64,000 bases of DNA, taken from assembly GCA_029262235.1 (NCBI GenBank), contig JAJCZU010000002.1:558001-622000 (forward strand), given 5' to 3'. The position numbers were made by a program, and so were the translations under genes. The notes below the pieces were generated by a model. The model ran no database searches, had not been told where the DNA came from, and saw only the letters and a list, made by a program, of their open reading frames with translations. Below, one piece after another: positions 1 through 64,000 of this stretch (the stretch's first letter is position 1; every line of letters begins with the position of its first letter). The DNA comes from Candidatus Eiseniibacteriota bacterium. Its GTDB lineage: Bacteria > Orphanbacterota > Orphanbacteria > Orphanbacterales > Orphanbacteraceae.

Positions 1-1
1 G

Positions 2-829
2 TATCGTGCCATGGCGGCGGACGGGTCGCTTCGCATGCGCGTATTCTACTTTCTGTACGGCGAATGGGAAGACGCGCTGCAGATGCGCGACCGGTTTGAT
101 GGTCTTCCGATTCACTTCGGCGGCTACAAGATCTTTGCTGACGGCACGATCGGAGCGGAGACGGCGGCGGTTCACGAACCGTACGCGGGAGGGGGATGCG
201 GCAGCCTTGTCCGGGATGACCGCGATCTGAATGTCCTGTTTACGAAGGCCGCACGTGCCGGGATGCCGCTCATGTGTCACGCGATCGGAGACAGGGCGAT
301 CGACCAGCTGCTTCGCGTGCGGCTCGAAGCCGGCGGGGAGATTCCGTTTCTGCGCATGGAGCATGTCGAGATGATGCGCGAAGAATCCCTCCCTTCGGTC
401 CTTCGCGGCGCCTGGAGGCTCTGTCTTCAGCCGAACTTCGCGCATCAATGGCAGGGGCCGGGCGGTTTTTATGAAGCACGACTCGGTGCCGCGCGTGCTC
501 GCGGTATGAACCGGATCCGTTCGTGGCACGCGGCCGGGGTGCCTGTCGCTTTTGGTTCGGACGGAATGCCGATCGATCCCGTGTACGGAATCCGAGCCGC
601 GCGCGAACACCCGAATCCGGACGAGCGGTTCTCCTGGGAGGACGCGTTTGCGCTTTACTCGCGCGCGCCCGAGAGTTTCGTGCAGAGTGGCGGGGACGCG
701 GGAGTCATCGCAGAAGGCAAACGCGCGGATCTCAACTGGGTTCGTGTGCCGCATCAGGAGATCCACGCGATGCGCACGGAAGATATCAGGCTCACGCTTG
801 CCGGCGGGGAGGTCGTGCATGAACGATAA
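2..829 (+). CDS. YtcJ-like amidohydrolase, C-terminal part (5' end outside window)
   Basis: The reading frame is open from the window edge, so the N-terminal metal-binding part is missing; about 275 residues remain. The visible part matches the amidohydrolase-3 (YtcJ-like) family of metal-dependent hydrolases: a CHAIGDRA segment (visible residues about 92-99) supplies a metal-binding His, a FGSDGMP segment (about 184-190) supplies the catalytic Asp region, and the C-terminus has the GVIAEGKRADL turn usual in amidohydrolases. The substrate cannot be told; family members act on amides or N-acyl groups. The stop overlaps the ATG of rarA (ATG at 819), so the two are probably co-transcribed and translationally coupled. 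Confidence 0.8.
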   Translation, partial: YRAMAADGSLRMRVFYFLYGEWEDALQMRDRFDGLPIHFGGYKIFADGTIGAETAAVHEPYAGGGCGSLVRDDRDLNVLFTKAARAGMPLMCHAIGDRAIDQLLRVRLEAGGEIPFLRMEHVEMMREESLPSVLRGAWRLCLQPNFAHQWQGPGGFYEARLGAARARGMNRIRSWHAAGVPVAFGSDGMPIDPVYGIRAAREHPNPDERFSWEDAFALYSRAPESFVQSGGDAGVIAEGKRADLNWVRVPHQEIHAMRTEDIRLTLAGGEVVHER

Positions 830-2252
830 CGATCTGGACCTCTTTCCGGGAGACGCAAATCGTGCGGGCGGGCCCGGGTCCGGTGGCGAATCCGGGCGCG
901 ATGCGCACAGGCCGCTCGCGGATCGCTACAGGCCGCACACATGGGAAGAGTTTGCGGGGCAGGAGCATCTCGTGGGTGAGAACGGCCCCGTGCGGCGTCT
1001 GGTTGCCGCCGGCCGTCCCTTTTCGTGCATTCTCTGGGGGCCGCCCGGTACAGGGAAGACGACGCTGGCTCGTCTGATCGCGACGTCGTCCGGCGCGCGC
1101 TTTCTCGAATACTCGGCCGTTCTTTCGGGCGTGAAGGAGATCCGCATCGCGGTGGAAACGGCGCGCGTCGAGCGTTCGCGAAACGATCGTGCCACGATCC
1201 TGTTCGTCGACGAGATTCATCGCTTCAATAAATCACAGCAGGACGCGTTTCTTCCTCACATGGAGAACGGAACGATCTATCTGATCGGGGCGACGACCGA
1301 GAACCCGTCGTTCGAAGTGAATGCCGCGCTTCTCTCGCGAACGCGCGTGTTTTCACTGAATCCGCTGGAAGAGAGCGAGTTGCAGTTGATTCTCGATCGT
1401 GCGCTGGCGCTGGCGGGCAAGGAGGCCGGGACCGACGCCGCGGTTCTCGATGAGGATGCGCGCGCATGGCTCGCGCAGTTCGCTTCGGGGGATGCGCGCG
1501 CGCTGCTTTCGCTTCTCGAACTCGCCATCGCAGGGACCCGTTCGTCCGGCGGCACGGATGAGGAAAGCGAAGGCGCGGGCGAAGCACGCTCTTCGATTAC
1601 GGTGGAGGAACTGCAGCGCATCGCCGGCAGACGCACGCCTCTCTACGACAAGAGCGGCGAGTCGCACTTCAATCTGATATCGGCGCTCCAGAAAAGCATT
1701 CGCGGGAGTCACGCCGACGCCGCGCTCTACTGGGCCGCACGCATGATGGAAGCCGGCGAGGATCCGCTGTATCTGCTTCGCCGCCTGATCCGCATCGCGA
1801 TGGAGGACGTCGGGCTCGCCGTTCCGAACGCGCTCCGTTACACGCTCGACTGCGCCGAAACGTATCATCGCCTCGGATCGCCCGAGGGTGATCTCGCGAT
1901 CGCGCAGGCTGTGCTCTTCCTCGCGCACGCGCCGAAATCGAACCGCGTGACGGCCGCATGGAGCGCGGCGTGCGAGGCCGCGCGGGCGCATCCCGACGGC
2001 GCCGTGCCGCTTCACCTGCGGAACGCGCCGACGAAGCTCATGAAAGGGATGGGGTACGGACGCGATTACGCCTACGACCACAGCGATCCTGAAGGCGGGC
2101 TGGCGCAGAATTACTTTCCCGAGGGAATGGAAGGGACACGATTCTACGAACCGACGGACCGCGGCTTCGAAAAGGATCTGCGCGGGAAGCGGGAGCAGTG
2201 GGAGAAGGCGAGGAGGGAGGCGAGGCGACGTGCCCCGGAGGACGACAGGTAG
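819..2252 (+). CDS. rarA: Replication-associated recombination protein A (RarA/MgsA-type AAA+ ATPase)
   Basis: This 477-residue protein is an AAA+ clamp-loader-like ATPase that acts at stalled replication forks. Walker A GPPGTGKT lies at residues 74-81 and Walker B with DEIH at 131-134. The sensor-1 region (GATTENPS) and the C-terminal MgsA-type segment (KGMGYGRDYAYDH) are clear, and the length is close to family normal. I chose ATG 819 over longer in-frame starts because it overlaps the preceding stop and gives the short acidic N-terminus usual in RarA. It is followed after 9 bases by a convergent gene, with no obvious terminator hairpin between them. Confidence 0.95.
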   Translation: MNDNDLDLFPGDANRAGGPGSGGESGRDAHRPLADRYRPHTWEEFAGQEHLVGENGPVRRLVAAGRPFSCILWGPPGTGKTTLARLIATSSGARFLEYSAVLSGVKEIRIAVETARVERSRNDRATILFVDEIHRFNKSQQDAFLPHMENGTIYLIGATTENPSFEVNAALLSRTRVFSLNPLEESELQLILDRALALAGKEAGTDAAVLDEDARAWLAQFASGDARALLSLLELAIAGTRSSGGTDEESEGAGEARSSITVEELQRIAGRRTPLYDKSGESHFNLISALQKSIRGSHADAALYWAARMMEAGEDPLYLLRRLIRIAMEDVGLAVPNALRYTLDCAETYHRLGSPEGDLAIAQAVLFLAHAPKSNRVTAAWSAACEAARAHPDGAVPLHLRNAPTKLMKGMGYGRDYAYDHSDPEGGLAQNYFPEGMEGTRFYEPTDRGFEKDLRGKREQWEKARREARRRAPEDDR

Positions 2253-2261
2253 CGCCCTCGA

Positions 2262-2951
2262 TCAGTCTGCGAATGCGAAGCGGACGATGAAATAGAACGC
2301 GGCGACCGCGTCCTTCCAGCCGATCTTCTTTCCCTCCGCGTAATCGCGGCCGTCGTACGTGATCCCGATTTCGTACACGCGGCATCTTCTGCGCGCGATT
2401 TTTGCCGTAATTTCCGGCTCGAAACCGAATCGATTGGCACGTAAAGGAATCGATTTCAAAATGTCCGTTTTGAAGACCTTGTAGCAGGTTTCCATGTCCG
2501 TCAGATTGAGGTTCGTGAACATGTTGGAAACCAGCGTCAGAAGCTGGTTGCCGACGAAGTGCCAGAAGAGGTGTACCCGGCCCGCTTCGCCCCCTTTGAA
2601 ACGGGAACCGTAAACGACATCGGCCCTGCCGTCGATAATAGGAGCGATGAGGCGAGGGTACTCGCGCGGGTCGTATTCGAGGTCGGCGTCCTGCACGACC
2701 ACGAGATCGCCCTGCACCTGGGGGATGCCGGTCCGGATCGCGGCCCCTTTTCCCTGGTTCACTTCATGGTGAAACACGCGCACATTGTCGTATTGCTGCG
2801 CGATTTTCTCCAGGATGGCCTTCGTATTGTCCGACGAGCAGTCGTTCACCATTACGAGCTCCTTGTCGACGTCCACAGCCTGGACGCGGGCCACGAGCTC
2901 TTCGACCGTCCGCTCTTCGTTATAAACGGGAATGATCACCGACAGGCGCAA
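2262..2951 (-). CDS. Family 2 glycosyltransferase, DPM1/polyprenyl-phosphate type
   Basis: This 229-residue GT-A enzyme transfers a sugar from a nucleotide donor, probably to a polyprenyl phosphate. It opens with the typical LSVIIPVYNE strand, has VNDCSSDNT and NQGKGAA motifs and a QDADLEYDP segment carrying the metal-binding DxD-type site. It has no C-terminal membrane domain, so it resembles the short, soluble dolichol-phosphate-mannose-synthase-like forms. The start is TTG (complement of 2949-2951), supported by an AAGGAG ribosome site at 2960-2965. A promoter and a palindrome lie upstream. Its lipid-linked product could feed the GT-C enzymes elsewhere in the window, but that is inference. 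Confidence 0.88.
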   Translation of the reverse strand: MRLSVIIPVYNEERTVEELVARVQAVDVDKELVMVNDCSSDNTKAILEKIAQQYDNVRVFHHEVNQGKGAAIRTGIPQVQGDLVVVQDADLEYDPREYPRLIAPIIDGRADVVYGSRFKGGEAGRVHLFWHFVGNQLLTLVSNMFTNLNLTDMETCYKVFKTDILKSIPLRANRFGFEPEITAKIARRRCRVYEIGITYDGRDYAEGKKIGWKDAVAAFYFIVRFAFAD

Positions 2952-2972
2952 GAATCAGTCTCCTTGATGGTG

Positions 2973-2990
2973 CGTTCCGCAGGCGGAACG
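2973..2990. promoter_or_regulatory. 18-bp palindrome in the leader of the GT2 gene
   Basis: CGTTCCGC and GCGGAACG are perfect inverted 8-base arms separated by AG. They lie between the minus-strand promoter and the glycosyltransferase start, so they could be an operator or form a hairpin in the 5' leader RNA. Only the symmetry is seen; no binding protein is recognised. Confidence 0.4.
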
Positions 2991-3011
2991 GGGCCATGAA
3001 TCACGGTCCAG

Positions 3012-3041
3012 AGGGTATCGGCCCGGCCGCTTAAGTGTCAA
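3012..3041 (-). promoter_or_regulatory. Sigma70-type promoter for the GT2 gene
   Basis: On the minus strand a perfect TTGACA (complement of 3036-3041) is followed after 18 bases by TACCCT (complement of 3012-3017). The predicted start near 3005 gives a leader of about 50 bases containing the 2973-2990 palindrome. Confidence 0.6.
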
Positions 3042-3060
3042 TGAAAAGTAGGAGTTACAC

Positions 3061-4407
3061 TTGACAATCACGAACCCGCTCCGTACGGTCCGAAATGTGA
3101 AAGCACTCCTGTCCATATCTGTCTGCCTCGCGTCCGCTCTCCTGTGTTTCGGCTGCCGGTCGCATTCAGGCAACACCTCGAATGCCGCGGCCTCCGAGAT
3201 GCCGGTTGCGGAGGCGCCGGCCCTCTCGATGCTGCTTCCGGCCGTTGCCGGCTCGCTCGAAAGCGGGGAGACGCCGATGGGCTGGTTTCTGCAGCACGGA
3301 ATCGAGCACAACACGGCCGGCGGGATACTCGAGGCGCTCGGTGACCTTCTCCCGATGTCCCGGTTCCGGCCCGACGACGAACTGACGCTCGAATTCGACG
3401 AAGCGGGTGAGGCCATCCGGTTCCGGGTGGATCGCCGCAACCGCTCGCAGTATGTCGTGGAAACGGACGGGAGCGCCTGGAGCGCCCGTGAGCAGGACCC
3501 TGTCTATCGAAAAGGAATCGCGCGGTTCGAAGGGACCGTTCAAAGCTCCCTCTGGGAATCTCTTCTCCGCGAGGGCGCCACACCGGCTCTCGTCATGAAG
3601 TTCGCGGATGTGTTCGCCTGGACGTTCGACTTTCTGACGGACTGCCGCGGCGGGGATCATTTCGAGATTCTCGCGGAGACCCTGTATGAAGGGGACGAGT
3701 TCGTCGGTTTCGGCGATATTCTCGCTGCGGACTACATCGGCGAACGGGGCGAAGTCGATGCCGTGCGCTTTACGCTCGCTTCGGGCAAGGACTCCTATTT
3801 CGCGCGCGACGGAGAATCGCTCCAGAAGATCTTTCTGAAGTCGCCGCTGAACTTCCGACGCATTTCGAGCGGGTTTACTCATGCCCGCTTTCATCCCATC
3901 TTGAAGAAGTACCGTCCTCATCTCGGCATCGATTACGCGGCCGATACCGGAACGCCGGTCGTCGCGATCGGCGACGGAGTCGTGACACGCGCGGGCTGGA
4001 ACGGCGGCTTCGGTAATTTCGTGGAGATCAAACATAGCCGCTCATACATAACCTGGAGCGGACATCTTTCGAAGTACGGCAAGGGAATCAAGAAGGGAAC
4101 GCGGGTCAAACAGGGCCAGATCATCGGATACGTAGGCTCGACAGGGCTCTCGACGGGACCGCATCTCGATTTTCGCATGAAGCACAACGGGAAGTTCGTG
4201 AACCCGCTCAAGATCGCCGTGCCTTCCGCAGACCCCATCCCTGCGGAGGAGCGCACCGATTTCCGGATCGTCTCGCGACAGCTATTCGCGGCGCTCGGCG
4301 CTCTTCCGAACGGACCTCTCGAGGCCGGCTCGGAACAGGTTTGCCAGCTTCTGGCGTCCGCCTGCATGCCGCATGCGACGGCCGGCGGTGACCGGATCGT
4401 CCCCTAG
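3061..4407 (+). CDS. M23-family peptidoglycan metallopeptidase, exported
   Basis: This 448-residue exported protein has a C-terminal LytM/M23 domain and probably cleaves peptidoglycan cross-links in the periplasm. A hydrophobic signal segment at residues about 13-29 ends near a Cys, so it may be a lipoprotein, but the lipobox is imperfect. The middle resembles the substrate-excluding N-terminal domains of MepM/Csd3-type enzymes. The zinc site shows HLGID and GPHLDFR; the second His of the usual HLH motif is Asp here. The TTG start is supported by AGGAG six bases upstream; GTG 3097 is a weaker alternative. apgM and lnt follow closely on the same strand. Confidence 0.88.
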   Translation: MTITNPLRTVRNVKALLSISVCLASALLCFGCRSHSGNTSNAAASEMPVAEAPALSMLLPAVAGSLESGETPMGWFLQHGIEHNTAGGILEALGDLLPMSRFRPDDELTLEFDEAGEAIRFRVDRRNRSQYVVETDGSAWSAREQDPVYRKGIARFEGTVQSSLWESLLREGATPALVMKFADVFAWTFDFLTDCRGGDHFEILAETLYEGDEFVGFGDILAADYIGERGEVDAVRFTLASGKDSYFARDGESLQKIFLKSPLNFRRISSGFTHARFHPILKKYRPHLGIDYAADTGTPVVAIGDGVVTRAGWNGGFGNFVEIKHSRSYITWSGHLSKYGKGIKKGTRVKQGQIIGYVGSTGLSTGPHLDFRMKHNGKFVNPLKIAVPSADPIPAEERTDFRIVSRQLFAALGALPNGPLEAGSEQVCQLLASACMPHATAGGDRIVP

Positions 4408-4426
4408 GAATTTACAGGAGACTGCG

Positions 4427-5623
4427 ATGCCTCACGACCTCGTGCCCGGACTCGTCCAGGGTGGCGACAAGATCATTCTGCTCGTTCTCGACGGCCTCGG
4501 CGGACTTCCCGACCGTTCCGGCAAGACCGAACTCGAAGCGGCTCAGACCCCGAACCTCGATCGCCTGGCGAAAAAGGGGGCGCTCGGCCTCATCGACCCC
4601 GTTGCGCCCGGGATCACGCCCGGGAGCGGGCCGGGACATCTCGGCCTGTTCGGCTACGATCCCCGGGAGTACGACATCGGCCGGGGCGTGCTTGCGGCTC
4701 TCGGCATCGGGTTCGATATCCGGGAATCCGACGTGGCGGCGCGTCTCAACTTCGCGACGTTCGACGCGGCCGGAAACGTGACGGATCGCCGGGCGGGCCG
4801 GATCGAAACCGAGGAATGCGAACGCCTCGTGCAGCTGCTGGACAAGATCGAACTTTCCGGAGTCGAAACGTTCGTCCGCCCCGTGAAAGAACATCGTGCG
4901 GCCGTGATCTTTCGCGGGCCAGGGCTCGGTGAAAACGTGAACGATTCGGACCCGCAGGCGGTCGGGGTCGGTCCGCGTGAAATCGTCGGCGACGACGCCG
5001 AAAGCAAAAAGACAGCGGGCCTCGCGAACGCGTTCATGGTAGCGGCGCGAGAGGCGCTGGCGGGGGAGGAGCGCGGCAACGGCGTCTTGATGCGCGGATT
5101 CGCGCGCTACCAGAAGATCCCTTCGTTCCAGACCCGGTTCGGGCTGAATGCCCTCGCAATCGCGATGTACCCGATGTACCGGGGGGTGGCGAAGCTCGTC
5201 GGTATGGAGCCGCTCGACGTGCGGGGGAAGATGACCTCGCTTTTCGAGGCTGTTACGGCCCACTACAATAATTACGATTTCTTTTTCGTGCATGTCAAAG
5301 AGACCGACAAGTATGGGGAAGACGGCGACTACGACGCGAAGAAGAAGGCGATCGAACAGGCGGATCGACTGATCGCGCGCTTCGACGATCTCCCGGACAA
5401 GGTGCTCATCGTGACGGGTGATCATTCGACGCCTTCGCAGATGAAGGCGCACTCGTGGCATCCCGTTCCGCTTCTACTGAGCGGTCGCCGCGTGCGCCCG
5501 GATGCGACGACGCAGTTCGGGGAAGAGGCGTGCAGCCGCGGGAATCTCGGACGGTTTCCGGCGATCGAAATCCTGCCTCTGGCTCTTGCGAATGCCGGGC
5601 GTCTCATGAAGTACGGAGCCTAG
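4427..5623 (+). CDS. apgM: 2,3-bisphosphoglycerate-independent phosphoglycerate mutase, archaeal type
   Basis: This 398-residue enzyme interconverts 3- and 2-phosphoglycerate in glycolysis and belongs to the alkaline-phosphatase fold. The first metal-binding motif (VLDGLGGLPD, about residues 20-29), the GSGPGH nucleophile region (66-71) and the C-terminal GDHSTPS metal site are all present. Its length matches ApgM rather than the about 510-residue GpmI form. ATG 4427 is preceded by CAGGAG with six-base spacing, which is better than the upstream in-frame start inside the preceding gene. It sits 20 bases after the M23 gene and 4 bases before lnt, suggesting one transcript. Confidence 0.95.
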   Translation: MPHDLVPGLVQGGDKIILLVLDGLGGLPDRSGKTELEAAQTPNLDRLAKKGALGLIDPVAPGITPGSGPGHLGLFGYDPREYDIGRGVLAALGIGFDIRESDVAARLNFATFDAAGNVTDRRAGRIETEECERLVQLLDKIELSGVETFVRPVKEHRAAVIFRGPGLGENVNDSDPQAVGVGPREIVGDDAESKKTAGLANAFMVAAREALAGEERGNGVLMRGFARYQKIPSFQTRFGLNALAIAMYPMYRGVAKLVGMEPLDVRGKMTSLFEAVTAHYNNYDFFFVHVKETDKYGEDGDYDAKKKAIEQADRLIARFDDLPDKVLIVTGDHSTPSQMKAHSWHPVPLLLSGRRVRPDATTQFGEEACSRGNLGRFPAIEILPLALANAGRLMKYGA

Positions 5624-5627
5624 GTCC

Positions 5628-7190
5628 TTGCGCCTCGCGCCGGAGCCGGTGCTGCGGGCACTCATCCCGATTCTCGCCGGCGTCACAGCCACGATTCCGT
5701 TTCAAAACGGCGCCCCGGGAATGCTCGGCCTCGTCTGCCTTGTCCCGTTCGTTCTTCTCCTGCATGCGGAGCGCGAATCGCCACGTGGCTCCTTCCGCGT
5801 GGGGTACTGGTTCGGCGTCGGCTTTTTCGCGGCGCTCCTCTACTGGATCGCGCTTCTCGTCGACAGCGAAATCCCGATTCGGGGATTGACCGGCATCGGC
5901 TGGATCGTTCTCTCGCTCGTACTCGGCCTCGTCTACGCCCTGGCCGCGTTTCTCTCCTGTCTGCTGCGCCGTTTTCTGCCGGGCCCGGTCGCACTTGCTT
6001 TCGCGTGGGTCGCGCTCGACTACGGCCGCTCGCTCGGCCCGCTCGGTTTTCCATGGGGGTCGATCGGGTACGTGCTCGCGGACTATCCCACCTTGATTCA
6101 GATCGCGCGGTTCGGAGGGGTCGCTCTCGTTTCGTTTGCGGTCGTACTGACGAATGCGCTTGTTGCCGAGAGCATGCTCGCGCTGGTGCAGAGACGAAAC
6201 CGGCGCGTGCTCGGCTGTCTCGCCGGCGCGATTCTCGTGGTCGCCGTTCTCGGAATCGATGGCGTGACGAGGATTCGAACGGGTTTGCCGGAGTCGCCGC
6301 GCAGCATGCGCGTGGCGGCCGTCCAGCCGAATATTCTCGCGGAGGAAAAGTGGACGCCCGCGTTCAAGACGAAGTCGATCGATATCCTTACGGAGCTGAC
6401 CGCAGCGGCCGCCGCGGATGCAGGGGCCGAAGGCGACGCGTTCGATCTCGCCGTATGGCCTGAAACGTCCGTGCCCGTTTACGTGCGCCAGGAGTACTCG
6501 TATTACAAGCGCCTCTCCGAATTCGTGCGCGAGAACGACATCTCTCTTCTGTTCGGCTTTCCGAACGCGGAGTACGACCAGGACCGCGCTGATTACGTGT
6601 ACTACAACGCCGGACTCCTGCTCGCGCCTGACGGGAGCGAGGCGGGTGAGTATCGCAAGATGCATCTCGTTCCGTTCGGCGAAAGGCTTCCGCTCGAAGA
6701 CAAGTTCGAATGGATCGCGAACCTGGATCTCGGGCAGGCGAACTTCGCCCCGGGAACCGAAGCGAAGGTGATGGGGACGGCGGGAACCGGGTACTTCGGG
6801 ACGACGATCTGTTTCGAGGCGATCTTCCCCGCCGTGTGCCGGCCGTTCGTGACAAACGGCGCGGAGTATCTCGTGAACCTCACGAACGACGCGTGGTTCG
6901 GCATGACCGCCGCCCCCTCGCAGCACGCGGACATGGCACGGTTTCGCGCGATCGAGCTCGGCGTCCCGTTCGTGCGCGCGGCGAACACCGGGATCAGCTT
7001 CGTGTGTGATGCCTTCGGGCGCATCCTGAGCAAGGTTCCGCTCGGGGAATCGGGCGTGGCCGTGGCGACCATCAGCCCGTCCCGGAGCACGACTTTCTAT
7101 CGCAGCCACGGGGAGTGGTTCCCGCGCTCCGTTCTGGCGGGCACGCTCCTTCTGGGCGCCCTCGCGGCCTGGCGGGGCCGAAAGCTTTGA
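5628..7190 (+). CDS. lnt: Apolipoprotein N-acyltransferase
   Basis: This 520-residue inner-membrane enzyme adds the third acyl chain to the N-terminal Cys of lipoproteins, the last step before outer-membrane sorting. The N-terminal half (about 1-215) holds several membrane segments. The C-terminal nitrilase domain has the expected triad: Glu279 (WPET), Lys344 (YRKMHLVPFGE) and Cys395 (TICFE). Length is normal. The start is TTG, four bases after the apgM stop. Together with lgt at 26.1 kb it shows that the cell makes triacylated lipoproteins and so is a diderm. Confidence 0.95.
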   Translation: MRLAPEPVLRALIPILAGVTATIPFQNGAPGMLGLVCLVPFVLLLHAERESPRGSFRVGYWFGVGFFAALLYWIALLVDSEIPIRGLTGIGWIVLSLVLGLVYALAAFLSCLLRRFLPGPVALAFAWVALDYGRSLGPLGFPWGSIGYVLADYPTLIQIARFGGVALVSFAVVLTNALVAESMLALVQRRNRRVLGCLAGAILVVAVLGIDGVTRIRTGLPESPRSMRVAAVQPNILAEEKWTPAFKTKSIDILTELTAAAAADAGAEGDAFDLAVWPETSVPVYVRQEYSYYKRLSEFVRENDISLLFGFPNAEYDQDRADYVYYNAGLLLAPDGSEAGEYRKMHLVPFGERLPLEDKFEWIANLDLGQANFAPGTEAKVMGTAGTGYFGTTICFEAIFPAVCRPFVTNGAEYLVNLTNDAWFGMTAAPSQHADMARFRAIELGVPFVRAANTGISFVCDAFGRILSKVPLGESGVAVATISPSRSTTFYRSHGEWFPRSVLAGTLLLGALAAWRGRKL

Positions 7191-7215
7191 CCCCTGTTCG
7201 GGTGTTTGCTAGACT
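7187..7215 (+). promoter_or_regulatory. Promoter for the truA-purF gene run
   Basis: TTGACC at 7187-7192 and TAGACT at 7210-7215 are separated by 17 bases, with TGC just before the -10 (extended -10). The -35 overlaps the lnt stop. The predicted start near 7222 gives a leader of about 50 bases before truA. The next clear terminator on this strand is at 16365, so a transcript of about 9 kb is possible. Confidence 0.6.
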
Positions 7216-7273
7216 GCATTTTTAGCGGCGCAACACCGTTTCCCATTCGCCCTGCAGGGGGAGGGACCGACCC

Positions 7274-8092
7274 ATCGAACACTCCGTTCGACGCTACCGG
7301 CTTCACATTTCATATGACGGGACACGCTTCGCCGGCTGGCAGCTGCAGCCGGGGCAGCGCACGGTGCAGGGCGAGATCGAGAGGGCTCTCGGGACGCTCT
7401 ACGATACGCCGATCCGGGTGCACGGGTCCGGCCGTACGGACGCGGGTGTGCACGCGACCGGCCAGGTTGCCCATTTCGACGCCAGCGATCGGTTCAGCCT
7501 CCATTGGCTTCGCCGCGCCTTTTTCGGGATGTTTCCGAAGGATATCGCGCCCGCGGGCGTTTGGATTACGGATCCCGCTTTTGACGCGCGACGTACGGCG
7601 GAGCGGCGCTCTTATCGTTACCATATCGTCAGGGACCGCAATCCGCTGTTCAGGCACTACACGTGGGAATACCGCGCCCCTCTCGACGTGGGGCTCATGA
7701 GTGAAGCGACGGAGCATATTGTCGGAGCGCTGGATGCCACTGCTTTCGCGGCCGCGACGCGCAGGGGCAGGAACAATGCGATGACCGTGGAGCGCGCGGT
7801 CTGGACGGACAAGGGTGGGGAACTGATTTTCGAAATCACCGCCAATCGCTTCGTGCACCGTTTCGTAAGAACCGTAGTGGGAACCATGGTCGAAGTAGGA
7901 CGCGGCGCGATGACACCGGACCAGATTCCCGGTATTTTAGACAGCAAAGATCGATCACTCGCAGGACCGACGGCGCCGCCGCAAGGTCTGTTTCTCACCG
8001 AGGTCGAGTACGGGCCCGAGTGGGATGTGCCATGTTCACGGGGAGGCAATGATGAAGTTCTTTATCGACACAGCGAATCTCGACGAGATTAA
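7274..8092 (+). CDS. truA: tRNA pseudouridine synthase A, probable ATC start
   Basis: TruA modifies uridines 38-40 in the tRNA anticodon arm. The catalytic Asp lies in SGRTDAGVH, and the conserved N-terminal [10 protein letters not shown] segment is encoded at about 7313-7342. That segment lies upstream of the first in-frame GTG (7364), so translation must begin earlier. Between the upstream stop (7223) and 7295 the frame has no ATG, GTG, TTG or CTG. The best candidate is ATC 7274, nine bases after a GGAGG core (7260-7264), giving 272 residues, a normal length. A frameshift or sequence error is the alternative. The 3' end overlaps the next gene by 41 bases. Confidence 0.88.
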
Positions 8093-8702
8093 AGAAGCCG
8101 CATCGATCGGCATTCTCGACGGCGTCACCACGAACCCCACGCTGCTCGCGCGCGAGGGGGGGAATCCGATCGACCAGCTCACGGCGATCTGCGAGGTCGT
8201 GAAGGGCCCGGTGAACGGGGAAGTCGTGGGCGAAGATGCGGAGTCCATGATTCGCGAAGGGGAGAAGATCGCGAAGATCGCGCCGAACATCGTCGTCAAG
8301 ATCCCGATGACGAAAGAGGGAATGAAAGCGGTCAGGCATTTCGCTGCGAAGAAGATCGAAACGAACGTGACGCTGGTCTTCTCGGCGAACCAGGCGCTGC
8401 TCGCGGCGAAGGCCGGAGCCACGTATATTTCGCCGTTCCTCGGACGGCTCGACGACATCGGCCATGTCGGCATGGAGATCGTGGAGCAGGCCGTTGCGAT
8501 TTACGCGAACTATGGCATCGAAACCCAGGTGCTGGCGGCGAGCATCCGCAGCCCGCTTCATGTGATCGACGCGGCGCTTGCCGGCGCGCATATCAGCACG
8601 GTTCCGTCGAAGGTGATCGAGCAGATGTTCCGGCATCCGCTGACGGACAGCGGGATCGAATCTTTCCTGAACGACTGGAAAAAGCTGGGCTTCGACCTTT
8701 AG
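8052..8702 (+). CDS. Fructose-6-phosphate aldolase / transaldolase-like protein (TalC family)
   Basis: This 216-residue TIM-barrel enzyme forms a Schiff base through Lys83 in the VVKIPMT strand. The FFIDTAN start, VTTNPTLL and [11 protein letters not shown] motifs are diagnostic of the small transaldolase/Fsa subfamily. Members either transfer dihydroxyacetone in the pentose phosphate pathway or cleave fructose-6-phosphate; sequence alone does not separate the two. ATG 8052 is preferred over ATG 8049 because GGAGG (8042-8046) sits five bases upstream. The gene begins inside the last 41 bases of truA, which suggests translational coupling. Confidence 0.9.
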
Positions 8703-8723
8703 ACCCCGCGAAGGAGCCTCGAA

Positions 8724-9971
8724 ATGGCCCGCGCCATTTTCCTTCTGCTGTTCTGTTTCGTAGCGGGGATCGCCGCTACGTTCGGGTTCGTCTCGGTACG
8801 GAACGCGTCTGTCGACGTGGCCGAACCCGAACCCGTGAACGGGCCGAGCACGATCGAGAACGCGCGTGCTCTCGACAGTTCGCGCGGGAGCGCGATCGTG
8901 GAGGCCGCGAAGCGCGTGAGCCCCGCCGTCGTTACGGTATCCGTGCTGAAAACGCGAGTCGTGCGTCAGGGACCGCCCCAGAATCAGAGCGAACTCTTCA
9001 ATCGGTTCCTGCGCGATTTCTTTCCTGCTCAGCAGCGCCGCACGGAAGCGCCGAGCATGGGGTCGGGTCTCATCATCAATGCGGACGGGTACATCGTGAC
9101 GAACGGTCACGTGGTGGACGGGGCCGAATTCATCGAAGTGGTATTGAGTGACGGGCGGCGCTATGAGGCGCAGTTTGTCGGCCTCGACCCGACGTCCGAT
9201 ATCTCCGTCATTCGCATTCAGGGAGAAGACTTGCCCGTCGCGGAGCTCGGCGACTCCGATGACCTCCAGATCGGCGAGTGGGCGATCGCGATCGGGAATC
9301 CCTACGGCTACCTTCTCAACAATACGCAGCCCTCGGTGACGGCGGGCGTGATCAGCGCGCTGAAGCGCGACATCCATCTCGAAGGCTCCGCCAGCGGCAG
9401 CATCTATCGCGACATGATTCAGACCGACGCCGCGATCAATCCCGGCAACAGCGGCGGGCCGCTCGTGAACAGCAACGGAGAAGTGGTCGGCATCAATACG
9501 TTCATCTTTACGCAGACCGGGGGGAGCCTCGGAATCGGTTTTGCCACGCCGATCAATCATACGAAACGCGTCGTGGAGGAAGTGATCCAGTACGGCCACG
9601 TGCGCCAGGTCTGGGTCGGGCTTCGTGTTGTCGACGTGACCGCGCGCATCCAGAACATGCTCGATCTGCCTTCGACGGACGGTGTCATCATATCGTTCAT
9701 CGACGCGGGCAGCCCGGCGGAAGAGTCCGGCATCGAAATGGGAGACGTGATCCTGACGATCGACGGCGCCACGGTAACGGGCATCGAGCAGGCACAGCGC
9801 GCGCTTCACGGAGTCCAGGTCGGCGACCGCCTTCGATTCGGCGTTCTGCGCGATGGCAAGATCGAGGAGTTCGAACTGCGCACGAAAGAAATGGCGAGCC
9901 GGCGTCGTGAGTCCGGGCGGCAGAATCGATCACCGCAGAATGGATCGTCGCCGGATGGATCGGATGGCTGA
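8724..9971 (+). CDS. HtrA/DegP-type periplasmic serine protease with PDZ domain
   Basis: This 415-residue S1C protease degrades or refolds damaged envelope proteins. An N-terminal hydrophobic segment (about 3-25) anchors or exports it. The catalytic triad is His129 (TNGHVV), Asp159 (SDISVI) and Ser243 (NPGNSGGP). One PDZ domain (about residues 300-385) follows, so it resembles DegS/single-PDZ HtrA more than two-PDZ DegP. The C-terminus is a charged, Gly/Ser-rich tail. A good ribosome site (AAGGAG) precedes the ATG. It lies in the truA-purF run; a functional link to purine genes is not evident. Confidence 0.93.
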   Translation: MARAIFLLLFCFVAGIAATFGFVSVRNASVDVAEPEPVNGPSTIENARALDSSRGSAIVEAAKRVSPAVVTVSVLKTRVVRQGPPQNQSELFNRFLRDFFPAQQRRTEAPSMGSGLIINADGYIVTNGHVVDGAEFIEVVLSDGRRYEAQFVGLDPTSDISVIRIQGEDLPVAELGDSDDLQIGEWAIAIGNPYGYLLNNTQPSVTAGVISALKRDIHLEGSASGSIYRDMIQTDAAINPGNSGGPLVNSNGEVVGINTFIFTQTGGSLGIGFATPINHTKRVVEEVIQYGHVRQVWVGLRVVDVTARIQNMLDLPSTDGVIISFIDAGSPAEESGIEMGDVILTIDGATVTGIEQAQRALHGVQVGDRLRFGVLRDGKIEEFELRTKEMASRRRESGRQNRSPQNGSSPDGSDG

Positions 9972-10004
9972 CAGGAGCGTCGAAACGCGAGGGAGCTTCC
10001 AGAA

Positions 10005-11303
10005 ATGATTGCCCGATATACACGACCCGCCATCGCCGCCGTCTGGAGCGATGAAGCGCGCTTCGGCCACTGGCTCACGATCGAAGTCACCGTTGCGGCC
10101 GCCATGGCGAAGCGGGGCGAGGTGCCGGCCGAGGCCGTGCGCGTGATCCGCGAGAAGGCCCGCTTCGACGTCGATCGCATTCTGGAGATCGAGAAGCGCA
10201 CGCGTCATGACGTGATTGCGTTCCTCGAGTGCGTCGAAGAGAACGTCGGGCCCGAAGCCCGCTGGCTTCATCTCGGCATGACGTCGTCCGATCTGCTCGA
10301 TACGGCGCTGGCGCTCCAGATCCGGGAAGCCACGAACATTCTGCTCGCCGAAGGAAAGCGGCTCGCGCAGGCGCTCTCCGAGCAGGCGATCCGCTACAAG
10401 AAGAAGGTGGCGATCGGACGGACGCACGGGATCTATGCGGAACCGATCACTTATGGCATGAAGTTCGGCCTCTGGAAGGCGGAAGTCGATCGCGGGCTCA
10501 CGCGTCTCGAAACGGCAGCCGACGAAGCGTGCACGGGCAAGATCGCGGGCGCGGTCGGGACGTTCGCCCATCTCGATCCTGCGATCGAAGACGAAGTGCT
10601 GGGCGAACTCGGCCTGCAGGCCGAACCGATCGCGAGCCAGATCGTGCATCGAGACAGGCACGCGCATTTCATGACCGCAATCGCGCTGCTCGGGGCCTCC
10701 CTCGAGAAGATGGCGACCGAAGTGCGTGCGCTGCAGAGAAGTGACGTGCGCGAAGTGCAGGAGCCGTTCCGGGCGGGGCAGAAGGGCTCGAGCGCGATGC
10801 CGCACAAGCGAAACCCGATCGTCTGCGAACGGATCACGGGAATGGCGCGCCTGCTGCGCGGCAACGCTCTCGTTGCGATGGAAAACATCGCGCTCTGGCA
10901 CGAACGCGACATCTCGCACTCTTCCGTCGAGCGCATCATCATGCCCGACTCGACGATGATTCTCGACTACATGCTGTTTCGTTTCGGCGACGTCATTCGC
11001 GACATCCGCATTCTCGACGACGGCGTCGAAAAGAATCTGGCGGAGGCGCGTTCGACCTACGGCTCCCAGGCGGTTCTGCTCGCGCTTGCCCGCAAGGGAT
11101 TCACGCGAAAGGATGCCTACGAAATGGTGCAGTCGCGCGCGATGCGCGCACTCGAGGAAGGCGGCGAACTCGAGGACATCCTGCTTCAGGACGAAGAAGT
11201 CCGTGCCCATCTCTCCGATGACGAGATCCGGGCCGCATTCGACATCGAAAAACACGTGCGCCATGTCGACACGCTGCTGGCGCGCGCAGGAGTGAGCGAA
11301 TGA
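10005..11303 (+). CDS. purB: Adenylosuccinate lyase
   Basis: This 432-residue lyase of the fumarase/aspartase superfamily removes fumarate twice in purine synthesis: from SAICAR to give AICAR and from adenylosuccinate to give AMP. The superfamily signature GSSAMPHKRNP is intact, as are the TSSDLLDT and GRTHG active-site segments. Length matches the short bacterial PurB type. It opens a block of purine genes (purB, purL, purQ, PurS-like, purF) joined by overlaps; its stop overlaps the purL ATG by four bases. Confidence 0.95.
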   Translation: MIARYTRPAIAAVWSDEARFGHWLTIEVTVAAAMAKRGEVPAEAVRVIREKARFDVDRILEIEKRTRHDVIAFLECVEENVGPEARWLHLGMTSSDLLDTALALQIREATNILLAEGKRLAQALSEQAIRYKKKVAIGRTHGIYAEPITYGMKFGLWKAEVDRGLTRLETAADEACTGKIAGAVGTFAHLDPAIEDEVLGELGLQAEPIASQIVHRDRHAHFMTAIALLGASLEKMATEVRALQRSDVREVQEPFRAGQKGSSAMPHKRNPIVCERITGMARLLRGNALVAMENIALWHERDISHSSVERIIMPDSTMILDYMLFRFGDVIRDIRILDDGVEKNLAEARSTYGSQAVLLALARKGFTRKDAYEMVQSRAMRALEEGGELEDILLQDEEVRAHLSDDEIRAAFDIEKHVRHVDTLLARAGVSE

Positions 11304-13615
11304 TCGAAATCCCGTTGGATATCTCGCTCGCCCTGGGTGAGATCGAAGCGGTCAAAAAGCTTCTCGGCCGCGAACCTTCCGACGTCGAACTGCAGATTTT
11401 CGACGTTCTCTGGAGCGAGCACTGCTCCTACAAATCGAGCAAACCGCTGTTGAAAGAACACCTCCCCGTTACCGGGCCCACCGTCGTGCAGGGCCCCGAG
11501 GAGGACGCCGGCATCCTGTCGTTCACGGAGTGGCAGGGAGTGCATTACGGCGTGGTGATCGGACACGAGTCGCACAACCATCCTTCGCAGATACTGCCGG
11601 TCGAAGGGGCGGCGACCGGAATCGGGGGCGTCGTGCGCGACGTGATCTGCATGGGAGCGGATTTGATCGGGGTCCTCGACCCGCTCCGCTTCGGCGACCC
11701 TTACGGGCCGAACGGAGAGGAGTGTGTGGCCATTGCACGCGGCGTCGTGAGCGGGATCGCGCAATATGGGAACGCACTCGGCGTGCCGAATCTCGGGGGC
11801 GATCTGTTCTTCGACGGCTCGTTCGACAAGAACTGCCTCGTGAACGTGGTCGCGCTCGGGCTTCTCGAATGCGACCGCATTGTAAACAGCGCCGTTCCGA
11901 AAGAAGCGAAGAGCGAACCGTACGTGCTCGTGCTCGTCGGCAAACCTACGGACTCGAGCGGTTTCGGCGGCGCCACGATGGCTTCGAAAGTGTTCGGCGA
12001 AGATCACGAAGAGGGGGAGAACCGCGGCGCGGTACAGATCCCCGACCCGTTCCTGAAACGAGTGCTGAACGTCGCGCTTCGCGAGTTTTACGATCGCATG
12101 GACGCCCGGCGCATTCCGTTCGGGTGCAAGGACCTCGGCGCCGGCGGTATCTCGTGCATGGCGTCTGAAATCGCCGAGCGAGGCGGGTTCGGAATCGAAC
12201 TCGATCTCGACGCGGCCCCGGTGGCCGAAGATCTGCCGGCGCACGTGCTCGCTGTGGCGGAAACACAGGAGCGGTACGGCCTCGCGGTACCCGGGCGATG
12301 GGCCGACGACGTATTGAAGCTCTTCAACGAAGAGTTCGCGCTACCGACGATCTATCGCGGCGCGCGTGCGGCCGTGATCGGTCGTTTCGTGAACGACCCG
12401 GTTGTTCGGATCTCGCACAAGGGGGAACTCGTCTGCGACACGACGGTGGCCGCGATTACCACGGGCGCGGTGGCCGATCGCGTCGAGGGCGTATTCGCGC
12501 CGAAACCGTACGTGCGCACGCTCGATACTCCGTTCGATCCCGCATCGGCGCTTCGCAGCATGCTCGGTTCCGTGAACGGCGCGTCAGCCGAGCCGATTTT
12601 CCGGTCGTACGACACCGAAGTGATGGGGAACGCGGTCGTACGTCCCGGGGAGGCCGACGCCGCCGTGATTCTCCCCGTGCACGGCTGTCCCGTGGGACTC
12701 GCGGTCACGGTGGACGGCAATCCGTGGTACACCGATCTCGAACCGCACAAGGGCGCTGCCCTCGCGGTCATCGAGGCCGCGCGCAATCTCGCTGCTGTCG
12801 GCGCGACGCCGATCGGACTCACGGACTGCCTGAACTACGGAAGCCCCGAAGATCCTGTCGTCTACCATCAGTTCGCGGCGGGCGTGCGTGGCATCGCGGA
12901 AGCCGCATCGCGCATCGGTCTGCGGGACGATCCGAAGTACCCCATCCCGGTCGTTTCAGGCAACGTGTCATTCTATAATCAGTCCGAGAACGGGGGCGCG
13001 GTCAAACCCTCGCCGATCATCGCGATGGTCGGTACGATCGCCGACGCCTCGCATGCAACGACTTTACGCTTGAAGGATCCGGGCAACGCGCTCTATCTCG
13101 TCGGGAACCGGTACGATGATCTGGGCGGGTCGCTCTACGATCGGGTCGTACGCGGGGGAATGGGAGGGAACCCGCCCAAGATCCGCTACGACGAAGAGCG
13201 GGCACTCATTCATTTCGTGAGCAGGTTCGTGGAGGAGGGGCTCGTGCGTTCGGCGCACGACATCAGCCGCGGGGGTGCGCTCATGGCGATGGCCGAGATG
13301 GTGATCGCGGGCGACTCGCACTTCGCGAAGCGCGGACTGCGCGCAGACTTCGCTCCTCTCGGCGAGGAGATCGAGTACGAACGCACGCTGTTCGGTGAAT
13401 CGGGCGGTTTTCTGCTCGAAATCGAGCCGGACGTCGAAGAGCGGTTTCGGGAGCGCGCCCATGAACGGCGCGTGGCTCTCTATCGAGTGGCGGAGGTAAC
13501 CGGCCAGGACGAACTTACGATCGAAGGGCCGGGACTTGCGCCCGTTTCGTGGAGGGGAGAGGAAATGAGGACGATTCATCAATCGGCACTCGCAGAACTC
13601 TTCCCGGGGGTATAG
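11300..13615 (+). CDS. purL: Phosphoribosylformylglycinamidine synthase, small-type PurL subunit
   Basis: PurL is the ATP-using synthetase subunit that converts FGAR to FGAM. At 771 residues it is the small type, slightly longer than Bacillus PurL, so it needs separate PurQ (glutaminase) and PurS subunits. The HCSYKSSK and ESHNHPSQ motifs and paired AIR-synthase-like domains are present. The ATGA overlap with purB and the one-base gap to purQ indicate coupled expression. No ordinary 80-residue PurS gene lies nearby; the gene at 14432 is proposed to fill that role. Confidence 0.96.
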   Translation: MIEIPLDISLALGEIEAVKKLLGREPSDVELQIFDVLWSEHCSYKSSKPLLKEHLPVTGPTVVQGPEEDAGILSFTEWQGVHYGVVIGHESHNHPSQILPVEGAATGIGGVVRDVICMGADLIGVLDPLRFGDPYGPNGEECVAIARGVVSGIAQYGNALGVPNLGGDLFFDGSFDKNCLVNVVALGLLECDRIVNSAVPKEAKSEPYVLVLVGKPTDSSGFGGATMASKVFGEDHEEGENRGAVQIPDPFLKRVLNVALREFYDRMDARRIPFGCKDLGAGGISCMASEIAERGGFGIELDLDAAPVAEDLPAHVLAVAETQERYGLAVPGRWADDVLKLFNEEFALPTIYRGARAAVIGRFVNDPVVRISHKGELVCDTTVAAITTGAVADRVEGVFAPKPYVRTLDTPFDPASALRSMLGSVNGASAEPIFRSYDTEVMGNAVVRPGEADAAVILPVHGCPVGLAVTVDGNPWYTDLEPHKGAALAVIEAARNLAAVGATPIGLTDCLNYGSPEDPVVYHQFAAGVRGIAEAASRIGLRDDPKYPIPVVSGNVSFYNQSENGGAVKPSPIIAMVGTIADASHATTLRLKDPGNALYLVGNRYDDLGGSLYDRVVRGGMGGNPPKIRYDEERALIHFVSRFVEEGLVRSAHDISRGGALMAMAEMVIAGDSHFAKRGLRADFAPLGEEIEYERTLFGESGGFLLEIEPDVEERFRERAHERRVALYRVAEVTGQDELTIEGPGLAPVSWRGEEMRTIHQSALAELFPGV

Positions 13616-13616
13616 C

Positions 13617-14435
13617 ATGGGAATCATCGGTGTCATTCAGTTTCCGGGTGTGAACTGCGAGGTGGAAACCGCGCGGTCGATTCGTGGGTTGGGCTACCGG
13701 GCGGAGGTTGTACGTTGGAATCAAAGCGAAGGACTTTTGGACCGATACGCCGGGTTCATTCTGCCAGGCGGGTTTTCTTATCAGGACCGGGTGCGCGCCG
13801 GGGTGATCGCAGCGAGGGAGCCGATCGTGGAAACTCTCTGCGAAGCGGCGGAGCGGGGAATGCCGATTCTCGGAATCTGCAACGGGGCTCAGATCCTGGT
13901 CGAAGCGGGCCTCGTACCGGGAAAGACGAACCGGGTCGAGGCGGCGCTGGCACCGAATCGTAACGGTGTCCGCACCGGCTACAGCTGCCAGTGGGTCTGG
14001 CTTCGGGCCGACGGGAGCAACTCGTTTCTCGCGAACACGTTGACGGACGGCGCGGTGATTCCGATGCCGATGGCGCACGCGGAAGGGCGTTTCGTCTCAC
14101 GCGACCCGGCGGTCTTCGACGAGTTCGCCGAGCGGGGACAGATTCCGCTTCGCTACTGCGAGCCGGACGGCACGATCGCCACCGAGTGGCCGTCGCTTCC
14201 GAACGGAGCGCTGCAGGCCGCGGCCGCTGTCAGCAATCCGGCCGGGAACGTAGTGGCGATGATGCCGCATCCCGAACGGGCGGCTTACCTGCATCAGGTA
14301 CCCGACTGGGTTCCGGTGTGGGGCGATCGGAAACGGGCGCTCGTAAACGGCGACCCCACCGGCCTGTTCGAAGCCGGCCCCGGCGCGAAGATTCTCGAGG
14401 CGTTCTGTCTGGCGGTGGAGAGGGGGGTGCAATGA
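13617..14435 (+). CDS. purQ: FGAM synthase glutaminase subunit PurQ (long form)
   Basis: PurQ is a class I glutamine amidotransferase that supplies ammonia to PurL. The nucleophile is Cys88 in the GICNGAQ elbow, and the His/Glu pair is in MMPHPERA. At 272 residues it is about 45 longer than typical stand-alone PurQ (about 225) and closer in size to the glutaminase domain fused in large-type PurL. ATG 13617 follows the purL stop by one base. The stop overlaps the next gene's ATG. Confidence 0.94.
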   Translation: MGIIGVIQFPGVNCEVETARSIRGLGYRAEVVRWNQSEGLLDRYAGFILPGGFSYQDRVRAGVIAAREPIVETLCEAAERGMPILGICNGAQILVEAGLVPGKTNRVEAALAPNRNGVRTGYSCQWVWLRADGSNSFLANTLTDGAVIPMPMAHAEGRFVSRDPAVFDEFAERGQIPLRYCEPDGTIATEWPSLPNGALQAAAAVSNPAGNVVAMMPHPERAAYLHQVPDWVPVWGDRKRALVNGDPTGLFEAGPGAKILEAFCLAVERGVQ

Positions 14436-14971
14436 GTCGAAAGCTGTCGCTTCTCGTATGGCATCGCGTGGAAGATCTGATCGCAACCACAGCAGAAGAA
14501 ACGATCCGCAATCGCCACGAACAGGGGCAGAAGCTCGAGACGCTGGCGCGCGAGGAGCACTGGCGCTTCACGTTTGACGGCAACGCCTTCCCTGCGCGCC
14601 TGGATGATCTGGTCTCGCGCTCGCGCCTGTTCGTCAATCCCAACAAACATGCGTTTCGTATCGTGGACGAACCGGAGGACGGACGCACACACGCCGGCGC
14701 AATCGTGCGCGTGCGGAATCGCGAAGATATCGAAGGGGCGACGGCCATGCACTCGCTCCGCGCGCTTGCCGGAACCGGAGATCTCACGGATGTCGTGTTC
14801 GAGACCGTCTGGTTTCTGCGTCTCGCGCCTTCTGTCGAACCCGAGGACGTGGCATCGCTCGTCGAGTCGTTTGCCGTTACGCATACGCGGCATGACGGCC
14901 TTCTCGTGAACCCCCATTTTCAAGACTGGTCGCTGACTGTTGTACCCGGGACCCAGGGAGCGCGGGCATGA
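14432..14971 (+). CDS. Tandem-duplicated PurS-like protein (probable FGAM synthase structural subunit)
   Basis: This 179-residue protein lies between purQ and purF with ATGA overlaps on both sides. Its second half (about residues 88-171) follows the PurS plan: an amphipathic segment with AMHSLRAL, a DLTDVVFE strand and a closing LLVNPHFQDWSL, like the LLANPVIEDYxVEV end of PurS. The first half (about 1-80) ends with a similar RLFVNPNKHAFRIV. The two Asn-Pro pairs are 91 residues apart, close to one PurS length. I infer two fused PurS units, equivalent to the PurS dimer that bridges PurL and PurQ. The first repeat is divergent and the assignment rests on pattern reading, not an alignment score. 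Confidence 0.65.
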   Translation: MSRKLSLLVWHRVEDLIATTAEETIRNRHEQGQKLETLAREEHWRFTFDGNAFPARLDDLVSRSRLFVNPNKHAFRIVDEPEDGRTHAGAIVRVRNREDIEGATAMHSLRALAGTGDLTDVVFETVWFLRLAPSVEPEDVASLVESFAVTHTRHDGLLVNPHFQDWSLTVVPGTQGARA

Positions 14972-16362
14972 GACACTGGAAAGAGGAATGCGGAGTCGTC
15001 GGGATCGCGGGAACGGATTGCGCGGCGGAGCTCGTGTCGCTGGCCCTCTACGCGCTCCAGCATCGAGGGCAGGAGGGGTCCGGGATCGTGAGCTTCGAGG
15101 ACGGCGCTCTCAAGGCGCACCGCGGGCTCGGCCTCGTAAGCGACGTCTATACGGCTGACGCTCTTGCGGGACTGGACGGCACCATCGCCGTCGGGCACAA
15201 CCGCTATTCGACTACCGGCTCGTGCTCTGCCGAGAACCTCCAGCCGATCGTGGCCCATTCGCGCGGGTCGGCGATCGCGCTTTCGCACAACGGCAATCTC
15301 GTGAACGCGCTCGAACTGCGCAATTCGCTCGAAGATCAGGGCGCCATCTTTCAAACGACCATGGATTCCGAAGTCATCGTGCACATGATGGCCCGCTCCC
15401 GCCAGCACGCGTTCGAGGATCGCGTGCGGGAAGCGCTGGGCCGTGTGGTCGGCGCGTATTCGGTCATTCTCTCCGACGGGCAGAAGCTCGTGGGCGCGCG
15501 TGATCCCCGCGGATTCCGGCCGCTCTGCATCGGGAGGCTCGGCGACGCGCACATCCTCGCATCGGAATCGTGCGCGCTCGACCTGATCGGGGCGGACTAT
15601 CTGCGCGAGGTGGAGCCGGGCGAGCTCGTCGTCATCGAGGGCTCGCGAATCTGGTCGATCCCGCCCGTAGAGAAGGTCGATCCGAAACACTGCATCTTCG
15701 AATACATCTATTTCTCGCGTCCCGACTCCGTCGTGTTCGGGCACGCGGTCGATCCGGTGCGCCGCCGTCTCGGGCAGACGCTGGCGGAAGAGCATCCGGC
15801 CGACGCGGACCTCGTCATCGCCGTGCCCGACTCGTCGAACTCCGCCGCGCTCGGGTTTGCGGAACGCTCGAAGATCCCGTTCGAAATCGGGCTGATTCGC
15901 AATCACTATGTCGGGCGTACGTTCATACAACCCACGCCGCGCCTCCGCGACCTGCGCGTCAAGATCAAGTACAACGCGGTGAAGGACGTGCTGAACGGAA
16001 AGCGCGTGGTTGTGGTCGACGATTCGATCGTGCGCGGAACCACGATGAAAAAACTCGTGAAGATGCTGAAGAAGGCGGGCGCGTCCGAAGTCCATCTCCG
16101 GATCAGCTCCCCGCCGATCCAGCACCCGTGCTATTACGGGATCGATACGCCGACGCGGAACGAACTTCTCGCGGCGACGCACACGATCGAGGAGATCCGG
16201 CGCTATCTTGAAGTGGAGGACGTCGAGTATCTCTCGCGCGAAAGCCTGCTCCGGGCCGCCCCGCAGGGGCTCGGGTACTGCACGGCCTGCTTTGATGGCG
16301 AGTATTCTATCCCCGTCGAGGGGGAGCATACGAAAGAGATTCTGGAACGCAATCCCGTTTGA
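14968..16362 (+). CDS. purF: Amidophosphoribosyltransferase
   Basis: PurF makes phosphoribosylamine from PRPP and glutamine, the first committed step of purine synthesis. The Ntn-hydrolase nucleophile would be Cys8 after removal of a seven-residue propeptide (cleavage before CGVVGIAG). The PRPP-binding loop is VVVDDSIVRGTT. Candidate 4Fe-4S ligands of the Bacillus-type enzyme are visible: KHCIFEY, QHPCYYG and GYCTACF. At 464 residues the length is normal. It ends the purine block and is followed at once by a Rho-independent terminator. Confidence 0.96.
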   Translation: MRHWKEECGVVGIAGTDCAAELVSLALYALQHRGQEGSGIVSFEDGALKAHRGLGLVSDVYTADALAGLDGTIAVGHNRYSTTGSCSAENLQPIVAHSRGSAIALSHNGNLVNALELRNSLEDQGAIFQTTMDSEVIVHMMARSRQHAFEDRVREALGRVVGAYSVILSDGQKLVGARDPRGFRPLCIGRLGDAHILASESCALDLIGADYLREVEPGELVVIEGSRIWSIPPVEKVDPKHCIFEYIYFSRPDSVVFGHAVDPVRRRLGQTLAEEHPADADLVIAVPDSSNSAALGFAERSKIPFEIGLIRNHYVGRTFIQPTPRLRDLRVKIKYNAVKDVLNGKRVVVVDDSIVRGTTMKKLVKMLKKAGASEVHLRISSPPIQHPCYYGIDTPTRNELLAATHTIEEIRRYLEVEDVEYLSRESLLRAAPQGLGYCTACFDGEYSIPVEGEHTKEILERNPV

Positions 16363-16364
16363 GT

Positions 16365-16396
16365 GGGCTCCCTCCCCGCGGAGCCCCGTTTTTTTC
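16365..16396 (+). terminator. Rho-independent terminator after purF
   Basis: GGGCTCC (16365-16371) pairs perfectly with GGAGCCC (16380-16386) and is followed by seven T residues at 16389-16395. It starts two bases after the purF stop. Confidence 0.85.
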
Positions 16397-16425
16397 TTGA
16401 CGACCCCCTTTCGCCGTTCTACATT
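16397..16425 (+). promoter_or_regulatory. Promoter for the HD-GYP gene
   Basis: TTGACG (16397-16402), a 17-base spacer and TACATT (16420-16425) directly follow the purF terminator. The predicted start near 16432 gives a leader of about 67 bases in which I see no clear structure. Confidence 0.6.
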
Positions 16426-16499
16426 CGCCTCTCCTTAGGTTGAATGAAATCAACGTAGCGTGCTGTTTCGCGAGAATTTACTTGAAGTGAGGGTGTGAC

Positions 16500-17426
16500 G
16501 TGACGAAGCGCCGTGTGCTGGTAGTCGAACCGGATGGAACGATGCAGGCGTGGCTGCGGGCCGAAGGCGAGCGCGCCGGACTCCTGCTCGAAACGGTGAA
16601 CTCCCACGAAACGGCCGATGCCCGGCTCCAGGAGGCCGAGCCGTGGCATTATGTCGTCTCCGCCGCGCGCGAGAAACTCGCAGGCGCCGGGCTCGATGGG
16701 GCGCCACGGTATGTCCCCCTCGCCCTCGACCGCTGCTCGCCCCGCGAGAAGAAACTGCGTCTTCGTCTTCTTTTCAAGGGAATGCAGAGGCTTGATTCCG
16801 AGTCCAGGCTCGAGCGATGGGGGGACGCCCAGTTCCCGCTGCCCGCCGTCCGCCGGCAGCGCGAGCTCCTGCGTGCCCTTCGCCCTGCCTTTCGCGAGTT
16901 CGCGGAGAAGGAGGAATCCCTCCACGGGCACTCGTATCGTGTCGGCTTCTACGCCGCGCGCATCGGCGAATCCCTGACAATGTCGCCTCACGTCGTTCGC
17001 CTTCTTTTCGTCGGCGGCTGGATTCACGATCTCGGCAAGCTCCGTGTCGACGCCGCGATCCTGCAGAAGCGAGAGAGCCTGAACGAACAGGAGTGGGAGA
17101 GTATCCGCCAGCATCCGGTGTGGGGGGAGGAGATCGTCGAACACCATACGGACGATCGCGACCTTCTCGATATGGTCCGCTTTCATCATGAGCGTTTCGA
17201 CGGCCGGGGCTATCCCGACAGGCTGTCGCGTGAGTCGATTCCGATCGCGGCCCGTATTCTCGCCGTAGCGGACGCCTACGACGCGATGACGAGCGAGCGC
17301 ACATACTGCCCGAAGCTCTCGCACCGCGAAGCCGTCCGCGAGGTCCTTTCGTGCACGGGGTCCCAGTTCGATCCGGCCATCGTGCGCGGTTTCCTGAACT
17401 CGCGACTCGACCGGGCGCTCCCGTAG
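16500..17426 (+). CDS. HD-GYP domain protein with degenerate receiver-like N-terminus
   Basis: The C-terminal half of this 308-residue protein (about 135-300) is an HD-GYP phosphodiesterase domain, a family that usually hydrolyses cyclic di-GMP. The metal site residues are visible: HGHSYR, HD at 176-177, and HHERFDGRGYP at 229-239, followed by ADAYDAMTSER. The first 75 residues (RVLVVEPDG start) look like a response-regulator fold, but the phospho-acceptor region is not well conserved, so phosphorylation is doubtful. The GTG start has GAGGG about seven bases upstream. With the GGEEF cyclase at 45.9 kb it suggests active cyclic di-GMP signalling. Confidence 0.88.
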   Translation: MTKRRVLVVEPDGTMQAWLRAEGERAGLLLETVNSHETADARLQEAEPWHYVVSAAREKLAGAGLDGAPRYVPLALDRCSPREKKLRLRLLFKGMQRLDSESRLERWGDAQFPLPAVRRQRELLRALRPAFREFAEKEESLHGHSYRVGFYAARIGESLTMSPHVVRLLFVGGWIHDLGKLRVDAAILQKRESLNEQEWESIRQHPVWGEEIVEHHTDDRDLLDMVRFHHERFDGRGYPDRLSRESIPIAARILAVADAYDAMTSERTYCPKLSHREAVREVLSCTGSQFDPAIVRGFLNSRLDRALP

Positions 17427-17433
17427 AAAACCC

Positions 17434-17441
17434 GCTACAAT
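17434..17441 (+). promoter_or_regulatory. Candidate -10 element for a near-leaderless transcript
   Basis: GCTACAAT ends nine bases before the ATG at 17451, so a start 6-9 bases downstream would give almost no leader. No Shine-Dalgarno sequence precedes that ATG. I find no good -35. Confidence 0.35.
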
Positions 17442-17450
17442 GACGGCGCT

Positions 17451-19880
17451 ATGAAAGGCGCATCCAAAGGGGTCTTTGCCCTCCTCATTCTGATCTTCGC
17501 GATCACATCGTTCGCGAAAATCCAATCGTTCGAGCAATCGCCCGCGTTCGATCCCGCGAACGACGAGATGCTCTTCTGGACGGAATCCGCTTTTCACTAC
17601 CGTTACGCGAAGATGATCGCCGAAGGGGAATCGATCCCGGCTGTCGACTTTCGGGCGCAGATGCCCGAGGGACTTCCGGTGATGAAGCAGATCACCGTGT
17701 GCATGGAATGGTGCGCCGGCAAACTGTATCGCGTTCTGACGGGACTCGGGCTCGACGTTCCGTTTCACCGCTTCCTGATCTGGTTCATCTGCATCTTCTC
17801 GTCGCTTTCGATCCCGGCCGTCTACCTTGCCGCGCGCGCTCTCTGGGGCTCCGTCGTGCTCTCTTGCGGCGCCACGCTGGCGTACGCGCTCCTGCCGCTC
17901 AGCTTCGCGCGCGTGATCGGTCACTACGGCCGCGAAGACTTCGCACTTCCGCTTCTGTTTCTGGGATTCGCCTTCTTTCTGCGTGCGCTTCGAAGCGAAC
18001 GGGCGCGCGGCGTCATGATCGCGGCGGGCGTTGCCGGGCTCTTCGGTGTGGCCGCCCTCGCGGGATGGCACTTGAGCCGGTTCTGGTTTCTGATGCTGAG
18101 TCCCTTTCTCTTTCTGCTGATGGCATTCACGCCGCGCCGCGATGCGCTTTTTCGCGCGCTCCTCGTAGTGACCGGCCTGTTCGCGATCGGCTCGTGGATC
18201 GTGCCGGTGCTCGTCGAAAAGCGTTTCTTCTTCTCGGGACCGATGCTTGCGTCGTACGCGATGCTGGGTGCTCTCTGGATCGAACGTCGCCGGGCCGAAT
18301 CCATGCGCCCGCTCGTCACGGCCGGAATCGCGCTCGCGGGCTCGATCGCTTTGTTCACGCTCGTCAATCTGCTGGGCGGCTACCCCGAGTACTCGCATGT
18401 CTACGCGCTGATCCGCTACAAGCTCCAGTTTCTCGGGCAGAAACCGGCGGACCCGTCGCTCCTGCCGTTCGACGCGCGGATTCTCTGGTCGCCGCCGTTC
18501 AACACGCCGTCGATTCCGTTTCTGATCGCGCAGCTCGGACCGTTTCTGCTCTGGGGGATTGCCGCATGGATCGCGGGCGCGGTCCTCGTGCTGAAACGCC
18601 GCGCCACGCCGGAGCAGATCGGCACTCTCGTGCTCTATACGATGTTCATCGCGCTCTTCGTGCTGATTCAGCGCGTGTCATCGTTCGTCGTGTTCTTTCT
18701 GGTACTCGCGATTCCGTTTGTGTTCGTTTCGGTTCCGCGGGGGACCAAGAAGGCGCTGTTCTTCGTGTTCGCGCTCTCGCTGATCTGGCAGGGAGCACAG
18801 GACCTGCTCGGCCCGCGCGCGCCCATCTACTCCGTGGCGCGCCTCTTCGCGTCGGAACCGGCCTACGTCGATCCGCCGAACGTCGGGAACAACCGGCGCC
18901 TTCTCGAATGGATCCGCATGAACACGGAGCGCGATGACGTCATTCTTACGTGGTACCCGACCGGACCGATGGTTCTCACGTACGGCGACCGGCCGATCGT
19001 GCTGCATTCGAAGTTCGAGTCGTCCGTGATCCGCGACAAGTACCGGCGTCTTCTCGAGGGGCTCTACAATGAAGAGGCAGTCGACGGGAGTGGCCGCGTT
19101 TCCCTTCAGACCCTGGCGCAGATGTGTATCGACACGCAGACTGACTATTTCGTGCATCAAATATCATACACGCTGGATCTTTCGGACGACTCGGAGCTCT
19201 ATCGCATCGGCAAGCGGGAACTCCCGGTCGCGTCCGCGGCGGCGGCCATGCACTGGAGGGAGGAGACGATCGCGCCCGTGCTCGGTCATCGTTTTTCGCT
19301 CGTCTATCAGGACTCGTATTATCGCGTGTTCCGGTTCGAGAGCGAGTCTGGCGAAGAAGCCGCAGGCACCGATTCCGCTGCGAGCCCCGTCACCGATTCC
19401 GTGTCCAGCGCCGCAGCCGCCGTTCGCACCGTGCCGTATGAACCCGTCTGGGAGTCGGTTACGCTTCCGGCCGCCGCCCGCACGGTCGACACGAGGGAGA
19501 TCCGTGATTCGCGCGCGTATCTGGATCGCAAGATCAGCCTGATCCGCTCGGCGGAAGGGGCTTTCATGGCAGGCGACCACGGGGGTGCCATGCAGGTTCT
19601 GGGCGAACTCGACCGGCTCTGTCCGGACTCGGAGGCCTCGGCGATTCTGCGTGCCCGCATACGACGTTCCCGTGGGGAGGTCGACCGCGCGCTGGCCATT
19701 CTCGACGAAGCGATCGCGCTCCGTCCGTGGCTTTCGTCGCTCCGGTTCGAAAAGGCCGAGACCCTGCTCTCGGTCGGCAAGCCGGTGCGCGCCGCGCGCG
19801 CCTACGCCGAGGTAATCGAGAGGAGTCCGGGGCACTCCGCCGCCCGCGCCCGACTCGCCGAACTCGCGGCGAAGCGGTAG
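17451..19880 (+). CDS. STT3-like GT-C glycosyltransferase with C-terminal TPR region
   Basis: This 809-residue polytopic membrane protein resembles STT3/AglB oligosaccharyltransferase-type GT-C enzymes. The first external loop has TESAFHYRYA, comparable to the acidic metal-binding loop. After about a dozen membrane segments, a soluble domain from about residue 480 opens with LTWYPTGPMVLTYGDRP, at the place of the STT3 WWDYG motif. The last 130 residues form TPR-like helices. It probably transfers a lipid-linked glycan outside the inner membrane; the acceptor is unknown. It follows the HD-GYP gene by 24 bases. Confidence 0.6.
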   Translation: MKGASKGVFALLILIFAITSFAKIQSFEQSPAFDPANDEMLFWTESAFHYRYAKMIAEGESIPAVDFRAQMPEGLPVMKQITVCMEWCAGKLYRVLTGLGLDVPFHRFLIWFICIFSSLSIPAVYLAARALWGSVVLSCGATLAYALLPLSFARVIGHYGREDFALPLLFLGFAFFLRALRSERARGVMIAAGVAGLFGVAALAGWHLSRFWFLMLSPFLFLLMAFTPRRDALFRALLVVTGLFAIGSWIVPVLVEKRFFFSGPMLASYAMLGALWIERRRAESMRPLVTAGIALAGSIALFTLVNLLGGYPEYSHVYALIRYKLQFLGQKPADPSLLPFDARILWSPPFNTPSIPFLIAQLGPFLLWGIAAWIAGAVLVLKRRATPEQIGTLVLYTMFIALFVLIQRVSSFVVFFLVLAIPFVFVSVPRGTKKALFFVFALSLIWQGAQDLLGPRAPIYSVARLFASEPAYVDPPNVGNNRRLLEWIRMNTERDDVILTWYPTGPMVLTYGDRPIVLHSKFESSVIRDKYRRLLEGLYNEEAVDGSGRVSLQTLAQMCIDTQTDYFVHQISYTLDLSDDSELYRIGKRELPVASAAAAMHWREETIAPVLGHRFSLVYQDSYYRVFRFESESGEEAAGTDSAASPVTDSVSSAAAAVRTVPYEPVWESVTLPAAARTVDTREIRDSRAYLDRKISLIRSAEGAFMAGDHGGAMQVLGELDRLCPDSEASAILRARIRRSRGEVDRALAILDEAIALRPWLSSLRFEKAETLLSVGKPVRAARAYAEVIERSPGHSAARARLAELAAKR

Positions 19881-19926
19881 CGACTCAGCCGGCTCGACTC
19901 ATCCAAACCCTTTGCGCTGAAATGCC

Positions 19927-19955
19927 TTGCGCGCGCACCCCCTGTTTGCTACCGT
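19927..19955 (+). promoter_or_regulatory. Promoter for the radC-mre run
   Basis: TTGCGC (19927-19932), a 17-base spacer and TACCGT (19950-19955) with TGC just upstream (extended -10). The predicted start near 19962 lies before the radC ATG at 19999 and argues against any longer radC start. Confidence 0.55.
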
Positions 19956-19998
19956 CCGAACGTTCGAGGACTCGTGCCCCGGGGTGGGAGGTGTTTCC

Positions 19999-21728
<1,730 letters not shown>

Positions 21729-21734
21729 GCGGGG

Positions 21735-22589
21735 ATGCGGCTTCGACCGTCCTATCACCCTCTGATTTACGCATTCGTGCTCGTCGTACTGCTCGGCGGG
21801 CTCGTGCTGGCGCAGCGTTCATCGTATGCGCCCGTGCGTCTGTTTGCCGATCGCGTGCTCGCCCCCGTGGAGCGCGGGATCGACTTCGTGCGGCGCTTCG
21901 CCGCGATTCAGAAACAGAACGAAGAACTGCGGCTGCTCGCCACGCATTTCGCGATCGAAAATTTCTACCTCAAAGAATACAGCTACGAGAATCAGCGCCT
22001 CCGGCGGCTTCTTCAATTTCGTGAAGAGAACCGGTTCGAGCTGCTTCCGGTACGCGTGATCGCGCGCACGGGAGGGAGGAGCGCCGAATCGTGGCGTGTC
22101 GACAAAGGGGAACGCCAGCAGATCCGTCCCGGGCTGGCGGTCGTCACGTATCGCGGCCTCGTGGGCGTGACCGACGAGGTGTACCCCGGATCGTCGATCG
22201 TGCGCACGCTTCGAAACCAGGACGTCCGGGTTTCGGCCGTGGCGCAGAGGAGCCGTGTCGTCGGTATTCTGGCCTGGCGCTACCCGCAGGGGTTCCGGCT
22301 GCTCGACGTGCCCGCGCACGCGGACCTGGCCGCCGGCGACCGTATCGTGAGTTCCGGGCTCGGCGGCGTCTTCCCGCCGGGGCTGCCGCTGGGCCATGTG
22401 CGCGAAGTCAAACGAACGCGCGGCCAGGTGTTTCTCGATGTGGCGGTCGAGCCCGATGTCGACTTCTCGCTTCTGGAAGAGCTGTACGTCGTGGAGTCTG
22501 CTGATTTCGACTCGCTCGACGTTCTCGGCGCGCCGGCCGCCGCGGTACCGGGTACTTCCGCTGATTCGGTCGAGGCGATTTCGCCATGA
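21735..22589 (+). CDS. mreC: Rod-shape-determining protein MreC
   Basis: MreC is a single-pass inner-membrane protein whose periplasmic beta-rich domain activates the PBP2-RodA synthase. This 284-residue copy has one N-terminal membrane segment (about 11-27), a coiled coil (about 50-85, NEELRLLATH to NQRLRRLL) and the conserved GLVGVTDEVYPGSSIVRTL and GDRIVSSGLGGVFPPGLPLG stretches of the MreC core. It lies between mreB and mreD; the mreD ATG overlaps its stop. Confidence 0.95.
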   Translation: MRLRPSYHPLIYAFVLVVLLGGLVLAQRSSYAPVRLFADRVLAPVERGIDFVRRFAAIQKQNEELRLLATHFAIENFYLKEYSYENQRLRRLLQFREENRFELLPVRVIARTGGRSAESWRVDKGERQQIRPGLAVVTYRGLVGVTDEVYPGSSIVRTLRNQDVRVSAVAQRSRVVGILAWRYPQGFRLLDVPAHADLAAGDRIVSSGLGGVFPPGLPLGHVREVKRTRGQVFLDVAVEPDVDFSLLEELYVVESADFDSLDVLGAPAAAVPGTSADSVEAISP

Positions 22590-23074
22590 AACCATGGGTG
22601 GTATTTCTTGCATCGCTGCTCGCGGCTCACTTTCTCGAGACATCGCTCCTGCAGCGCGTTCTGCCCGTGTTCCTTCTCGTTGACTGCGTGCTGATCGCGC
22701 TCGCGTTTCACATGCTGCGCCGCGGGCGCGCCGACTTCGTCCTCGGGGCGGGCATATTCGGCGCGCTCAGGGAGAGCGCGGGAGGGGAATCGCTGTTCAC
22801 CGGGTTTCTCGGTTTCGCGGCAATAGCCTGGCTCCTGCTCGAGGCGGGCAGGCGGCTCGTGGGCGAGAGCGCTATCACGGTGCTCGTTCTGCTGTTCGCG
22901 TCCGTGCTGCTCTATGACTTCCTGACGCTGGCCCCTTCGGTCGTGTACGGAATCTCTCCGTTCCTGCTTCGCATCCTGCTGATCACGGTGCCTGCCGGGA
23001 TCGTAACGGGCGTGGTCGGTGTGCTGGTGTGGGAGATCACCCACAGGCTGCGCGCGACGAGGGAGAACGCATGA
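22586..23074 (+). CDS. mreD: Rod-shape-determining membrane protein MreD
   Basis: This 162-residue polytopic protein with about five membrane segments sits in the standard mreBCD position with ATGA overlaps on both sides. MreD sequences are poorly conserved, so the call rests on size, topology and context. It would join MreC and the PBP2-RodA pair in the elongasome. Confidence 0.88.
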   Translation: MKPWVVFLASLLAAHFLETSLLQRVLPVFLLVDCVLIALAFHMLRRGRADFVLGAGIFGALRESAGGESLFTGFLGFAAIAWLLLEAGRRLVGESAITVLVLLFASVLLYDFLTLAPSVVYGISPFLLRILLITVPAGIVTGVVGVLVWEITHRLRATRENA

Positions 23075-24873
23075 TCGATCCGTACGACCGGGACAAACGG
23101 GGAAAGGCGATTCTGCTCGGCAGCCTCGTGCTGCTCGGGTTTCTGATCCTCGGCGGGCGTCTGTTTCAGATGCAGGTTCTCGTCTGGGAGGAATATCTGG
23201 CGCAGTCCGACGAGAATCGGATCCGGCCCGAGCGCGTGGTCGCTCTGAGGGGCCAGGTCTTCGATCGCAACGGGAGCGTTCTGGCCGACAGCCGGCCCAC
23301 CTTCTCCGTCTCCGTAATCCCGTACCTCGTGCAGCGAAATGACGCCGTTCTCGATCGCCTCGTGGCGCTCGTCGACGCGGATCGCGCGGTCATCGATCGG
23401 CGACTCGCCGAGGGCCTCGGCCGCCCGTACGAGCCCCATCGCGTTCTCTATGACATCGATATTCGCATCGTGAGCATCGTGGAGGAGCACTCGGCCGAGC
23501 TCCCGGGTGTCCTGATTGAAAGCGAGCCGGTTCGCCGCTATCCGCAGGGCACGCTCGCGGCTCACGTTCTCGGCTACCTCGGCAAGATCTCCGAGGAGGA
23601 ACTGCTCGCCGCGCGCGCGGCGGGGGGGAATCTGACGCCGGGCGCGCGTGTCGGCAGGACCGGTGTCGAGAAGGAGTACGAATCGTATCTGTCGGGGAAG
23701 GACGGTGTCCGCTACGTGCAGGAAGACGCGCGCGGCCGCCCGCTCGGCACGCTCCGCGAAACGTCTCCCGTGCCGGGCGAAGATCTCTGGCTCACGATCG
23801 ATACTGGCCTGCAGGCATTCGCGGAATCTCTGATCACCACGTACCGTGTGAAGGGAAGTCTTGTCGAACAGGCCGGCGCGATCGTGGCCATGGATCCGCG
23901 AACGGGTGACGTGCTTGCCATGGCGTCGTGCCCGTCATTCGATCCGAATCTGTTTTCGGTCAACGTTCCGGTATCGGTCTGGGATTCGCTTTCGCAGGAC
24001 CCGATGCATCCTCTGCTGAACCGCACCTCGCAGGCGGCGTACCCGCCCGGCTCGACGTACAAGCCCATCACGGCGGCGCTCGGCATCATCGACGATCACG
24101 TGCGCCCCGACACTCGTCTTCTGCCCTGCTTCGGGTCGTACCGACTCGGCCGGCGCAGCTACGGCTGCTGGGAGGATCGCGGGCACGGTTCGCTCGATTT
24201 CCAACGCTCGATGGAACGCTCGTGCGACGTCTACTACTATCAGATCGGGCAGGAGATGAACCTCGATCATTTCGCCGAGCTGTCGTTCACGTTCGGTTTT
24301 GGAAAGCCGACGGGAATCGATCTTCCCGCGGACCGGGCCGGGCTCGTTCCGACCACGAAGTACATGAACGAACGGTACGGCCGAAACGGCTGGGGGCCGG
24401 GGTATCAACTCAATCACAGTATCGGGCAGGGGGAAATCCTGTCGACGCCTCTTCAGATCGCGCGATTCTTCGGAGCGATCGGTACGGGGGCGCTGGTAAG
24501 GCCGCGTCTTCTTCTTCGCGTGATCGACGCTGAAGGAAATGCAAAGCCCGGCCGCCCCGCGCTCAGGCAGGAAGTTTCGGTCGCGGGCCGTGTGATCACG
24601 CTTCTCCAGGAAGCCGTTGAAGGCGTCGTCGAGAACGAACGAGGGACCGGGGGAGCGGCGCGCGTGCCCGGGATTCGTGTTGCGGGCAAGACCGGCACGG
24701 CCGAGAATCCGCACGGCGTGGAACATGCCTGGTTCGTCGCGTACGCGCCTGCGGAGAATCCCACGATCGTCGTCGCGTGCATTCTGGAAGAAGCCGGACA
24801 CGGCGGTTCCGAAGCGGCACCGATCGTGGGCGCGTTTCTGCGGCGCTTCTTTCAGGTGAAGGAGGGCGTCTGA
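23071..24873 (+). CDS. mrdA: Penicillin-binding protein 2 (elongasome transpeptidase)
   Basis: This 600-residue class B PBP cross-links new peptidoglycan during elongation. It has one N-terminal membrane segment (about 13-30), a dimerisation/pedestal domain, and a transpeptidase domain with SxxK at 328-331 (GSTYK), SCD at 384-386 in the SxN position, and KTGT at 540-543. ATG 23071 overlaps the mreD stop and is preferred over the longer in-frame start inside mreD. It is followed at once by its partner RodA. Confidence 0.96.
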   Translation: MIDPYDRDKRGKAILLGSLVLLGFLILGGRLFQMQVLVWEEYLAQSDENRIRPERVVALRGQVFDRNGSVLADSRPTFSVSVIPYLVQRNDAVLDRLVALVDADRAVIDRRLAEGLGRPYEPHRVLYDIDIRIVSIVEEHSAELPGVLIESEPVRRYPQGTLAAHVLGYLGKISEEELLAARAAGGNLTPGARVGRTGVEKEYESYLSGKDGVRYVQEDARGRPLGTLRETSPVPGEDLWLTIDTGLQAFAESLITTYRVKGSLVEQAGAIVAMDPRTGDVLAMASCPSFDPNLFSVNVPVSVWDSLSQDPMHPLLNRTSQAAYPPGSTYKPITAALGIIDDHVRPDTRLLPCFGSYRLGRRSYGCWEDRGHGSLDFQRSMERSCDVYYYQIGQEMNLDHFAELSFTFGFGKPTGIDLPADRAGLVPTTKYMNERYGRNGWGPGYQLNHSIGQGEILSTPLQIARFFGAIGTGALVRPRLLLRVIDAEGNAKPGRPALRQEVSVAGRVITLLQEAVEGVVENERGTGGAARVPGIRVAGKTGTAENPHGVEHAWFVAYAPAENPTIVVACILEEAGHGGSEAAPIVGAFLRRFFQVKEGV

Positions 24874-26093
24874 TGAGCTATCGTTCCCGCCTCCTCGGTC
24901 GCAACTTCGACTGGATACTGATAACGGCGCTCCTCGGCATTCTCGCGATGGCGTTCTTCACGCTGTACAGCGCGGGCAAGACGACGGGAGGGGAGGGCGT
25001 CTACCATGCGCGCCAGCTGATCTGGACGGTGATCGGGCTGGGCGCGCTGACGACCGCCGTGTTTCTTCCGTACCGTACGCTCGACACGCTTTCCATTCCT
25101 CTCTACGGCGCGATGATCGTGCTTCTGCTTTACCTGCTTTTCGCGCCGGGGGGCGGTGCGGATCGCTGGATCGGGTTCGGACCGATCGCGCTGCAGCCAT
25201 CCGAGGCCGCCAAGATCGCCCTGGTCCTGATACTCGCGCGCGTCCTCGCCGATCGAAAACCGGAGATGTCGCTCCTGCGCTGGATCACGGTGCCGCTGCT
25301 GCTGGCCGCGGTTCCTTTTCTGCTCGTATTGAAGCAGCCGGACCTCGGTACCGCGCTGGTTTTCGGCGCGATCCTCGTGCCGATGCTGTTCTGGGCGGGC
25401 CTGCCCGCGCGTGTCATCGTTCTTGCCGTGTCACCCGTGATCGGGATGCTGGCCGCATCGAACCTGTTGACGTGGATTCTCTTTCTGGTCGTGCTCTTTC
25501 TGCTGCTCGTTCTTTCGCGCGCCTCGGCGGTCTTTCTGCTGCTCGCACTGGGCGTCAACATGCTTGTCGGGATCGCGGCCCCCGTTCTCTGGAACGGGCT
25601 GCACGACTATCAGCAGAATCGCATCCTGACGTTCCTCGACCCGAGCCACGACCCTCTCGGGGCGGGCTATCAGATCATCCAGAGCGCCGTTGCGATCGGT
25701 TCGGGAGGCTTCTGGGGCAAGGGGTACCTCGCGGGAACGCAGAAGGGACTCTCGTTCCTGCCCGAGCAGCACACGGACTTCATCTTTTCGGTCGTCGGCG
25801 AGGAGTTCGGTTTCGTCGGGTGCTCGGTTCTGCTCCTGCTGTACACTGTGTTGCTCGGACGCATGCTGCTGATCGCGCTGCGGGCGCAGAATCGCTTCGC
25901 GTCACTCATGGTCATCGGATTCTTCAGTTACCTGTCGTTTCAGGTGCTGATCAACGTCGGGATGACGATCGGTCTCGTACCCGTAACCGGGCTCCCGCTT
26001 CCTCTCGTAAGCTACGGAGGATCGTCGCTCAGCACGACGCTGTTCGCGGTAGGAGCCGTTCTCGGAGTCGGCCTCCGTAGAAATCAATACTGA
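24873..26093 (+). CDS. mrdB: RodA peptidoglycan glycosyltransferase (SEDS family)
   Basis: RodA polymerises lipid II into glycan strands with PBP2. This 406-residue protein has about ten membrane segments and SEDS signature regions: LQPSEAAKIALVL, the loop PDLGTALVF, and the C-terminal VTGLPLPLVSYGGSS. ATG 24873 shares one base with the mrdA stop (TGATG). The longer upstream frame is an out-of-frame shadow of mrdA and was not used. Confidence 0.96.
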   Translation: MSYRSRLLGRNFDWILITALLGILAMAFFTLYSAGKTTGGEGVYHARQLIWTVIGLGALTTAVFLPYRTLDTLSIPLYGAMIVLLLYLLFAPGGGADRWIGFGPIALQPSEAAKIALVLILARVLADRKPEMSLLRWITVPLLLAAVPFLLVLKQPDLGTALVFGAILVPMLFWAGLPARVIVLAVSPVIGMLAASNLLTWILFLVVLFLLLVLSRASAVFLLLALGVNMLVGIAAPVLWNGLHDYQQNRILTFLDPSHDPLGAGYQIIQSAVAIGSGGFWGKGYLAGTQKGLSFLPEQHTDFIFSVVGEEFGFVGCSVLLLLYTVLLGRMLLIALRAQNRFASLMVIGFFSYLSFQVLINVGMTIGLVPVTGLPLPLVSYGGSSLSTTLFAVGAVLGVGLRRNQY

Positions 26094-26110
26094 CTCAGAA
26101 AGGCGCGCGC

Positions 26111-26896
26111 GTGTTTCCCACTCTGTTCGAAATCGGTCCGTTTCCAGTGCGTTCGTACGGCCTGCTGATCGCGATCTCGTTTGCGATCGGCATCTGGTGG
26201 GGAAAGGCGCGCGCGGAGAAGCGCGGCATGGACGGCATCGTCTTCACGGACCTGGTCGTCGCGATCCTGATCGCGTCCGTGCTCGGTGCGCGCATCGCGT
26301 ACGTGATCCCGTTCTGGGACGAATACGCAGGCAACCCCCTTCGCATATTCAAGTTGTGGGAAGGCGGGCTGACGCTTTACGGAGGAATCTTCGGCGCCAT
26401 CATCGGGTCGCTTCTCTTCTGTTCGTACAAGAAGGTTTCGTTCTGGCTCGCCGCGGATATCTGCGCGCCGCTCGTCGCACTCGGGATCGGCATCACGCGC
26501 GTCGGCTGCTGGCTGAACGGCTGCTGCTTCGGCGTCCCTACTTCCTTCTGGACCGGCACGATCTTCCCCGCGACGTGCGCCGCGGGGCGCGAGTACCCCG
26601 GAATCCCGATACACCCGAGTCAGCTCTACGACGCCGCTTTCGGCTTCGCTCTGACGGGGCTGCTTCTCGCGGTCGAGACGAAACTGAAAGGCCGCGGGCA
26701 GCTCTGGCTCGTGTTCATCATCCTGTACGGCGCGAATCGATACATGCAGGATCAGCTTCGCTATTACGACCCCGAAACGACCCTTCGCATCGCAGGACAC
26801 ATGTTTTCGGGAACGCAGATCGTGAGTCTTGCCATGGTCGTGGTCGGGCTTGCGCTCTTCGTTCCAAGGGGGCGTTCCATTGCGAAAGCCCATTGA
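26111..26896 (+). CDS. lgt: Prolipoprotein diacylglyceryl transferase
   Basis: Lgt transfers diacylglycerol from phosphatidylglycerol to the lipobox Cys, the first step of lipoprotein maturation. This 261-residue polytopic protein shows the VRSYGLLIA opening, the GGLTLYGG loop, the GITRVGCWLNGCCFG signature and HPSQLYDA. The start is GTG 26111, 17 bases after mrdB. With lnt at 5.6 kb it completes a diderm lipoprotein pathway, except that lspA is not in the window. Confidence 0.96.
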   Translation: MFPTLFEIGPFPVRSYGLLIAISFAIGIWWGKARAEKRGMDGIVFTDLVVAILIASVLGARIAYVIPFWDEYAGNPLRIFKLWEGGLTLYGGIFGAIIGSLLFCSYKKVSFWLAADICAPLVALGIGITRVGCWLNGCCFGVPTSFWTGTIFPATCAAGREYPGIPIHPSQLYDAAFGFALTGLLLAVETKLKGRGQLWLVFIILYGANRYMQDQLRYYDPETTLRIAGHMFSGTQIVSLAMVVVGLALFVPRGRSIAKAH

Positions 26897-27710
26897 CGGA
26901 GAAACGAGAGTCCTCGGCGTGCTCGGTGAGAAGATCGCCTATACGCTCTCGCCTGCGATTCAAAACGCGGCTCTCGCGCATGCGCGGGTGAACTGCCGGT
27001 ACGTCGCGTTTTCAGTCAGACGAATGGAACTCGGCGCATTCTTTGATGCCGTTAGGGTACTGGACATGCCCGGTCTTAACGTCACGATTCCCCACAAGGA
27101 AGAAGTCATCCGGCATCTCGATTCTCTCTCGCGAACCGCAAAGAGGATCGGGGCCGTTAATACGATCGTGAACCGAAGAGGAAAACTGCGTGGCGAGAAC
27201 ACGGACCTTGCCGGGTTTCACGCGCTCATGAAGGGACTCGGCGTGCGGGATTTGCGGAGCGCCCTGGTACTCGGCGCGGGGGGCGCGGCGCGCGCGGTTC
27301 TCGTCGAGCTCGCGGAGCGCGGAGTGCCGTCCGTGCGCGTGGCGTGCCGGCGGCCGGCGCAGGGGAAAGCGCTGCTGCGCTCTCTCGGCATCGCGGGAGA
27401 AGCGGTGGCGTGGAAGGCGCGGGAAGACGAAGCGGTCGATCTCGTCGTGAACACGACTCCCCTGGGGCAGGGCGCGCGGGATGCGAGGCCGGTGGGAAAG
27501 CGCTTTCTACGCGGGACGCGGGCTGTGGCCGACCTCGTTGTCAAACCCGGCGGAACCGCGCTCGTCAAGAGCGCCCGGTCAGTCGGAGTGTCCGCTTCAG
27601 AGGGGTCGGTCATGCTCGTCGAGCAGGGCCGCGAGTCGTTCTATCATTGGTTTGGACGGCGCCCGCCTCGATCCGTTATGATGCGCGCACTCGAGGACTC
27701 GTACCGGTAG
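26880..27710 (+). CDS. aroE: Shikimate dehydrogenase (NADP+)
   Basis: AroE reduces 3-dehydroshikimate to shikimate in chorismate synthesis. This 276-residue copy has the shikimate-binding YTLSPAIQNAA segment, catalytic Lys in NVTIPHKEEV, GAVNTIV, GENTDLAGF and the dinucleotide-binding LGAGGAARAV. The TTG start at 26880 follows AAGGGGG by seven bases and lies 17 bases inside lgt, whose 3' end it overlaps. Longer starts inside lgt have no ribosome site. Confidence 0.95.
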   Translation: MRKPIDGETRVLGVLGEKIAYTLSPAIQNAALAHARVNCRYVAFSVRRMELGAFFDAVRVLDMPGLNVTIPHKEEVIRHLDSLSRTAKRIGAVNTIVNRRGKLRGENTDLAGFHALMKGLGVRDLRSALVLGAGGAARAVLVELAERGVPSVRVACRRPAQGKALLRSLGIAGEAVAWKAREDEAVDLVVNTTPLGQGARDARPVGKRFLRGTRAVADLVVKPGGTALVKSARSVGVSASEGSVMLVEQGRESFYHWFGRRPPRSVMMRALEDSYR

Positions 27711-27733
27711 CGTGATCCGCATCGGAGGTCCTC

Positions 27734-28414
27734 GTGTTTCGTTTTCTGGCTACGCTGCTCTATCCGCCTCTCTGCGTCGTCTGCGAGGGAAGCACCCCGC
27801 GGCTCGGCGCACTCATCTGTTCCCGGTGCTGGGAGCGGGCCAGGCGCGACCCCGTTCAGGACGTAGTCTTTGGACGGGATCCGCGTTCGCAACATGACGC
27901 GACTCCGGCCGTTCATGTCGGCTGGTCATGGAACGACACATGGGAAGTACTCCTCCACAAATTCAAATATCAAGGATATGCGCGGCTCGGGGCGACGTTC
28001 GGGGCGGAACTGGCACGTCTGCTCGAGGCGCGCGGACGCGTTCCTGTGGCCGGTTCGACGCTGGTTCCCATGCCGGTGACGGGCACGAGGCGAAGGGAAC
28101 GCGGGTACAACCAGGCGGAACTTCTGGCGCGTGCGCTTTCATGCCGGTGGCAGGTGAAACTCGACACGAAGCTTCTGACGCGGTCGGGCAGCAGCCGCTC
28201 CCAGACGAAGTTGAAGCCCGCCGAGCGATGGAAGAACGTGAAGGGGGCGTTCTGCGCCGGGGAACGGCGAGAGGGACAAGAGCACATCGTGCTCGTGGAC
28301 GACGTCGTGACCACGGGTGCCACATTGCATGCGGCCTCGGAGGCGCTTCACGATGCCGGTCACGAGGACGTCACCTGCCTGGCGCTCGTATGCTCCGCGC
28401 ATTTCTTCTCGTAG
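27734..28414 (+). CDS. ComF-family phosphoribosyltransferase-like protein
   Basis: This 226-residue protein begins with a four-Cys zinc-finger-like segment (CVVC and CSRC, about residues 14-36) and ends with a type I phosphoribosyltransferase domain containing the PRPP loop VLVDDVVTTGAT. In competent bacteria ComF/GntX proteins help DNA uptake; in other species the substrate and role are unknown. GTG 27734 has GGAGG five bases upstream. Its last 25 bases overlap the next gene. Confidence 0.9.
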   Translation: MFRFLATLLYPPLCVVCEGSTPRLGALICSRCWERARRDPVQDVVFGRDPRSQHDATPAVHVGWSWNDTWEVLLHKFKYQGYARLGATFGAELARLLEARGRVPVAGSTLVPMPVTGTRRRERGYNQAELLARALSCRWQVKLDTKLLTRSGSSRSQTKLKPAERWKNVKGAFCAGERREGQEHIVLVDDVVTTGATLHAASEALHDAGHEDVTCLALVCSAHFFS

Positions 28415-29907
28415 TTGCCTTGCTGTTCGTGAGCGCCGGTCCGGTGCGGGCTACCGGGGAAGAGGATATTCCCGCGGGCGAACGGATCGAGACCATCGCA
28501 TTCAATTTGACCGCCATTATCGGGCTCGACTCGATCGACGTGTTCACGCGTCCGATTCAGCGTGGAGATCTCGCGCGCGCGGTGCTCCGCGCGCGGTCGA
28601 AGGGAGCGGCCGCTCCCGGTTCCCTTGCCGATCACTATCTGAAAGAGCTCGAACGGGAACTGCGCGACGAGATAGGCAGCCTGTCGCGGAAGGAGCCGGA
28701 GGCATCGGCCCGCGCCTCGCTCACTGTTGTGGCGGATCGAGACGCTCGTCTGCGTCCGACGGTTACTGCCGCCGGCGCTGTGCGCGCGCACCCGCGCCTG
28801 ACGTGGCATCAGCGTGTCGAAGTCGACCGCGACGGACTGGACGACAGTGATTTCCCCGGCATCGAATGGAAGCACGGAATCAGCGGACATTTTACGCACG
28901 CGTACTTCGCGATCGATCTGGATGTCGTGGAGGTCTGGCTCGGCCGGCGCAATCCCGCATGGGGCGTGGGGCTCGACGGCACAAGCCTGATCCTTCAGGG
29001 GCATTCCCCGTCATTCGATCAGGTGGGCGTCGCGGGGTCGATCGGGCCCTTCGACTTCACCGCTTTTACCGCGCCGCTCGATGCGATCCCGCTGCCTGAC
29101 GAGCCGGCGACTCCTGACGAAAGCGGGGCGGTTCCCGTCGCGGATCGATGGCTCAGCGCGCACAGAATCGCGTTCACGATCAAAGAACGCCTTCGGGTCG
29201 GCCTTACGGAAACGATTCTTTACGGTGGCCGGGGGCGAGGCCTTGACTGGGGATACGCGAATCCGCTTCTCTTCTCCTATGCCGTGCAGTGGAACGGGGG
29301 AAGGAACGACAATCCGTTCTGGTCGCTCGATTTCTATCTTCACATGAACGAATGGCTCGACGCGTTCGGCGAGTTCCTGCTCGATGATTTTCAGTACGAA
29401 GAACAGCTCGAACCGAACCAGATCGGTTTTCTCGCTGGCGTGCGTATCAAGAATCTGCCGCCGGCCGTGCCGTGTATTTTGGACCTTGAATATACGCGTC
29501 GCAATAATCTGGTCTACGTTCACGAGGATCCGTGGAATCGCTACACGTACGGGAATGCCGCGCTCGGGAGCCCGCTCGGGCCCGACGGCGACCGCGCGCG
29601 TGCGCGTATCACAGCACGCCCGGCGTACTGGCTCGAACTTGTGGCGGAGATCGATCATGTGCGCAAGGGAGAGAGGACCATTCTCGAACCGCAGGGTGAG
29701 CCCGGTACTTACGGGGGATCCTTCCTCGTGGGCGAGGTCCGTGAAGTGACGGGCGGAAAAGTCAGAGTGGAATGGATCCCGCACGCGGAGCGGCGCCTGT
29801 TCGGAGAATACGTGCGTGTCGAAGACGACTGGACGATCCGGGGGGGCGCCACGATTCGCGTGCAGAGAAGCGGGAACGCGGTCTTTGGACGCGACGGCCG
29901 GCCGTAG
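28390..29907 (+). CDS. Exported beta-barrel protein of the Wzi/capsule-assembly type
   Basis: This 505-residue protein has a short signal peptide (about 1-22, ending near VRA-TG) and then, from about residue 150, alternating beta strands rich in Gly, Trp and Tyr, ending in aromatic strands. The stretch WLGRRNPAWGVGLDGTSLILQG and the later YGGRGRGLDWGYANPLLFSY fit the capsule-assembly Wzi family, which in E. coli anchors capsule at the outer membrane. A capsular role here is inference. ATG 28390 lies 25 bases inside comF; no strong ribosome site is visible, so coupling to comF translation is likely. Confidence 0.6.
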   Translation: MLRAFLLVVALLFVSAGPVRATGEEDIPAGERIETIAFNLTAIIGLDSIDVFTRPIQRGDLARAVLRARSKGAAAPGSLADHYLKELERELRDEIGSLSRKEPEASARASLTVVADRDARLRPTVTAAGAVRAHPRLTWHQRVEVDRDGLDDSDFPGIEWKHGISGHFTHAYFAIDLDVVEVWLGRRNPAWGVGLDGTSLILQGHSPSFDQVGVAGSIGPFDFTAFTAPLDAIPLPDEPATPDESGAVPVADRWLSAHRIAFTIKERLRVGLTETILYGGRGRGLDWGYANPLLFSYAVQWNGGRNDNPFWSLDFYLHMNEWLDAFGEFLLDDFQYEEQLEPNQIGFLAGVRIKNLPPAVPCILDLEYTRRNNLVYVHEDPWNRYTYGNAALGSPLGPDGDRARARITARPAYWLELVAEIDHVRKGERTILEPQGEPGTYGGSFLVGEVREVTGGKVRVEWIPHAERRLFGEYVRVEDDWTIRGGATIRVQRSGNAVFGRDGRP

Positions 29908-29937
29908 CCCGCGGCATAGCCGTCCCGGCACCCGCGA

Positions 29938-31731
29938 TCAAGGCGCCGGCGTCGAGTAGACCTTGAGACGGTTGCCCGGGTAGATGGTTTTTCGCAGGGA
30001 GATTTCGTTCCAGTTCGCGAGCTGGCGCGCGCTCACTCCGTAGCGCTGCCCGATCGTCTCGAGCGATTCTCCCCGCTGCACGACATGAAATACGGGATCC
30101 GACTTCTTCGCGTAATCGTCCGCGGCCAGAAAGAGGACGAGCGACCGACCCTGCCGGATCGTCGTGCCCTTCAGATCGTTCCATTTTTTGATCGAGCTCA
30201 CACTCACATCATATTGCGCGGCGATTTCAGAAAGCGTGTCACCGTTCCGCACGCGATGCGTCACGCGGCGCGTCCCGGCGGTGGCCGAGGTGCTCTTCTC
30301 TGTCTGAGACTCGATCGCCTTCCGGTCGGCGGGCGACGGGTCTGTCGCGGCGATAGCGAACGGGGGCACCGACATTTCGACGCGCTTCGGAATCAGCAGC
30401 TTCTGCCCGACTCGGATTCTGTGGCGGCTGCGCAATTTGTTAATGTCCGCGATCGCCGTGATACTCGTCCCGAACTTGTCCGCGATTTCGGAAATCGTGT
30501 CGCCGACGCGGACACGATATTCCTGCCATGTAACCCGCTGCTCCCTCGGGAGTCCGTCAAGGCATCCGGCCACGCGGTCGGATGTTCCTTCGGGAAGATG
30601 CAGATAGAAGTGGTCCTTGGTCGGCGGCGTCACGCGACGGCGGACGGCCGGATTCAGCGCCTCGATCTCGTCAAGCGACGCGCCGGCGCAGTGGGCTACG
30701 GCTTCGAGGCTGACAGCCCCCTCGACCTCGATCGTTTCGTAGACGAGGGGAGGGTCGGGCGTCACGTAGAACCCGTGTGACTCGGGGTTCTCGCCGATTG
30801 CGTGAGCGGCGAGGAATTTCGGAACGTAGTCGCGCGTTTCCCTCGGCAGACGGTCGAGGTCCCAGAAACTGGAGGAGTTGCTTCGCCGCATTTCGCGCTT
30901 CACGCGCGCCTGCCCGCAGTTGTATGCGGCGAGAACGAGGTACCAGTCGCCGAACACTTCGTACAGGTCTTTCATGTGTTCGGCGGCCGCACGGCAGGAG
31001 CGCTCCGGATCGCGCCTGTCGTCGTACCACCAGTCGTTCTTGAGGCCATAAATGCGTCCCGTGCTGCTGATGAACTGCCAGGCGCCGACCGCGTTCGCAC
31101 GCGAGTACGCGTTCGGGTTCAGTCCCGATTCGATCATGGAGACATAAAAGAGTTCGCGGGGAAGGTTGTAGTCGAGCAGCGTCTGTTCGAACAGATCGCG
31201 GTACGTTCCGGTCCTGCGCAGCCAGCGGGCCATTCCTTCGCGGCCTTTGCCCTTGAAGTAAGAGGTCCAGTGGTCGACCCGAATGTGATCGTCGACAGGG
31301 AATGAGGAAACCGTTTTTTCCGACAGAACCGCATCAGGCGGCACGTCGTTTTCGGCTTCCTGCAGGGAACAGCGGTCCCGGTAATAGATAGCCTTCGCAC
31401 GCAGAAGCGAAGCGGCTCGCATGCCGCGCACGGTGCCTTCGGTCGCCAGAGTGTTCTCGTCGACCAGGTGCACGGTTTCCTCGAAGATTTCACCCGCCCG
31501 CTCCCAGAGTCCTGTCCGGTAGTGATCGAGGCCGTATTCGTAGAGATCTTCCGCTTTGCCCAGAAGCTCCGTGGTGCGGGCACTCGGGGTGTCTTCCTCG
31601 ATGTACTCCATGGGAGACGGGACGGGAGGCGGGATCGGAGGAGCCGGGCGCACGGCGCAGCCGGCAGAGCTGAGCGCAATTGCGCCGGTCGCGATAAGGA
31701 GAACGATCGTACGAGTGAGATTCGCCGTCAT
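29938..31731 (-). CDS. MltD-like membrane-bound lytic murein transglycosylase with three LysM repeats
   Basis: This 597-residue lipoprotein (lipobox SAGC, Cys25) cleaves peptidoglycan glycan strands to 1,6-anhydro ends. The SLT domain covers about residues 185-300: catalytic Glu201 in SMIESGLNP, then GAWQFI and AAYNCG. Three LysM peptidoglycan-binding repeats follow (about 405-455, 490-535 and 545-592). It is the second gene of a minus-strand pair, 33 bases after the sulfatase-fold/TPR gene, so the two are probably co-transcribed. Family assignment is firm; the exact paralogue name is less so. Confidence 0.92.
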   Translation of the reverse strand: MTANLTRTIVLLIATGAIALSSAGCAVRPAPPIPPPVPSPMEYIEEDTPSARTTELLGKAEDLYEYGLDHYRTGLWERAGEIFEETVHLVDENTLATEGTVRGMRAASLLRAKAIYYRDRCSLQEAENDVPPDAVLSEKTVSSFPVDDHIRVDHWTSYFKGKGREGMARWLRRTGTYRDLFEQTLLDYNLPRELFYVSMIESGLNPNAYSRANAVGAWQFISSTGRIYGLKNDWWYDDRRDPERSCRAAAEHMKDLYEVFGDWYLVLAAYNCGQARVKREMRRSNSSSFWDLDRLPRETRDYVPKFLAAHAIGENPESHGFYVTPDPPLVYETIEVEGAVSLEAVAHCAGASLDEIEALNPAVRRRVTPPTKDHFYLHLPEGTSDRVAGCLDGLPREQRVTWQEYRVRVGDTISEIADKFGTSITAIADINKLRSRHRIRVGQKLLIPKRVEMSVPPFAIAATDPSPADRKAIESQTEKSTSATAGTRRVTHRVRNGDTLSEIAAQYDVSVSSIKKWNDLKGTTIRQGRSLVLFLAADDYAKKSDPVFHVVQRGESLETIGQRYGVSARQLANWNEISLRKTIYPGNRLKVYSTPAP

Positions 31732-31764
31732 GTTACCTCTTGTCGGTACGTTCGATGAAGAGCG

Positions 31765-33705
31765 CTAGGCGCCCGTGATGTCGATTTCGCCGCGCGCATG
31801 GGCTTCCTCGATGGCCCGGAGCCAGTCGATCGCCCGGCGTTCGGCCGGGTTCAGCCGGATCGTAACACGCAACTCGCGCACGACCTCGGCCCAGTCGCCG
31901 CGTGCGTGCGCGACCCGCGCGAGCCCGAGGTGGGCGTCCGCGTATCCTTCGTTCCGCTGGAGCGCCGCACGATAGTCCGCTGCCGCCCCCGCAAGATCCT
32001 TTTTCTCGAGCCGCAGATTCGCGCGGTTCGCGTAAGCATGAAAGAAATGCGAGTCTGCTGCAATGGCATTTTCATAACACTTGTACGCCTGATCCAGATC
32101 CCCTTTCTTTTCAACGAGTAGGCCGAGGTTGGACCACGAAGCGGCGTGGGCGGGATCGAGTTCGAGAATGCGCACGGTGACCGATTCCTCGCGCGCCGGC
32201 TCACCCTGCAGGCGGTAACAGTCGGCCAGGCGGACCAGCGCGTCGACGTTGTCACGGTCGAGCGAAATCGCCGCCTGGAACGATCCCGTGGCACCGGGGA
32301 GGTCGCCCGCCAGAAAGTGTCTGCGTCCGTCCATGATCAGCTCGTGCGCAGGATAAACGGTCCGGGTGTCCGGTCGCGTCTCCCGATTCCCCGCCGTGCC
32401 TGCGGTCACGTACCCAAGCGCCTCCAGCGCCGCCCGTTGCGCCGCGTCGAGCGACGGGGTCTCGCCCCCCTTGTCCGGCGTCGTTTCCTTCCACGTACGG
32501 CGCACGGTCTCCAGGCGGCGAGCGAGCCGATTGCGCTCGGCCGCGTCCGTCTTGGCGCGATCAAGCGATTCAGGCGGTGAGTCCCGCATCGAAAAGAGTT
32601 CGTCGTAGATCCCGGAAACGAGCTTCCAGTCGCCGATGCGAAGGGCATGAAGGGGGGCCCAGTCGTATCCGAATGTCCCGTAATACGACTCCGCATATAG
32701 CGGGCGCTCTTCATCCCCCGCTTCCCCGTTCAGCAGCGGCACCAGGGAGCGTCCGGCGAGGTCCGGCTCGTAGTCAGGCGCGAGCCACCGCGCCACGGTG
32801 GGAACGAGATCGACCGTTTCGACGGGCCAGGTGATGATGGGGTGCGCCGGACCCATGCCGGCGGGAATTCTCACGATCCATGGAATCGCGATCGTTGTTT
32901 CATAGACGTACAGGCCATGCTCGCTCTCGCCGTGTTCACCGAGCCCTTCGCCGTGATCCGACATCACGATCACGATCGTGTTGTCCCAGTCACCCGAAGT
33001 TTCGAGCATGGACCGTATCGAACCGAACGCCCGGTCGCATTCCGAAACCTCCGCGGCGTATGCGTCTCTTTCAGAGCCCGCTTTTTGTGCGATCGGTTCG
33101 TACGGCGCATGCGGATCGTAGTAGTGAACCCACGCGAACCAGGCCCGATCCGGCTCGTCACGCGCGGAATACCACGAACGGAACGATGCCGTCACTGCGT
33201 CTGCGCGGCGTTCGAGCTGGCCGTGAAGCCCGACAGTCGCCGAACCCGACCCGGACCAGCTGTCGTCATATGTGTCGAAACCCTGGTCCAGACCGTAGGA
33301 CCGATGCAGCACCATGGATGCTACGAACGCGGCCGTGTCATAGCCGCGTTCCTGCAGCAGTTCGGCGAGAGTGACCTGCGATTGTGCGAGCGGCTGGCCG
33401 TTGTGGCGCGCGCCGTGTGTCGCGGGATAATACCCGGTGAAGATCGTGGCATGGGAGGGGAGCGTCGTGGGGACGGCCGTCTGGGCGTTCGCGAGAATCG
33501 AGCCCTCTCCGGCAAGACGGTCGAGATGAGGAGTGTGTGCAGCGTGAGACCCGAACGCGCCGATCGCGTCCTGTCTGAGTGTATCGATTGTCAGGATCAG
33601 AAGATGGGGACCTTCTGGATTCGGCTTGCCGCACGAAAGGGCAACGATAGCGAACAGCGCGGGAATCAGAATGCGGTTCGTGACATGGCGATACGAATCG
33701 AACAT
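31765..33705 (-). CDS. Sulfatase-superfamily lipoprotein with TPR tail
   Basis: This 646-residue protein has a signal peptide with a lipobox-like ALSC (Cys25), an alkaline-phosphatase/sulfatase fold domain (about 33-420) and TPR repeats (about 455-625). Metal-binding LTIDTLRQD and MSDHGEGLGEH motifs are intact. At the place of the sulfatase CxPxR nucleophile the sequence is Thr81-L-P-S-H, so the formylglycine mechanism is not possible; a Thr nucleophile, as in LtaS-type phosphotransferases, is more likely. It may move or remove phospho-substituents on envelope polymers. The ATG lies seven bases after a TACAAT element, suggesting a leaderless start. Confidence 0.8.
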   Translation of the reverse strand: MFDSYRHVTNRILIPALFAIVALSCGKPNPEGPHLLILTIDTLRQDAIGAFGSHAAHTPHLDRLAGEGSILANAQTAVPTTLPSHATIFTGYYPATHGARHNGQPLAQSQVTLAELLQERGYDTAAFVASMVLHRSYGLDQGFDTYDDSWSGSGSATVGLHGQLERRADAVTASFRSWYSARDEPDRAWFAWVHYYDPHAPYEPIAQKAGSERDAYAAEVSECDRAFGSIRSMLETSGDWDNTIVIVMSDHGEGLGEHGESEHGLYVYETTIAIPWIVRIPAGMGPAHPIITWPVETVDLVPTVARWLAPDYEPDLAGRSLVPLLNGEAGDEERPLYAESYYGTFGYDWAPLHALRIGDWKLVSGIYDELFSMRDSPPESLDRAKTDAAERNRLARRLETVRRTWKETTPDKGGETPSLDAAQRAALEALGYVTAGTAGNRETRPDTRTVYPAHELIMDGRRHFLAGDLPGATGSFQAAISLDRDNVDALVRLADCYRLQGEPAREESVTVRILELDPAHAASWSNLGLLVEKKGDLDQAYKCYENAIAADSHFFHAYANRANLRLEKKDLAGAAADYRAALQRNEGYADAHLGLARVAHARGDWAEVVRELRVTIRLNPAERRAIDWLRAIEEAHARGEIDITGA

Positions 33706-33712
33706 GCGCCGT

Positions 33713-33718
33713 ATTGTA
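33713..33718 (-). promoter_or_regulatory. Candidate -10 element, leaderless transcript
   Basis: TACAAT on the minus strand ends seven bases before the ATG (33705), so transcription would start at or beside the first codon. No Shine-Dalgarno sequence and no good -35 are visible. Confidence 0.4.
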
Positions 33719-33777
33719 CTCGATGAGGGGATTTTAATCCTGCGCGATACGAACGGGGAGGGGAACCGAGGTGTGTG

Positions 33778-33795
33778 AGCGAAGACACGTTCGCT
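33778..33795. repeat. Small hairpin beyond the terminator
   Basis: AGCGAA and TTCGCT are perfect 6-base arms around a 6-base loop, just past the terminator of the cysteine-rich gene. Function unknown; it may add transcript stability or be chance. Confidence 0.25.
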
Positions 33796-33800
33796 GACAA

Positions 33801-33833
33801 ATAGAAACCCCGGCTGGGCGAACCCAGCCGGGG
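33801..33833 (-). terminator. Strong Rho-independent terminator of the cysteine-rich protein gene
   Basis: An 11-bp perfect GC-rich stem (33808-33818 with 33823-33833) closes on a TTCG loop when read on the minus strand and is followed by TTTCTATTT. It lies 34 bases past the stop at 33868. Confidence 0.85.
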
Positions 33834-33867
33834 CAATCAGCTCAAGATTGAACTGACAAAGACCTTC

Positions 33868-34590
33868 CTAGCGGAAGAGGCCTTTGACGTCCGACCAGGA
33901 AGCTTCTTCCGTGGCCGTTCCGCCACAATCGAAGAAAGCGACGGCCGCGATGTCTACCGGACCGAGAGCATCCGCAAACGCCTGCGGCGGGCAGTAAGCC
34001 GTGGCACCCGGGTTTCCGTAGAATACGGAGCTACCGAGACCAACGCCAACGCCAGCGCAAGCCGGTCCGCCAACCGCGTTGGACTGATTATTGTCCGTGG
34101 CGATGTACGGAAGGGTACCCTTGTCGAACGTAGCGACAACGGCAACGCAGTTGCTGGTGGCACAACCGAGGCCCGGAACGAAGTTCCAGCGCTCGACCGG
34201 ATCCTGGCCAGCGAGCGAGCCAAGGGATCCACCGACACGGCAGTACGTGTTGCAGTCGACATCATAGAGGTCGTACGACACGGTGAAGCCGTAGCCCGGC
34301 GTCGTGTAACGCCAGTACCAGAAACCACCCGTATGGCAGCACGGAGCGCCCGTGCAGTCAGCGGCGAGATCGTAAACTACGCCAGCTTCATCACCCTGAG
34401 CGAATCCGCTGTAGAGCCAGATCCAGCCGGAGCAGAAGTTGTAATATACGATCGTACAAACGGCGCTACCACCACCCGTGGCCAGCTGAGCCGTTTCCTG
34501 ATCCGCCTGATACGGGCGGCTCGGGACGTCGGCCATGGCTACTGCGGCGATGGCGAGCGAGAGCAAAGAAACTAAAAGCAGCTTCTTCAT
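33868..34590 (-). CDS. Exported cysteine-rich protein of unknown function
   Basis: I do not recognise this 240-residue protein. It has a clear signal peptide (MKKLLLVSLL..., cleavage likely after AMA at about residue 20). The mature part is rich in Gly, Ala, Tyr and Trp and has 12 cysteines, including a PCC pair, so several disulfides are likely. The last stretch reads EASWSDVKGLFR, with no membrane anchor or sorting motif. The gene is single, has a perfect AAGGAGG site ten bases upstream, a structured leader and a strong terminator, which suggests high and controlled expression. It may be a surface or secreted structural protein; that is inference. Confidence 0.8.
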   Translation of the reverse strand: MKKLLLVSLLSLAIAAVAMADVPSRPYQADQETAQLATGGGSAVCTIVYYNFCSGWIWLYSGFAQGDEAGVVYDLAADCTGAPCCHTGGFWYWRYTTPGYGFTVSYDLYDVDCNTYCRVGGSLGSLAGQDPVERWNFVPGLGCATSNCVAVVATFDKGTLPYIATDNNQSNAVGGPACAGVGVGLGSSVFYGNPGATAYCPPQAFADALGPVDIAAVAFFDCGGTATEEASWSDVKGLFR

Positions 34591-34708
34591 GAGTTTGGAA
34601 CCTCCTTAGATATCTCTTTCAGCGTTCCAGTCCGAAAGAGAATGCTCCATGTCGACTTTCTCGGATTGGGTCCTTTGAGAAAGCCAACTGTTAGGGAAGC
34701 CACTAGTT

Positions 34709-34724
34709 GAGGAATAGGTTCCTC
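34709..34724 (-). promoter_or_regulatory. Leader hairpin of the cysteine-rich gene
   Basis: GAGGAA and TTCCTC are perfect 6-base arms around a 4-base loop in the predicted 5' leader, shortly after the transcription start. A transcript-stabilising or regulatory role is possible but unproven. Confidence 0.35.
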
Positions 34725-34741
34725 TCTATCCCTCGTTGAGG

Positions 34742-34771
34742 AGAGTACCACCGGGGTGGTTACCAGGTCAA
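34742..34771 (-). promoter_or_regulatory. Promoter with palindromic spacer for the cysteine-rich gene
   Basis: On the minus strand TTGACC (complement of 34766-34771) and TACTCT (complement of 34742-34747) are 18 bases apart. The spacer contains ACCACC-CC-GGTGGT (34747-34760), a perfect inverted repeat that would suit a repressor or a spacer-binding activator. The predicted leader is about 145 bases. Confidence 0.45.
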
Positions 34772-35126
34772 CAGAAAACGCGTAAGTCCAGTCAGGTTTT
34801 TTGCTTGCCCGGGAGCCCGCACCGGCCGCTTTTAACGCTTCAAGCCGGGAGGGCACTCGTAAAACATTGCATGGCAATCCGTTACAGTACATCCATACGC
34901 GAGCGGGTGAAAACTGGGCGAACCGGATGAAATCGGGCCGGTTTCGCCGCTGGAGCCCCTGCTCCGGGCCCCTCGCGTTCTGGAGAATTCATTCTACCCC
35001 TTATCGGCCTCTCCGGTCAATCAGAAAAGGCTGTAACCCTATGGGGGACAGACAATTGGAAATAGATCAATTTTGAATGGCCCTGCCTGCCGGAGACAAT
35101 TCCGCTAGGGTTTTCTAAATGGCATT

Positions 35127-35134
35127 GGTAGACT
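35127..35134 (+). promoter_or_regulatory. Possible extended -10 for the glycosyltransferase gene
   Basis: TGGTAGACT has the TGn-TAnnnT form seen at other starts in the window and would give a leader of about 20 bases. No good -35 is visible. Confidence 0.3.
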
Positions 35135-35161
35135 GCGGACGCTTTTTTCGAGGAGGAAAGA

Positions 35162-37156
35162 ATCACCCGATCACTTGCCGTTCTGATTGCCGTGCTGGCC
35201 GTGGCGTTCGCGTTGAAGCTCGTACACATCGCCGATATGCGCGAATCGCCGATTTACGCTCACCCTGTAATGGATGCCGGCTATCACGATCAATGGGCGC
35301 GGTCGATCCTGGACGGCACGCCGATCACCGACGGACAGCCCTATTTCCGGGCGCCCCTGTACCCTTACTGGCTGGCGGCCCTTTACAAGGTTTCAGGCGG
35401 CGATCGCACGGTGCCACGCGTTGCTCAGGCGATTCTCGGGATTGCCTCCCTCTTTCTGCTGTATTCGATCGGAAGGCGCCTGTTCGGCGCGACTACGGCG
35501 ATTCTTGCCGTCGTTCTCGGCGTGCTCTACCCGCTCCTGACGTATTTCGAAGGGGAGCTTCTGATCACGTCCGTGGCCTTCTTCCTGAACGTGCTGCTGC
35601 TCTGGGCGCTGCTGCGGGCCGAGCGATCGCGAGGTCCGTGGCCCTGGATTCTGGCCGGGCTCGTTCTCGGGGCCGCGGCGATTGCCCGCCCGAACGTGCT
35701 GCTGTTTTCCCCGCTGCTGGTCCTCTGGGTCGCGCTCGAACGCAGAAGCGTGCGCGCGGCCATCGTACCGGGCATTCTCGCCGCCGCCGCATCGCTGCTC
35801 GTGATTCTTCCGGTTACGATCCGGAACGCGCGGGTCGGGGGCGAAGCCGTCTTCATTTCCTGGCAGGGCGGGATCAATTTCTACCTCGGCAACCACGTGG
35901 GCGCCGACGGATGGAGCGCGACCGCTCCCGGCATTCGAAAAGACTGGTGGGGAGGCTACGAGGACACGCAGATGATCCCGCAGCGCGAGGCGCGTCGTCG
36001 CATGACGTACGGCGAGATTTCGGACTACTGGTTCGCACGCGGTCTCTCGTTCCTGCGCGAGAACCCGGCGGAAGGCGCGGCGCTGCTTGCGAAGAAAACG
36101 TATCTCGTGTTCTCGGCTCAGGAACTTTCCAACAATCTCATTCTGTCGTTCTCCGGGCGTTACTCGCGTGTGTTTCGATCCCTGCCCGTGACCTACGGCA
36201 TGCTCGTTCCGCTCGCGCTGTTCGGTTTCTGGTGCGCGCGGCGCAATCGGACCGCGCGCCTTCTCTCGTTTCACTTCGTGGCCTATGCGCTCACGCTGAT
36301 TCTGTTCTTCGTCTGCTCCCGTTTTCGGATTCCGCTGCTGCCGGCGGTGCTTCTGTTCGCGGGGGAGGGCCTGCGGGTGCTGGCCCGGGGAGTCCGGGAG
36401 AGGCGGGCGGGCGTCCTCGCGGGCGGCGCGTGGGTCGCGGCCCTGTTCGCGGCCGTGAACTTCGACTTCGGAGTCGTGGGCCCGTTGAATCTCGCGTACG
36501 GACTGGAGGGGGAAGGACTTTCGCTTCTGCAGCAGGAGCGCTACGAGGAAGCGGCCGATCGTTTTCGCGAGGCCATCGTAGAGGATCCGAATTCGCGCAA
36601 CGCTCATCACGATCTCGGGATCGCGCTCCGGTCGCTCGGGCGGGGAGAGGAAGCGGCTGCCGCGTTTCGGAAGTCGATTACCCTCGATCGGACGAACGCC
36701 GAGGCGTACAACAACCTGGCGCTCACGCTTTCTTCTCTCGGACGGAACGGAGAAGCGCTTCGCGTGTACGAACAGGGAATTGATGCGGATCCGAGACACC
36801 CGGGGCTCCGGGTCAATCGCGCTCTCCTTCTGCAGAACGAGGGACGCCTCGAAGAGGCCGTGGCGGACTATCGCGCTTTCATCGCGAGCGGCGCAACGGA
36901 CGGACGTGTACACACGAATCTGGGGCTGGCGCTGGCCGGGCTCGGGCTCCATGACGAGGCCGAGCAGGAGCTGCGGCTCGGGCGCGGGCTGGCGCCGGAC
37001 GTACCGAATACCACCCATGCTCTCGCCCGCTTCCTGCTCGATCGAGGGCGGCCAGGGGAGGCTGCTCCGCTGATCGCCGAAGGCGGGAAACGATGGCCGG
37101 AAGACCCGCGCTGGGAAGCGCTGCGGAGTGAAGCGGCATCGGCCGACGATATGTAG
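35162..37156 (+). CDS. PMT/ArnT-like GT-C glycosyltransferase with TPR tail, probable ATC start
   Basis: This 664-residue protein has about 10-12 membrane segments in residues 1-430, then about five TPR repeats to the end. The first external loop has VMDAGYHDQWA, then FRAPLYPYW, typical of dolichyl-phosphate-mannose/ArnT-type enzymes that use lipid-linked sugars. The best start is ATC 35162: GGAGG (35152-35156) lies five bases upstream, and it restores a proper N-terminal anchor (TRSLAVLIAVLAVAFAL). Between the upstream stop (35129) and 35162 there is no ATG, GTG or TTG; the next, GTG 35192, has no ribosome site and would cut into the first membrane helix. Confidence 0.82.
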   Translation: MTRSLAVLIAVLAVAFALKLVHIADMRESPIYAHPVMDAGYHDQWARSILDGTPITDGQPYFRAPLYPYWLAALYKVSGGDRTVPRVAQAILGIASLFLLYSIGRRLFGATTAILAVVLGVLYPLLTYFEGELLITSVAFFLNVLLLWALLRAERSRGPWPWILAGLVLGAAAIARPNVLLFSPLLVLWVALERRSVRAAIVPGILAAAASLLVILPVTIRNARVGGEAVFISWQGGINFYLGNHVGADGWSATAPGIRKDWWGGYEDTQMIPQREARRRMTYGEISDYWFARGLSFLRENPAEGAALLAKKTYLVFSAQELSNNLILSFSGRYSRVFRSLPVTYGMLVPLALFGFWCARRNRTARLLSFHFVAYALTLILFFVCSRFRIPLLPAVLLFAGEGLRVLARGVRERRAGVLAGGAWVAALFAAVNFDFGVVGPLNLAYGLEGEGLSLLQQERYEEAADRFREAIVEDPNSRNAHHDLGIALRSLGRGEEAAAAFRKSITLDRTNAEAYNNLALTLSSLGRNGEALRVYEQGIDADPRHPGLRVNRALLLQNEGRLEEAVADYRAFIASGATDGRVHTNLGLALAGLGLHDEAEQELRLGRGLAPDVPNTTHALARFLLDRGRPGEAAPLIAEGGKRWPEDPRWEALRSEAASADDM

Positions 37157-37229
37157 TAGGCTGACAGGCGGCCCACGAATCCGAATGAATTTTTCAGATG
37201 CCGGAACAGAACGATACAGGAGGCTCAGT

Positions 37230-38210
37230 TTGCGTTGGAACAGTGCAATAGCGGTGATCGCCGCTCTCTTGACAGGCGCGGCCGCATCGCAGGCCAGGAC
37301 ATGGTCGGTGCCGGAAGCGGGAACGCTTGGCGAAGCAATCGCAGCCTACGCGAACGGAGATACGATCCGTCTTTCCGCGGGCAGGCACGCCGCCCAGCTC
37401 GACGTGCAGGACGGACGCGGTTTGATTCTGATCGGCGAAGACAGGGAAACGACATTTCTGATCGGGATGAACGAGATCGAGCCGGTGCTGCGTATCGATG
37501 CCAGGCGCCAGCCCGTGATCCTCAAGAACCTCACGTTCGACCGCAAGGATGAAGGTTCGGTCTACACGACGATCCTGACGCGCGCGCAGCTGACCGTCGA
37601 CAACTGCTCGTTCTGGGGAGGAGCGGCTTCGCTCGTTGATTCGTGCGAAGGAACCTGGACGAACTGCGACTTCCAGGGATGCTTCGACGGAGTGAACCTG
37701 CGCAACTCTCCGATGACGGTGCAGAACAATATCTTCGAAAGCACGCAGCAGTACGCCATCATCACGCGCGGATCCGAAGCGAAGATCTACAACAACCAGT
37801 TCAACAAGACAACGCAGGCGTCGATCATCGTGACGGGCAAGCGCCGCTATCCCGTAATCGGCGGCTCCCCCGGCAAGGGAAACATCTTCCTGCAGCACAC
37901 GATGTATACCGTGGCGAACCAGTCCCGCAACGAGCTCAACGCGCAGTACAACTACTGGGGCGCGACCGTGACTTCCACGATGAACGAACTCGGGTATCCC
38001 GCGGACATCTCATCTCTGTTCGATTACTGGGATGGCGAGGACAGAGCGAACGGCATGGTCGATTTCCGGAACTGGACGGCGTCTCCCGAAGAGGCGATCA
38101 AAGCGTCGGCTGCCTCGATCCCGGGAAGCCGCATTCCGCTCATCCCGGCGATGGTGGGTGTTGCTCTCGCGATCATCGTCATCGCCGCCATGCGCAGGAA
38201 ACGCGCCTGA
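37230..38210 (+). CDS. Exported parallel beta-helix protein with C-terminal membrane anchor
   Basis: This 326-residue protein has a signal peptide (about 1-22), then short repeating segments with N-rich turns (NLTFDRKDEG, NCSFWGG, NCDFQGC, NNIFEST, NNQFNKT) typical of right-handed beta-helix (pectate-lyase-like) folds. It ends with a hydrophobic helix (about 301-321) and a basic tail RRKRA, so the C-terminus is membrane-anchored or a sorting signal. TTG 37230 follows AGGAGG by six bases; upstream ATG 37185 would add a charged stretch before the signal peptide. No catalytic residues can be assigned. It may bind or process an envelope polysaccharide. Confidence 0.75.
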   Translation: MRWNSAIAVIAALLTGAAASQARTWSVPEAGTLGEAIAAYANGDTIRLSAGRHAAQLDVQDGRGLILIGEDRETTFLIGMNEIEPVLRIDARRQPVILKNLTFDRKDEGSVYTTILTRAQLTVDNCSFWGGAASLVDSCEGTWTNCDFQGCFDGVNLRNSPMTVQNNIFESTQQYAIITRGSEAKIYNNQFNKTTQASIIVTGKRRYPVIGGSPGKGNIFLQHTMYTVANQSRNELNAQYNYWGATVTSTMNELGYPADISSLFDYWDGEDRANGMVDFRNWTASPEEAIKASAASIPGSRIPLIPAMVGVALAIIVIAAMRRKRA

Positions 38211-38223
38211 CGGACCGGGAGCA

Positions 38224-40632
38224 TCAGCGGATCAGGATGATCTTGCGCGATTCTTCCACGTCGTCGCCGGCCTTCAGCCGCACGAAATAAACACCCTGCG
38301 CTACGGGTTCGCCCGCATCGTTCCTTCCGTCCCAGAATATGGGTTCGGGGTGGATCCCGTCGAAGAGATGAACCGGCGGATAGCGGCGGACCTGACGGCC
38401 CGCGAGATTGTAGATCCCGAGTTCGACGCGCATGCTGTGAAACTTCGACGGTTCCGCCAGCGTGGCTGCGGGCGCCGAGGGGGGAGGAGCGTTTCCGTCA
38501 CCCGTCGGTTCGTTCGTGCCGCCCGAAGGCTTCCCGCCGCCGCTCCCGCTGCCCCGTCTCGCGCCGCGAGGCACGCGATAGGAAATCACAGTCTGGTCCG
38601 TGAAGGGATTCGGCGTGATGGCCGAAAGAAACTCCTGCTTTTTGATCGGCGCCGGCGCGATCAGCTTCTCTTCCCATTCCCACTTGAGACCGAGCCCGCG
38701 GATCGTGAGTCGATACGTGTACTCGGCGCCGACGACCGGGTTTTCGTCGTGAACGATGTAGGGCGTGTTGTCCTGGAGGATGAACCCGTTTCCGCCCACG
38801 ATGTGCGTGCTGCCGTCCGGCGCGACACGTGTGAGCGTCGCTTCGGAACCGAACGCGCCGCCGAAGATATTGAACGAGATGCGCACCCGGCCGTCGTCGT
38901 CCGGTTCGACCGTGAAGTTGTGAAGCGCGATCGCTTTCACGAACACTTCGAAGTGATCCGCGAGCCCGCTGTACGACTCGTTCTCGACTGTATTGACGGC
39001 ACGCACCGCGATGGTGTGCGGGCCTCCCGAGAGCGAGTCCGGCACGAACTGGAAGCGAAGTGCGGCGAAATCGCCACCCCATCCTTCGGGAGGATCGGCC
39101 AGCTGCCATGAGCCGCTGTCGATCCTGTACTTGACGTTCTTGATCGTGTTGAACGTGAGGTTTTTCCTGATCGGGTCGGCCTTGTCGAACGTGCCGTCGA
39201 TCGCGCCGGTGCCTGAGTAGACGGCCTGGCTTATGAGAGGCAGTACCTGCGTAGAACCTGCCCATACGGGGGTGGTTGTCTCGATCGTGTCCGGCACGGC
39301 GAACATGCGTACGACGGGGTGCGTATCGATGACGTCGGCAATGCCGTCGGAATCCGAGTCGACGGACGCCATCTGTCCCAGTGAGTAGGAGCACAGGTTG
39401 CCGCTCGGGTTCGCCATCGCACACGCCACGTGCTGTTTGCAAGTCCAGTCCTGGTTCAGGCTGTTGCTGTTCGGGACGCCGAGGTAGCCGGAGACGGCAC
39501 GACATGGCGTCGATGTACCGCCCGAGGCATACTCGTCGAGCGTGTAGAAGAGATGACCCCCTTCGTGCACGATGAGCCCGGAGAGCGTGGTGGGATTTCC
39601 CTGACCCACGAATCCGCCGCCACCTGACGGCGCTACGAGGTACGGGCCGCCGAGATAGGCGTACGCCGTGTATCCCGCGCCCGGGAAGTACGACACCTTC
39701 GGAAGGAAAAGCGTAATGCCCCATTCGGTTTGAAAGTTCGTGCGTAAAGTATCGATGTACTCCCAGACGGGTTCCGCGCCGATTCCCTTGACCTCCCAGG
39801 TGTACCCGATGCTCGCCATGGTTTCTTTGACCCACTCGGATTCATCGTGATCGGGAGGGGTCCGGAAGAAGTTGCGGCTTGTCCTGGCGGCAATGGGAAT
39901 GTCATACACGAACTGCGCCCGCGGATAGCCATGCACTTTCGCGGCGATGAATCCGAACGCGGCGCGCACTTCCTCGTACACGGCCGAACGCTCCGCACTG
40001 GAATGAGACGCGCCGTCCGTTTCAGGAAGAATGATACCGACGGCGCTCCGTCCCAGTACCCACTCGGAAGTATTGAAGATGTCGCCGCCGACCAGTCGTC
40101 CGTAGCGGCGGTCGTGCCCGGTCTGTGCTTTCGAGATCTCGGCATAATCGCTTCGGTCGATCCGGGGTTTCGTCACCGTATGCACGCCGAGTTCGTCCCA
40201 CGTGACGTCCGACTTTTCGTGGAGTCGCTTCATGGGGGCGCGCTCTTCTTCGATCAGCCACGACGTGATGATTTCGCTCCACGCCGCCGGCGCCGACGAT
40301 TTCTCGAATGCGGTCATCGGTTTGCGGTAAAGGGCATCGACGCGCGGGTCGGCGCGCAGTTCCTGGTCGCGGTCAGCGGGCAGATCGCCGATCACCAGAT
40401 TGGGCGGATAAATATGCGGGAGCCAGGCACCCTTCTCTTCCCATTCGTCGAGGAAGCGGTAGACTTCGTCCATCGGCATGTTTCTCAACAGGATGAGGGC
40501 GTCGTTCAGCCCGTCCTCAGGCGTACCGAACGCGGGCGCTGATGGAATCAGAGTGAGAAGGAGGGGAACCAGGCACCCGAGCACGATCGCCCGGAGCACA
40601 CAGAAACGCACGGGCAGCTTTGCACCGCTCAT
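38224..40632 (-). CDS. Secreted M64-like zinc metallopeptidase with FlgD-type C-terminal domain
   Basis: This 802-residue exported protein (signal peptide about 1-36) carries HEGGH at 356-360 followed by LDEY (365-368), a spacing like the HExxH...DEY motif of the M64 (IgA peptidase-like) group. The region after it is Cys-containing and includes a DSDSDGIAD calcium-loop-like turn. Ig-like strands follow, and the last 90 residues match the FlgD-Ig/T9SS-style C-terminal domain (VISYRVP, IYNLAGRQVR, WDGRNDAGEPVAQGVYFVRL). That tail is common in the FCB group. GGGAG precedes the ATG. The target protein is unknown. Confidence 0.7.
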   Translation of the reverse strand: MSGAKLPVRFCVLRAIVLGCLVPLLLTLIPSAPAFGTPEDGLNDALILLRNMPMDEVYRFLDEWEEKGAWLPHIYPPNLVIGDLPADRDQELRADPRVDALYRKPMTAFEKSSAPAAWSEIITSWLIEEERAPMKRLHEKSDVTWDELGVHTVTKPRIDRSDYAEISKAQTGHDRRYGRLVGGDIFNTSEWVLGRSAVGIILPETDGASHSSAERSAVYEEVRAAFGFIAAKVHGYPRAQFVYDIPIAARTSRNFFRTPPDHDESEWVKETMASIGYTWEVKGIGAEPVWEYIDTLRTNFQTEWGITLFLPKVSYFPGAGYTAYAYLGGPYLVAPSGGGGFVGQGNPTTLSGLIVHEGGHLFYTLDEYASGGTSTPCRAVSGYLGVPNSNSLNQDWTCKQHVACAMANPSGNLCSYSLGQMASVDSDSDGIADVIDTHPVVRMFAVPDTIETTTPVWAGSTQVLPLISQAVYSGTGAIDGTFDKADPIRKNLTFNTIKNVKYRIDSGSWQLADPPEGWGGDFAALRFQFVPDSLSGGPHTIAVRAVNTVENESYSGLADHFEVFVKAIALHNFTVEPDDDGRVRISFNIFGGAFGSEATLTRVAPDGSTHIVGGNGFILQDNTPYIVHDENPVVGAEYTYRLTIRGLGLKWEWEEKLIAPAPIKKQEFLSAITPNPFTDQTVISYRVPRGARRGSGSGGGKPSGGTNEPTGDGNAPPPSAPAATLAEPSKFHSMRVELGIYNLAGRQVRRYPPVHLFDGIHPEPIFWDGRNDAGEPVAQGVYFVRLKAGDDVEESRKIILIR

Positions 40633-40680
40633 AAGATCTCCCGAAGGTTGTAATGGGGAGCCAGGACCCTTGACATCTCC

Positions 40681-40710
40681 AATCTACTGCCTGAATGGGG
40701 GGAACGTCAA
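40681..40710 (-). promoter_or_regulatory. Promoter of the metallopeptidase gene
   Basis: On the minus strand TTGACG (complement of 40705-40710), an 18-base spacer and TAGATT (complement of 40681-40686) give a predicted leader of about 40 bases. Confidence 0.5.
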
Positions 40711-40736
40711 GGTGTCCAAGTAGTTAGCCTGGAATG

Positions 40737-40745
40737 TGATACAAT
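40737..40745 (+). promoter_or_regulatory. Extended -10 upstream of the sulfatase-fold operon
   Basis: TGATACAAT matches the TGn-TACnnT pattern and would place the start about 24 bases before the GTG at 40776. The -35 region is poor. Confidence 0.4.
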
Positions 40746-40775
40746 GCGGCGCCTCTGGAGGGACAAGGAGACGGT

Positions 40776-42140
40776 GTGCGATCCCTGGTAGTTTTGATCG
40801 GTATTTTGATGATCGGCGCGTTCCTCGCGTGTTCCGGCGGCGGTGAGCCGCGCGGAAACGTGATCCTGATCACGCTCGATACGACCCGTGCCGACCGGAT
40901 CGGCGCATACGGGCATCCGGGCTCCATGACGCCCGTGATCGACCGGCTCGCCATGGACGGGGCGCTCTACACGGAATGCATCGCACCCGTGCCGACGACT
41001 CTCGCATCGCATACTTCGATGCTGAGCTCCCTGGCCCCCCGTGAGCATCATGTCCCCCGGAACGGTTTCCTCGTGCCCGAAGACGTCTACACGTTTCCCG
41101 AAGAGCTGCAGAAATCCGGGTACCGGACCGGCGCTTTCATCGGCGCGTTTCCGCTGCACGGACAGTTCGGGCTCGGCCGCGGATTCGGCACATACGACGA
41201 CGAACTCGACGAGACGCCGGACGGGGGCGAGGTGGAGCGCAGAGCCGACAAGGTGACCGATCGCGCGCTCGCGTGGCTCGAGGGCGGGGGCGATGCGCCG
41301 TTCTTCCTGTGGGTGCATTACTTCGACGTGCACTGGCCGTATGCTCCGCCTGCATCGTGGGGCGACGCGCGGCGTCCGCCCGCGTCTCTTCTCGACCCTG
41401 CGAACGTGGAGACGCTTCACGACATTCGTTTCGGCCGCGTGCCATTCGAGGCCCACGATCGTGCGTACTGGGAAGCGCAGTATGACGGCGAACTTTCGTA
41501 TGTAGACACGCAGATACGCAGGCTGCTTGCCGGAGTGCGGGAGGCGGGGGGCGACGATCTTCTCGTCGTACTCACGGCCGACCACGGCGAATCGTTCGGC
41601 GATCACCGCTACTATTTCGACCACGGCGACTTTCTATACGATGATGCCATTCGCGTTCCGCTGATTCTGCACGGCACTCGCGACGTGACTCCGGGCGTCG
41701 TGAACGGACCGGTGGAACTGATCGACATTGCCCCCACGATTCACGACTGGGTCGGTCTCAAGATTCCCCGGCGGTACAAGGGGCGTTCGCTTCTTTCGGC
41801 CGGGCGCGGGGAAGATGCGATCGTGATCTCCGAAGCGAGCAAGCCGTGGAACGTGGAAATGCCGTCCGAGTGGCAGAATCAGTACAAGGCAAAATCGGTT
41901 CGCACGAATGAGTGGAAGTATCAACTCGTTCCTTTCATGGGGCGGAAGGAGCTCTATCATCTCACGGTCGATCCGGGTGAAAGCGAGAACGTCGCGAACC
42001 GTCACCCCGAGGTCGTCGCCCGCATGGAAAAAGAGCTCGAGAAATGGACGAAACAGTTCGATCCCGGTTTCCAGATGGGCGATCTCACGGAGCGCGACGA
42101 AGTGCGCGACAACCTGAAAAAGCACGGCTACTTCAAATGA
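40776..42140 (+). CDS. Sulfatase-superfamily lipoprotein with Thr at the nucleophile site
   Basis: This 454-residue protein has a lipoprotein-like signal (FLAC, Cys19) and an alkaline-phosphatase-fold domain: metal site LITLDTTRAD (31-40), nucleophile region Thr75-L-A-S-H, and TADHGESFGDH. The Cys/Ser and Arg of true sulfatases are replaced by Thr and His, so phosphotransferase or phosphodiesterase activity is more likely than sulfate-ester cleavage. The GTG start has an AAGGAG about seven bases upstream. It overlaps the next gene by four bases and begins a three-gene unit (40776-45929) with a phosphodiesterase-like lipoprotein and a GT-C protein. Confidence 0.82.
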   Translation: MRSLVVLIGILMIGAFLACSGGGEPRGNVILITLDTTRADRIGAYGHPGSMTPVIDRLAMDGALYTECIAPVPTTLASHTSMLSSLAPREHHVPRNGFLVPEDVYTFPEELQKSGYRTGAFIGAFPLHGQFGLGRGFGTYDDELDETPDGGEVERRADKVTDRALAWLEGGGDAPFFLWVHYFDVHWPYAPPASWGDARRPPASLLDPANVETLHDIRFGRVPFEAHDRAYWEAQYDGELSYVDTQIRRLLAGVREAGGDDLLVVLTADHGESFGDHRYYFDHGDFLYDDAIRVPLILHGTRDVTPGVVNGPVELIDIAPTIHDWVGLKIPRRYKGRSLLSAGRGEDAIVISEASKPWNVEMPSEWQNQYKAKSVRTNEWKYQLVPFMGRKELYHLTVDPGESENVANRHPEVVARMEKELEKWTKQFDPGFQMGDLTERDEVRDNLKKHGYFK

Positions 42141-43459
42141 AATTTCGATGGGCGCTGCTGTTCCTCGTGCTGCTCGCGTCTTGCGGACGCGACTCCGCGC
42201 GGCTTCCCGGCAAAGTCATTCTCTTCGGAATCGACGCGGCCGATCGGGTCGTCATCGAGCGCATGGTGGAGCGGGGCGAACTCCCTCACTTCGCGCGCCT
42301 GATGAGCGAGGGGGTGACCGCGACGATGCTCGTCGAGGAGCCCGTTTTCTCCCCCGTGGTGTGGACGAGCGAGTTCACGGGTTTTCGCCCGGACGCACAC
42401 GGGATCACCAGCTTCACACGGATGGCTGACGGAAAGCGCGTTCCTGTAACGTCGAATCTCCGTGCGCGGAAGGCAGTCTGGGAAATCGCGGGGGACGAGG
42501 GGGTCGAGGTCGGGGTCGTCGGGCACTGGGTTACATGGCCGGCCGATCCCGTGAACGGATTCCTCGTGAGTAATTACGCGTTCCCGCCGAGCCCCGAGTA
42601 CGAAAAGGAATGGACACCGACGACCGACTGGGATTCGATCGGGTTCCGCACGTACCCGGCGGAAATTCTGGACGAGTTTCGATCGTTTGCGAAGGACCGT
42701 CCGCTCATCGGGACGGAGGAAGTCCCGCGCGCGAACCGTCTCGATACGGCCCTCAAGCACTACTTCGAGAAAGACATGGCGAATCTGAACGGAGGCGTTC
42801 GTCTATTCGACGAGTACGGGCCGCGGTTCCTTACGATTTACATGGAAAGTATTGATTTCTTTCAGCACCGCCTCTGGCTTCTGCACGAGTATTACGAGTT
42901 TCGCAAACACGGCAAGGATATGGCGCCGCTCGAGGCGCCGGAGAAGGAGCCGCCCGCATCGGCTTGGACGGAGATGGGGGCGCTGGTCGGCGACTCGTAT
43001 CGTCTTGCCGATCGATGGCTGGGAATCCTGCTCGAACGAATCGACCTGACGCGTGACGCGATCATCGTCGTGTCCGATCACGGCTTTCAATCGTTTCCGC
43101 CGGGGACGGAGCGTCACATCGGGGATGATCGCCGACAGGTGATGCCGTTCTGGCACAGCGATCGCGCACTCCTGATGGCGGCGGGGCCCCCGTTTCGCAG
43201 GGGAGGCGTACCGGACGATCCGATCCGGCCCGAGGATGTGACGCCGCTCGTCCTGCATCTGCTCGGGCTCGCGGTGGGCGGGGACATGGACGGTGAGGTT
43301 CCGATGTCATTGCTCGACCCGGCATTCGCCCGGGCATTTCCCGTTCGCACCGTTGCGACCTATGAAACCGGGAACGAAGAACGCGAAGAGGTGCCGATCG
43401 AGTCGCCGGCCGACGACGCGATGCGCGCGATGTTGAAGAGCCTTGGCTACCTCGACTGA
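42137..43459 (+). CDS. Type I phosphodiesterase/nucleotide-pyrophosphatase-like lipoprotein
   Basis: This 440-residue protein has a clean lipobox (LASC, Cys16) and a type I phosphodiesterase domain of the alkaline-phosphatase superfamily. The metal-binding start VILFGIDAAD and the nucleophile segment SPVVWTSEFTG (Thr77) followed by RPDAHGI are typical. VVSDHGFQSFPPG supplies the later metal ligands. It would act at the periplasmic side on a phosphodiester or pyrophosphate of unknown identity. ATG 42137 overlaps the preceding stop; its own 3' end overlaps the start of the next gene by 17 bases. Confidence 0.82.
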   Translation: MKFRWALLFLVLLASCGRDSARLPGKVILFGIDAADRVVIERMVERGELPHFARLMSEGVTATMLVEEPVFSPVVWTSEFTGFRPDAHGITSFTRMADGKRVPVTSNLRARKAVWEIAGDEGVEVGVVGHWVTWPADPVNGFLVSNYAFPPSPEYEKEWTPTTDWDSIGFRTYPAEILDEFRSFAKDRPLIGTEEVPRANRLDTALKHYFEKDMANLNGGVRLFDEYGPRFLTIYMESIDFFQHRLWLLHEYYEFRKHGKDMAPLEAPEKEPPASAWTEMGALVGDSYRLADRWLGILLERIDLTRDAIIVVSDHGFQSFPPGTERHIGDDRRQVMPFWHSDRALLMAAGPPFRRGGVPDDPIRPEDVTPLVLHLLGLAVGGDMDGEVPMSLLDPAFARAFPVRTVATYETGNEEREEVPIESPADDAMRAMLKSLGYLD

Positions 43460-45929
43460 CCGCGCGGCCTGGAGCGCGGCCGCTCTCGTCACTGCCGTGT
43501 TCGGCGTTCTGTACGTCATGCATGCGGCCGTCGGCCCCGTTGTCGGTGACGGTCCGGAACTCACGATCGCGGCGCACACGCTCGGCATTCCGCACCCGTC
43601 GGGATATCCGCTCTTTACTCTGCTGTCACGCATCGCCTCCCTTCTCGGCGATCCCACGCGGGCCCTCCATATATTGAATGCCCTGTTCGCCGCCATCGCG
43701 GTCGGACTCATCACGCGCCGCGTCTCGGGGAGCGCGGGAGCGGGCCCGGGCATTCTCGCCGGCCTGATGCTCGGTGGCTCGGCGACGCTCGTGCGGGAGG
43801 CCACCCGCTTCGAGGTCTATACGTTCTGGCTTCTGCTTCTCGCCCTTCTTTTGATTCTGCCCCGTGCGCGCCCGCTGCTCTTTCTTTACGTGGCCGGCCT
43901 GGCCGTCGCCCATCACCTCGCGATTCTGTTCCTGATTCCGGCCATTCTGGTCGGTGCCTGGCCGTGCGTCGCGCCGCTGGTGCGATCACCCGCGCGCATC
44001 GTGCCGGGCGCCCTTCTCTTCGCGCTCGGCGTATCGGCGTATCTCTATCTGCCCGTTCGTTCGGCGCTCGGACCGCTCTGGAACTGGGGGGCACCTTCGG
44101 ACTTCGCGCGCTTTCTCGCGCACGTCACCGGACGCGGGTACTGGGGATATGCCGCCGGGGGCGGCCTCCACGACCTTCTGGTCTTCTGTCGCGGGATCCC
44201 GCGCGAAATTTCGTGGGCGGGGCTGTTGCTCGTGCCGCTCGGGGCATGGGCTCTGGTCGTGCAGAAGAAGTGGAACGAGGGGGCGATGATCGTTTTCGGG
44301 ATCGCGGGTATTGCTTTCTATATAGGACGTTATGGTGTCAACGATCCTGAGCCCTACTTCATTCCGATCGTCGTGTTCCTGGCGTTTCTCTTTGCATGGG
44401 GAGCGGCATTTCTGGGCGCCGGTATCGGGCGGCTCCGCCCCCTGCTGTTCGTCGCGCTCGGCGCGGGGCTCGTCTGGCAGGCCGGGGCCGGCGCACGGCG
44501 GTTCGATCGAAGCGACGATGCGCTTCTTTCAGGATACGTGAACGCGATTTGGGAGACCGTGCAGGAGGGCGGGGGACTTGTCGTCGAAGGCGACGCGGAG
44601 ACGTTCGGTCTCTTTCACGCTCAGATCGTCAAGGCCGAGCGAACGGACGTCACGGTTTTCAACTCACTGTTCGACCTGGGCCCCGAGGGGCCGCTCTTCG
44701 CGCGCGAGTCGCGGAGGGGACCCGGCTGGAAACGGAACGCCCTGCTGGCCGCGCTCCGGGCCGGAACGCCGGCCTACACTGCCGTGGAGCAGGATCTGTT
44801 CGGCGAACCCGGATTCATGCTGCGCCCGTACGGTCTGCTTTATCGATGGTATCGCGAAGGCTCTCCCGAGGTTGACTCTGATGCGGTATGGGACGCATAC
44901 GATCTCGGCTTTTCGAACGGAGTCGATCGCGACGACGAGTACCTGGAACGATGGATCGCCGCGAACGTATGGACGCAGTCCGCGCGGCGGGAACTGCGAG
45001 AGGGCGACGAGGCAGGCGGATATGCGTCACTCCGCCGTGCGGAGGAGATCGCGGGAGAGAGTGCGGCGATCTATCTGAACGTCGGCCGCGCGTATCGTGA
45101 GAATGGTGACAGGGAACAGGCGCTTCGTCTCTTTCGCAAGGCCGGCGAACACGCGAACGATGGACTGGCCGCATGGAACGAGGCGGATCTTCTGATCGCG
45201 CGCGACCGCGACACGCCGCGGGCGGATTCGCTGCTGGCGCTCGTTGAAGCACGTGATCCGCGACTTCGCTACGCGGCGACGCTCCGGCGCGGGCGTCTCG
45301 CGATCGAGGAGCGCCGCTTCGCAGAAGCACGCGACCGGTTCCGGGAGGCGGCGCGCCTGCGTCCTGCCGACGCGGCGCCTCAAGTCGGACTCTGGGAGAC
45401 AGGTGTGCTGGCCGGGGATGCCGAAAGCGTTTCACGCGCACTCGGCGAACTCGACCGTCTGGCGCCGGGCACTGCGGATGATCCCGAACGCGCCGAAGCC
45501 ACGTTTTTTGAGCGCGCGGGCAATACACGTGCCGCGGACTCCGTGTACGCGCTCATGCTGACGCCCGACAACGTCGATCCGCACGACTGGAACGCCGCCG
45601 CGTGGAGTCAGGCGACTCGCGAGTTTCTCCCGAAAACCGCGCTGCTTTATGCGGAGAAAGCGCTCGCTCTTTCTCCCGACGACCCTTACGCGCTGGACAC
45701 CAAAGGGTGGGCGCTGTATCGAAGCGGACGGTACGAGGAGGCGGCGAAGCATATGGACCGCGCGCTGACGGAACTTGGACTTCCGGGCGCGGGGCCGCGA
45801 TGGCGCCGGGCGATCGTGGCGCGTGCGGCGGGCGACGAAAACGCGGAAGCGCACTGGGCGTCGGAAGCCGGGCTCTGGCGTGATGATGAAACGTGGCGGG
45901 TTCGTTACGAGGAGGCGGGGGGGCTCTGA
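43443..45929 (+). CDS. DUF2723-type (TMEM260-like) membrane protein with TPR tail
   Basis: This 828-residue protein starts with about 10-12 membrane segments and the DUF2723 hallmark GDGPELTIAAHTLGIPHPSGYPL in the first external loop (read as GDGPEL plus LGIPHPSGYPL). DUF2723 includes eukaryotic TMEM260, a protein O-mannosyltransferase, so a GT-C function is likely. From about residue 500 the protein is TPR helices, ending with a DTKGWALYRSGRYEEA repeat. The start is TTG 43443 inside the previous gene; the ribosome site is weak, so coupling is likely. The 3' end overlaps the convergent cyclase gene by 25 bases. Confidence 0.75.
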   Translation: MATSTDRAAWSAAALVTAVFGVLYVMHAAVGPVVGDGPELTIAAHTLGIPHPSGYPLFTLLSRIASLLGDPTRALHILNALFAAIAVGLITRRVSGSAGAGPGILAGLMLGGSATLVREATRFEVYTFWLLLLALLLILPRARPLLFLYVAGLAVAHHLAILFLIPAILVGAWPCVAPLVRSPARIVPGALLFALGVSAYLYLPVRSALGPLWNWGAPSDFARFLAHVTGRGYWGYAAGGGLHDLLVFCRGIPREISWAGLLLVPLGAWALVVQKKWNEGAMIVFGIAGIAFYIGRYGVNDPEPYFIPIVVFLAFLFAWGAAFLGAGIGRLRPLLFVALGAGLVWQAGAGARRFDRSDDALLSGYVNAIWETVQEGGGLVVEGDAETFGLFHAQIVKAERTDVTVFNSLFDLGPEGPLFARESRRGPGWKRNALLAALRAGTPAYTAVEQDLFGEPGFMLRPYGLLYRWYREGSPEVDSDAVWDAYDLGFSNGVDRDDEYLERWIAANVWTQSARRELREGDEAGGYASLRRAEEIAGESAAIYLNVGRAYRENGDREQALRLFRKAGEHANDGLAAWNEADLLIARDRDTPRADSLLALVEARDPRLRYAATLRRGRLAIEERRFAEARDRFREAARLRPADAAPQVGLWETGVLAGDAESVSRALGELDRLAPGTADDPERAEATFFERAGNTRAADSVYALMLTPDNVDPHDWNAAAWSQATREFLPKTALLYAEKALALSPDDPYALDTKGWALYRSGRYEEAAKHMDRALTELGLPGAGPRWRRAIVARAAGDENAEAHWASEAGLWRDDETWRVRYEEAGGL

Positions 45930-47236
45930 CCGGCTTCGGAGAACACGACCTGATTCTTGCCGAGTCGTTTGGCTTCATAGAGGGCGGCATCGGCCCGTTC
46001 GATCAGTTCATGACGCACTTTGTCACGCCCGGGCGACCCGGCAATGTGATCGGGGAAGCAGGCGACACCGATCGAGAGTGTCAGCGTCAGACTGGTGCCC
46101 GCGCCCGTTCGGAGGCGCAAGGGGGAGTCCGCGATCTCGGATCGGAGCCGCTCGCAGATGATGCGACTCGACTCGAGCGGTGCGCCGGGCAGCAGGATGG
46201 CGAATTCCTCACCACCGTAACGCGTCACGAGATCGATTTTGCGGACGTTCTGGATCAGCAGGCCGGACACATGCGTGAGCGCGCGGTCGCCTACGGGATG
46301 ACCGTGCGTATCGTTGATCGCTTTGAAGTCGTCGAGATCGGCCATCGCGAGCGTGAGCGGAACGTTGTCGCGTTCGGAGCGCTCGAGTTCCCGCATGATC
46401 TGTTCGTCGAAGTATCGTCGTGTAAATGCCCCCGTAAGCGGATCGATGTAGATGAGACGCTCGAGCCTGCGTTCGCTCTGCACACGGCCGGCCGCGATCA
46501 GGAATAGAAACGCAACGGCGCGAAGAGCATTCTCGGTGTAGGGGCGCACGCGCCGGTCGAAAACGGCCGCCACGCCGAATGTATCGTTTTCGACGCGCAA
46601 TGGATAAAGCAGAAGCGAACCCCTGCGCGCCGGCAGAGTGCTTCGTTCTGATTCGCGAAGATCCTGCAGGTCAGGTATGTAGACGGGATCGCCCCCGTTC
46701 AGGAAGTGACGTTCGTACCCGAGCACATAAGGCGGGGGAATCGAGCCCGCCGGGGATCGCCATTCGTCCTGTTCACGGAGATAAAACTGCACGGATGAAA
46801 CGCCGAGCGACTCTTCGACCGTGGTTGCGATTCTCGCAAGCGACTCGCCGAGGTTCTGCTGCGGCATCCGCGTGGCCAGGTCGGCCAGCAGCGCTTCGAT
46901 GCGTCCCGAACTGTCGCGTGCGAGCAGTTCGCGCGCCAGACCGGGTGCGATGGGGCGGATGAATCGCTCGGGACCCCCGGCAGGGGGCAGGAGAAGGATC
47001 GACTCGAGGGAGCCCGTCCGGATGTAGCGGACCCCTTCGCCGGAATCTTCCCGGACGAACCGGCCGCGGGCGGCAAGCGCATCCAGTAGAATGCGGGCAG
47101 CCCTCCAGTGCTCGGTCGGCTCCTCGCGCGCAAGGCACTCCTCGGCAAGCCGCAGGAGAGGAGAATCAAGCGCCTCGAAATCCCCGGTAGGGGCTTTCAA
47201 TAATCTTTCGATCAACTGAGCGTAGGAAGACGACAT
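45905..47236 (-). CDS. Diguanylate cyclase with GAF-like sensor domain
   Basis: This 443-residue protein would make cyclic di-GMP. The GGDEF domain (about 260-430) has the active GGEEF motif at 341-345 and, exactly five residues before it, RKID (332-335), the RxxD product-inhibition site. Residues about 130-250 look like a GAF domain and the N-terminus is helical; no membrane segment is seen, so it senses a cytoplasmic signal. I place the start at ATG 47236 because the predicted promoter (47278-47307) excludes the upstream Met codons and AGGA lies a few bases before it. Confidence 0.92.
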   Translation of the reverse strand: MSSSYAQLIERLLKAPTGDFEALDSPLLRLAEECLAREEPTEHWRAARILLDALAARGRFVREDSGEGVRYIRTGSLESILLLPPAGGPERFIRPIAPGLARELLARDSSGRIEALLADLATRMPQQNLGESLARIATTVEESLGVSSVQFYLREQDEWRSPAGSIPPPYVLGYERHFLNGGDPVYIPDLQDLRESERSTLPARRGSLLLYPLRVENDTFGVAAVFDRRVRPYTENALRAVAFLFLIAAGRVQSERRLERLIYIDPLTGAFTRRYFDEQIMRELERSERDNVPLTLAMADLDDFKAINDTHGHPVGDRALTHVSGLLIQNVRKIDLVTRYGGEEFAILLPGAPLESSRIICERLRSEIADSPLRLRTGAGTSLTLTLSIGVACFPDHIAGSPGRDKVRHELIERADAALYEAKRLGKNQVVFSEAGQSPPASS

Positions 47237-47277
47237 AATATCCTGTTGTTCGTACATTGATGCGAAATGTCGCATAA

Positions 47278-47307
47278 ATTGTAGCATTTCTGATAACAGG
47301 CACGCAA
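47278..47307 (-). promoter_or_regulatory. Promoter of the diguanylate cyclase gene
   Basis: On the minus strand TTGCGT (complement of 47302-47307), an 18-base spacer and TACAAT (complement of 47278-47283) preceded by TGC form a good extended -10 promoter. The predicted leader is about 35 bases. Confidence 0.6.
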
Positions 47308-47351
47308 TCGCCGTGCCCCGCAAGCCTCGATAGCTCAAAGCATTGCGTCTA

Positions 47352-47360
47352 TGCTAAGGT
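47352..47360 (+). promoter_or_regulatory. Extended -10 upstream of the AftB-like gene
   Basis: TGCTAAGGT fits the local TGn-TAnnnT pattern and gives a leader of about 22 bases before 47389. No clear -35. Confidence 0.3.
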
Positions 47361-47388
47361 ACACCGCGAAAGGGGCGGCCGCATCCGA

Positions 47389-48882
47389 ATGCCACGAATC
47401 GAAAGTACGTTCGTACTCGTTCTCGCCGGGCTTCTGGTCGGCCATGCGCTGTTCTTCCATTATACCGTGGATGACGCATTCATCTCCTTCCGCTATGCCG
47501 AGAATTACGCGAGCGGCGACGGTCTCGTCTATAACGTCGGCGATCGTGTCGAGGGATACACGAACTTTCTCTGGACCGTGGGAATGGCCCTTGTTGCCGC
47601 GCTCGGCCAGGATCCACTGTTCTGGTCCCGCGTAGTCGGTCTGGCAGCCGGAATCGCGACGCTCTTCCTGAGCTATGCCGTCATTCGAAGACGGTGCCAC
47701 GATCACCCGGTAGCCATCCTCGCGCCGGTCGCACTCGCGGCAAACGGCGCGTTCGCACTCTGGTGTGCGGCCGGTCTCGAAACCTCCGCATTCACTTTCT
47801 TCGTGACGGCCGGCCTTCTCGCGGGCTCGAGCCACAAGCCGCGCGCGCCGATCTGGAGCGCCTGTCTTCTCGGCATTGCGGCCGTAACGCGACCCGAGGG
47901 TGCGCTGTTTTTCGCGATCGTATGGCTTCATTCCGCGTTCTCGCGCCGGCAGTCGCTCCGGACACTGGCGAACTCGGCCGCTCTTTTCGCGGCGCTCGTT
48001 CTTCCGCTTTACGCCTGGCGCTCCGGGTACTACGGCGAGCTGCTTCCGAACACCTGGTATGCGAAGTCGGGCGGCGGAGCCGACGCCATTTTCCGCGGCA
48101 TCCGGTATCTCGGGACGTACTTCGGGCCGTTCGGCGGCTGGACTTCCGCCGCGCTGGTTCCTCTCGTTTTCCTCGTGCGGCTGCGCTACTGGGAACGCAC
48201 GCTGCTTGCCGCGGTGATCGCATGGCTTCTCTATGTGGTTTCAGTCGGCGGGGACTCCCTCGCGTTCTATCGGTTTCTCGTGCCGATCATTCCCGCGATC
48301 ACGATTCTTGCGCTGTCCGGTGTCGCGAAACTCTTTCCCGCGATCGGGGGCGCGCGCGTTTCGCCCGGTCGCATGGCGCTGCTTTTCGTATTGCTTGCGT
48401 TGCCCGTCTATTCGTCGTTCCGGGGCCAGATGGCCGACTTCGTGACTGAGGACCGCGCTCGCATCGAGTATCACTGGAAAGTGATCGGTACCTGGCTCCG
48501 TGAGAACGCGGATCCGGACGCCACGATCGCGGTGACGACGGCCGGGGCGATCCCCTACTACTCGCGGCTCCGTACGATCGACATGCTCGGCATCACGGAC
48601 CGACATATCGCGCGCAGGAAGATGAAGGGAATGGGCCAGGGGTTCGCGGGGCACGAGAAGAATGACATGGCCTACGTTGTGAGGCAGCGCCCCACGTACA
48701 TCCTTCATTATACGTTCCTGCTGCCTGAGCCGACTTTTACGACCGGGCAGTTCAAGACTCCCTGGAATCCGGGACTCAAAGATCTGCTCGAGATGAAGGA
48801 GTTCGACGAGGCTTATCAGGGAGAAAGCGCGCCGATCGGTAAGATGCACTTTATATACTTTAAGCAAAAGGATTCCGAATGA
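47389..48882 (+). CDS. AftB-like GT-C membrane glycosyltransferase
   Basis: This 497-residue polytopic protein has the first-loop motif VDDAFISFRYAENYASGDG followed by VYNVGDRVEGYTNFLW (parts of one stretch near residues 26-65), typical of AftB-type arabinosyltransferases and related GT-C proteins that use lipid-linked sugars. The Asp-Asp pair is the expected catalytic/metal site. About ten membrane segments are followed by a soluble C-terminal domain of about 130 residues. Unlike its neighbours it has no TPR tail. The sugar and acceptor are unknown. It overlaps the next gene by four bases. Confidence 0.75.
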   Translation: MPRIESTFVLVLAGLLVGHALFFHYTVDDAFISFRYAENYASGDGLVYNVGDRVEGYTNFLWTVGMALVAALGQDPLFWSRVVGLAAGIATLFLSYAVIRRRCHDHPVAILAPVALAANGAFALWCAAGLETSAFTFFVTAGLLAGSSHKPRAPIWSACLLGIAAVTRPEGALFFAIVWLHSAFSRRQSLRTLANSAALFAALVLPLYAWRSGYYGELLPNTWYAKSGGGADAIFRGIRYLGTYFGPFGGWTSAALVPLVFLVRLRYWERTLLAAVIAWLLYVVSVGGDSLAFYRFLVPIIPAITILALSGVAKLFPAIGGARVSPGRMALLFVLLALPVYSSFRGQMADFVTEDRARIEYHWKVIGTWLRENADPDATIAVTTAGAIPYYSRLRTIDMLGITDRHIARRKMKGMGQGFAGHEKNDMAYVVRQRPTYILHYTFLLPEPTFTTGQFKTPWNPGLKDLLEMKEFDEAYQGESAPIGKMHFIYFKQKDSE

Positions 48883-51419
48883 GGATTTCGGGTGGGCTGC
48901 TCGTAGCACTCGCGTTCGTGTTCGCAGGCGTTGTCGCCATGCGCGACATCGCGAGCACGGATCTCGGCGTTCACGTTCGGACCGGAGAACGCATTCTTAC
49001 CGAAGCCTCCGTTCCGGCGCAGGACTCGTTCAGCCACACGGCGCGTGGCCGGCCTGCGGGCGTCGACCAGTGGGCCGGAAGCATTCTGCTCTATCTCGTG
49101 GACCGCGTCTCCGGTCCGCAGGGTCTCGTTCTTCTGCGCATGCTGCTCGTACTGGCCACCTTCGGCGCGCTGCTCGCCACCGCCTCGCTCGGTAAAACGA
49201 AACCGGAGTTCGGGTTCGCTGTTTTCGTCGTGCTCGGGGTCGTGGCCATGGCGCCGCTGCTGCTCCTGCGACCGTTCCTGTTCAACCTGCTTTTTCTTGC
49301 CATCACGGCGCATCTGCTCGAGTCGTATCGGGCAGGACAACGTGATTCGCTCTGGATCGCGCTGCTCGTCTTCGTGATCTGGTCGACGATCGATCCCGGA
49401 TTTCTGTACGGCGCGGCTTTCTTCGCCTGCTTCGTGATCGGAGAGGGCGCGGCCCGGCAGTTTACGGTTCTTGCCGGCGGTGAGAGACCGATGACGGTGT
49501 CGCGCTGGCGCCATATGGCGCTCGTGCTGGCTTGCGCGACGGCGCTTCCGCTCCTTCTGGCGCAATGGGTGCTTCCCGGGGGCGTACCCGCGCTGTTCGC
49601 TGCGCTTCCATACCCGAACCACGCGTTCTTTTCCGCCATCATTGACGAATACCAGCCGGCCGATTTCACGAGAGACCGGGCCTTCTTCGTCCTCTTCGGT
49701 CTGGCGCTGGCCGCCATGCTCGTCCGGAGCATAAGGGCACGAAAGATCGACCTTGCGAACGGCCTCGCTTTTCTGCTGTTTGCGATCCTCGCGATGCGTG
49801 CGATCCGTCTTGTTCCGCTGTTCGTTGTGATCTGCCTGCCGCCCGTGATCAGGGAAACGTCTTCCTGGCCCGGGCGATGGCTTCGCGGCCGCACCGCAAT
49901 CCGTACGGCGCTCTCGCTGGCTGGAATCGCGGGACTCGCGTTCCTCTCGCTCTGGTGGCGCGCGCACGATCCGCTTCACGGCCGGGGGCTCGATGAGCAG
50001 ATCTATCCGCTGGCGGCCTTTCGGTTTATCGAGGAGTACGACATTCCCGGGCCGCTGTTTCATGCCGAGCAGTACGGCGGACCGCTGCTCTGGTATTTCG
50101 GGAGTACGCGCCCTGTCTTCATCGATGGACGACTTGCGGTTTTCGGCGAAGACTTTCGTCGCGACGCTTACTTCGCCATTCTCGGAGGGGCTCCCGGCTG
50201 GGAGCATCAGCTGGATCACTTCGGGATCAATACGCTTCTACTTCGTCGCGGCAATGCGGCAGGGCGCGACAGGATCGGATCGCTCGCCCGCGAGAGCGAG
50301 GCATGGACACTCGCCTGGTTCGATGACGTCACGATGATGTACGTGCGCCGAAGCGCGATCGCGGGACGCGATGATCTGGTCAATCTGGACGCGCTCGACC
50401 CCGAGATCGACATCATTCCGACCACCGTGCAGCAGGAGCTTGCCATGTGGGAAGCGCTCGATATGTGGATTCCCGTGAGAAGGTCGGCGCGCGCCTATGA
50501 GATTGCATGGAAACTGCTCGAGAGGCGCGAGGACTGGGAGCAGATTGCGATGACGAGCGGGCTCGAGTCGATTGCTACGCCCGAAACGGCTCCGTTCTTC
50601 TATCGTCTGCGCGGCGATGCCCGATTCTCGCTTCGTCGGTTCGTGTGGGCCGGAAATGACTGGGTGAAATCGGGGAGCCTCGCAGCGAGAAGTGCGCTCG
50701 GTCTGTTTTCGTTTCTCGATGATCGAAGCATGAATGACATGGCTGTCGGGATCGAAGATCGTCCGCGCGAGTATGCGAGGCTGGCGTCGCTTCTGCTGAA
50801 CGCAAAAGAGGCCGTCGCCGCGACCGATCTCTTTCGCGAGGCTTACGCCATCACGCACTCGCCGTATGACGCGAACGGAATCGCCTGGGCGATGCTCGAG
50901 GCGGGGGATACGGGTGGCGAGGCCCTTGCGCCGGCTCGTGAGGCCGCGGCCGCGGAGCCCGGGAACGGCTGGTTTCGCGGAACGCTTGGCCGGGCTCTGA
51001 GCGCTGCCGGGCAACAGACAGAGGCGGAGCAGGAACTCATCCGCGCGACGCAGTTGATACCCCCCGACGACTATATTGCACGGGGCAAAGCGCACGCACG
51101 GCTTGTGCTCTTCTACAGCTCCCTCGGCGGGCGCGAAGCGGATGCCGTGCGGGCGGGGATCGATGCTCTGCTCGTCGATGCCAAAACCTCGCTGCGTCCC
51201 GAAGTCGTCCGCGTTGTCATGAACGCGGGCGGCGAATCCGAACTCGACCGGATCATGGAACGACTCTGCTACGACCTCGGGCTCGGCACGCACATGGGGC
51301 CCGAGCACGCGCATATGGGCCATGGCGATATGCCCGCCGAACTCAAGTTCCGCCTGCTGACCGACGCGGGCTTCGATCCCCCTCTCCCCGAGGCGCCGGG
51401 AGAGCACGGCGGCCATTGA
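48879..51419 (+). CDS. Large GT-C-like membrane protein with helical-repeat tail and His/Met-rich end
   Basis: This 846-residue protein has about ten membrane segments in residues 1-370. The first external loop reads DLGVHVRTGERIL and then VPAQDSFS, a pattern shared by uncharacterised GT-C-like proteins. The rest is soluble, with TPR-like helices at about 620-740. Near residues 805-815 there is a His/Met-rich run (THMGPEHAHMGHGDM) and the protein ends GEHGGH; these could bind a metal. Function is not known; the overlap with the AftB-like gene suggests joint work on the same glycan. Confidence 0.6.
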   Translation: MRISGGLLVALAFVFAGVVAMRDIASTDLGVHVRTGERILTEASVPAQDSFSHTARGRPAGVDQWAGSILLYLVDRVSGPQGLVLLRMLLVLATFGALLATASLGKTKPEFGFAVFVVLGVVAMAPLLLLRPFLFNLLFLAITAHLLESYRAGQRDSLWIALLVFVIWSTIDPGFLYGAAFFACFVIGEGAARQFTVLAGGERPMTVSRWRHMALVLACATALPLLLAQWVLPGGVPALFAALPYPNHAFFSAIIDEYQPADFTRDRAFFVLFGLALAAMLVRSIRARKIDLANGLAFLLFAILAMRAIRLVPLFVVICLPPVIRETSSWPGRWLRGRTAIRTALSLAGIAGLAFLSLWWRAHDPLHGRGLDEQIYPLAAFRFIEEYDIPGPLFHAEQYGGPLLWYFGSTRPVFIDGRLAVFGEDFRRDAYFAILGGAPGWEHQLDHFGINTLLLRRGNAAGRDRIGSLARESEAWTLAWFDDVTMMYVRRSAIAGRDDLVNLDALDPEIDIIPTTVQQELAMWEALDMWIPVRRSARAYEIAWKLLERREDWEQIAMTSGLESIATPETAPFFYRLRGDARFSLRRFVWAGNDWVKSGSLAARSALGLFSFLDDRSMNDMAVGIEDRPREYARLASLLLNAKEAVAATDLFREAYAITHSPYDANGIAWAMLEAGDTGGEALAPAREAAAAEPGNGWFRGTLGRALSAAGQQTEAEQELIRATQLIPPDDYIARGKAHARLVLFYSSLGGREADAVRAGIDALLVDAKTSLRPEVVRVVMNAGGESELDRIMERLCYDLGLGTHMGPEHAHMGHGDMPAELKFRLLTDAGFDPPLPEAPGEHGGH

Positions 51420-51426
51420 CGGCTCC

Positions 51427-51455
51427 TTGCGGCGCGGCGCGAAAACCGCTACCCA
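51427..51455 (+). promoter_or_regulatory. Possible promoter of the cytoplasmic HtrA-like gene
   Basis: TTGCGG (51427-51432), a 17-base spacer and TACCCA (51450-51455). The last -10 base is A rather than T, so this is weaker than the other promoters listed. Confidence 0.3.
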
Positions 51456-51475
51456 TCTACACAATCCGCCCCTGA

Positions 51476-52501
51476 ATGGTGACTATCGTGCTGCAGCCGG
51501 AATTCATACGCGGCCGGGCATCCTGGCCCGATCCGCATCGAACGCATGTTGATCAGGAAGCACCCTCGGGCGCACTGCTTGACGCCTATTCCCGTGCGGT
51601 CATTCGTGCGACGGAGGCCGTGAGTCCCTCGGTGGTTCACATCGAAGTAAGCGCCCGCTGCAGTTCCCGGAAGAGCGCGTCCGGCGCGGGATCGGGTTTC
51701 TTCTTCACGCCGGACGGGCTGATCCTCACGAACAGCCACGTGGTGCACGGGGCTCACAGGATTCATGTGACGGACAGCGAAGGCGCTCGCTTTCGCGCGG
51801 ATCTCGTAGGGGACGATCCTCACACGGACCTTGCCGTCATCCGCGTGGAAGGCGGGAACCGCCCGGCTTCGCCCTTCGCGGAACACGCGCCCCGCGCGGG
51901 ACAGCTCGTGATCGCGATCGGCAATCCGTACGGGTTCCAATGTTCGGTGACGGCGGGCGTCGTGAGTGCGCTCGGCCGGTCGCTGCGTGCGAAGAGCGGC
52001 CGCCTGATCGACAACGTGATTCAAACCGATGCTGCGCTGAACCCCGGCAACAGCGGCGGCCCTCTCGTGAACTCCGCGGCCGAGGTCGTCGGCGTCAATA
52101 CGGCGATGATCCGACCCGCGCAGGGGATCTGTTTCGCGATCGGCGCGGACACGGCGCGCCACGTGGCCACCTATCTGATTCGAGATGGAGCGATTCATCG
52201 CGGGTACCTGGGCTTCGCGGGGCAGAACATCGATCTTCATCGACGCACGATTCGGTATCATGATCTCGCCATCGAGTCGGGAATTCTCATCGTCTCGCTC
52301 GAGCCCGCCAGCCCGGTGACGGCCGCGGATCTGCGTGAAGGTGACATCGTGATCGGGGCCGACGGCAATCCCGCGCGCTCCCTGGACGATCTTCACCGCG
52401 CCCTTACGGAGTGGGACGGAGAATCGGGGATCGAACTCGATGTCGTGCGACGCACGCAGAGAATCCGGCGGCTCGTGGTACCTCAGCTTCTGAAAGGATA
52501 A
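51476..52501 (+). CDS. HtrA-like serine protease without a signal peptide
   Basis: This 341-residue S1C protease has the full triad: His88 (TNSHVV), Asp118 (HTDLAVI) and Ser193 (NPGNSGGP), and a C-terminal PDZ domain (about 250-335). Unlike the HtrA at 8.7 kb it has no signal peptide or membrane segment, so it should act in the cytoplasm unless the start is wrong. The ATG at 51476 has no good ribosome site; GTG 51479 is an alternative that does not change topology. It lies alone between the GT-C pair and valS. Confidence 0.88.
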   Translation: MVTIVLQPEFIRGRASWPDPHRTHVDQEAPSGALLDAYSRAVIRATEAVSPSVVHIEVSARCSSRKSASGAGSGFFFTPDGLILTNSHVVHGAHRIHVTDSEGARFRADLVGDDPHTDLAVIRVEGGNRPASPFAEHAPRAGQLVIAIGNPYGFQCSVTAGVVSALGRSLRAKSGRLIDNVIQTDAALNPGNSGGPLVNSAAEVVGVNTAMIRPAQGICFAIGADTARHVATYLIRDGAIHRGYLGFAGQNIDLHRRTIRYHDLAIESGILIVSLEPASPVTAADLREGDIVIGADGNPARSLDDLHRALTEWDGESGIELDVVRRTQRIRRLVVPQLLKG

Positions 52502-52581
52502 GCCGGTTCGCACCCTCATTCCGGGGGACATGGCGGACGCGCTCGACCCGCACCGTGGAGACACGGCCTAAGGCCTTGCGG

Positions 52582-52610
52582 TTGCTGGGTTTCAGACCCT
52601 GTGCTACCCT
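52582..52610 (+). promoter_or_regulatory. Promoter of valS
   Basis: TTGCTG (52582-52587), a 17-base spacer and TACCCT (52605-52610) preceded by TGC. The predicted leader is only about 20 bases, too short for a T-box. Confidence 0.55.
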
Positions 52611-52636
52611 TCTCCACCTAAAGGAGAACCGGAACC

Positions 52637-55264
52637 ATGTCCCCCGAACTGTCGAAGACATACGAAGCCTCTTCGGTCGAGCCGAAGTGGCAGGAGCACT
52701 GGCATAAAGAGGCCGTTTACCGCACGCGCGTGAACCCCGACAAGAAGCCTTACGTCATTTATATCCCGCCGCCGAACGTGACGGGCGTGCTGCATATGGG
52801 GCACGTGCTGAACTACACGATTCAGGATGTGCTGACGCGCTGGAAACGGATGCAGGGCTTCGAAGCGCTCTGGCTGCCCGGGCTCGATCACGCCGGCATC
52901 GCGACGCAGAACGTTGTCGAAAAGGCCCTGCGCAAAGAGGGTAAGTCGCGCCACGACCTCGGCCGCGAAAAATTCGTCGAGCGCGTGTGGCAATGGAAAG
53001 AAGAGCACGGCGGAACGATTCTCGATCAGTTCCGCAAGCTCGGCGCCTCGTTCGACCTCGAGCGCCTTCGTTTCACTCTCGACGAAGACTACAGCCGCGC
53101 CGTTCTCGAAGTGTTTGTTCGTTTACACGAAAAGGGTCTCGTTTATCGCGGCAACTACATCGCGAGCTGGTGCCCGCGCTGCCAGACCGTGCTTTCGGAT
53201 GAAGAAGTCGATCACGTCGAACGAAACGGCAAGCTCTGGCACGTGCGCTATCCGCTTACGGACGGCTCCGGCCATGTCGAAGTGGCAACCACGCGCCCGG
53301 AAACGATGCTGGGCGATACGGGCGTCGCGATTCATCCCGATAACCCGAAGACGAATCATCTGAAGGGGAAGAAGGCGCTGCTGCCGCTCCTCGACCGGGA
53401 ACTGCCGATCGTCGAGGACGAGCGCGTCGATCCGGAGTTCGGAACCGGCGCCGTGAAAATGACGCCGGCGCACGATCCGCTCGATTTCGAGATCGGCAAG
53501 GATCACGGGCTCGAGCCGATCAAGATTTTCGAACCGGACGCGACCGTGAAGGACGGGATCGGGCGTTTCGGCGGACTCTCGCGCGAAGAAGCGCGTAAAG
53601 AAGTGCTGAAGGATCTCGAAGCCGGCGGATTTCTCGTGAAAGACGAGAAGCACAGGAACTCGATCGGGATCTGCTATCGCTGCGAGACGGTGGTCGAGCC
53701 GTGGCTTTCGGAGCAGTGGTTCATCGCGATGAAGAAGCTGGCCGAGCCCGCTGCGCAAGCGGTGCGTGACGGCGAGGTCACGATCTTCCCCGAGCGCTGG
53801 GAGAAGGTCTACTTTCACTGGATGGACAACATTCGCGACTGGTGCGTTTCGCGCCAGCTCTGGTGGGGGCACCGGATTCCCGCCTGGTACTGCGACGCGT
53901 GCGACACCGTGCACGTTTCGATCGAAGCGCCGGCCGCGTGCACGAGCTGCGCGAAGACCGCGTTCCGCCAGGACGAAGACGTGCTCGACACATGGGCGAG
54001 CTCATGGCTCTGGCCGTTCGCGACACTCGGCTGGCCGCAGAAGACGCCCGAGCTGCAGTATTTCTTCCCGTCCAACATTCTTGTTACGGGCAGCGAGATC
54101 ATCTTCTTCTGGGTCGCGCGCATGATCATGGCTTCGCTCGAGTTCATGGGCGAAGTTCCGTTCAAGGAAGTATTTCTGCACGGAATCGTGCGTGATCAGA
54201 AGGGGCGCAAGCTCTCGAAATCGCTCGGTAACTCGCCCGACACGCTCGAGATTCTGAAGAAGTACGGGGCCGACGCGGTTCGCTTCTCCACGATCCTCAC
54301 GACGCCGAGCGGACAGGACGCGATCTTCTCCGAAGAGAAACTCGACACCGGTCGCCGCTTCGCGAACAAGATCTGGAACGCGACGCGCTTCGTGATGCCG
54401 CACATTCAGAACGTGAGCGGGCTTTCATCGCCGCCGGAGTCGCTTCCGCTTCCGGAACGGTGGCTCCTGAGCCGTCTGACCGAAGTGCAGGGAACGGTGA
54501 CCGCGCATCTCGACAAGTCGAGTCTGAACGAAGCGGCGTACGCCGTGTATGATTTTCTGTGGCACGACTACTGCGACTGGTTCGTCGAGATGTCGAAGGG
54601 GGCGATGGCGGACGAAGAGAATGTCGCCACGCGCGAAACGCTGCTCCACGCGCTGCGCGAAGGAGTGCGGTTGCTCGCGCCGTTCATGCCGCATTTGAGC
54701 GAGGAACTCGGCACGCATCTCGGCTTCGATGGCCTCGTTTCGCTGTCCGCATGGAATGACGGTGCGGGCGGTTTCCGTGATCCCGGCGCCGAGATCGAAA
54801 TGGAGATCGTGCAGGAACTCGTAACGGCGATCCGCACGATCCGGTCGGAATCGAACGTGCCGCCGAACGAACGTGTAAACGTTTATGTCCGTTTTCTCGA
54901 CGATACGGCCAGGGACCCCGCGAATCGTGAGAGGGAGCACGTGCTTGCGCTCGCGAAGGCGGAGAACCTTCACCTGGACGGTTTCGACGCGAAGCCTTCA
55001 GGGTGCATCGCAATGGTCACCCGGCGCATGGAAGTCGCGATCCCGCTGGAGGGCCTCGTCGATCTCGACAAGGAACGCGAGCGTCTGCAGAAGGAAGTCG
55101 AAAGGCTCACCGGCTTGCTCGCGAGCGTGGAAAAGAAGCTCGGGAACGAAAACTACGTGAAGCGCGCGCCAGAAGAAGTCGTTGCGAAGGATCGTGAGCG
55201 CGCGTCGCGTACAGCGGAAATGCTTGACCGGGTCGAACAGAACCTGGCGAGCCTCTCTCGATAG
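52637..55264 (+). CDS. valS: Valyl-tRNA synthetase
   Basis: This 875-residue class I synthetase charges tRNA-Val with editing of threonine. The HIGH motif is HMGH at 53-56 and the KMSKS motif is KLSKS near 524-528. The connective editing domain (with ATTRPETMLGDT) and a C-terminal coiled-coil arm (DKERERLQKEVERL) are present; length is normal. ATG 52637 has AAGGAGAA seven bases upstream. Genes for a DUF4139 protein, RodZ-like protein and UvrB follow on the same strand with short gaps. Confidence 0.97.
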   Translation: MSPELSKTYEASSVEPKWQEHWHKEAVYRTRVNPDKKPYVIYIPPPNVTGVLHMGHVLNYTIQDVLTRWKRMQGFEALWLPGLDHAGIATQNVVEKALRKEGKSRHDLGREKFVERVWQWKEEHGGTILDQFRKLGASFDLERLRFTLDEDYSRAVLEVFVRLHEKGLVYRGNYIASWCPRCQTVLSDEEVDHVERNGKLWHVRYPLTDGSGHVEVATTRPETMLGDTGVAIHPDNPKTNHLKGKKALLPLLDRELPIVEDERVDPEFGTGAVKMTPAHDPLDFEIGKDHGLEPIKIFEPDATVKDGIGRFGGLSREEARKEVLKDLEAGGFLVKDEKHRNSIGICYRCETVVEPWLSEQWFIAMKKLAEPAAQAVRDGEVTIFPERWEKVYFHWMDNIRDWCVSRQLWWGHRIPAWYCDACDTVHVSIEAPAACTSCAKTAFRQDEDVLDTWASSWLWPFATLGWPQKTPELQYFFPSNILVTGSEIIFFWVARMIMASLEFMGEVPFKEVFLHGIVRDQKGRKLSKSLGNSPDTLEILKKYGADAVRFSTILTTPSGQDAIFSEEKLDTGRRFANKIWNATRFVMPHIQNVSGLSSPPESLPLPERWLLSRLTEVQGTVTAHLDKSSLNEAAYAVYDFLWHDYCDWFVEMSKGAMADEENVATRETLLHALREGVRLLAPFMPHLSEELGTHLGFDGLVSLSAWNDGAGGFRDPGAEIEMEIVQELVTAIRTIRSESNVPPNERVNVYVRFLDDTARDPANREREHVLALAKAENLHLDGFDAKPSGCIAMVTRRMEVAIPLEGLVDLDKERERLQKEVERLTGLLASVEKKLGNENYVKRAPEEVVAKDRERASRTAEMLDRVEQNLASLSR

Positions 55265-55292
55265 AACGCCCTATTTCCCTGGAGGGAAACAG

Positions 55293-56666
55293 ATGAGGAA
55301 TCTCCGCATTACCTGGAAGCGCGCCGGTACTCTCGGCGCAGCCGTTTTCCTGGCCGCCGCGGGCGTGTATGCGCCCGCCGACGCGGATGTAGCTGTCACG
55401 GTATATAACCGCGACCTCGGTCTCGTTCGCGAAACGCGCACGATCAAACTCGAGGGCGCCGAGCCCGTATACTCTTACGAGAATGTCGCCGCCCGCATCG
55501 ATCCGACTTCCGTTCACCTGCGCGCCGCCGACGGCAAGGCGCTTACCGTTCTCGAGCAGAACTTCGAGTTCGATCTCCTGTCGTCCGACAAGCTTTACCA
55601 GCGATATCTCGATAGTCGCGTCGATCTCTTTCTCGAAGAGGGCGAACTCATCAGCGGCACGTTGCTGTCGACGTCGGGCTCCGATTTTATTCTGCGGGGA
55701 GACGACGGTTCATCCGTAAGCGTAGTCAGCAGGGACCAGGTGGCGCGCGTGGACCTCAAAGGATCCATCGACGGTTTCTACACCCGTCCGACTCTCGTCT
55801 GGCACCTGAAAGGGGCGAGCGGGTCGCGCAACGTGGAGCTCGAGTACCTGACAGGCGGGATGTCGTGGCACGCGGAGTACGTCGCGCTCGTAAACGAGAA
55901 GAACGACGCGATCGACCTGGCCGGCTGGGTGTCGGTCGAGAATCGCTCGGGCGCCGATTATAAGGACGCGCGGCTCAAGCTCATGGCAGGCGACATCCAC
56001 CGTGCCGGTTCGAATGTCATGAACGCGATGCCGCGCGGCATGGACATGGCCATGGCCAAGGAGTCGTCCGTCGAGGAACGCGAGATCTTCGAGTATCATT
56101 TATATGAGATCAAACGGCCGACCACGCTGCAGGACAGCCAGGTAAAACAGGTTTCGTTCGTGCCGAACACGAACGTGCCGGTGGTGAAGGAGTTCGTCTA
56201 CTACGGGCAGCGCAGCGGCACCAAGGTAAGTGTGGAACTCAAGTTTGACAACAACGAGAAAAGCGGACTCGGCATCGCACTTCCCGCGGGGGTCGTGCGC
56301 GTGTTTCAGGATGACGGCCGCGGCGGCTCGGAGTTCGTGGGCGAAGACCGCATCGACCACACGCCGAAGAACGAGGAAGTGCGCGTTTCTGTCGGAAACG
56401 CGTTTGATGTGGTCGCCGAACGCAAGGTGCTCGCGAACCGGCGCATATCCGACCGCTCGAACGAGCAGCAGGTCGAAATCGAACTGCGGAACCGCAAGGA
56501 CACGGCCGTAACGGTGCGCGTTGTGGAACAGATGAGCGGCGACTGGACGGTGCTCGAAGAGACGCATCCGCATAGGAAAGAAGACGCCTACACGGCGGAA
56601 TGGAATGTGGCCGTCCCCGCGGACGGCGTTGTGAAGCTGCAGTACACAGCACGCTGGAAGTGGTAA
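55293..56666 (+). CDS. DUF4139-domain exported protein
   Basis: This 457-residue protein has a signal peptide (about 1-34, ending near ADA-DV) and matches DUF4139 proteins: an N-terminal strand-rich part (VAVTVYNRDLGLVRETR) and a C-terminal beta-rich domain with GGMSWHAEYVA and WVSVENRSGADYKDARLKLMAGD. These are found in the envelopes of many diderms; the biochemical role is unknown. ATG 55293 is preceded by GGAGGG about eight bases upstream. Its stop directly abuts the next ATG. Confidence 0.85.
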   Translation: MRNLRITWKRAGTLGAAVFLAAAGVYAPADADVAVTVYNRDLGLVRETRTIKLEGAEPVYSYENVAARIDPTSVHLRAADGKALTVLEQNFEFDLLSSDKLYQRYLDSRVDLFLEEGELISGTLLSTSGSDFILRGDDGSSVSVVSRDQVARVDLKGSIDGFYTRPTLVWHLKGASGSRNVELEYLTGGMSWHAEYVALVNEKNDAIDLAGWVSVENRSGADYKDARLKLMAGDIHRAGSNVMNAMPRGMDMAMAKESSVEEREIFEYHLYEIKRPTTLQDSQVKQVSFVPNTNVPVVKEFVYYGQRSGTKVSVELKFDNNEKSGLGIALPAGVVRVFQDDGRGGSEFVGEDRIDHTPKNEEVRVSVGNAFDVVAERKVLANRRISDRSNEQQVEIELRNRKDTAVTVRVVEQMSGDWTVLEETHPHRKEDAYTAEWNVAVPADGVVKLQYTARWKW

Positions 56667-57050
56667 ATGGTTGACGGCCGCACACTCGGAGAAACGCTGC
56701 GCGCTACGCGCGAGCAACAGAAGCTGACGATCGAGGAGATCGCGGACCGCACGAAGGTGCGCGCCGAGTATCTGGAGGCGCTCGAAGAGGAGCGCTATCA
56801 GATGCTCCCCGCCAAGACATACGTCACTTCGTTCATTCGCTCGTACGCCCGCTTCCTCGGCATCGACGAGCAGGAAGCGCTCAGGCTCTACTATCAGGAG
56901 AAGACCGACGGGGTGGAGGTCGAGGATCTCTGGGCCGACGAGGTGGAACCGGAGCGACGGCCGAGCCGCGTCGCCTGGATCGCAATCGGTATCGGCAGCC
57001 TGACCGTGATCGTGGCGCTTCTCTTCTTTCTGCTCCGCAAGGCGCCCTGA
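56667..57050 (+). CDS. Short RodZ-like protein (HTH plus membrane segment)
   Basis: This 127-residue protein has a Cro/C1-type HTH of the RodZ kind (about 6-72: [19 protein letters not shown], then [14 protein letters not shown]) and one membrane helix near the C-terminus (about 101-122). RodZ links MreB filaments to the membrane. Here the periplasmic domain is absent: the protein stops four residues after the membrane helix. It follows the DUF4139 gene with no gap and precedes uvrB by four bases. It is far from mreB in this window. Confidence 0.82.
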
Positions 57051-57054
57051 TCTC

Positions 57055-59037
57055 ATGTCGTTCCGGCTGCAATCCGACTATGAACCGCGCGGGGATCAGC
57101 CGCAGGCGATCCACGACCTGACCGAAGGACTGAAGAACGGCGACCGCTTCCAGACGCTGCTCGGCGTCACCGGCTCAGGGAAAACGTTCACGATCGCGAA
57201 CGTGATCGCCAACATCAACAAGCCCACTCTCGTGATCTCGCACAACAAGACACTGGCCGCGCAGCTCTACGGCGAGTTCAGGTCGTACTTCCCCGACAAC
57301 GCCGTCGAGTATTTCGTGAGCTACTACGATTACTACCAGCCCGAGGCGTACATCCCGACGACAGACACGTACATCGAGAAAGACGCGTCGATCAACGACG
57401 ACATCGACCGGCTTCGGTTACGCGCGACGGCTTCGCTACTCGAGCGGAGGGACGTGATCATCGTGTCGAGCGTGTCCTGCATCTACGGCCTCGGCTCTCC
57501 CGAAGACTTTCGCAGCATGCTCGTGTATCTGAAGACGGGCGACGAGATCGCGCGCGACGAAATGCTGCTGCGGCTCGTGGCGATTCAGTACCAGCGGAAC
57601 GATACGATTCTCGAGCGCGGCACGTTTCGCGTGCGCGGGGACACGGTCGAGATCTGGCCCGCGTACGAAGAAACGGCGCTTCGCATTTCTCTCTTCGGCG
57701 ATGAAATCGAAAACATTCGCGAGATCGAACCCCTTCGGGGGAAAACGATCCGCACGCTCCCGTACGTGCCGATCTATCCCGCAAAACATCACGTGACACC
57801 GGAAGAGAAACTCGAACGGGCGATCGGTCTGATCGAGAACGAACTCATGATCCGTCACACGGAACTCGAGGCGAACGGCAAGCTCGTGGAAGCCCAGCGC
57901 CTGCAGATGCGAACGCGCTTCGACGTGGAGATGCTGCGCGAAGTGGGGACGTGCGCCGGCGTCGAAAACTACTCGCGTCACCTCGCGGGCCGCGCGGAGG
58001 GGGAGACGCCTTCGACGCTGCTCGACTATTTTCCCGACGACTTCCTCGTGATCGTGGACGAGTCACATGTCACGGTGCCGCAGGTGCGGGCGATGTTCAA
58101 CGGCGATCGGTCGCGCAAGGAGAAACTCGTCGAGTACGGGTTCCGTCTTCCCTCGGCTCTCGACAATCGGCCGCTCCGCTTCGAGGAGTGGGAGGCGAAG
58201 GTGCCGCAGGTGATCCACGTTTCCGCGACGCCGGCTGATTACGAGCTCGAGAAATCCGAGGGCGTGCTGGCGGAGCAGGTGATTCGCCCCACCGGGCTGA
58301 TCGACCCCGAAATCGAGATACGGCCTGTCGAAGGCCAGGTGGACGATCTGCTCGAAGAGGTGCGTCTTCAGACGCAGGAGGGACAGCGCATTCTCGTGAC
58401 GACGCTCACGAAGCGCATGGCCGAAGACCTCACGGAGTACATGGTGAAAGCCGGAATCCGCGTGCGCTATCTGCACTCGGATATCGGGGCGATCGAACGC
58501 GTGGAGATCATCCGCTCTCTCAGAATCGGCGAGTTCGACTGCCTGGTCGGCATCAACCTGCTGCGGGAAGGGCTCGACCTGCCCGAAGTAGGGCTCGTGG
58601 CGATACTCGACGCGGATCGCGAGGGGTTCCTGCGATCGGCAACCTCGCTCATTCAAACGGCCGGGCGCGCCGCCCGCAACGTCCGCGGCAAGGTCATCAT
58701 GTATGCGTCCACGCGCACGAAATCGATCGAGCGCGCGATCAGGGAATCGCTCCGAAGGCGTGTGCGGCAGCTCGAGTACAACAAAGAGCACGGCATCACG
58801 CCCGAGTCGATTCAGAAATCGACGGAGAAAGTCATGCTCGCAACCGAAGTGGCCGATTCGAAGCGGCGCGCCGGGAAGGAGACGGAAGAAGTGTTCTCGC
58901 TAAGCGCCGACCTCTCCCGCGCGGACATGATCGTGGCCCTCGAGGACGAAATGCTGAAAGCCGCAAACGAACTGGAATTCGAGCGGGCTGCCTCGATTCG
59001 TGACAGGATCTTCGAGCTTCGTTCGGAGACGATGTAA
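57055..59037 (+). CDS. uvrB: Excinuclease ABC subunit B
   Basis: UvrB verifies damage in nucleotide excision repair after loading by UvrA and recruits UvrC. This 660-residue protein has Walker A GVTGSGKT at 37-44, the beta-hairpin region [12 protein letters not shown], helicase motifs through GRAARNVRG and a C-terminal UVR motif (about 620-655) for UvrC contact. Length is normal. The ATG has no good ribosome site; it lies four bases after the RodZ-like stop, so translation is probably coupled. Confidence 0.97.
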
Positions 59038-59078
59038 CGACGCAGCACGAACGCTCTCGCCCTTCCCGGCACCCTGCT

Positions 59079-59086
59079 GCTAAACT
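59079..59086 (+). promoter_or_regulatory. Extended -10 for nadC, leaderless transcript
   Basis: TGCTAAACT ends seven bases before the nadC ATG (59094). The transcript would start at the first codon; there is no Shine-Dalgarno sequence. No good -35 is visible. Confidence 0.4.
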
Positions 59087-59093
59087 GGCTCTC

Positions 59094-59939
59094 ATGAACG
59101 ACCGTCTGCACACGCTGATAAGGTCTGCTCTCCGCGAGGACCGCGTCGATTGCGACGTGACGACGCTCGCCTCCGTGCCCGAGGATCACCGTTCACAGGC
59201 CCGCATCATCGCGAAAGCCGAAGGCGTGCTTTCGGGGACGCGCGCCGCGGACGCTGTATTTCGGTTCATCGATTCCACGCTCGGGCTCTCGTGGGAGGCG
59301 AAAGACGGCGACCGTGTGCGTCCGATGGACGTGGTTTTGCGTATCGAGGGAAACACAGGATCCATTCTGCGGGCCGAACGCGTGGCGCTCAACTTTCTGA
59401 TGCGCCTTTCCGGGATCGCGACCGAGGCCGCGCGGTATGTCGAAGCCACGGGCGGCAACGGAACGGAGATCCTCGACACGCGCAAGACGACGCCCGGACT
59501 CCGGTTTCTCGAAAAGGAAGCCGTGCGCCATGGCGGCGGCACGAATCACCGCGCGGATCTGGCATCGATGGCGCTACTGAAAGAGAATCATCTGGCGGCC
59601 GCCGGCGGTATTCTTCCCGCCGTTGCCGCGTGCCGCGAGCGCTTTCCCGGCATTCCCGTCGAGGTCGAAGTCGTCGACTTCGAAGGACTGCGGACCGCGA
59701 TCGAGTCGGGGGCCGAGCGCATCATGCTCGATAACTTTACGAACGAAGAGATTGCATCGGCGGTCGAGCAGACTCGCGCCGCGGGATCCCGTGTCTATCT
59801 CGAAGCGAGCGGCGGTTTCGACCTCGCACGGGTGCGCGCCGTTGCTCCGCTCGGCGTGAACGGGATCTCGATCGGGGCACTCACGCACTCCGTTCGCTCT
59901 CTCGATCTCTCGCTTCTGCTGGAAGACGCGGCCACATGA
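59094..59939 (+). CDS. nadC: Nicotinate-nucleotide pyrophosphorylase (carboxylating)
   Basis: NadC converts quinolinate and PRPP to nicotinate mononucleotide in NAD synthesis. The 281-residue protein shows EDRVDCDVTT at the N-terminus, the DTRKTTPG catalytic segment, GGGTNHR and a C-terminal SIGALTHS phosphate-binding turn. Length is normal. It starts a cofactor gene set, nadC-birA-coaX, joined by ATGA overlaps. Confidence 0.96.
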   Translation: MNDRLHTLIRSALREDRVDCDVTTLASVPEDHRSQARIIAKAEGVLSGTRAADAVFRFIDSTLGLSWEAKDGDRVRPMDVVLRIEGNTGSILRAERVALNFLMRLSGIATEAARYVEATGGNGTEILDTRKTTPGLRFLEKEAVRHGGGTNHRADLASMALLKENHLAAAGGILPAVAACRERFPGIPVEVEVVDFEGLRTAIESGAERIMLDNFTNEEIASAVEQTRAAGSRVYLEASGGFDLARVRAVAPLGVNGISIGALTHSVRSLDLSLLLEDAAT

Positions 59940-60922
59940 GCCGCTCCGCATCCGATCGCCTGGACGAGCGCTTCGTCGCACTCTTCGGGCCGGCGCCCGA
60001 CTCGCCTCTTTCGTGGACAGAAATCGCAGGCGCGCTTTCCGTATCCCTCGAGGATGCTCAGATGGTCGTCGCCCGTCTCGAACTCGCCGGGTACGCATTC
60101 GACGTGAGCCCCGATCGAGGTGTCGCGCTTCGCGAGCGGCCGCCGTTCCTCGTCCACACGGAAGTCTTTCCCCATCTCGACACGCGCTGGCTCGGGCGCG
60201 CGATTCGTTTCTACCGCACCGTCGAGTCGACGAACGACCTTCTGCTTGCGGCGGATCCCGCGGAGGCGGAAGGGCTCGTCATCTTCGCGGAAGAGCAGAG
60301 CAAGGGCCGCGGCCGCCAGGGACGCCGCTGGGAAGCGCCGGCCGGCCGGGCGCTGCAGTTCTCGATTCTGATCCGGCCGACACGCGGAGCGTGGGAAGCG
60401 TCGAACGCCACGCTTGCCGCCGCCGCCGGCATGGTGGAGGGGCTGCGGGAAGCCACAGGGTTTGCGGCCCGTGTTCGGTGGCCGAACGATCTCAGCGTCG
60501 ATGGGCGCAAGCTGTGCGGGATACTGAGCGAGTATCGAACGGCCACGGGAAACTTCGTGATCGGTATCGGCCTCAACGTGAACCAGACCGAAGCGGAGAT
60601 CCCCGAAGGGGGGACGTCGCTTCGCGTGCTCACCGGACGCGAGACCGAGCGCGGGCCGCTTCTTGCGACGCTTCTCGGCGCGCTCGAGCGAAGGATCGAC
60701 GAGCTGAGAACCGAGGGCTTTGAACCGGTACGGCGCTTCGTCGAAGAGCACTCCTCGCTGATCGGGAAGCAGGTCGAGCTTCAGATCGGGCGCGAACAGG
60801 TCGGGGGGCTCGCAACCGCGATCGGCCCCGCGGGGGGGCTCGTCCTGCGCACGGGGTCGGCGGAAAAGGAATACTGTCTCGGAGAAGTCACACGCGTCCT
60901 CTCATGGGAAGCAGCCGAATGA
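59936..60922 (+). CDS. birA: Biotin-protein ligase / biotin operon repressor
   Basis: This 328-residue protein attaches biotin to carboxylase carrier domains. The first 70 residues form a winged-helix-like HTH (SWTEIAGALSVSLEDAQMVVARLE), so it may also repress biotin genes as in E. coli. The ligase domain has the biotinyl-AMP loop KGRGRQGRRW and the WPNDL motif, and a C-terminal SH3-like cap. No biotin operon lies in the window. It overlaps nadC and coaX by four bases each. Confidence 0.94.
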   Translation: MSRSASDRLDERFVALFGPAPDSPLSWTEIAGALSVSLEDAQMVVARLELAGYAFDVSPDRGVALRERPPFLVHTEVFPHLDTRWLGRAIRFYRTVESTNDLLLAADPAEAEGLVIFAEEQSKGRGRQGRRWEAPAGRALQFSILIRPTRGAWEASNATLAAAAGMVEGLREATGFAARVRWPNDLSVDGRKLCGILSEYRTATGNFVIGIGLNVNQTEAEIPEGGTSLRVLTGRETERGPLLATLLGALERRIDELRTEGFEPVRRFVEEHSSLIGKQVELQIGREQVGGLATAIGPAGGLVLRTGSAEKEYCLGEVTRVLSWEAAE

Positions 60923-61734
60923 TCCTTCTCGTCGACAGCGGAAACAGTAGTACGCGATTCGTCTTCGTCGACGCGAAACGCGGTACGGAAATCGCGCGCG
61001 CGGTCGTGCGCTCGAGCACGCTCGATTCGATCGAGGCGGTGCGGAGCGCGATCATGACCGCCGCGCACGATCTGCCGGGAGGCCGCGAGGCAAACGGGAG
61101 CGAAGGGTCCGTCTACGCGACGGTTGTCCCCGCGCGCGAGGAGTATCTCCGCAACGGGATACGGCGTGCGCTCGGGAAGGGAGCCGGTGCCCCGATTGCG
61201 GTCGGCCCTTCACTCGATCTCGGGATCGAACTCGCGGTTGATCGAGCCGGTGAAGTGGGGCCCGATCGGATCGCCAATGCGGTGGCCGCGTTCACGGAAT
61301 ACGGCGGCCCCGTCATCGCGATCGACGCCGGGACGGCGCTCACGATGGAAGTCGTTGACGGCAGGGGCCGGTTTTTAGGAGGAATCATAACGCTCGGCCC
61401 GGGAAGCGTACGGGATGTGGTAGGGGAAAGGGGCGCGCGCCTTCACGCGCCCGAGCTGATCTGGCCCGAGCGCGCCATCGGCGCGAATACGGAGGATGCG
61501 CTCCGCTCGGGCATCGTGCGCGGGTCGATTGCGGCCGTGGACGGCCTCGTCGCCGCGATCCGGCGCGAACTCGGCGAAAACGGGACGGTCGTGGCCACGG
61601 GAGGCCTGGGCCCGCTCATCGCGGATCATGCAGAGAGCGTGGATGTGTGTGACGTGGGGCTGACGCTCAAGGGGCTGAAGACGATTTACGATCGGAATCG
61701 ACCGAACCGCCCGGGCGCACCATCGAAATCGTGA
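60919..61734 (+). CDS. coaX: Type III pantothenate kinase
   Basis: CoaX phosphorylates pantothenate in the first step of coenzyme A synthesis. This 271-residue protein of the ASKHA fold has the N-terminal DSGNSSTRF phosphate-binding loop, the GPDRIANAVAA motif and IDAGTALTMEVV. ATG 60919 overlaps the birA stop (ATGA) and gives the usual short start (MILLVDSGN); ATG 60904 would add five residues. Its last 68 bases overlap the convergent 3D-domain gene. Confidence 0.94.
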   Translation: MILLVDSGNSSTRFVFVDAKRGTEIARAVVRSSTLDSIEAVRSAIMTAAHDLPGGREANGSEGSVYATVVPAREEYLRNGIRRALGKGAGAPIAVGPSLDLGIELAVDRAGEVGPDRIANAVAAFTEYGGPVIAIDAGTALTMEVVDGRGRFLGGIITLGPGSVRDVVGERGARLHAPELIWPERAIGANTEDALRSGIVRGSIAAVDGLVAAIRRELGENGTVVATGGLGPLIADHAESVDVCDVGLTLKGLKTIYDRNRPNRPGAPSKS

Positions 61735-62203
61735 GGTTCTTCCTGCCGAAGTCACGGGCTTCGCTTCGCGACGGGAACCAGATGTCCGCGCGGCGCGAGT
61801 ACCGTTTGTTCATCGTGTCCTCGACCGTAAACTTCCCGTAGCCTTCGACGAAGACCTCATCCCCGTATGAGAACGGGGCCTCCGGGTTGTAGCGGCGAAT
61901 GAGATCGCGGCTGAGCGCGATGACCCCGGGCCGGACAGTGGTCATCGACGCTGTCTGGAACGGCGTATCGTCGCACTGATCGACGGTCGAAGAATACGCC
62001 GTGACCGTGATACCGAGCGGAGGGAGGAGCGACACGCGAAGCGTCGGCTCGATCACGTAGTCCGCGACATCCGGTTCGTGCGTTTCGATCCGAACCGATA
62101 CGGGCGCTTCTCCGCGCGGATACATGTCTCCCGATCCCAGCAGAAGCGAAAGTGCGACGGCGGCGGGAAGGGCAATTCTGATTATTTTTTTCCAATGCTT
62201 CAT
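61667..62203 (-). CDS. 3D-domain protein, probably exported
   Basis: This 178-residue protein has an N-terminal membrane/signal segment (about 7-23) and a C-terminal 3D domain (about 60-160), named for three conserved Asp. The fold is a double-psi barrel related to MltA-type lytic transglycosylase catalytic domains. Motifs are ITVTAYSST, GVIALSRDLI, GDEVFVEGYG and VEDTMNKR, and the third acidic position is DIWF. It probably acts on peptidoglycan. Its 3' end overlaps coaX by 68 bases. A strong promoter and a structured leader lie upstream. Confidence 0.85.
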   Translation of the reverse strand: MKHWKKIIRIALPAAVALSLLLGSGDMYPRGEAPVSVRIETHEPDVADYVIEPTLRVSLLPPLGITVTAYSSTVDQCDDTPFQTASMTTVRPGVIALSRDLIRRYNPEAPFSYGDEVFVEGYGKFTVEDTMNKRYSRRADIWFPSRSEARDFGRKNLTISMVRPGGSVDSDRKSSSAP

Positions 62204-62267
62204 ATCTTTGATCCTCGTCTATCGAACCCGCGAATTCCGTGCAGGTTTCTTCCTAATAGCAGCAAAA

Positions 62268-62284
62268 CCAACCGAGACGGTTGG
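62268..62284 (-). promoter_or_regulatory. Leader hairpin followed by T-run, 3D-domain gene
   Basis: CCAACCG and CGGTTGG form a 7-bp stem with a 3-base loop. Read on the minus strand it is followed by TTTTGCTGC, so it resembles a weak terminator or attenuator inside the leader, about 65 bases before the start codon. Confidence 0.4.
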
Positions 62285-62385
62285 CTTTCAGGAAATCGCT
62301 AAAAAAAGAGGTGCTAACTGGTTGTTTTCTCTGCTCTTAACGATCCCCTTTTTTAGAGCGTAGACTTGGCTCTCATGAAGCTCAA

Positions 62386-62414
62386 ATGGTATAGAATCCC
62401 GAGCCGGTTGTCAA
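62386..62414 (-). promoter_or_regulatory. Strong sigma70-type promoter of the 3D-domain gene
   Basis: On the minus strand a perfect TTGACA (complement of 62409-62414), a 17-base spacer and TACCAT (complement of 62386-62391). The predicted leader is about 175 bases. Confidence 0.65.
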
Positions 62415-62439
62415 GAGGGCGAGAAGAGTAGCAACCGGC
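62403..62439. repeat. Inverted repeat around the divergent promoters
   Basis: GCCGGTTG (62403-62410) and CAACCGGC (62432-62439) are perfect 8-base arms with a 21-base spacer. The left arm overlaps the minus-strand -35. A further CAACCG lies at 62439-62444. They could be repressor sites. Confidence 0.35.
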
Positions 62440-62493
62440 AACCGCTGCCGATATAATGAACGATCCCTGTGCCGTTTTCGAGGAGTGAAGCGC

Positions 62494-64000
62494 TTGCCCG
62501 ACCGTAAACCGATCGCACTGCCGCTCCTCTATGCCCTCGTGTTCGCATCGGGGATGGCCGGTCTCGTCTACCAGGTCGTCTGGGTGCGCATGCTCTCGGA
62601 CGCGCTCGGCGTTACCGTGCTGGCGGTCGTCACCGTACTCGGCGTGTTCATGGGGGGGCTCGCTCTCGGCAGCGTCGTGTTCGGCCGCCTCGTCGACCGC
62701 ATGACGAACCCGATCCGGGTCTACGCGTGGCTCGAGATCGGGATCGGAATCTCCGCGATCCTGCTGCTCCCGTTTCTCGCACTGCTCACGGGTCTCTTCG
62801 ATCGCATCGTGACCGGGCACGACATGGCGTTCGGTATTCGGATCACGCTTCGCATTCTCTATTCGATGGCCGCGCTTCTCCTGCCGACATTTCTGATGGG
62901 CGGCACGTTTCCGGTACTGAGCCGCTACCTGATCGGGCGGGACCCGTCGCGCGCGGGGCGCGTGCTGGGACAGCTCTACGGCGTGAACACCTTCGGGGCC
63001 ATGGCGGGCGCCCTGATCGCGGGCTTCGTTCTGATCGAGCACTTCGGGATTCGCGGCACGGTGTTCGTGACGGCGGCTTTGAACGGGCTCGTGGGCGTGG
63101 TGGCACTCGCGATGCTGCCGCGCGGGGGGAGTGTCGATTCCGCGCAGATTGCGGCCGCTTCGAACGCGGTCCGGAAAGGCGCCGGATCAGCCGATCACGG
63201 GGAAGGACCGGATGCTGCCAGAGCGCCGGCGGGCAACGATTACGATCCCCGTCTCGTGTCTCTCGTGTTCATCGTGACGCTGCTGGCCGGTTTTACGTCA
63301 CTCGGATACGAGGTCTTCTGGTCGAAGGCGCTGGTATTCTTCGTGGGCAACTCGACGTATTCCGTTTCGATCACACTGGCCAGTTTCCTGTTCGGCATCG
63401 CGTTCGGCTCTATTCTGTTTACATGGCTCGAGGCCCGAATCGGACGTCCGTTCCAGTGGCTCGGTTTTCTTCAGATTGCCGTCGGAGTCGGCGGCGCGCT
63501 CACCGTGCCCGTTCTATGCCATCTCTTTTACGACGCGGACTGGCTGCCGCTTTACGTGTACTTCGAGGTGGCCGGGTTCAAGGACATTTCCTGGACGAGT
63601 AATCTGCTCCGCATTGCGTTCACGTGCCTGCTCGTGATGATCGTGCCGACCACGATCATGGGCATGGCGTTTCCGCTCGCCACCACGCTGGTCGTGCGCG
63701 CGCGCCGCGGGATCGGGCGTTCCATCGGCCTGCTCTACGCCGCCAGCACGTTCGGCTCGATTCTCGGCACCGTGTTCGCGGGCACGATCATAATCCGGAT
63801 GTTCGGGATTCAGAACGGGATTCTCGCGCTTTCCGTCATCAATGTTCTCGTCGGAGGGTATGTCCTTCTGCGTGCCCGTGGCCGGCGCCGGCTGCTCTGG
63901 GTCGCGCCGGCGATCGTGCTTCTGCTCGTCACGCTCGGGCCGCGGCTCACGCTGCCGAACGGTTTTCTGAGCGAGAGCGAGGGAAAGAACGACGAGATCC
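62494..64000 (+). CDS. Fused MFS-like/spermidine-synthase-type membrane protein, N-terminal part
   Basis: The frame runs open to the window end; 502 codons are visible. The protein starts with FASGMAGLVYQVVWVRML and FMGGLALGSVVFGRLVD, hallmarks of the membrane domain fused to spermidine-synthase-like methyltransferase-fold proteins. About 12 membrane segments are visible, with a second similar half starting near residue 265 (GYEVFWSKALVFFVG). The enzymatic domain would lie beyond the window, so polyamine synthesis is not shown. The TTG start has AGGAG eight bases upstream. A TATAAT at 62452-62457 may be its -10. Confidence 0.82.
   Translation, partial: MPDRKPIALPLLYALVFASGMAGLVYQVVWVRMLSDALGVTVLAVVTVLGVFMGGLALGSVVFGRLVDRMTNPIRVYAWLEIGIGISAILLLPFLALLTGLFDRIVTGHDMAFGIRITLRILYSMAALLLPTFLMGGTFPVLSRYLIGRDPSRAGRVLGQLYGVNTFGAMAGALIAGFVLIEHFGIRGTVFVTAALNGLVGVVALAMLPRGGSVDSAQIAAASNAVRKGAGSADHGEGPDAARAPAGNDYDPRLVSLVFIVTLLAGFTSLGYEVFWSKALVFFVGNSTYSVSITLASFLFGIAFGSILFTWLEARIGRPFQWLGFLQIAVGVGGALTVPVLCHLFYDADWLPLYVYFEVAGFKDISWTSNLLRIAFTCLLVMIVPTTIMGMAFPLATTLVVRARRGIGRSIGLLYAASTFGSILGTVFAGTIIIRMFGIQNGILALSVINVLVGGYVLLRARGRRRLLWVAPAIVLLLVTLGPRLTLPNGFLSESEGKNDEI

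Follow-up and report, generated by a model that had tools for sequence, protein, structure and literature searches.

A free-standing tandem PurS in the pur operon of a Candidatus Eiseniibacteriota bacterium

Here we report that the gene between purQ and purF in a pur operon of a Candidatus Eiseniibacteriota bacterium encodes a free-standing tandem PurS (PurSS), in which two PurS units are joined in a single chain. The operon is located in a stretch of 64,000 nucleotides (the window; positions 558,001 to 622,000 of contig JAJCZU010000002.1). Known complexes contain two PurS units per one PurL and one PurQ, and PurSS very probably acts as a covalent pseudo-dimer that replaces the PurS homodimer in a PurL-PurQ complex, with a PurL of a third deep lineage and a PurS duplication that was probably independent. 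The literature searched, where most subscription journals were absent, yielded no description of a natural free-standing tandem PurS; PurSS-PurL fusions have already been suspected in archaea.

Operon, tandem repeat and predicted fold

The genes are arranged in the order purB-purL-purQ-purSS-purF and are tightly packed (Table 1). The overlap between purB and purL is 4 bases, the ATG of purSS overlaps the stop codon of purQ (ATGA, 14432-14435) and its stop codon overlaps the start of purF (ATGA, 14968-14971); the two ATGA overlaps suggest translational coupling of purSS with both neighbors. PurL and the separate PurQ exceed the equivalog cut-offs of small-type FGAM synthase (TIGR01736 and TIGR01737), and the PurS-like, PurL and PurQ parts are encoded by three separate genes, not in the one chain of large-type PurL, so that the operon is of the small type, as the original prediction had stated. 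The TIGR01736 match starts at residue 13 of PurL, and the N-terminal extension of about 200 residues that is found in mdPurL is absent.

Table 1. Genes of the pur operon and features of the tandem PurS, with positions in the window.
Feature	Position	Strand	Evidence
purB, first of the run	10005..11303	+	ORF; PurB/adenylosuccinate lyase signature by eye; homologues in the same place in relatives' operons
purL, small type, 771 aa	11300..13615	+	TIGR01736, 648 bits (cut-off 525.75); third deep PurL lineage in trees
purQ, long form, 272 aa	13617..14435	+	TIGR01737, 202 bits (cut-off 177.8)
purSS, free-standing tandem PurS, 179 aa	14432..14971	+	ORF; PF02700 at family level; profile-profile comparison; AlphaFold2/Foldseek; conserved beside purQ
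First PurS unit, residues 1-84	14432..14683	+	hhalign to PurS profile, E 2e-7; beta-alpha-beta-alpha-beta in model
NPNKH motif closing first unit, residues 69-73	14636..14650	+	N69, P70, N71 and H73 invariant in A1; N69-K72 invariant in A3
Second PurS unit, residues 85-179	14684..14968	+	hhalign to PurS profile, E 2e-12; beta-alpha-beta-alpha-beta in model
NPHFQ motif closing second unit, residues 160-164	14909..14923	+	N160, P161, H162 and Q164 invariant in A3
purF, last of the genes covered	14968..16362	+	TIGR01134, 503 bits (cut-off 350)

The predicted reading frame of 179 residues was found exactly as described, together with its two closing motifs (LFVNPNKH and LLVNPHFQ), which are 91 residues apart (Asn69 to Asn160). 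The window protein, whole or in halves, matched no Pfam or NCBIfam model (PF02700 gave no match at E 10), and a direct sequence search of the PDB with this protein alone returned nothing of interest. PurS was reached only via family alignments and not via the window sequence itself. The alignments comprised nine sequences (A1; too diverse for the scan of the genome collection, for which A2 was used) and 28 family members (A3). PF02700 matches 24 of the 28 members of A3 (best E 1.4e-15) and is above cut-off in the genomes of four relatives; in one Zipacnadia relative, it matches twice within a single ORF (26.3 bits, with a cut-off of 22.2, and 20.4 bits). PurS chains (3d54_B, 1vq3) were also the top matches of the A3 profile among PDB sequences, at weak E values of 0.006-0.007.

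In profile-profile comparisons, the N-terminal and C-terminal halves matched each other with a score of 68.5 (E 5e-13). The N half matched the ordinary-PurS profile with a score of 40.1 (E 2e-7; 36.4 with default settings) and the C half with a score of 65.6 (E 2e-12; 66.0 with default settings), compared with a maximum of 17.8 among 120 column-shuffled controls. The suggestion that each half is PurS-like thus stood when the halves were checked separately.

The AlphaFold2 model of PurSS (pLDDT 92, pTM 0.86), computed without the loci retrieved by genome search, consists of two beta-alpha-beta-alpha-beta units with the PurS fold. In a Foldseek comparison with 350,542 PDB chains, the first 18 places were all occupied by large-type FGAM synthetases from Salmonella and human (about 1,280-1,300 residues), with a probability of 1.00, 166-176 aligned columns and moderate TM scores (0.48-0.56), followed by the single PurS structures 1vq3, 2yx5, 3d54 and 1twj at half length. 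Structure prediction of the protein alone, which had been proposed as a check, therefore gave a fold that matches the large-type enzyme along its full length and shares with it the presence of two PurS-like units per chain; the region matched is expected to be the N-terminal PurS-like part of the synthetases (PMC3815217). The two units within 179 residues, the profile scores and the predicted fold together uphold the claim of a covalent PurS-PurS protein. Members of the PurS family have about 80 residues and one unit per chain, and the protein was therefore filed as a tandem variant of PurS; its identification as a free-standing tandem PurS is confirmed.

Occurrence of the tandem and absence of a second PurS

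As anticipated, the search of the source genome (95.5% complete) with PF02700 yielded no match and hence no separate purS, although one may lie in the missing part. The same model detected no other PurS in six family members of the source genome or in 22 more tandem carriers, and was positive in 12 of 14 control genomes. Homologues with identities of about 26-48% are present in five genomes of the same family and in distant bacteria, and also in named MAGs, among them those of Candidatus Zipacnadia/Armatimonadota and WS1 and one from 'Eisenbacteria'. Of the 386 bacterial genomes sampled, 35 were matched by the A3 profile, and about 30 of them (about 8% of the sample, from about 20 families) are credible; three were discounted as weak or partial (G176, G215, G246), and the match covers one half only in G272 and G280. 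The order PurL-PurQ-tandem, or PurQ-tandem where purL was out of reach, was found in 21 of the 25 loci examined; in Zipacnadia, purQ adjoins the tandem gene in many loci, and purL is located elsewhere. Some long frames around the tandem ORFs (e.g., 567 aa in locus L080) were rejected as fusions: they contain no stop codon but overlap purQ in a different reading frame.

Other arrangements of these genes were also met. Locus L080 (genome G031; 3709-7180, + strand) encodes PurL and PurQ together in a single frame of 1157 residues without stops; a tandem PurS of the window type follows downstream as a gene of its own, as does purF, which is a two-chain layout of FGAM synthase. A 1230-residue PurSS-PurL-PurQ protein with the large-type layout is encoded in L093 (G092; 1548-5238, + strand); its PurL clusters with those of PurSS-PurL fusions (98/97), apart from classic large PurL, so that the complete fusion seems to have had more than one origin. 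In L110 (G076; 1994-3497, - strand), a single frame of 530 residues encodes a PurB-like protein that ends in a C-terminal PurS unit. A second kind of free-standing tandem PurS, each half of which is matched by PF02700, is encoded in loci L078, L085, L111 and L112; the gene directly precedes purL in L078 and L085, as if a PurSS-PurL fusion had never occurred or had been undone. A 161-residue frame just before purL in L090 (G035; about 6431-6914, - strand) resembles, by eye, a very diverged tandem PurS; it was detected by none of the profiles applied, and PF02700 found no PurS in genome G035.

PurL lineages, PurQ length and origin of the tandem

An unrooted tree was computed from 62 PurL domains of sampled genomes, all of them bacterial. 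The PurL of single-PurS loci formed a clade of 21 rows (support 98/92), and the window-type PurL did not join it, forming its own clade of 19 rows (100/100) beside it. A third group, across a 100/100 branch, contained classic large PurL together with the PurL of the PurSS-PurL fusions and of the other free-standing tandems. When the two halves of PurL were used to root each other, both halves gave the same three lineages as a trifurcation without order. These sequence trees place the window PurL in a third deep lineage, beside the single-PurS and the fusion/large lineages. The original prediction had also singled out the PurQ of 272 aa as unusually long, and the comparison agrees: counted from the start, PurQ has 259-286 aa in those of the 19 window-type loci where a start was found, versus 220-238 aa in 13 single-PurS loci. 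It has 261-263 aa in loci with the other kind of tandem and 257-268 aa in PurSS-PurL loci; among the loci compared, long PurQ occurs only where the PurS units share one chain.

In a tree of PurS halves (82 columns), both halves of the window kind joined each other (100/90), as did both halves of the other kind of tandem (97/97), whose lineage contains the large type. Forcing the N halves together gave a p-AU of 0.12, and forcing the C halves together a p-AU of 0.04, on the same 82 columns. One large PurL (L104) is hit at its N-terminus by the profile of the other kind (residues 3-205, E 2e-8), which ties this kind of tandem to the large type. Since the pairing is within the window kind and does not run between like halves of the two kinds, an independent duplication is favored; PurS was probably duplicated separately in the window lineage, in parallel to the large type, although 82 columns are few and the halves may have been homogenized. 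Of the proposal that the protein is an intermediate between the small and the large type, the architectural part holds; that it gave rise to the large type is unproven, and we do not favor this reading, given the deep PurL clade of its own and the grouping of halves by kind; the p-AU values do not reject the alternative firmly.

A different history for the same protein and function would make the window type a surviving step toward the large type, with one PurS duplication giving rise to all tandems, followed by fusion to PurL and later to PurQ. We consider this unlikely. In the unrooted PurL tree, the tandem and fused types do all fall to the same side of the branch that leads to single-PurS PurL (98/92), these types have the long PurQ in common, and scores between kinds are slightly higher for like halves (N-N 22.0, C-C 32.7) than for unlike halves (N-C 14.0, C-N 25.4). 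However, the halves within a kind are much closer (N-C 68.5 in the window kind, 99.8 in the other), they form clades by kind (100/90 and 97/97), and the paralogue-rooted PurL tree gives the three lineages no order.

Far less probable is a paralogue in the pur operon with another job, such as regulation or metabolite binding, next to a PurL that works without PurS. The fold type is frequent among small-molecule-binding domains and the window protein itself matches no PurS model, but the family-level PF02700 matches, the profile scores with their controls and the Foldseek ranking point to PurS, and so do the conserved position beside purQ and the lack of any other PurS among the matches. That a protein unrelated to PurS should resemble it by chance in two short motifs is hardly credible: despite the missing direct model match, the halves score 68.5 with each other and 36-66 with PurS, with controls of 17.8 or less, and the repeat is conserved in distant families.

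A further-reaching view, which we think likely, is that there are three ancient lineages of FGAM synthase and not two types, and that the window lineage made its own covalent PurS pseudo-dimer and lengthened its PurQ in parallel to the large-type lineage.

In the explanation that we favor for the function of the protein, one PurSS chain would stand in for the homodimer that PurS forms in the usual PurL-PurQ-PurS complex and would dock the long PurQ onto the small PurL, so that glutamine-derived ammonia would reach the FGAR site in a complex of 1:1:1 instead of 1:1:2. The first half carries NPNKH and the second NPHxQ; this divergence presumably arose because PurL and PurQ are contacted in two different ways, one of them retained by each half. 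We infer the formation of this complex, its stoichiometry and the division of labor between the halves; the operon and the absence of other PurS agree with a PurSS that would be part of the PurL-PurQ complex and needed for its activity.

Relation to known systems and significance

Each half of PurSS shares with PurS (PF02700, TIGR00302; Thermotoga maritima TM1244, 1vq3/3d54; Bacillus subtilis, 1twj; Methanocaldococcus jannaschii, 2yx5) the predicted fold, the closing NP motif and the operon, and purSS is the sole PurS-like gene found in its genome; it differs in its two units per chain and half-specific motifs, and the window protein is missed by curated models. In large-type PurL (1t3t, human 9n9w; PF18076), the PurS-like region at the N-terminus also has two units in one chain and provides the best full-length Foldseek matches, whereas PurSS is free-standing and unfused to PurL, its PurL is of a different deep lineage and the duplication was probably separate. 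Brown et al. (2011; PMC3261824) described PurL proteins of methanogens (mdPurL) that are extended at the N-terminus by about 200 residues and suspected a PurS role for this extension; five of the six archaea named there have no other PurS. This mdPurL and the bacterial PurSS-PurL fusions (L081, L083, L089 and others) likewise have PurSS alongside a PurQ that is a separate protein; in them, PurSS and PurL form one chain, whereas PurSS is free-standing in the window, and the PurL and PurS halves of the bacterial fusions, which the trees covered, are of another lineage. The other free-standing tandems (L078, L085, L111, L112; frames of about 160-187 residues) also have two PurS units, but PF02700 matches them directly, their halves are far from the window kind, and their PurL, where found, is in the PurSS-PurL/large lineage. 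The equivalence of the two PurS units with the large type is stated in PMC3815217, where a synthetic 'PurSS' row had to be constructed for the alignment.

Work on enzyme evolution has yet to explain how the small three-gene FGAM synthase became the single large enzyme of Escherichia coli and humans. The natural free-standing PurSS is a layout between the three-gene and the single-chain enzyme, and genomes that carry the window type would be scored as lacking PurS because curated models miss it. In a PurSS complex, each PurS half could be mutated alone, which is impossible in a homodimer. The window lineage, which is spread over many uncultured bacterial families, offers a case in which parallel gene fusion can be tested; if the independent origin is true, covalent pairing and specialization of PurS units would be a repeated evolutionary outcome in FGAM synthase.

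Follow-up and report, generated by a model that had tools for sequence, protein, structure and literature searches.

The window analysed here, a 64,000-nucleotide stretch of contig C2 in the 4.47-Mb genome of an uncultured Eisenbacteria-like bacterium (G000; 95.5% complete), carries a gene for a glycosyltransferase of the GT-C (PMT_2) type that bears TPR repeats at its C-terminus (Table 1). This identity, proposed in the first-pass annotation, was borne out by PF13231, which scored 49.3 bits in the gene product against a curated cut-off of 26.1 (Pfam). The product leads from a first transmembrane helix (TM1) through an acidic loop, DAGYHDQWA, to the TPR C-terminus, and its reading frame closes at TAG 37154-37156. 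Proteins of this PMT_2/TPR type are common, with 26 matching stretches in G000. The upstream neighbour, an ORF at 33868-34590, lies on the minus strand, opposite to the GT-C gene, and translational coupling or reinitiation therefore cannot supply the latter with ribosomes.

Table 1. Features of the glycosyltransferase locus, and the second gene of the window with a Shine-Dalgarno (SD) site before ATC. Positions are those of the window.
Feature	Position	Strand	Basis or remark
truA, second SD-ATC gene in the window	7274..8092	+	GGAGG, 9-nt spacing; ATC shared with G005
Leader block, 31 nt; probable promoter/5' leader	35121..35151	+	Identical in G001; two-genome comparison
In-frame stop TAG, bounding the N-terminus	35129..35131	+	Sequence
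Shine-Dalgarno AGGAGG (core GGAGG 35152-35156)	35151..35156	+	5 nt to ATC; core and spacing kept in G001
GT-C (PMT_2) glycosyltransferase gene, C-terminal TPR repeats	35162..37156	+	664 aa from ATC; PF13231 and TPR families
ATC, proposed start codon	35162..35164	+	SD, spacing, G001 ortholog
First TM helix/signal anchor	35174..35221	+	Hydropathy; lost from GTG 35192
GTG, rival start	35192..35194	+	No SD; GTT in G001 ortholog

The codons that separate TAG 35129 from ATC 35162 are ACT GCG GAC GCT TTT TTC GAG GAG GAA AGA, and no NTG occurs in frame between this stop and GTG 35192. The spacer from the SD to ATC is AAAGA, exactly 5 nt, which is the commonest SD spacing before ATG in G000; neither GTG 35192 nor GTG 35201 is preceded by such a site. 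The first-pass annotation had described GGAGG followed after five bases by ATC 35162, the absence of NTG between the upstream stop and that codon, and a first downstream NTG, GTG 35192, lacking an SD, and each of these readings proved accurate. It had also claimed a signal-anchor beginning at the ATC and shortened by the GTG, which agrees with the 19-residue hydropathy maximum of TM1: 2.61 from ATC, 0.98 from GTG 35192 and 0.55 from GTG 35201. By hydropathy alone, TM1 ahead of the first acidic loop is present only with the ATC start.

Comparisons drew on seven genomes of the family (G000-G006), including G001, of the same genus and recorded as 'Gemmatimonadetes bacterium SS_bin_27', G002, of the same family and recorded as 'Candidatus Eisenbacteria bacterium Dive96_bin2.117' (both paired with their records by sequence matches), and G005, of another genus. 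The G001 ortholog, with 92% amino acid identity to the GT-C product, begins GGAGG-CAGCG-ATC ATC CGT TCA CTT; three of the five spacer bases differ, yet the 5-nt length of the spacer, the core of the SD and the ATC are all kept. In G001 the position of GTG 35192 is GTT and that of GTG 35201 is unchanged. An additional G next to the SD places the upstream sequence in a different frame in each species, and this indel implies that no coding sequence is shared upstream of the SD. Together with the conservation in G001, it indicates that neither an assembly error nor the truncation of a longer ORF accounts for the ATC. Differences between the two species at first, second and third codon positions number 1, 1 and 3 in codons 1-10, 0, 0 and 8 in codons 11-40, and 15, 4 and 61 in codons 41-200. 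Since some 38% of third positions thus differ (61 of 160 codons), the retention of one ATC by drift alone is not improbable, and its conservation serves mainly to exclude sequencing or assembly error.

Upstream of the leader block the intergenic DNA of G000 and G001 differs by many indels, and an identical 31-nt block amid such diverged sequence is what would be expected of a probable promoter or leader. The plus strand of the leader contains no sigma-70 consensus promoter, and the leader folds no better than shuffled sequences, on which ground control of the GT-C gene by a leader hairpin was rejected. Outside the genus, orthologs in G002, G003, G004 and G006 have an apparent ATG start, and the ATC is shared only within the genus, by G001. 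These ATG-start orthologs also carry a full TM1, and the N-terminus up to a conserved DM is of similar extent, at 29 residues in the G003 ortholog and 26 from the ATC in G000.

Whether such starts recur was examined in 2.86 Mb (64%) of G000, where 2271 genes were called by a hexamer model and every in-frame codon near a gene start was scored for an SD of at least five bases. Relative to expectation, ATG was enriched 6.6-fold after such sites, TTG 3.9-fold and GTG 2.4-fold. No bulk excess was seen for ATC among the 2271 genes (85 observed against 97 expected, 0.88-fold), nor for ATC following an SD of at least six bases (24 against 31.5). AUC use is thus confined to a handful of genes. The absence of a genome-wide excess is the outcome that the first-pass annotation had named as refuting its proposal. 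A test in bulk is blind to so few genes, however, and conservation indicates that they exist. In a narrower set of 342 genes, the coding signal sets in at least four codons ahead of the first NTG; any SD able to serve a nearby NTG was excluded from the codon comparison. In this subset ATC was the most over-represented codon after an SD (7 against 3.0; p=0.03, uncorrected for the many codons compared). An SD of at least five bases preceded 7 of 113 in-frame ATC codons and 3 of 222 out of frame (Fisher p=0.019; p=0.041 without infC); with at least six bases the counts were three and zero (p=0.038). The search among otherwise truncated genes that the first-pass annotation had suggested thus yields a modest in-frame excess, small and partly post hoc (7 against 3).

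The seven genes behind this count are the GT-C gene, infC, truA, C2:852127, C4:277455 and two doubtful cases. The infC gene (G000:C6:275315), likewise singled out for inspection in the first-pass annotation, itself starts with GGAGG...ATC AAA in all seven family genomes. The truA gene of the window is probably the other ATC case to which that annotation alluded; it begins GGGGGAGGGACCGACCC ATC GAA CAC TCC GTT CGA in G000 and GGGGAGGACGAGGCA ATC GAA CAC CCC GTT CGA in G005, and in the window's gene the first NTG, lying after a conserved 10-residue motif, comes too late to serve as the start. C2:852127 (minus strand), a TPR membrane-protein gene with a signal peptide-like N-terminus, also has an SD-ATC start, and its G005 ortholog reads AAAGGA-8-ATC CGT. 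Those of G003, G004 and G006 appear to begin with TTG (one) or GTG (two), and that of G002 has no obvious NTG and perhaps uses CTG; weak starts throughout this set suggest selection for low translation. At C4:277455 (minus strand), a promising candidate, AGGAGG-5-ATC stands before the gene of a 236-residue membrane protein, 15 codons pass without an NTG, and no ortholog was found in G001-G006. ATC starts at C4:549958 and C2:809612 were set aside, a downstream NTG being more likely in each. Within the window, an SD-like string before ATC at 13578 (a GATase_5/purQ-like gene) and an ATT at 4259 (an apgM-like phosphoglycerate mutase) were both dismissed as chance matches with a plausible downstream ATG. 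A possible CUG start was also observed at G000:C2:404259 (plus strand), where AGGAGG-6-CTG precedes a 257-residue methyltransferase-like gene whose next NTG is 18 codons on. Judged from these comparisons, AUC starts in this lineage are few but very probably genuine, and some of them are shared across genera.

The initiation machinery appears ordinary in the portion of the genome read. The 16S 3' end, which the first-pass annotation had also marked for inspection, is the canonical CACCTCCTTTCT. The 64% covered contains a single initiator-like tRNA-CAU (GGGCTCATAACCC stem) and a single tRNA-Ile-GAU of ordinary type, and neither an altered anti-SD nor a GAU initiator tRNA was seen in these 2.86 Mb.

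Several other accounts of the locus deserve consideration. Translation might begin at GTG 35192 or GTG 35201 without an SD, the SD-ATC pairing being coincidental. GTG is an accepted start codon, enriched after SDs as noted above, and GTG 35201 persists in G001; yet neither codon has an SD, the first is GTT in G001, and both would remove most of TM1 and leave AGGAGG, with its conserved 5-nt spacing, without use. Third-position divergence, moreover, begins already at the ATC. We regard a downstream start as unlikely. That the true codon is ATG, misread through a sequencing or assembly error, would require the change of one base only, but the independently assembled genome of the congeneric G001 also has ATC, and this account is scarcely credible.

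The ATG starts of other genera in the family would also be compatible with a decaying gene, in which an ATG-to-ATC mutation in the ancestor of the genus lowered or abolished expression. However, the 664-codon frame is intact in both species at 92% identity, third-position bias is strong over codons 41-200, and the SD and its spacing are kept, all of which make decay very improbable. A broader alternative is that start recognition is relaxed across the lineage, through an altered IF3, initiator tRNA or anti-SD, and that AUC is routine. The AUC starts at infC, truA and two further genes would fit, but the lack of bulk enrichment, as well as the ordinary sequence of the CAU initiator tRNA and the 16S tail in the portion read, render it most unlikely. 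The first-pass proposal that AUC is tolerated in this lineage accordingly survives in part: recurrence is upheld, by infC in 7/7 genomes and by truA and the TPR gene in two genera, and general tolerance is not supported, given the 0.88-fold ratio.

We thus favour, with a probability of roughly 0.85, translation of the GT-C gene from AUC 35162 behind a strong SD, presumably with a third-base-mismatched fMet-tRNA and a low, IF3-sensitive output. The start is most likely genuine and rare, of the same kind as those of infC, pcnB and ccpN, and not a sign of a relaxed start-codon code. AGGAGG at its 5-nt spacing would position the 30S subunit on the AUC, where the ordinary fMet-tRNA (anticodon CAU) would pair with A and U and mismatch at the third base. 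The protein would then begin with fMet and not Ile, and the signal-anchor, needed for GT-C topology, would be retained. As a poor initiation codon opposed by IF3, AUC may be expected to give low GT-C output, which would inversely follow the level of IF3, as for infC. By analogy, the gene is presumably held low and tied to the IF3 level. A bolder extension, which we consider improbable, is that the AUC starts form a small IF3-responsive set (infC, truA, the GT-C gene and the TPR gene) linking the level of a translation factor to tRNA modification and envelope glycosylation, with AUC as the lineage's chosen weak start over AUU or AUA.

Non-AUG starts at infC, AUU in E. coli and AUA in S. aureus, are widespread and autoregulatory. 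To our knowledge, there are few documented AUN starts in bacteria beyond infC and a small number of other genes. A literature search on ATC or AUC as a start codon brought up mainly mitochondrial genomes. Near-cognate starts are already known; what sets the present case apart is the use of AUC and its place in an envelope glycosyltransferase gene. Most gene finders take NTG starts only, which makes N-terminal truncation of such genes likely, and gene callers likely cut TM1 from the GT-C protein. Mis-starting AUC genes in this way would remove signal anchors and hide regulation. The AUC starts of four genes, found also in a second genus for three of these and in a second species for the fourth, now provide cases with which to address the question of an IF3-tuned gene set.

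Related systems offer a basis for comparison. In S. aureus, cvfC1 (AUU), ccpN and infC have conserved AUU or AUA starts with extended SDs and lower expression, those of cvfC1 and ccpN having been discovered by ribosome profiling and their reduced output established with reporters (PMC13009471). For the AUU start of E. coli pcnB, PMC13009471 cites Binns & Masters 2002. Non-AUG starts more generally accompany stronger SDs (PMC5622118), and IF3 discriminates against weak third-base pairs in vitro (PMC10158994).

The GT-C gene resembles infC in its near-cognate AUN start, presumably read by a normal initiator tRNA, and in its good SD, and infC of this lineage itself uses AUC in 7/7 genomes; it differs in that its AUC is seen within one genus only and in that it does not encode an initiation factor. 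With ccpN of S. aureus and B. subtilis (AUA) and cvfC1 of S. aureus (AUU) it shares a conserved non-canonical start and a strong SD, but the third base there is A or U and here C, the proteins are unrelated, and those starts were tested experimentally whereas ours is deduced from sequence. Like E. coli pcnB, it encodes an enzyme whose output appears to be held down by a poor start codon, AUU by experiment in that case and AUC by inference in this one. Among the TPR-tailed glycosyltransferases of the PMT_2/GT-C type, with which it has in common PF13231 and the layout of TM1, loop and TPR, the GT-C gene differs only in its start codon.
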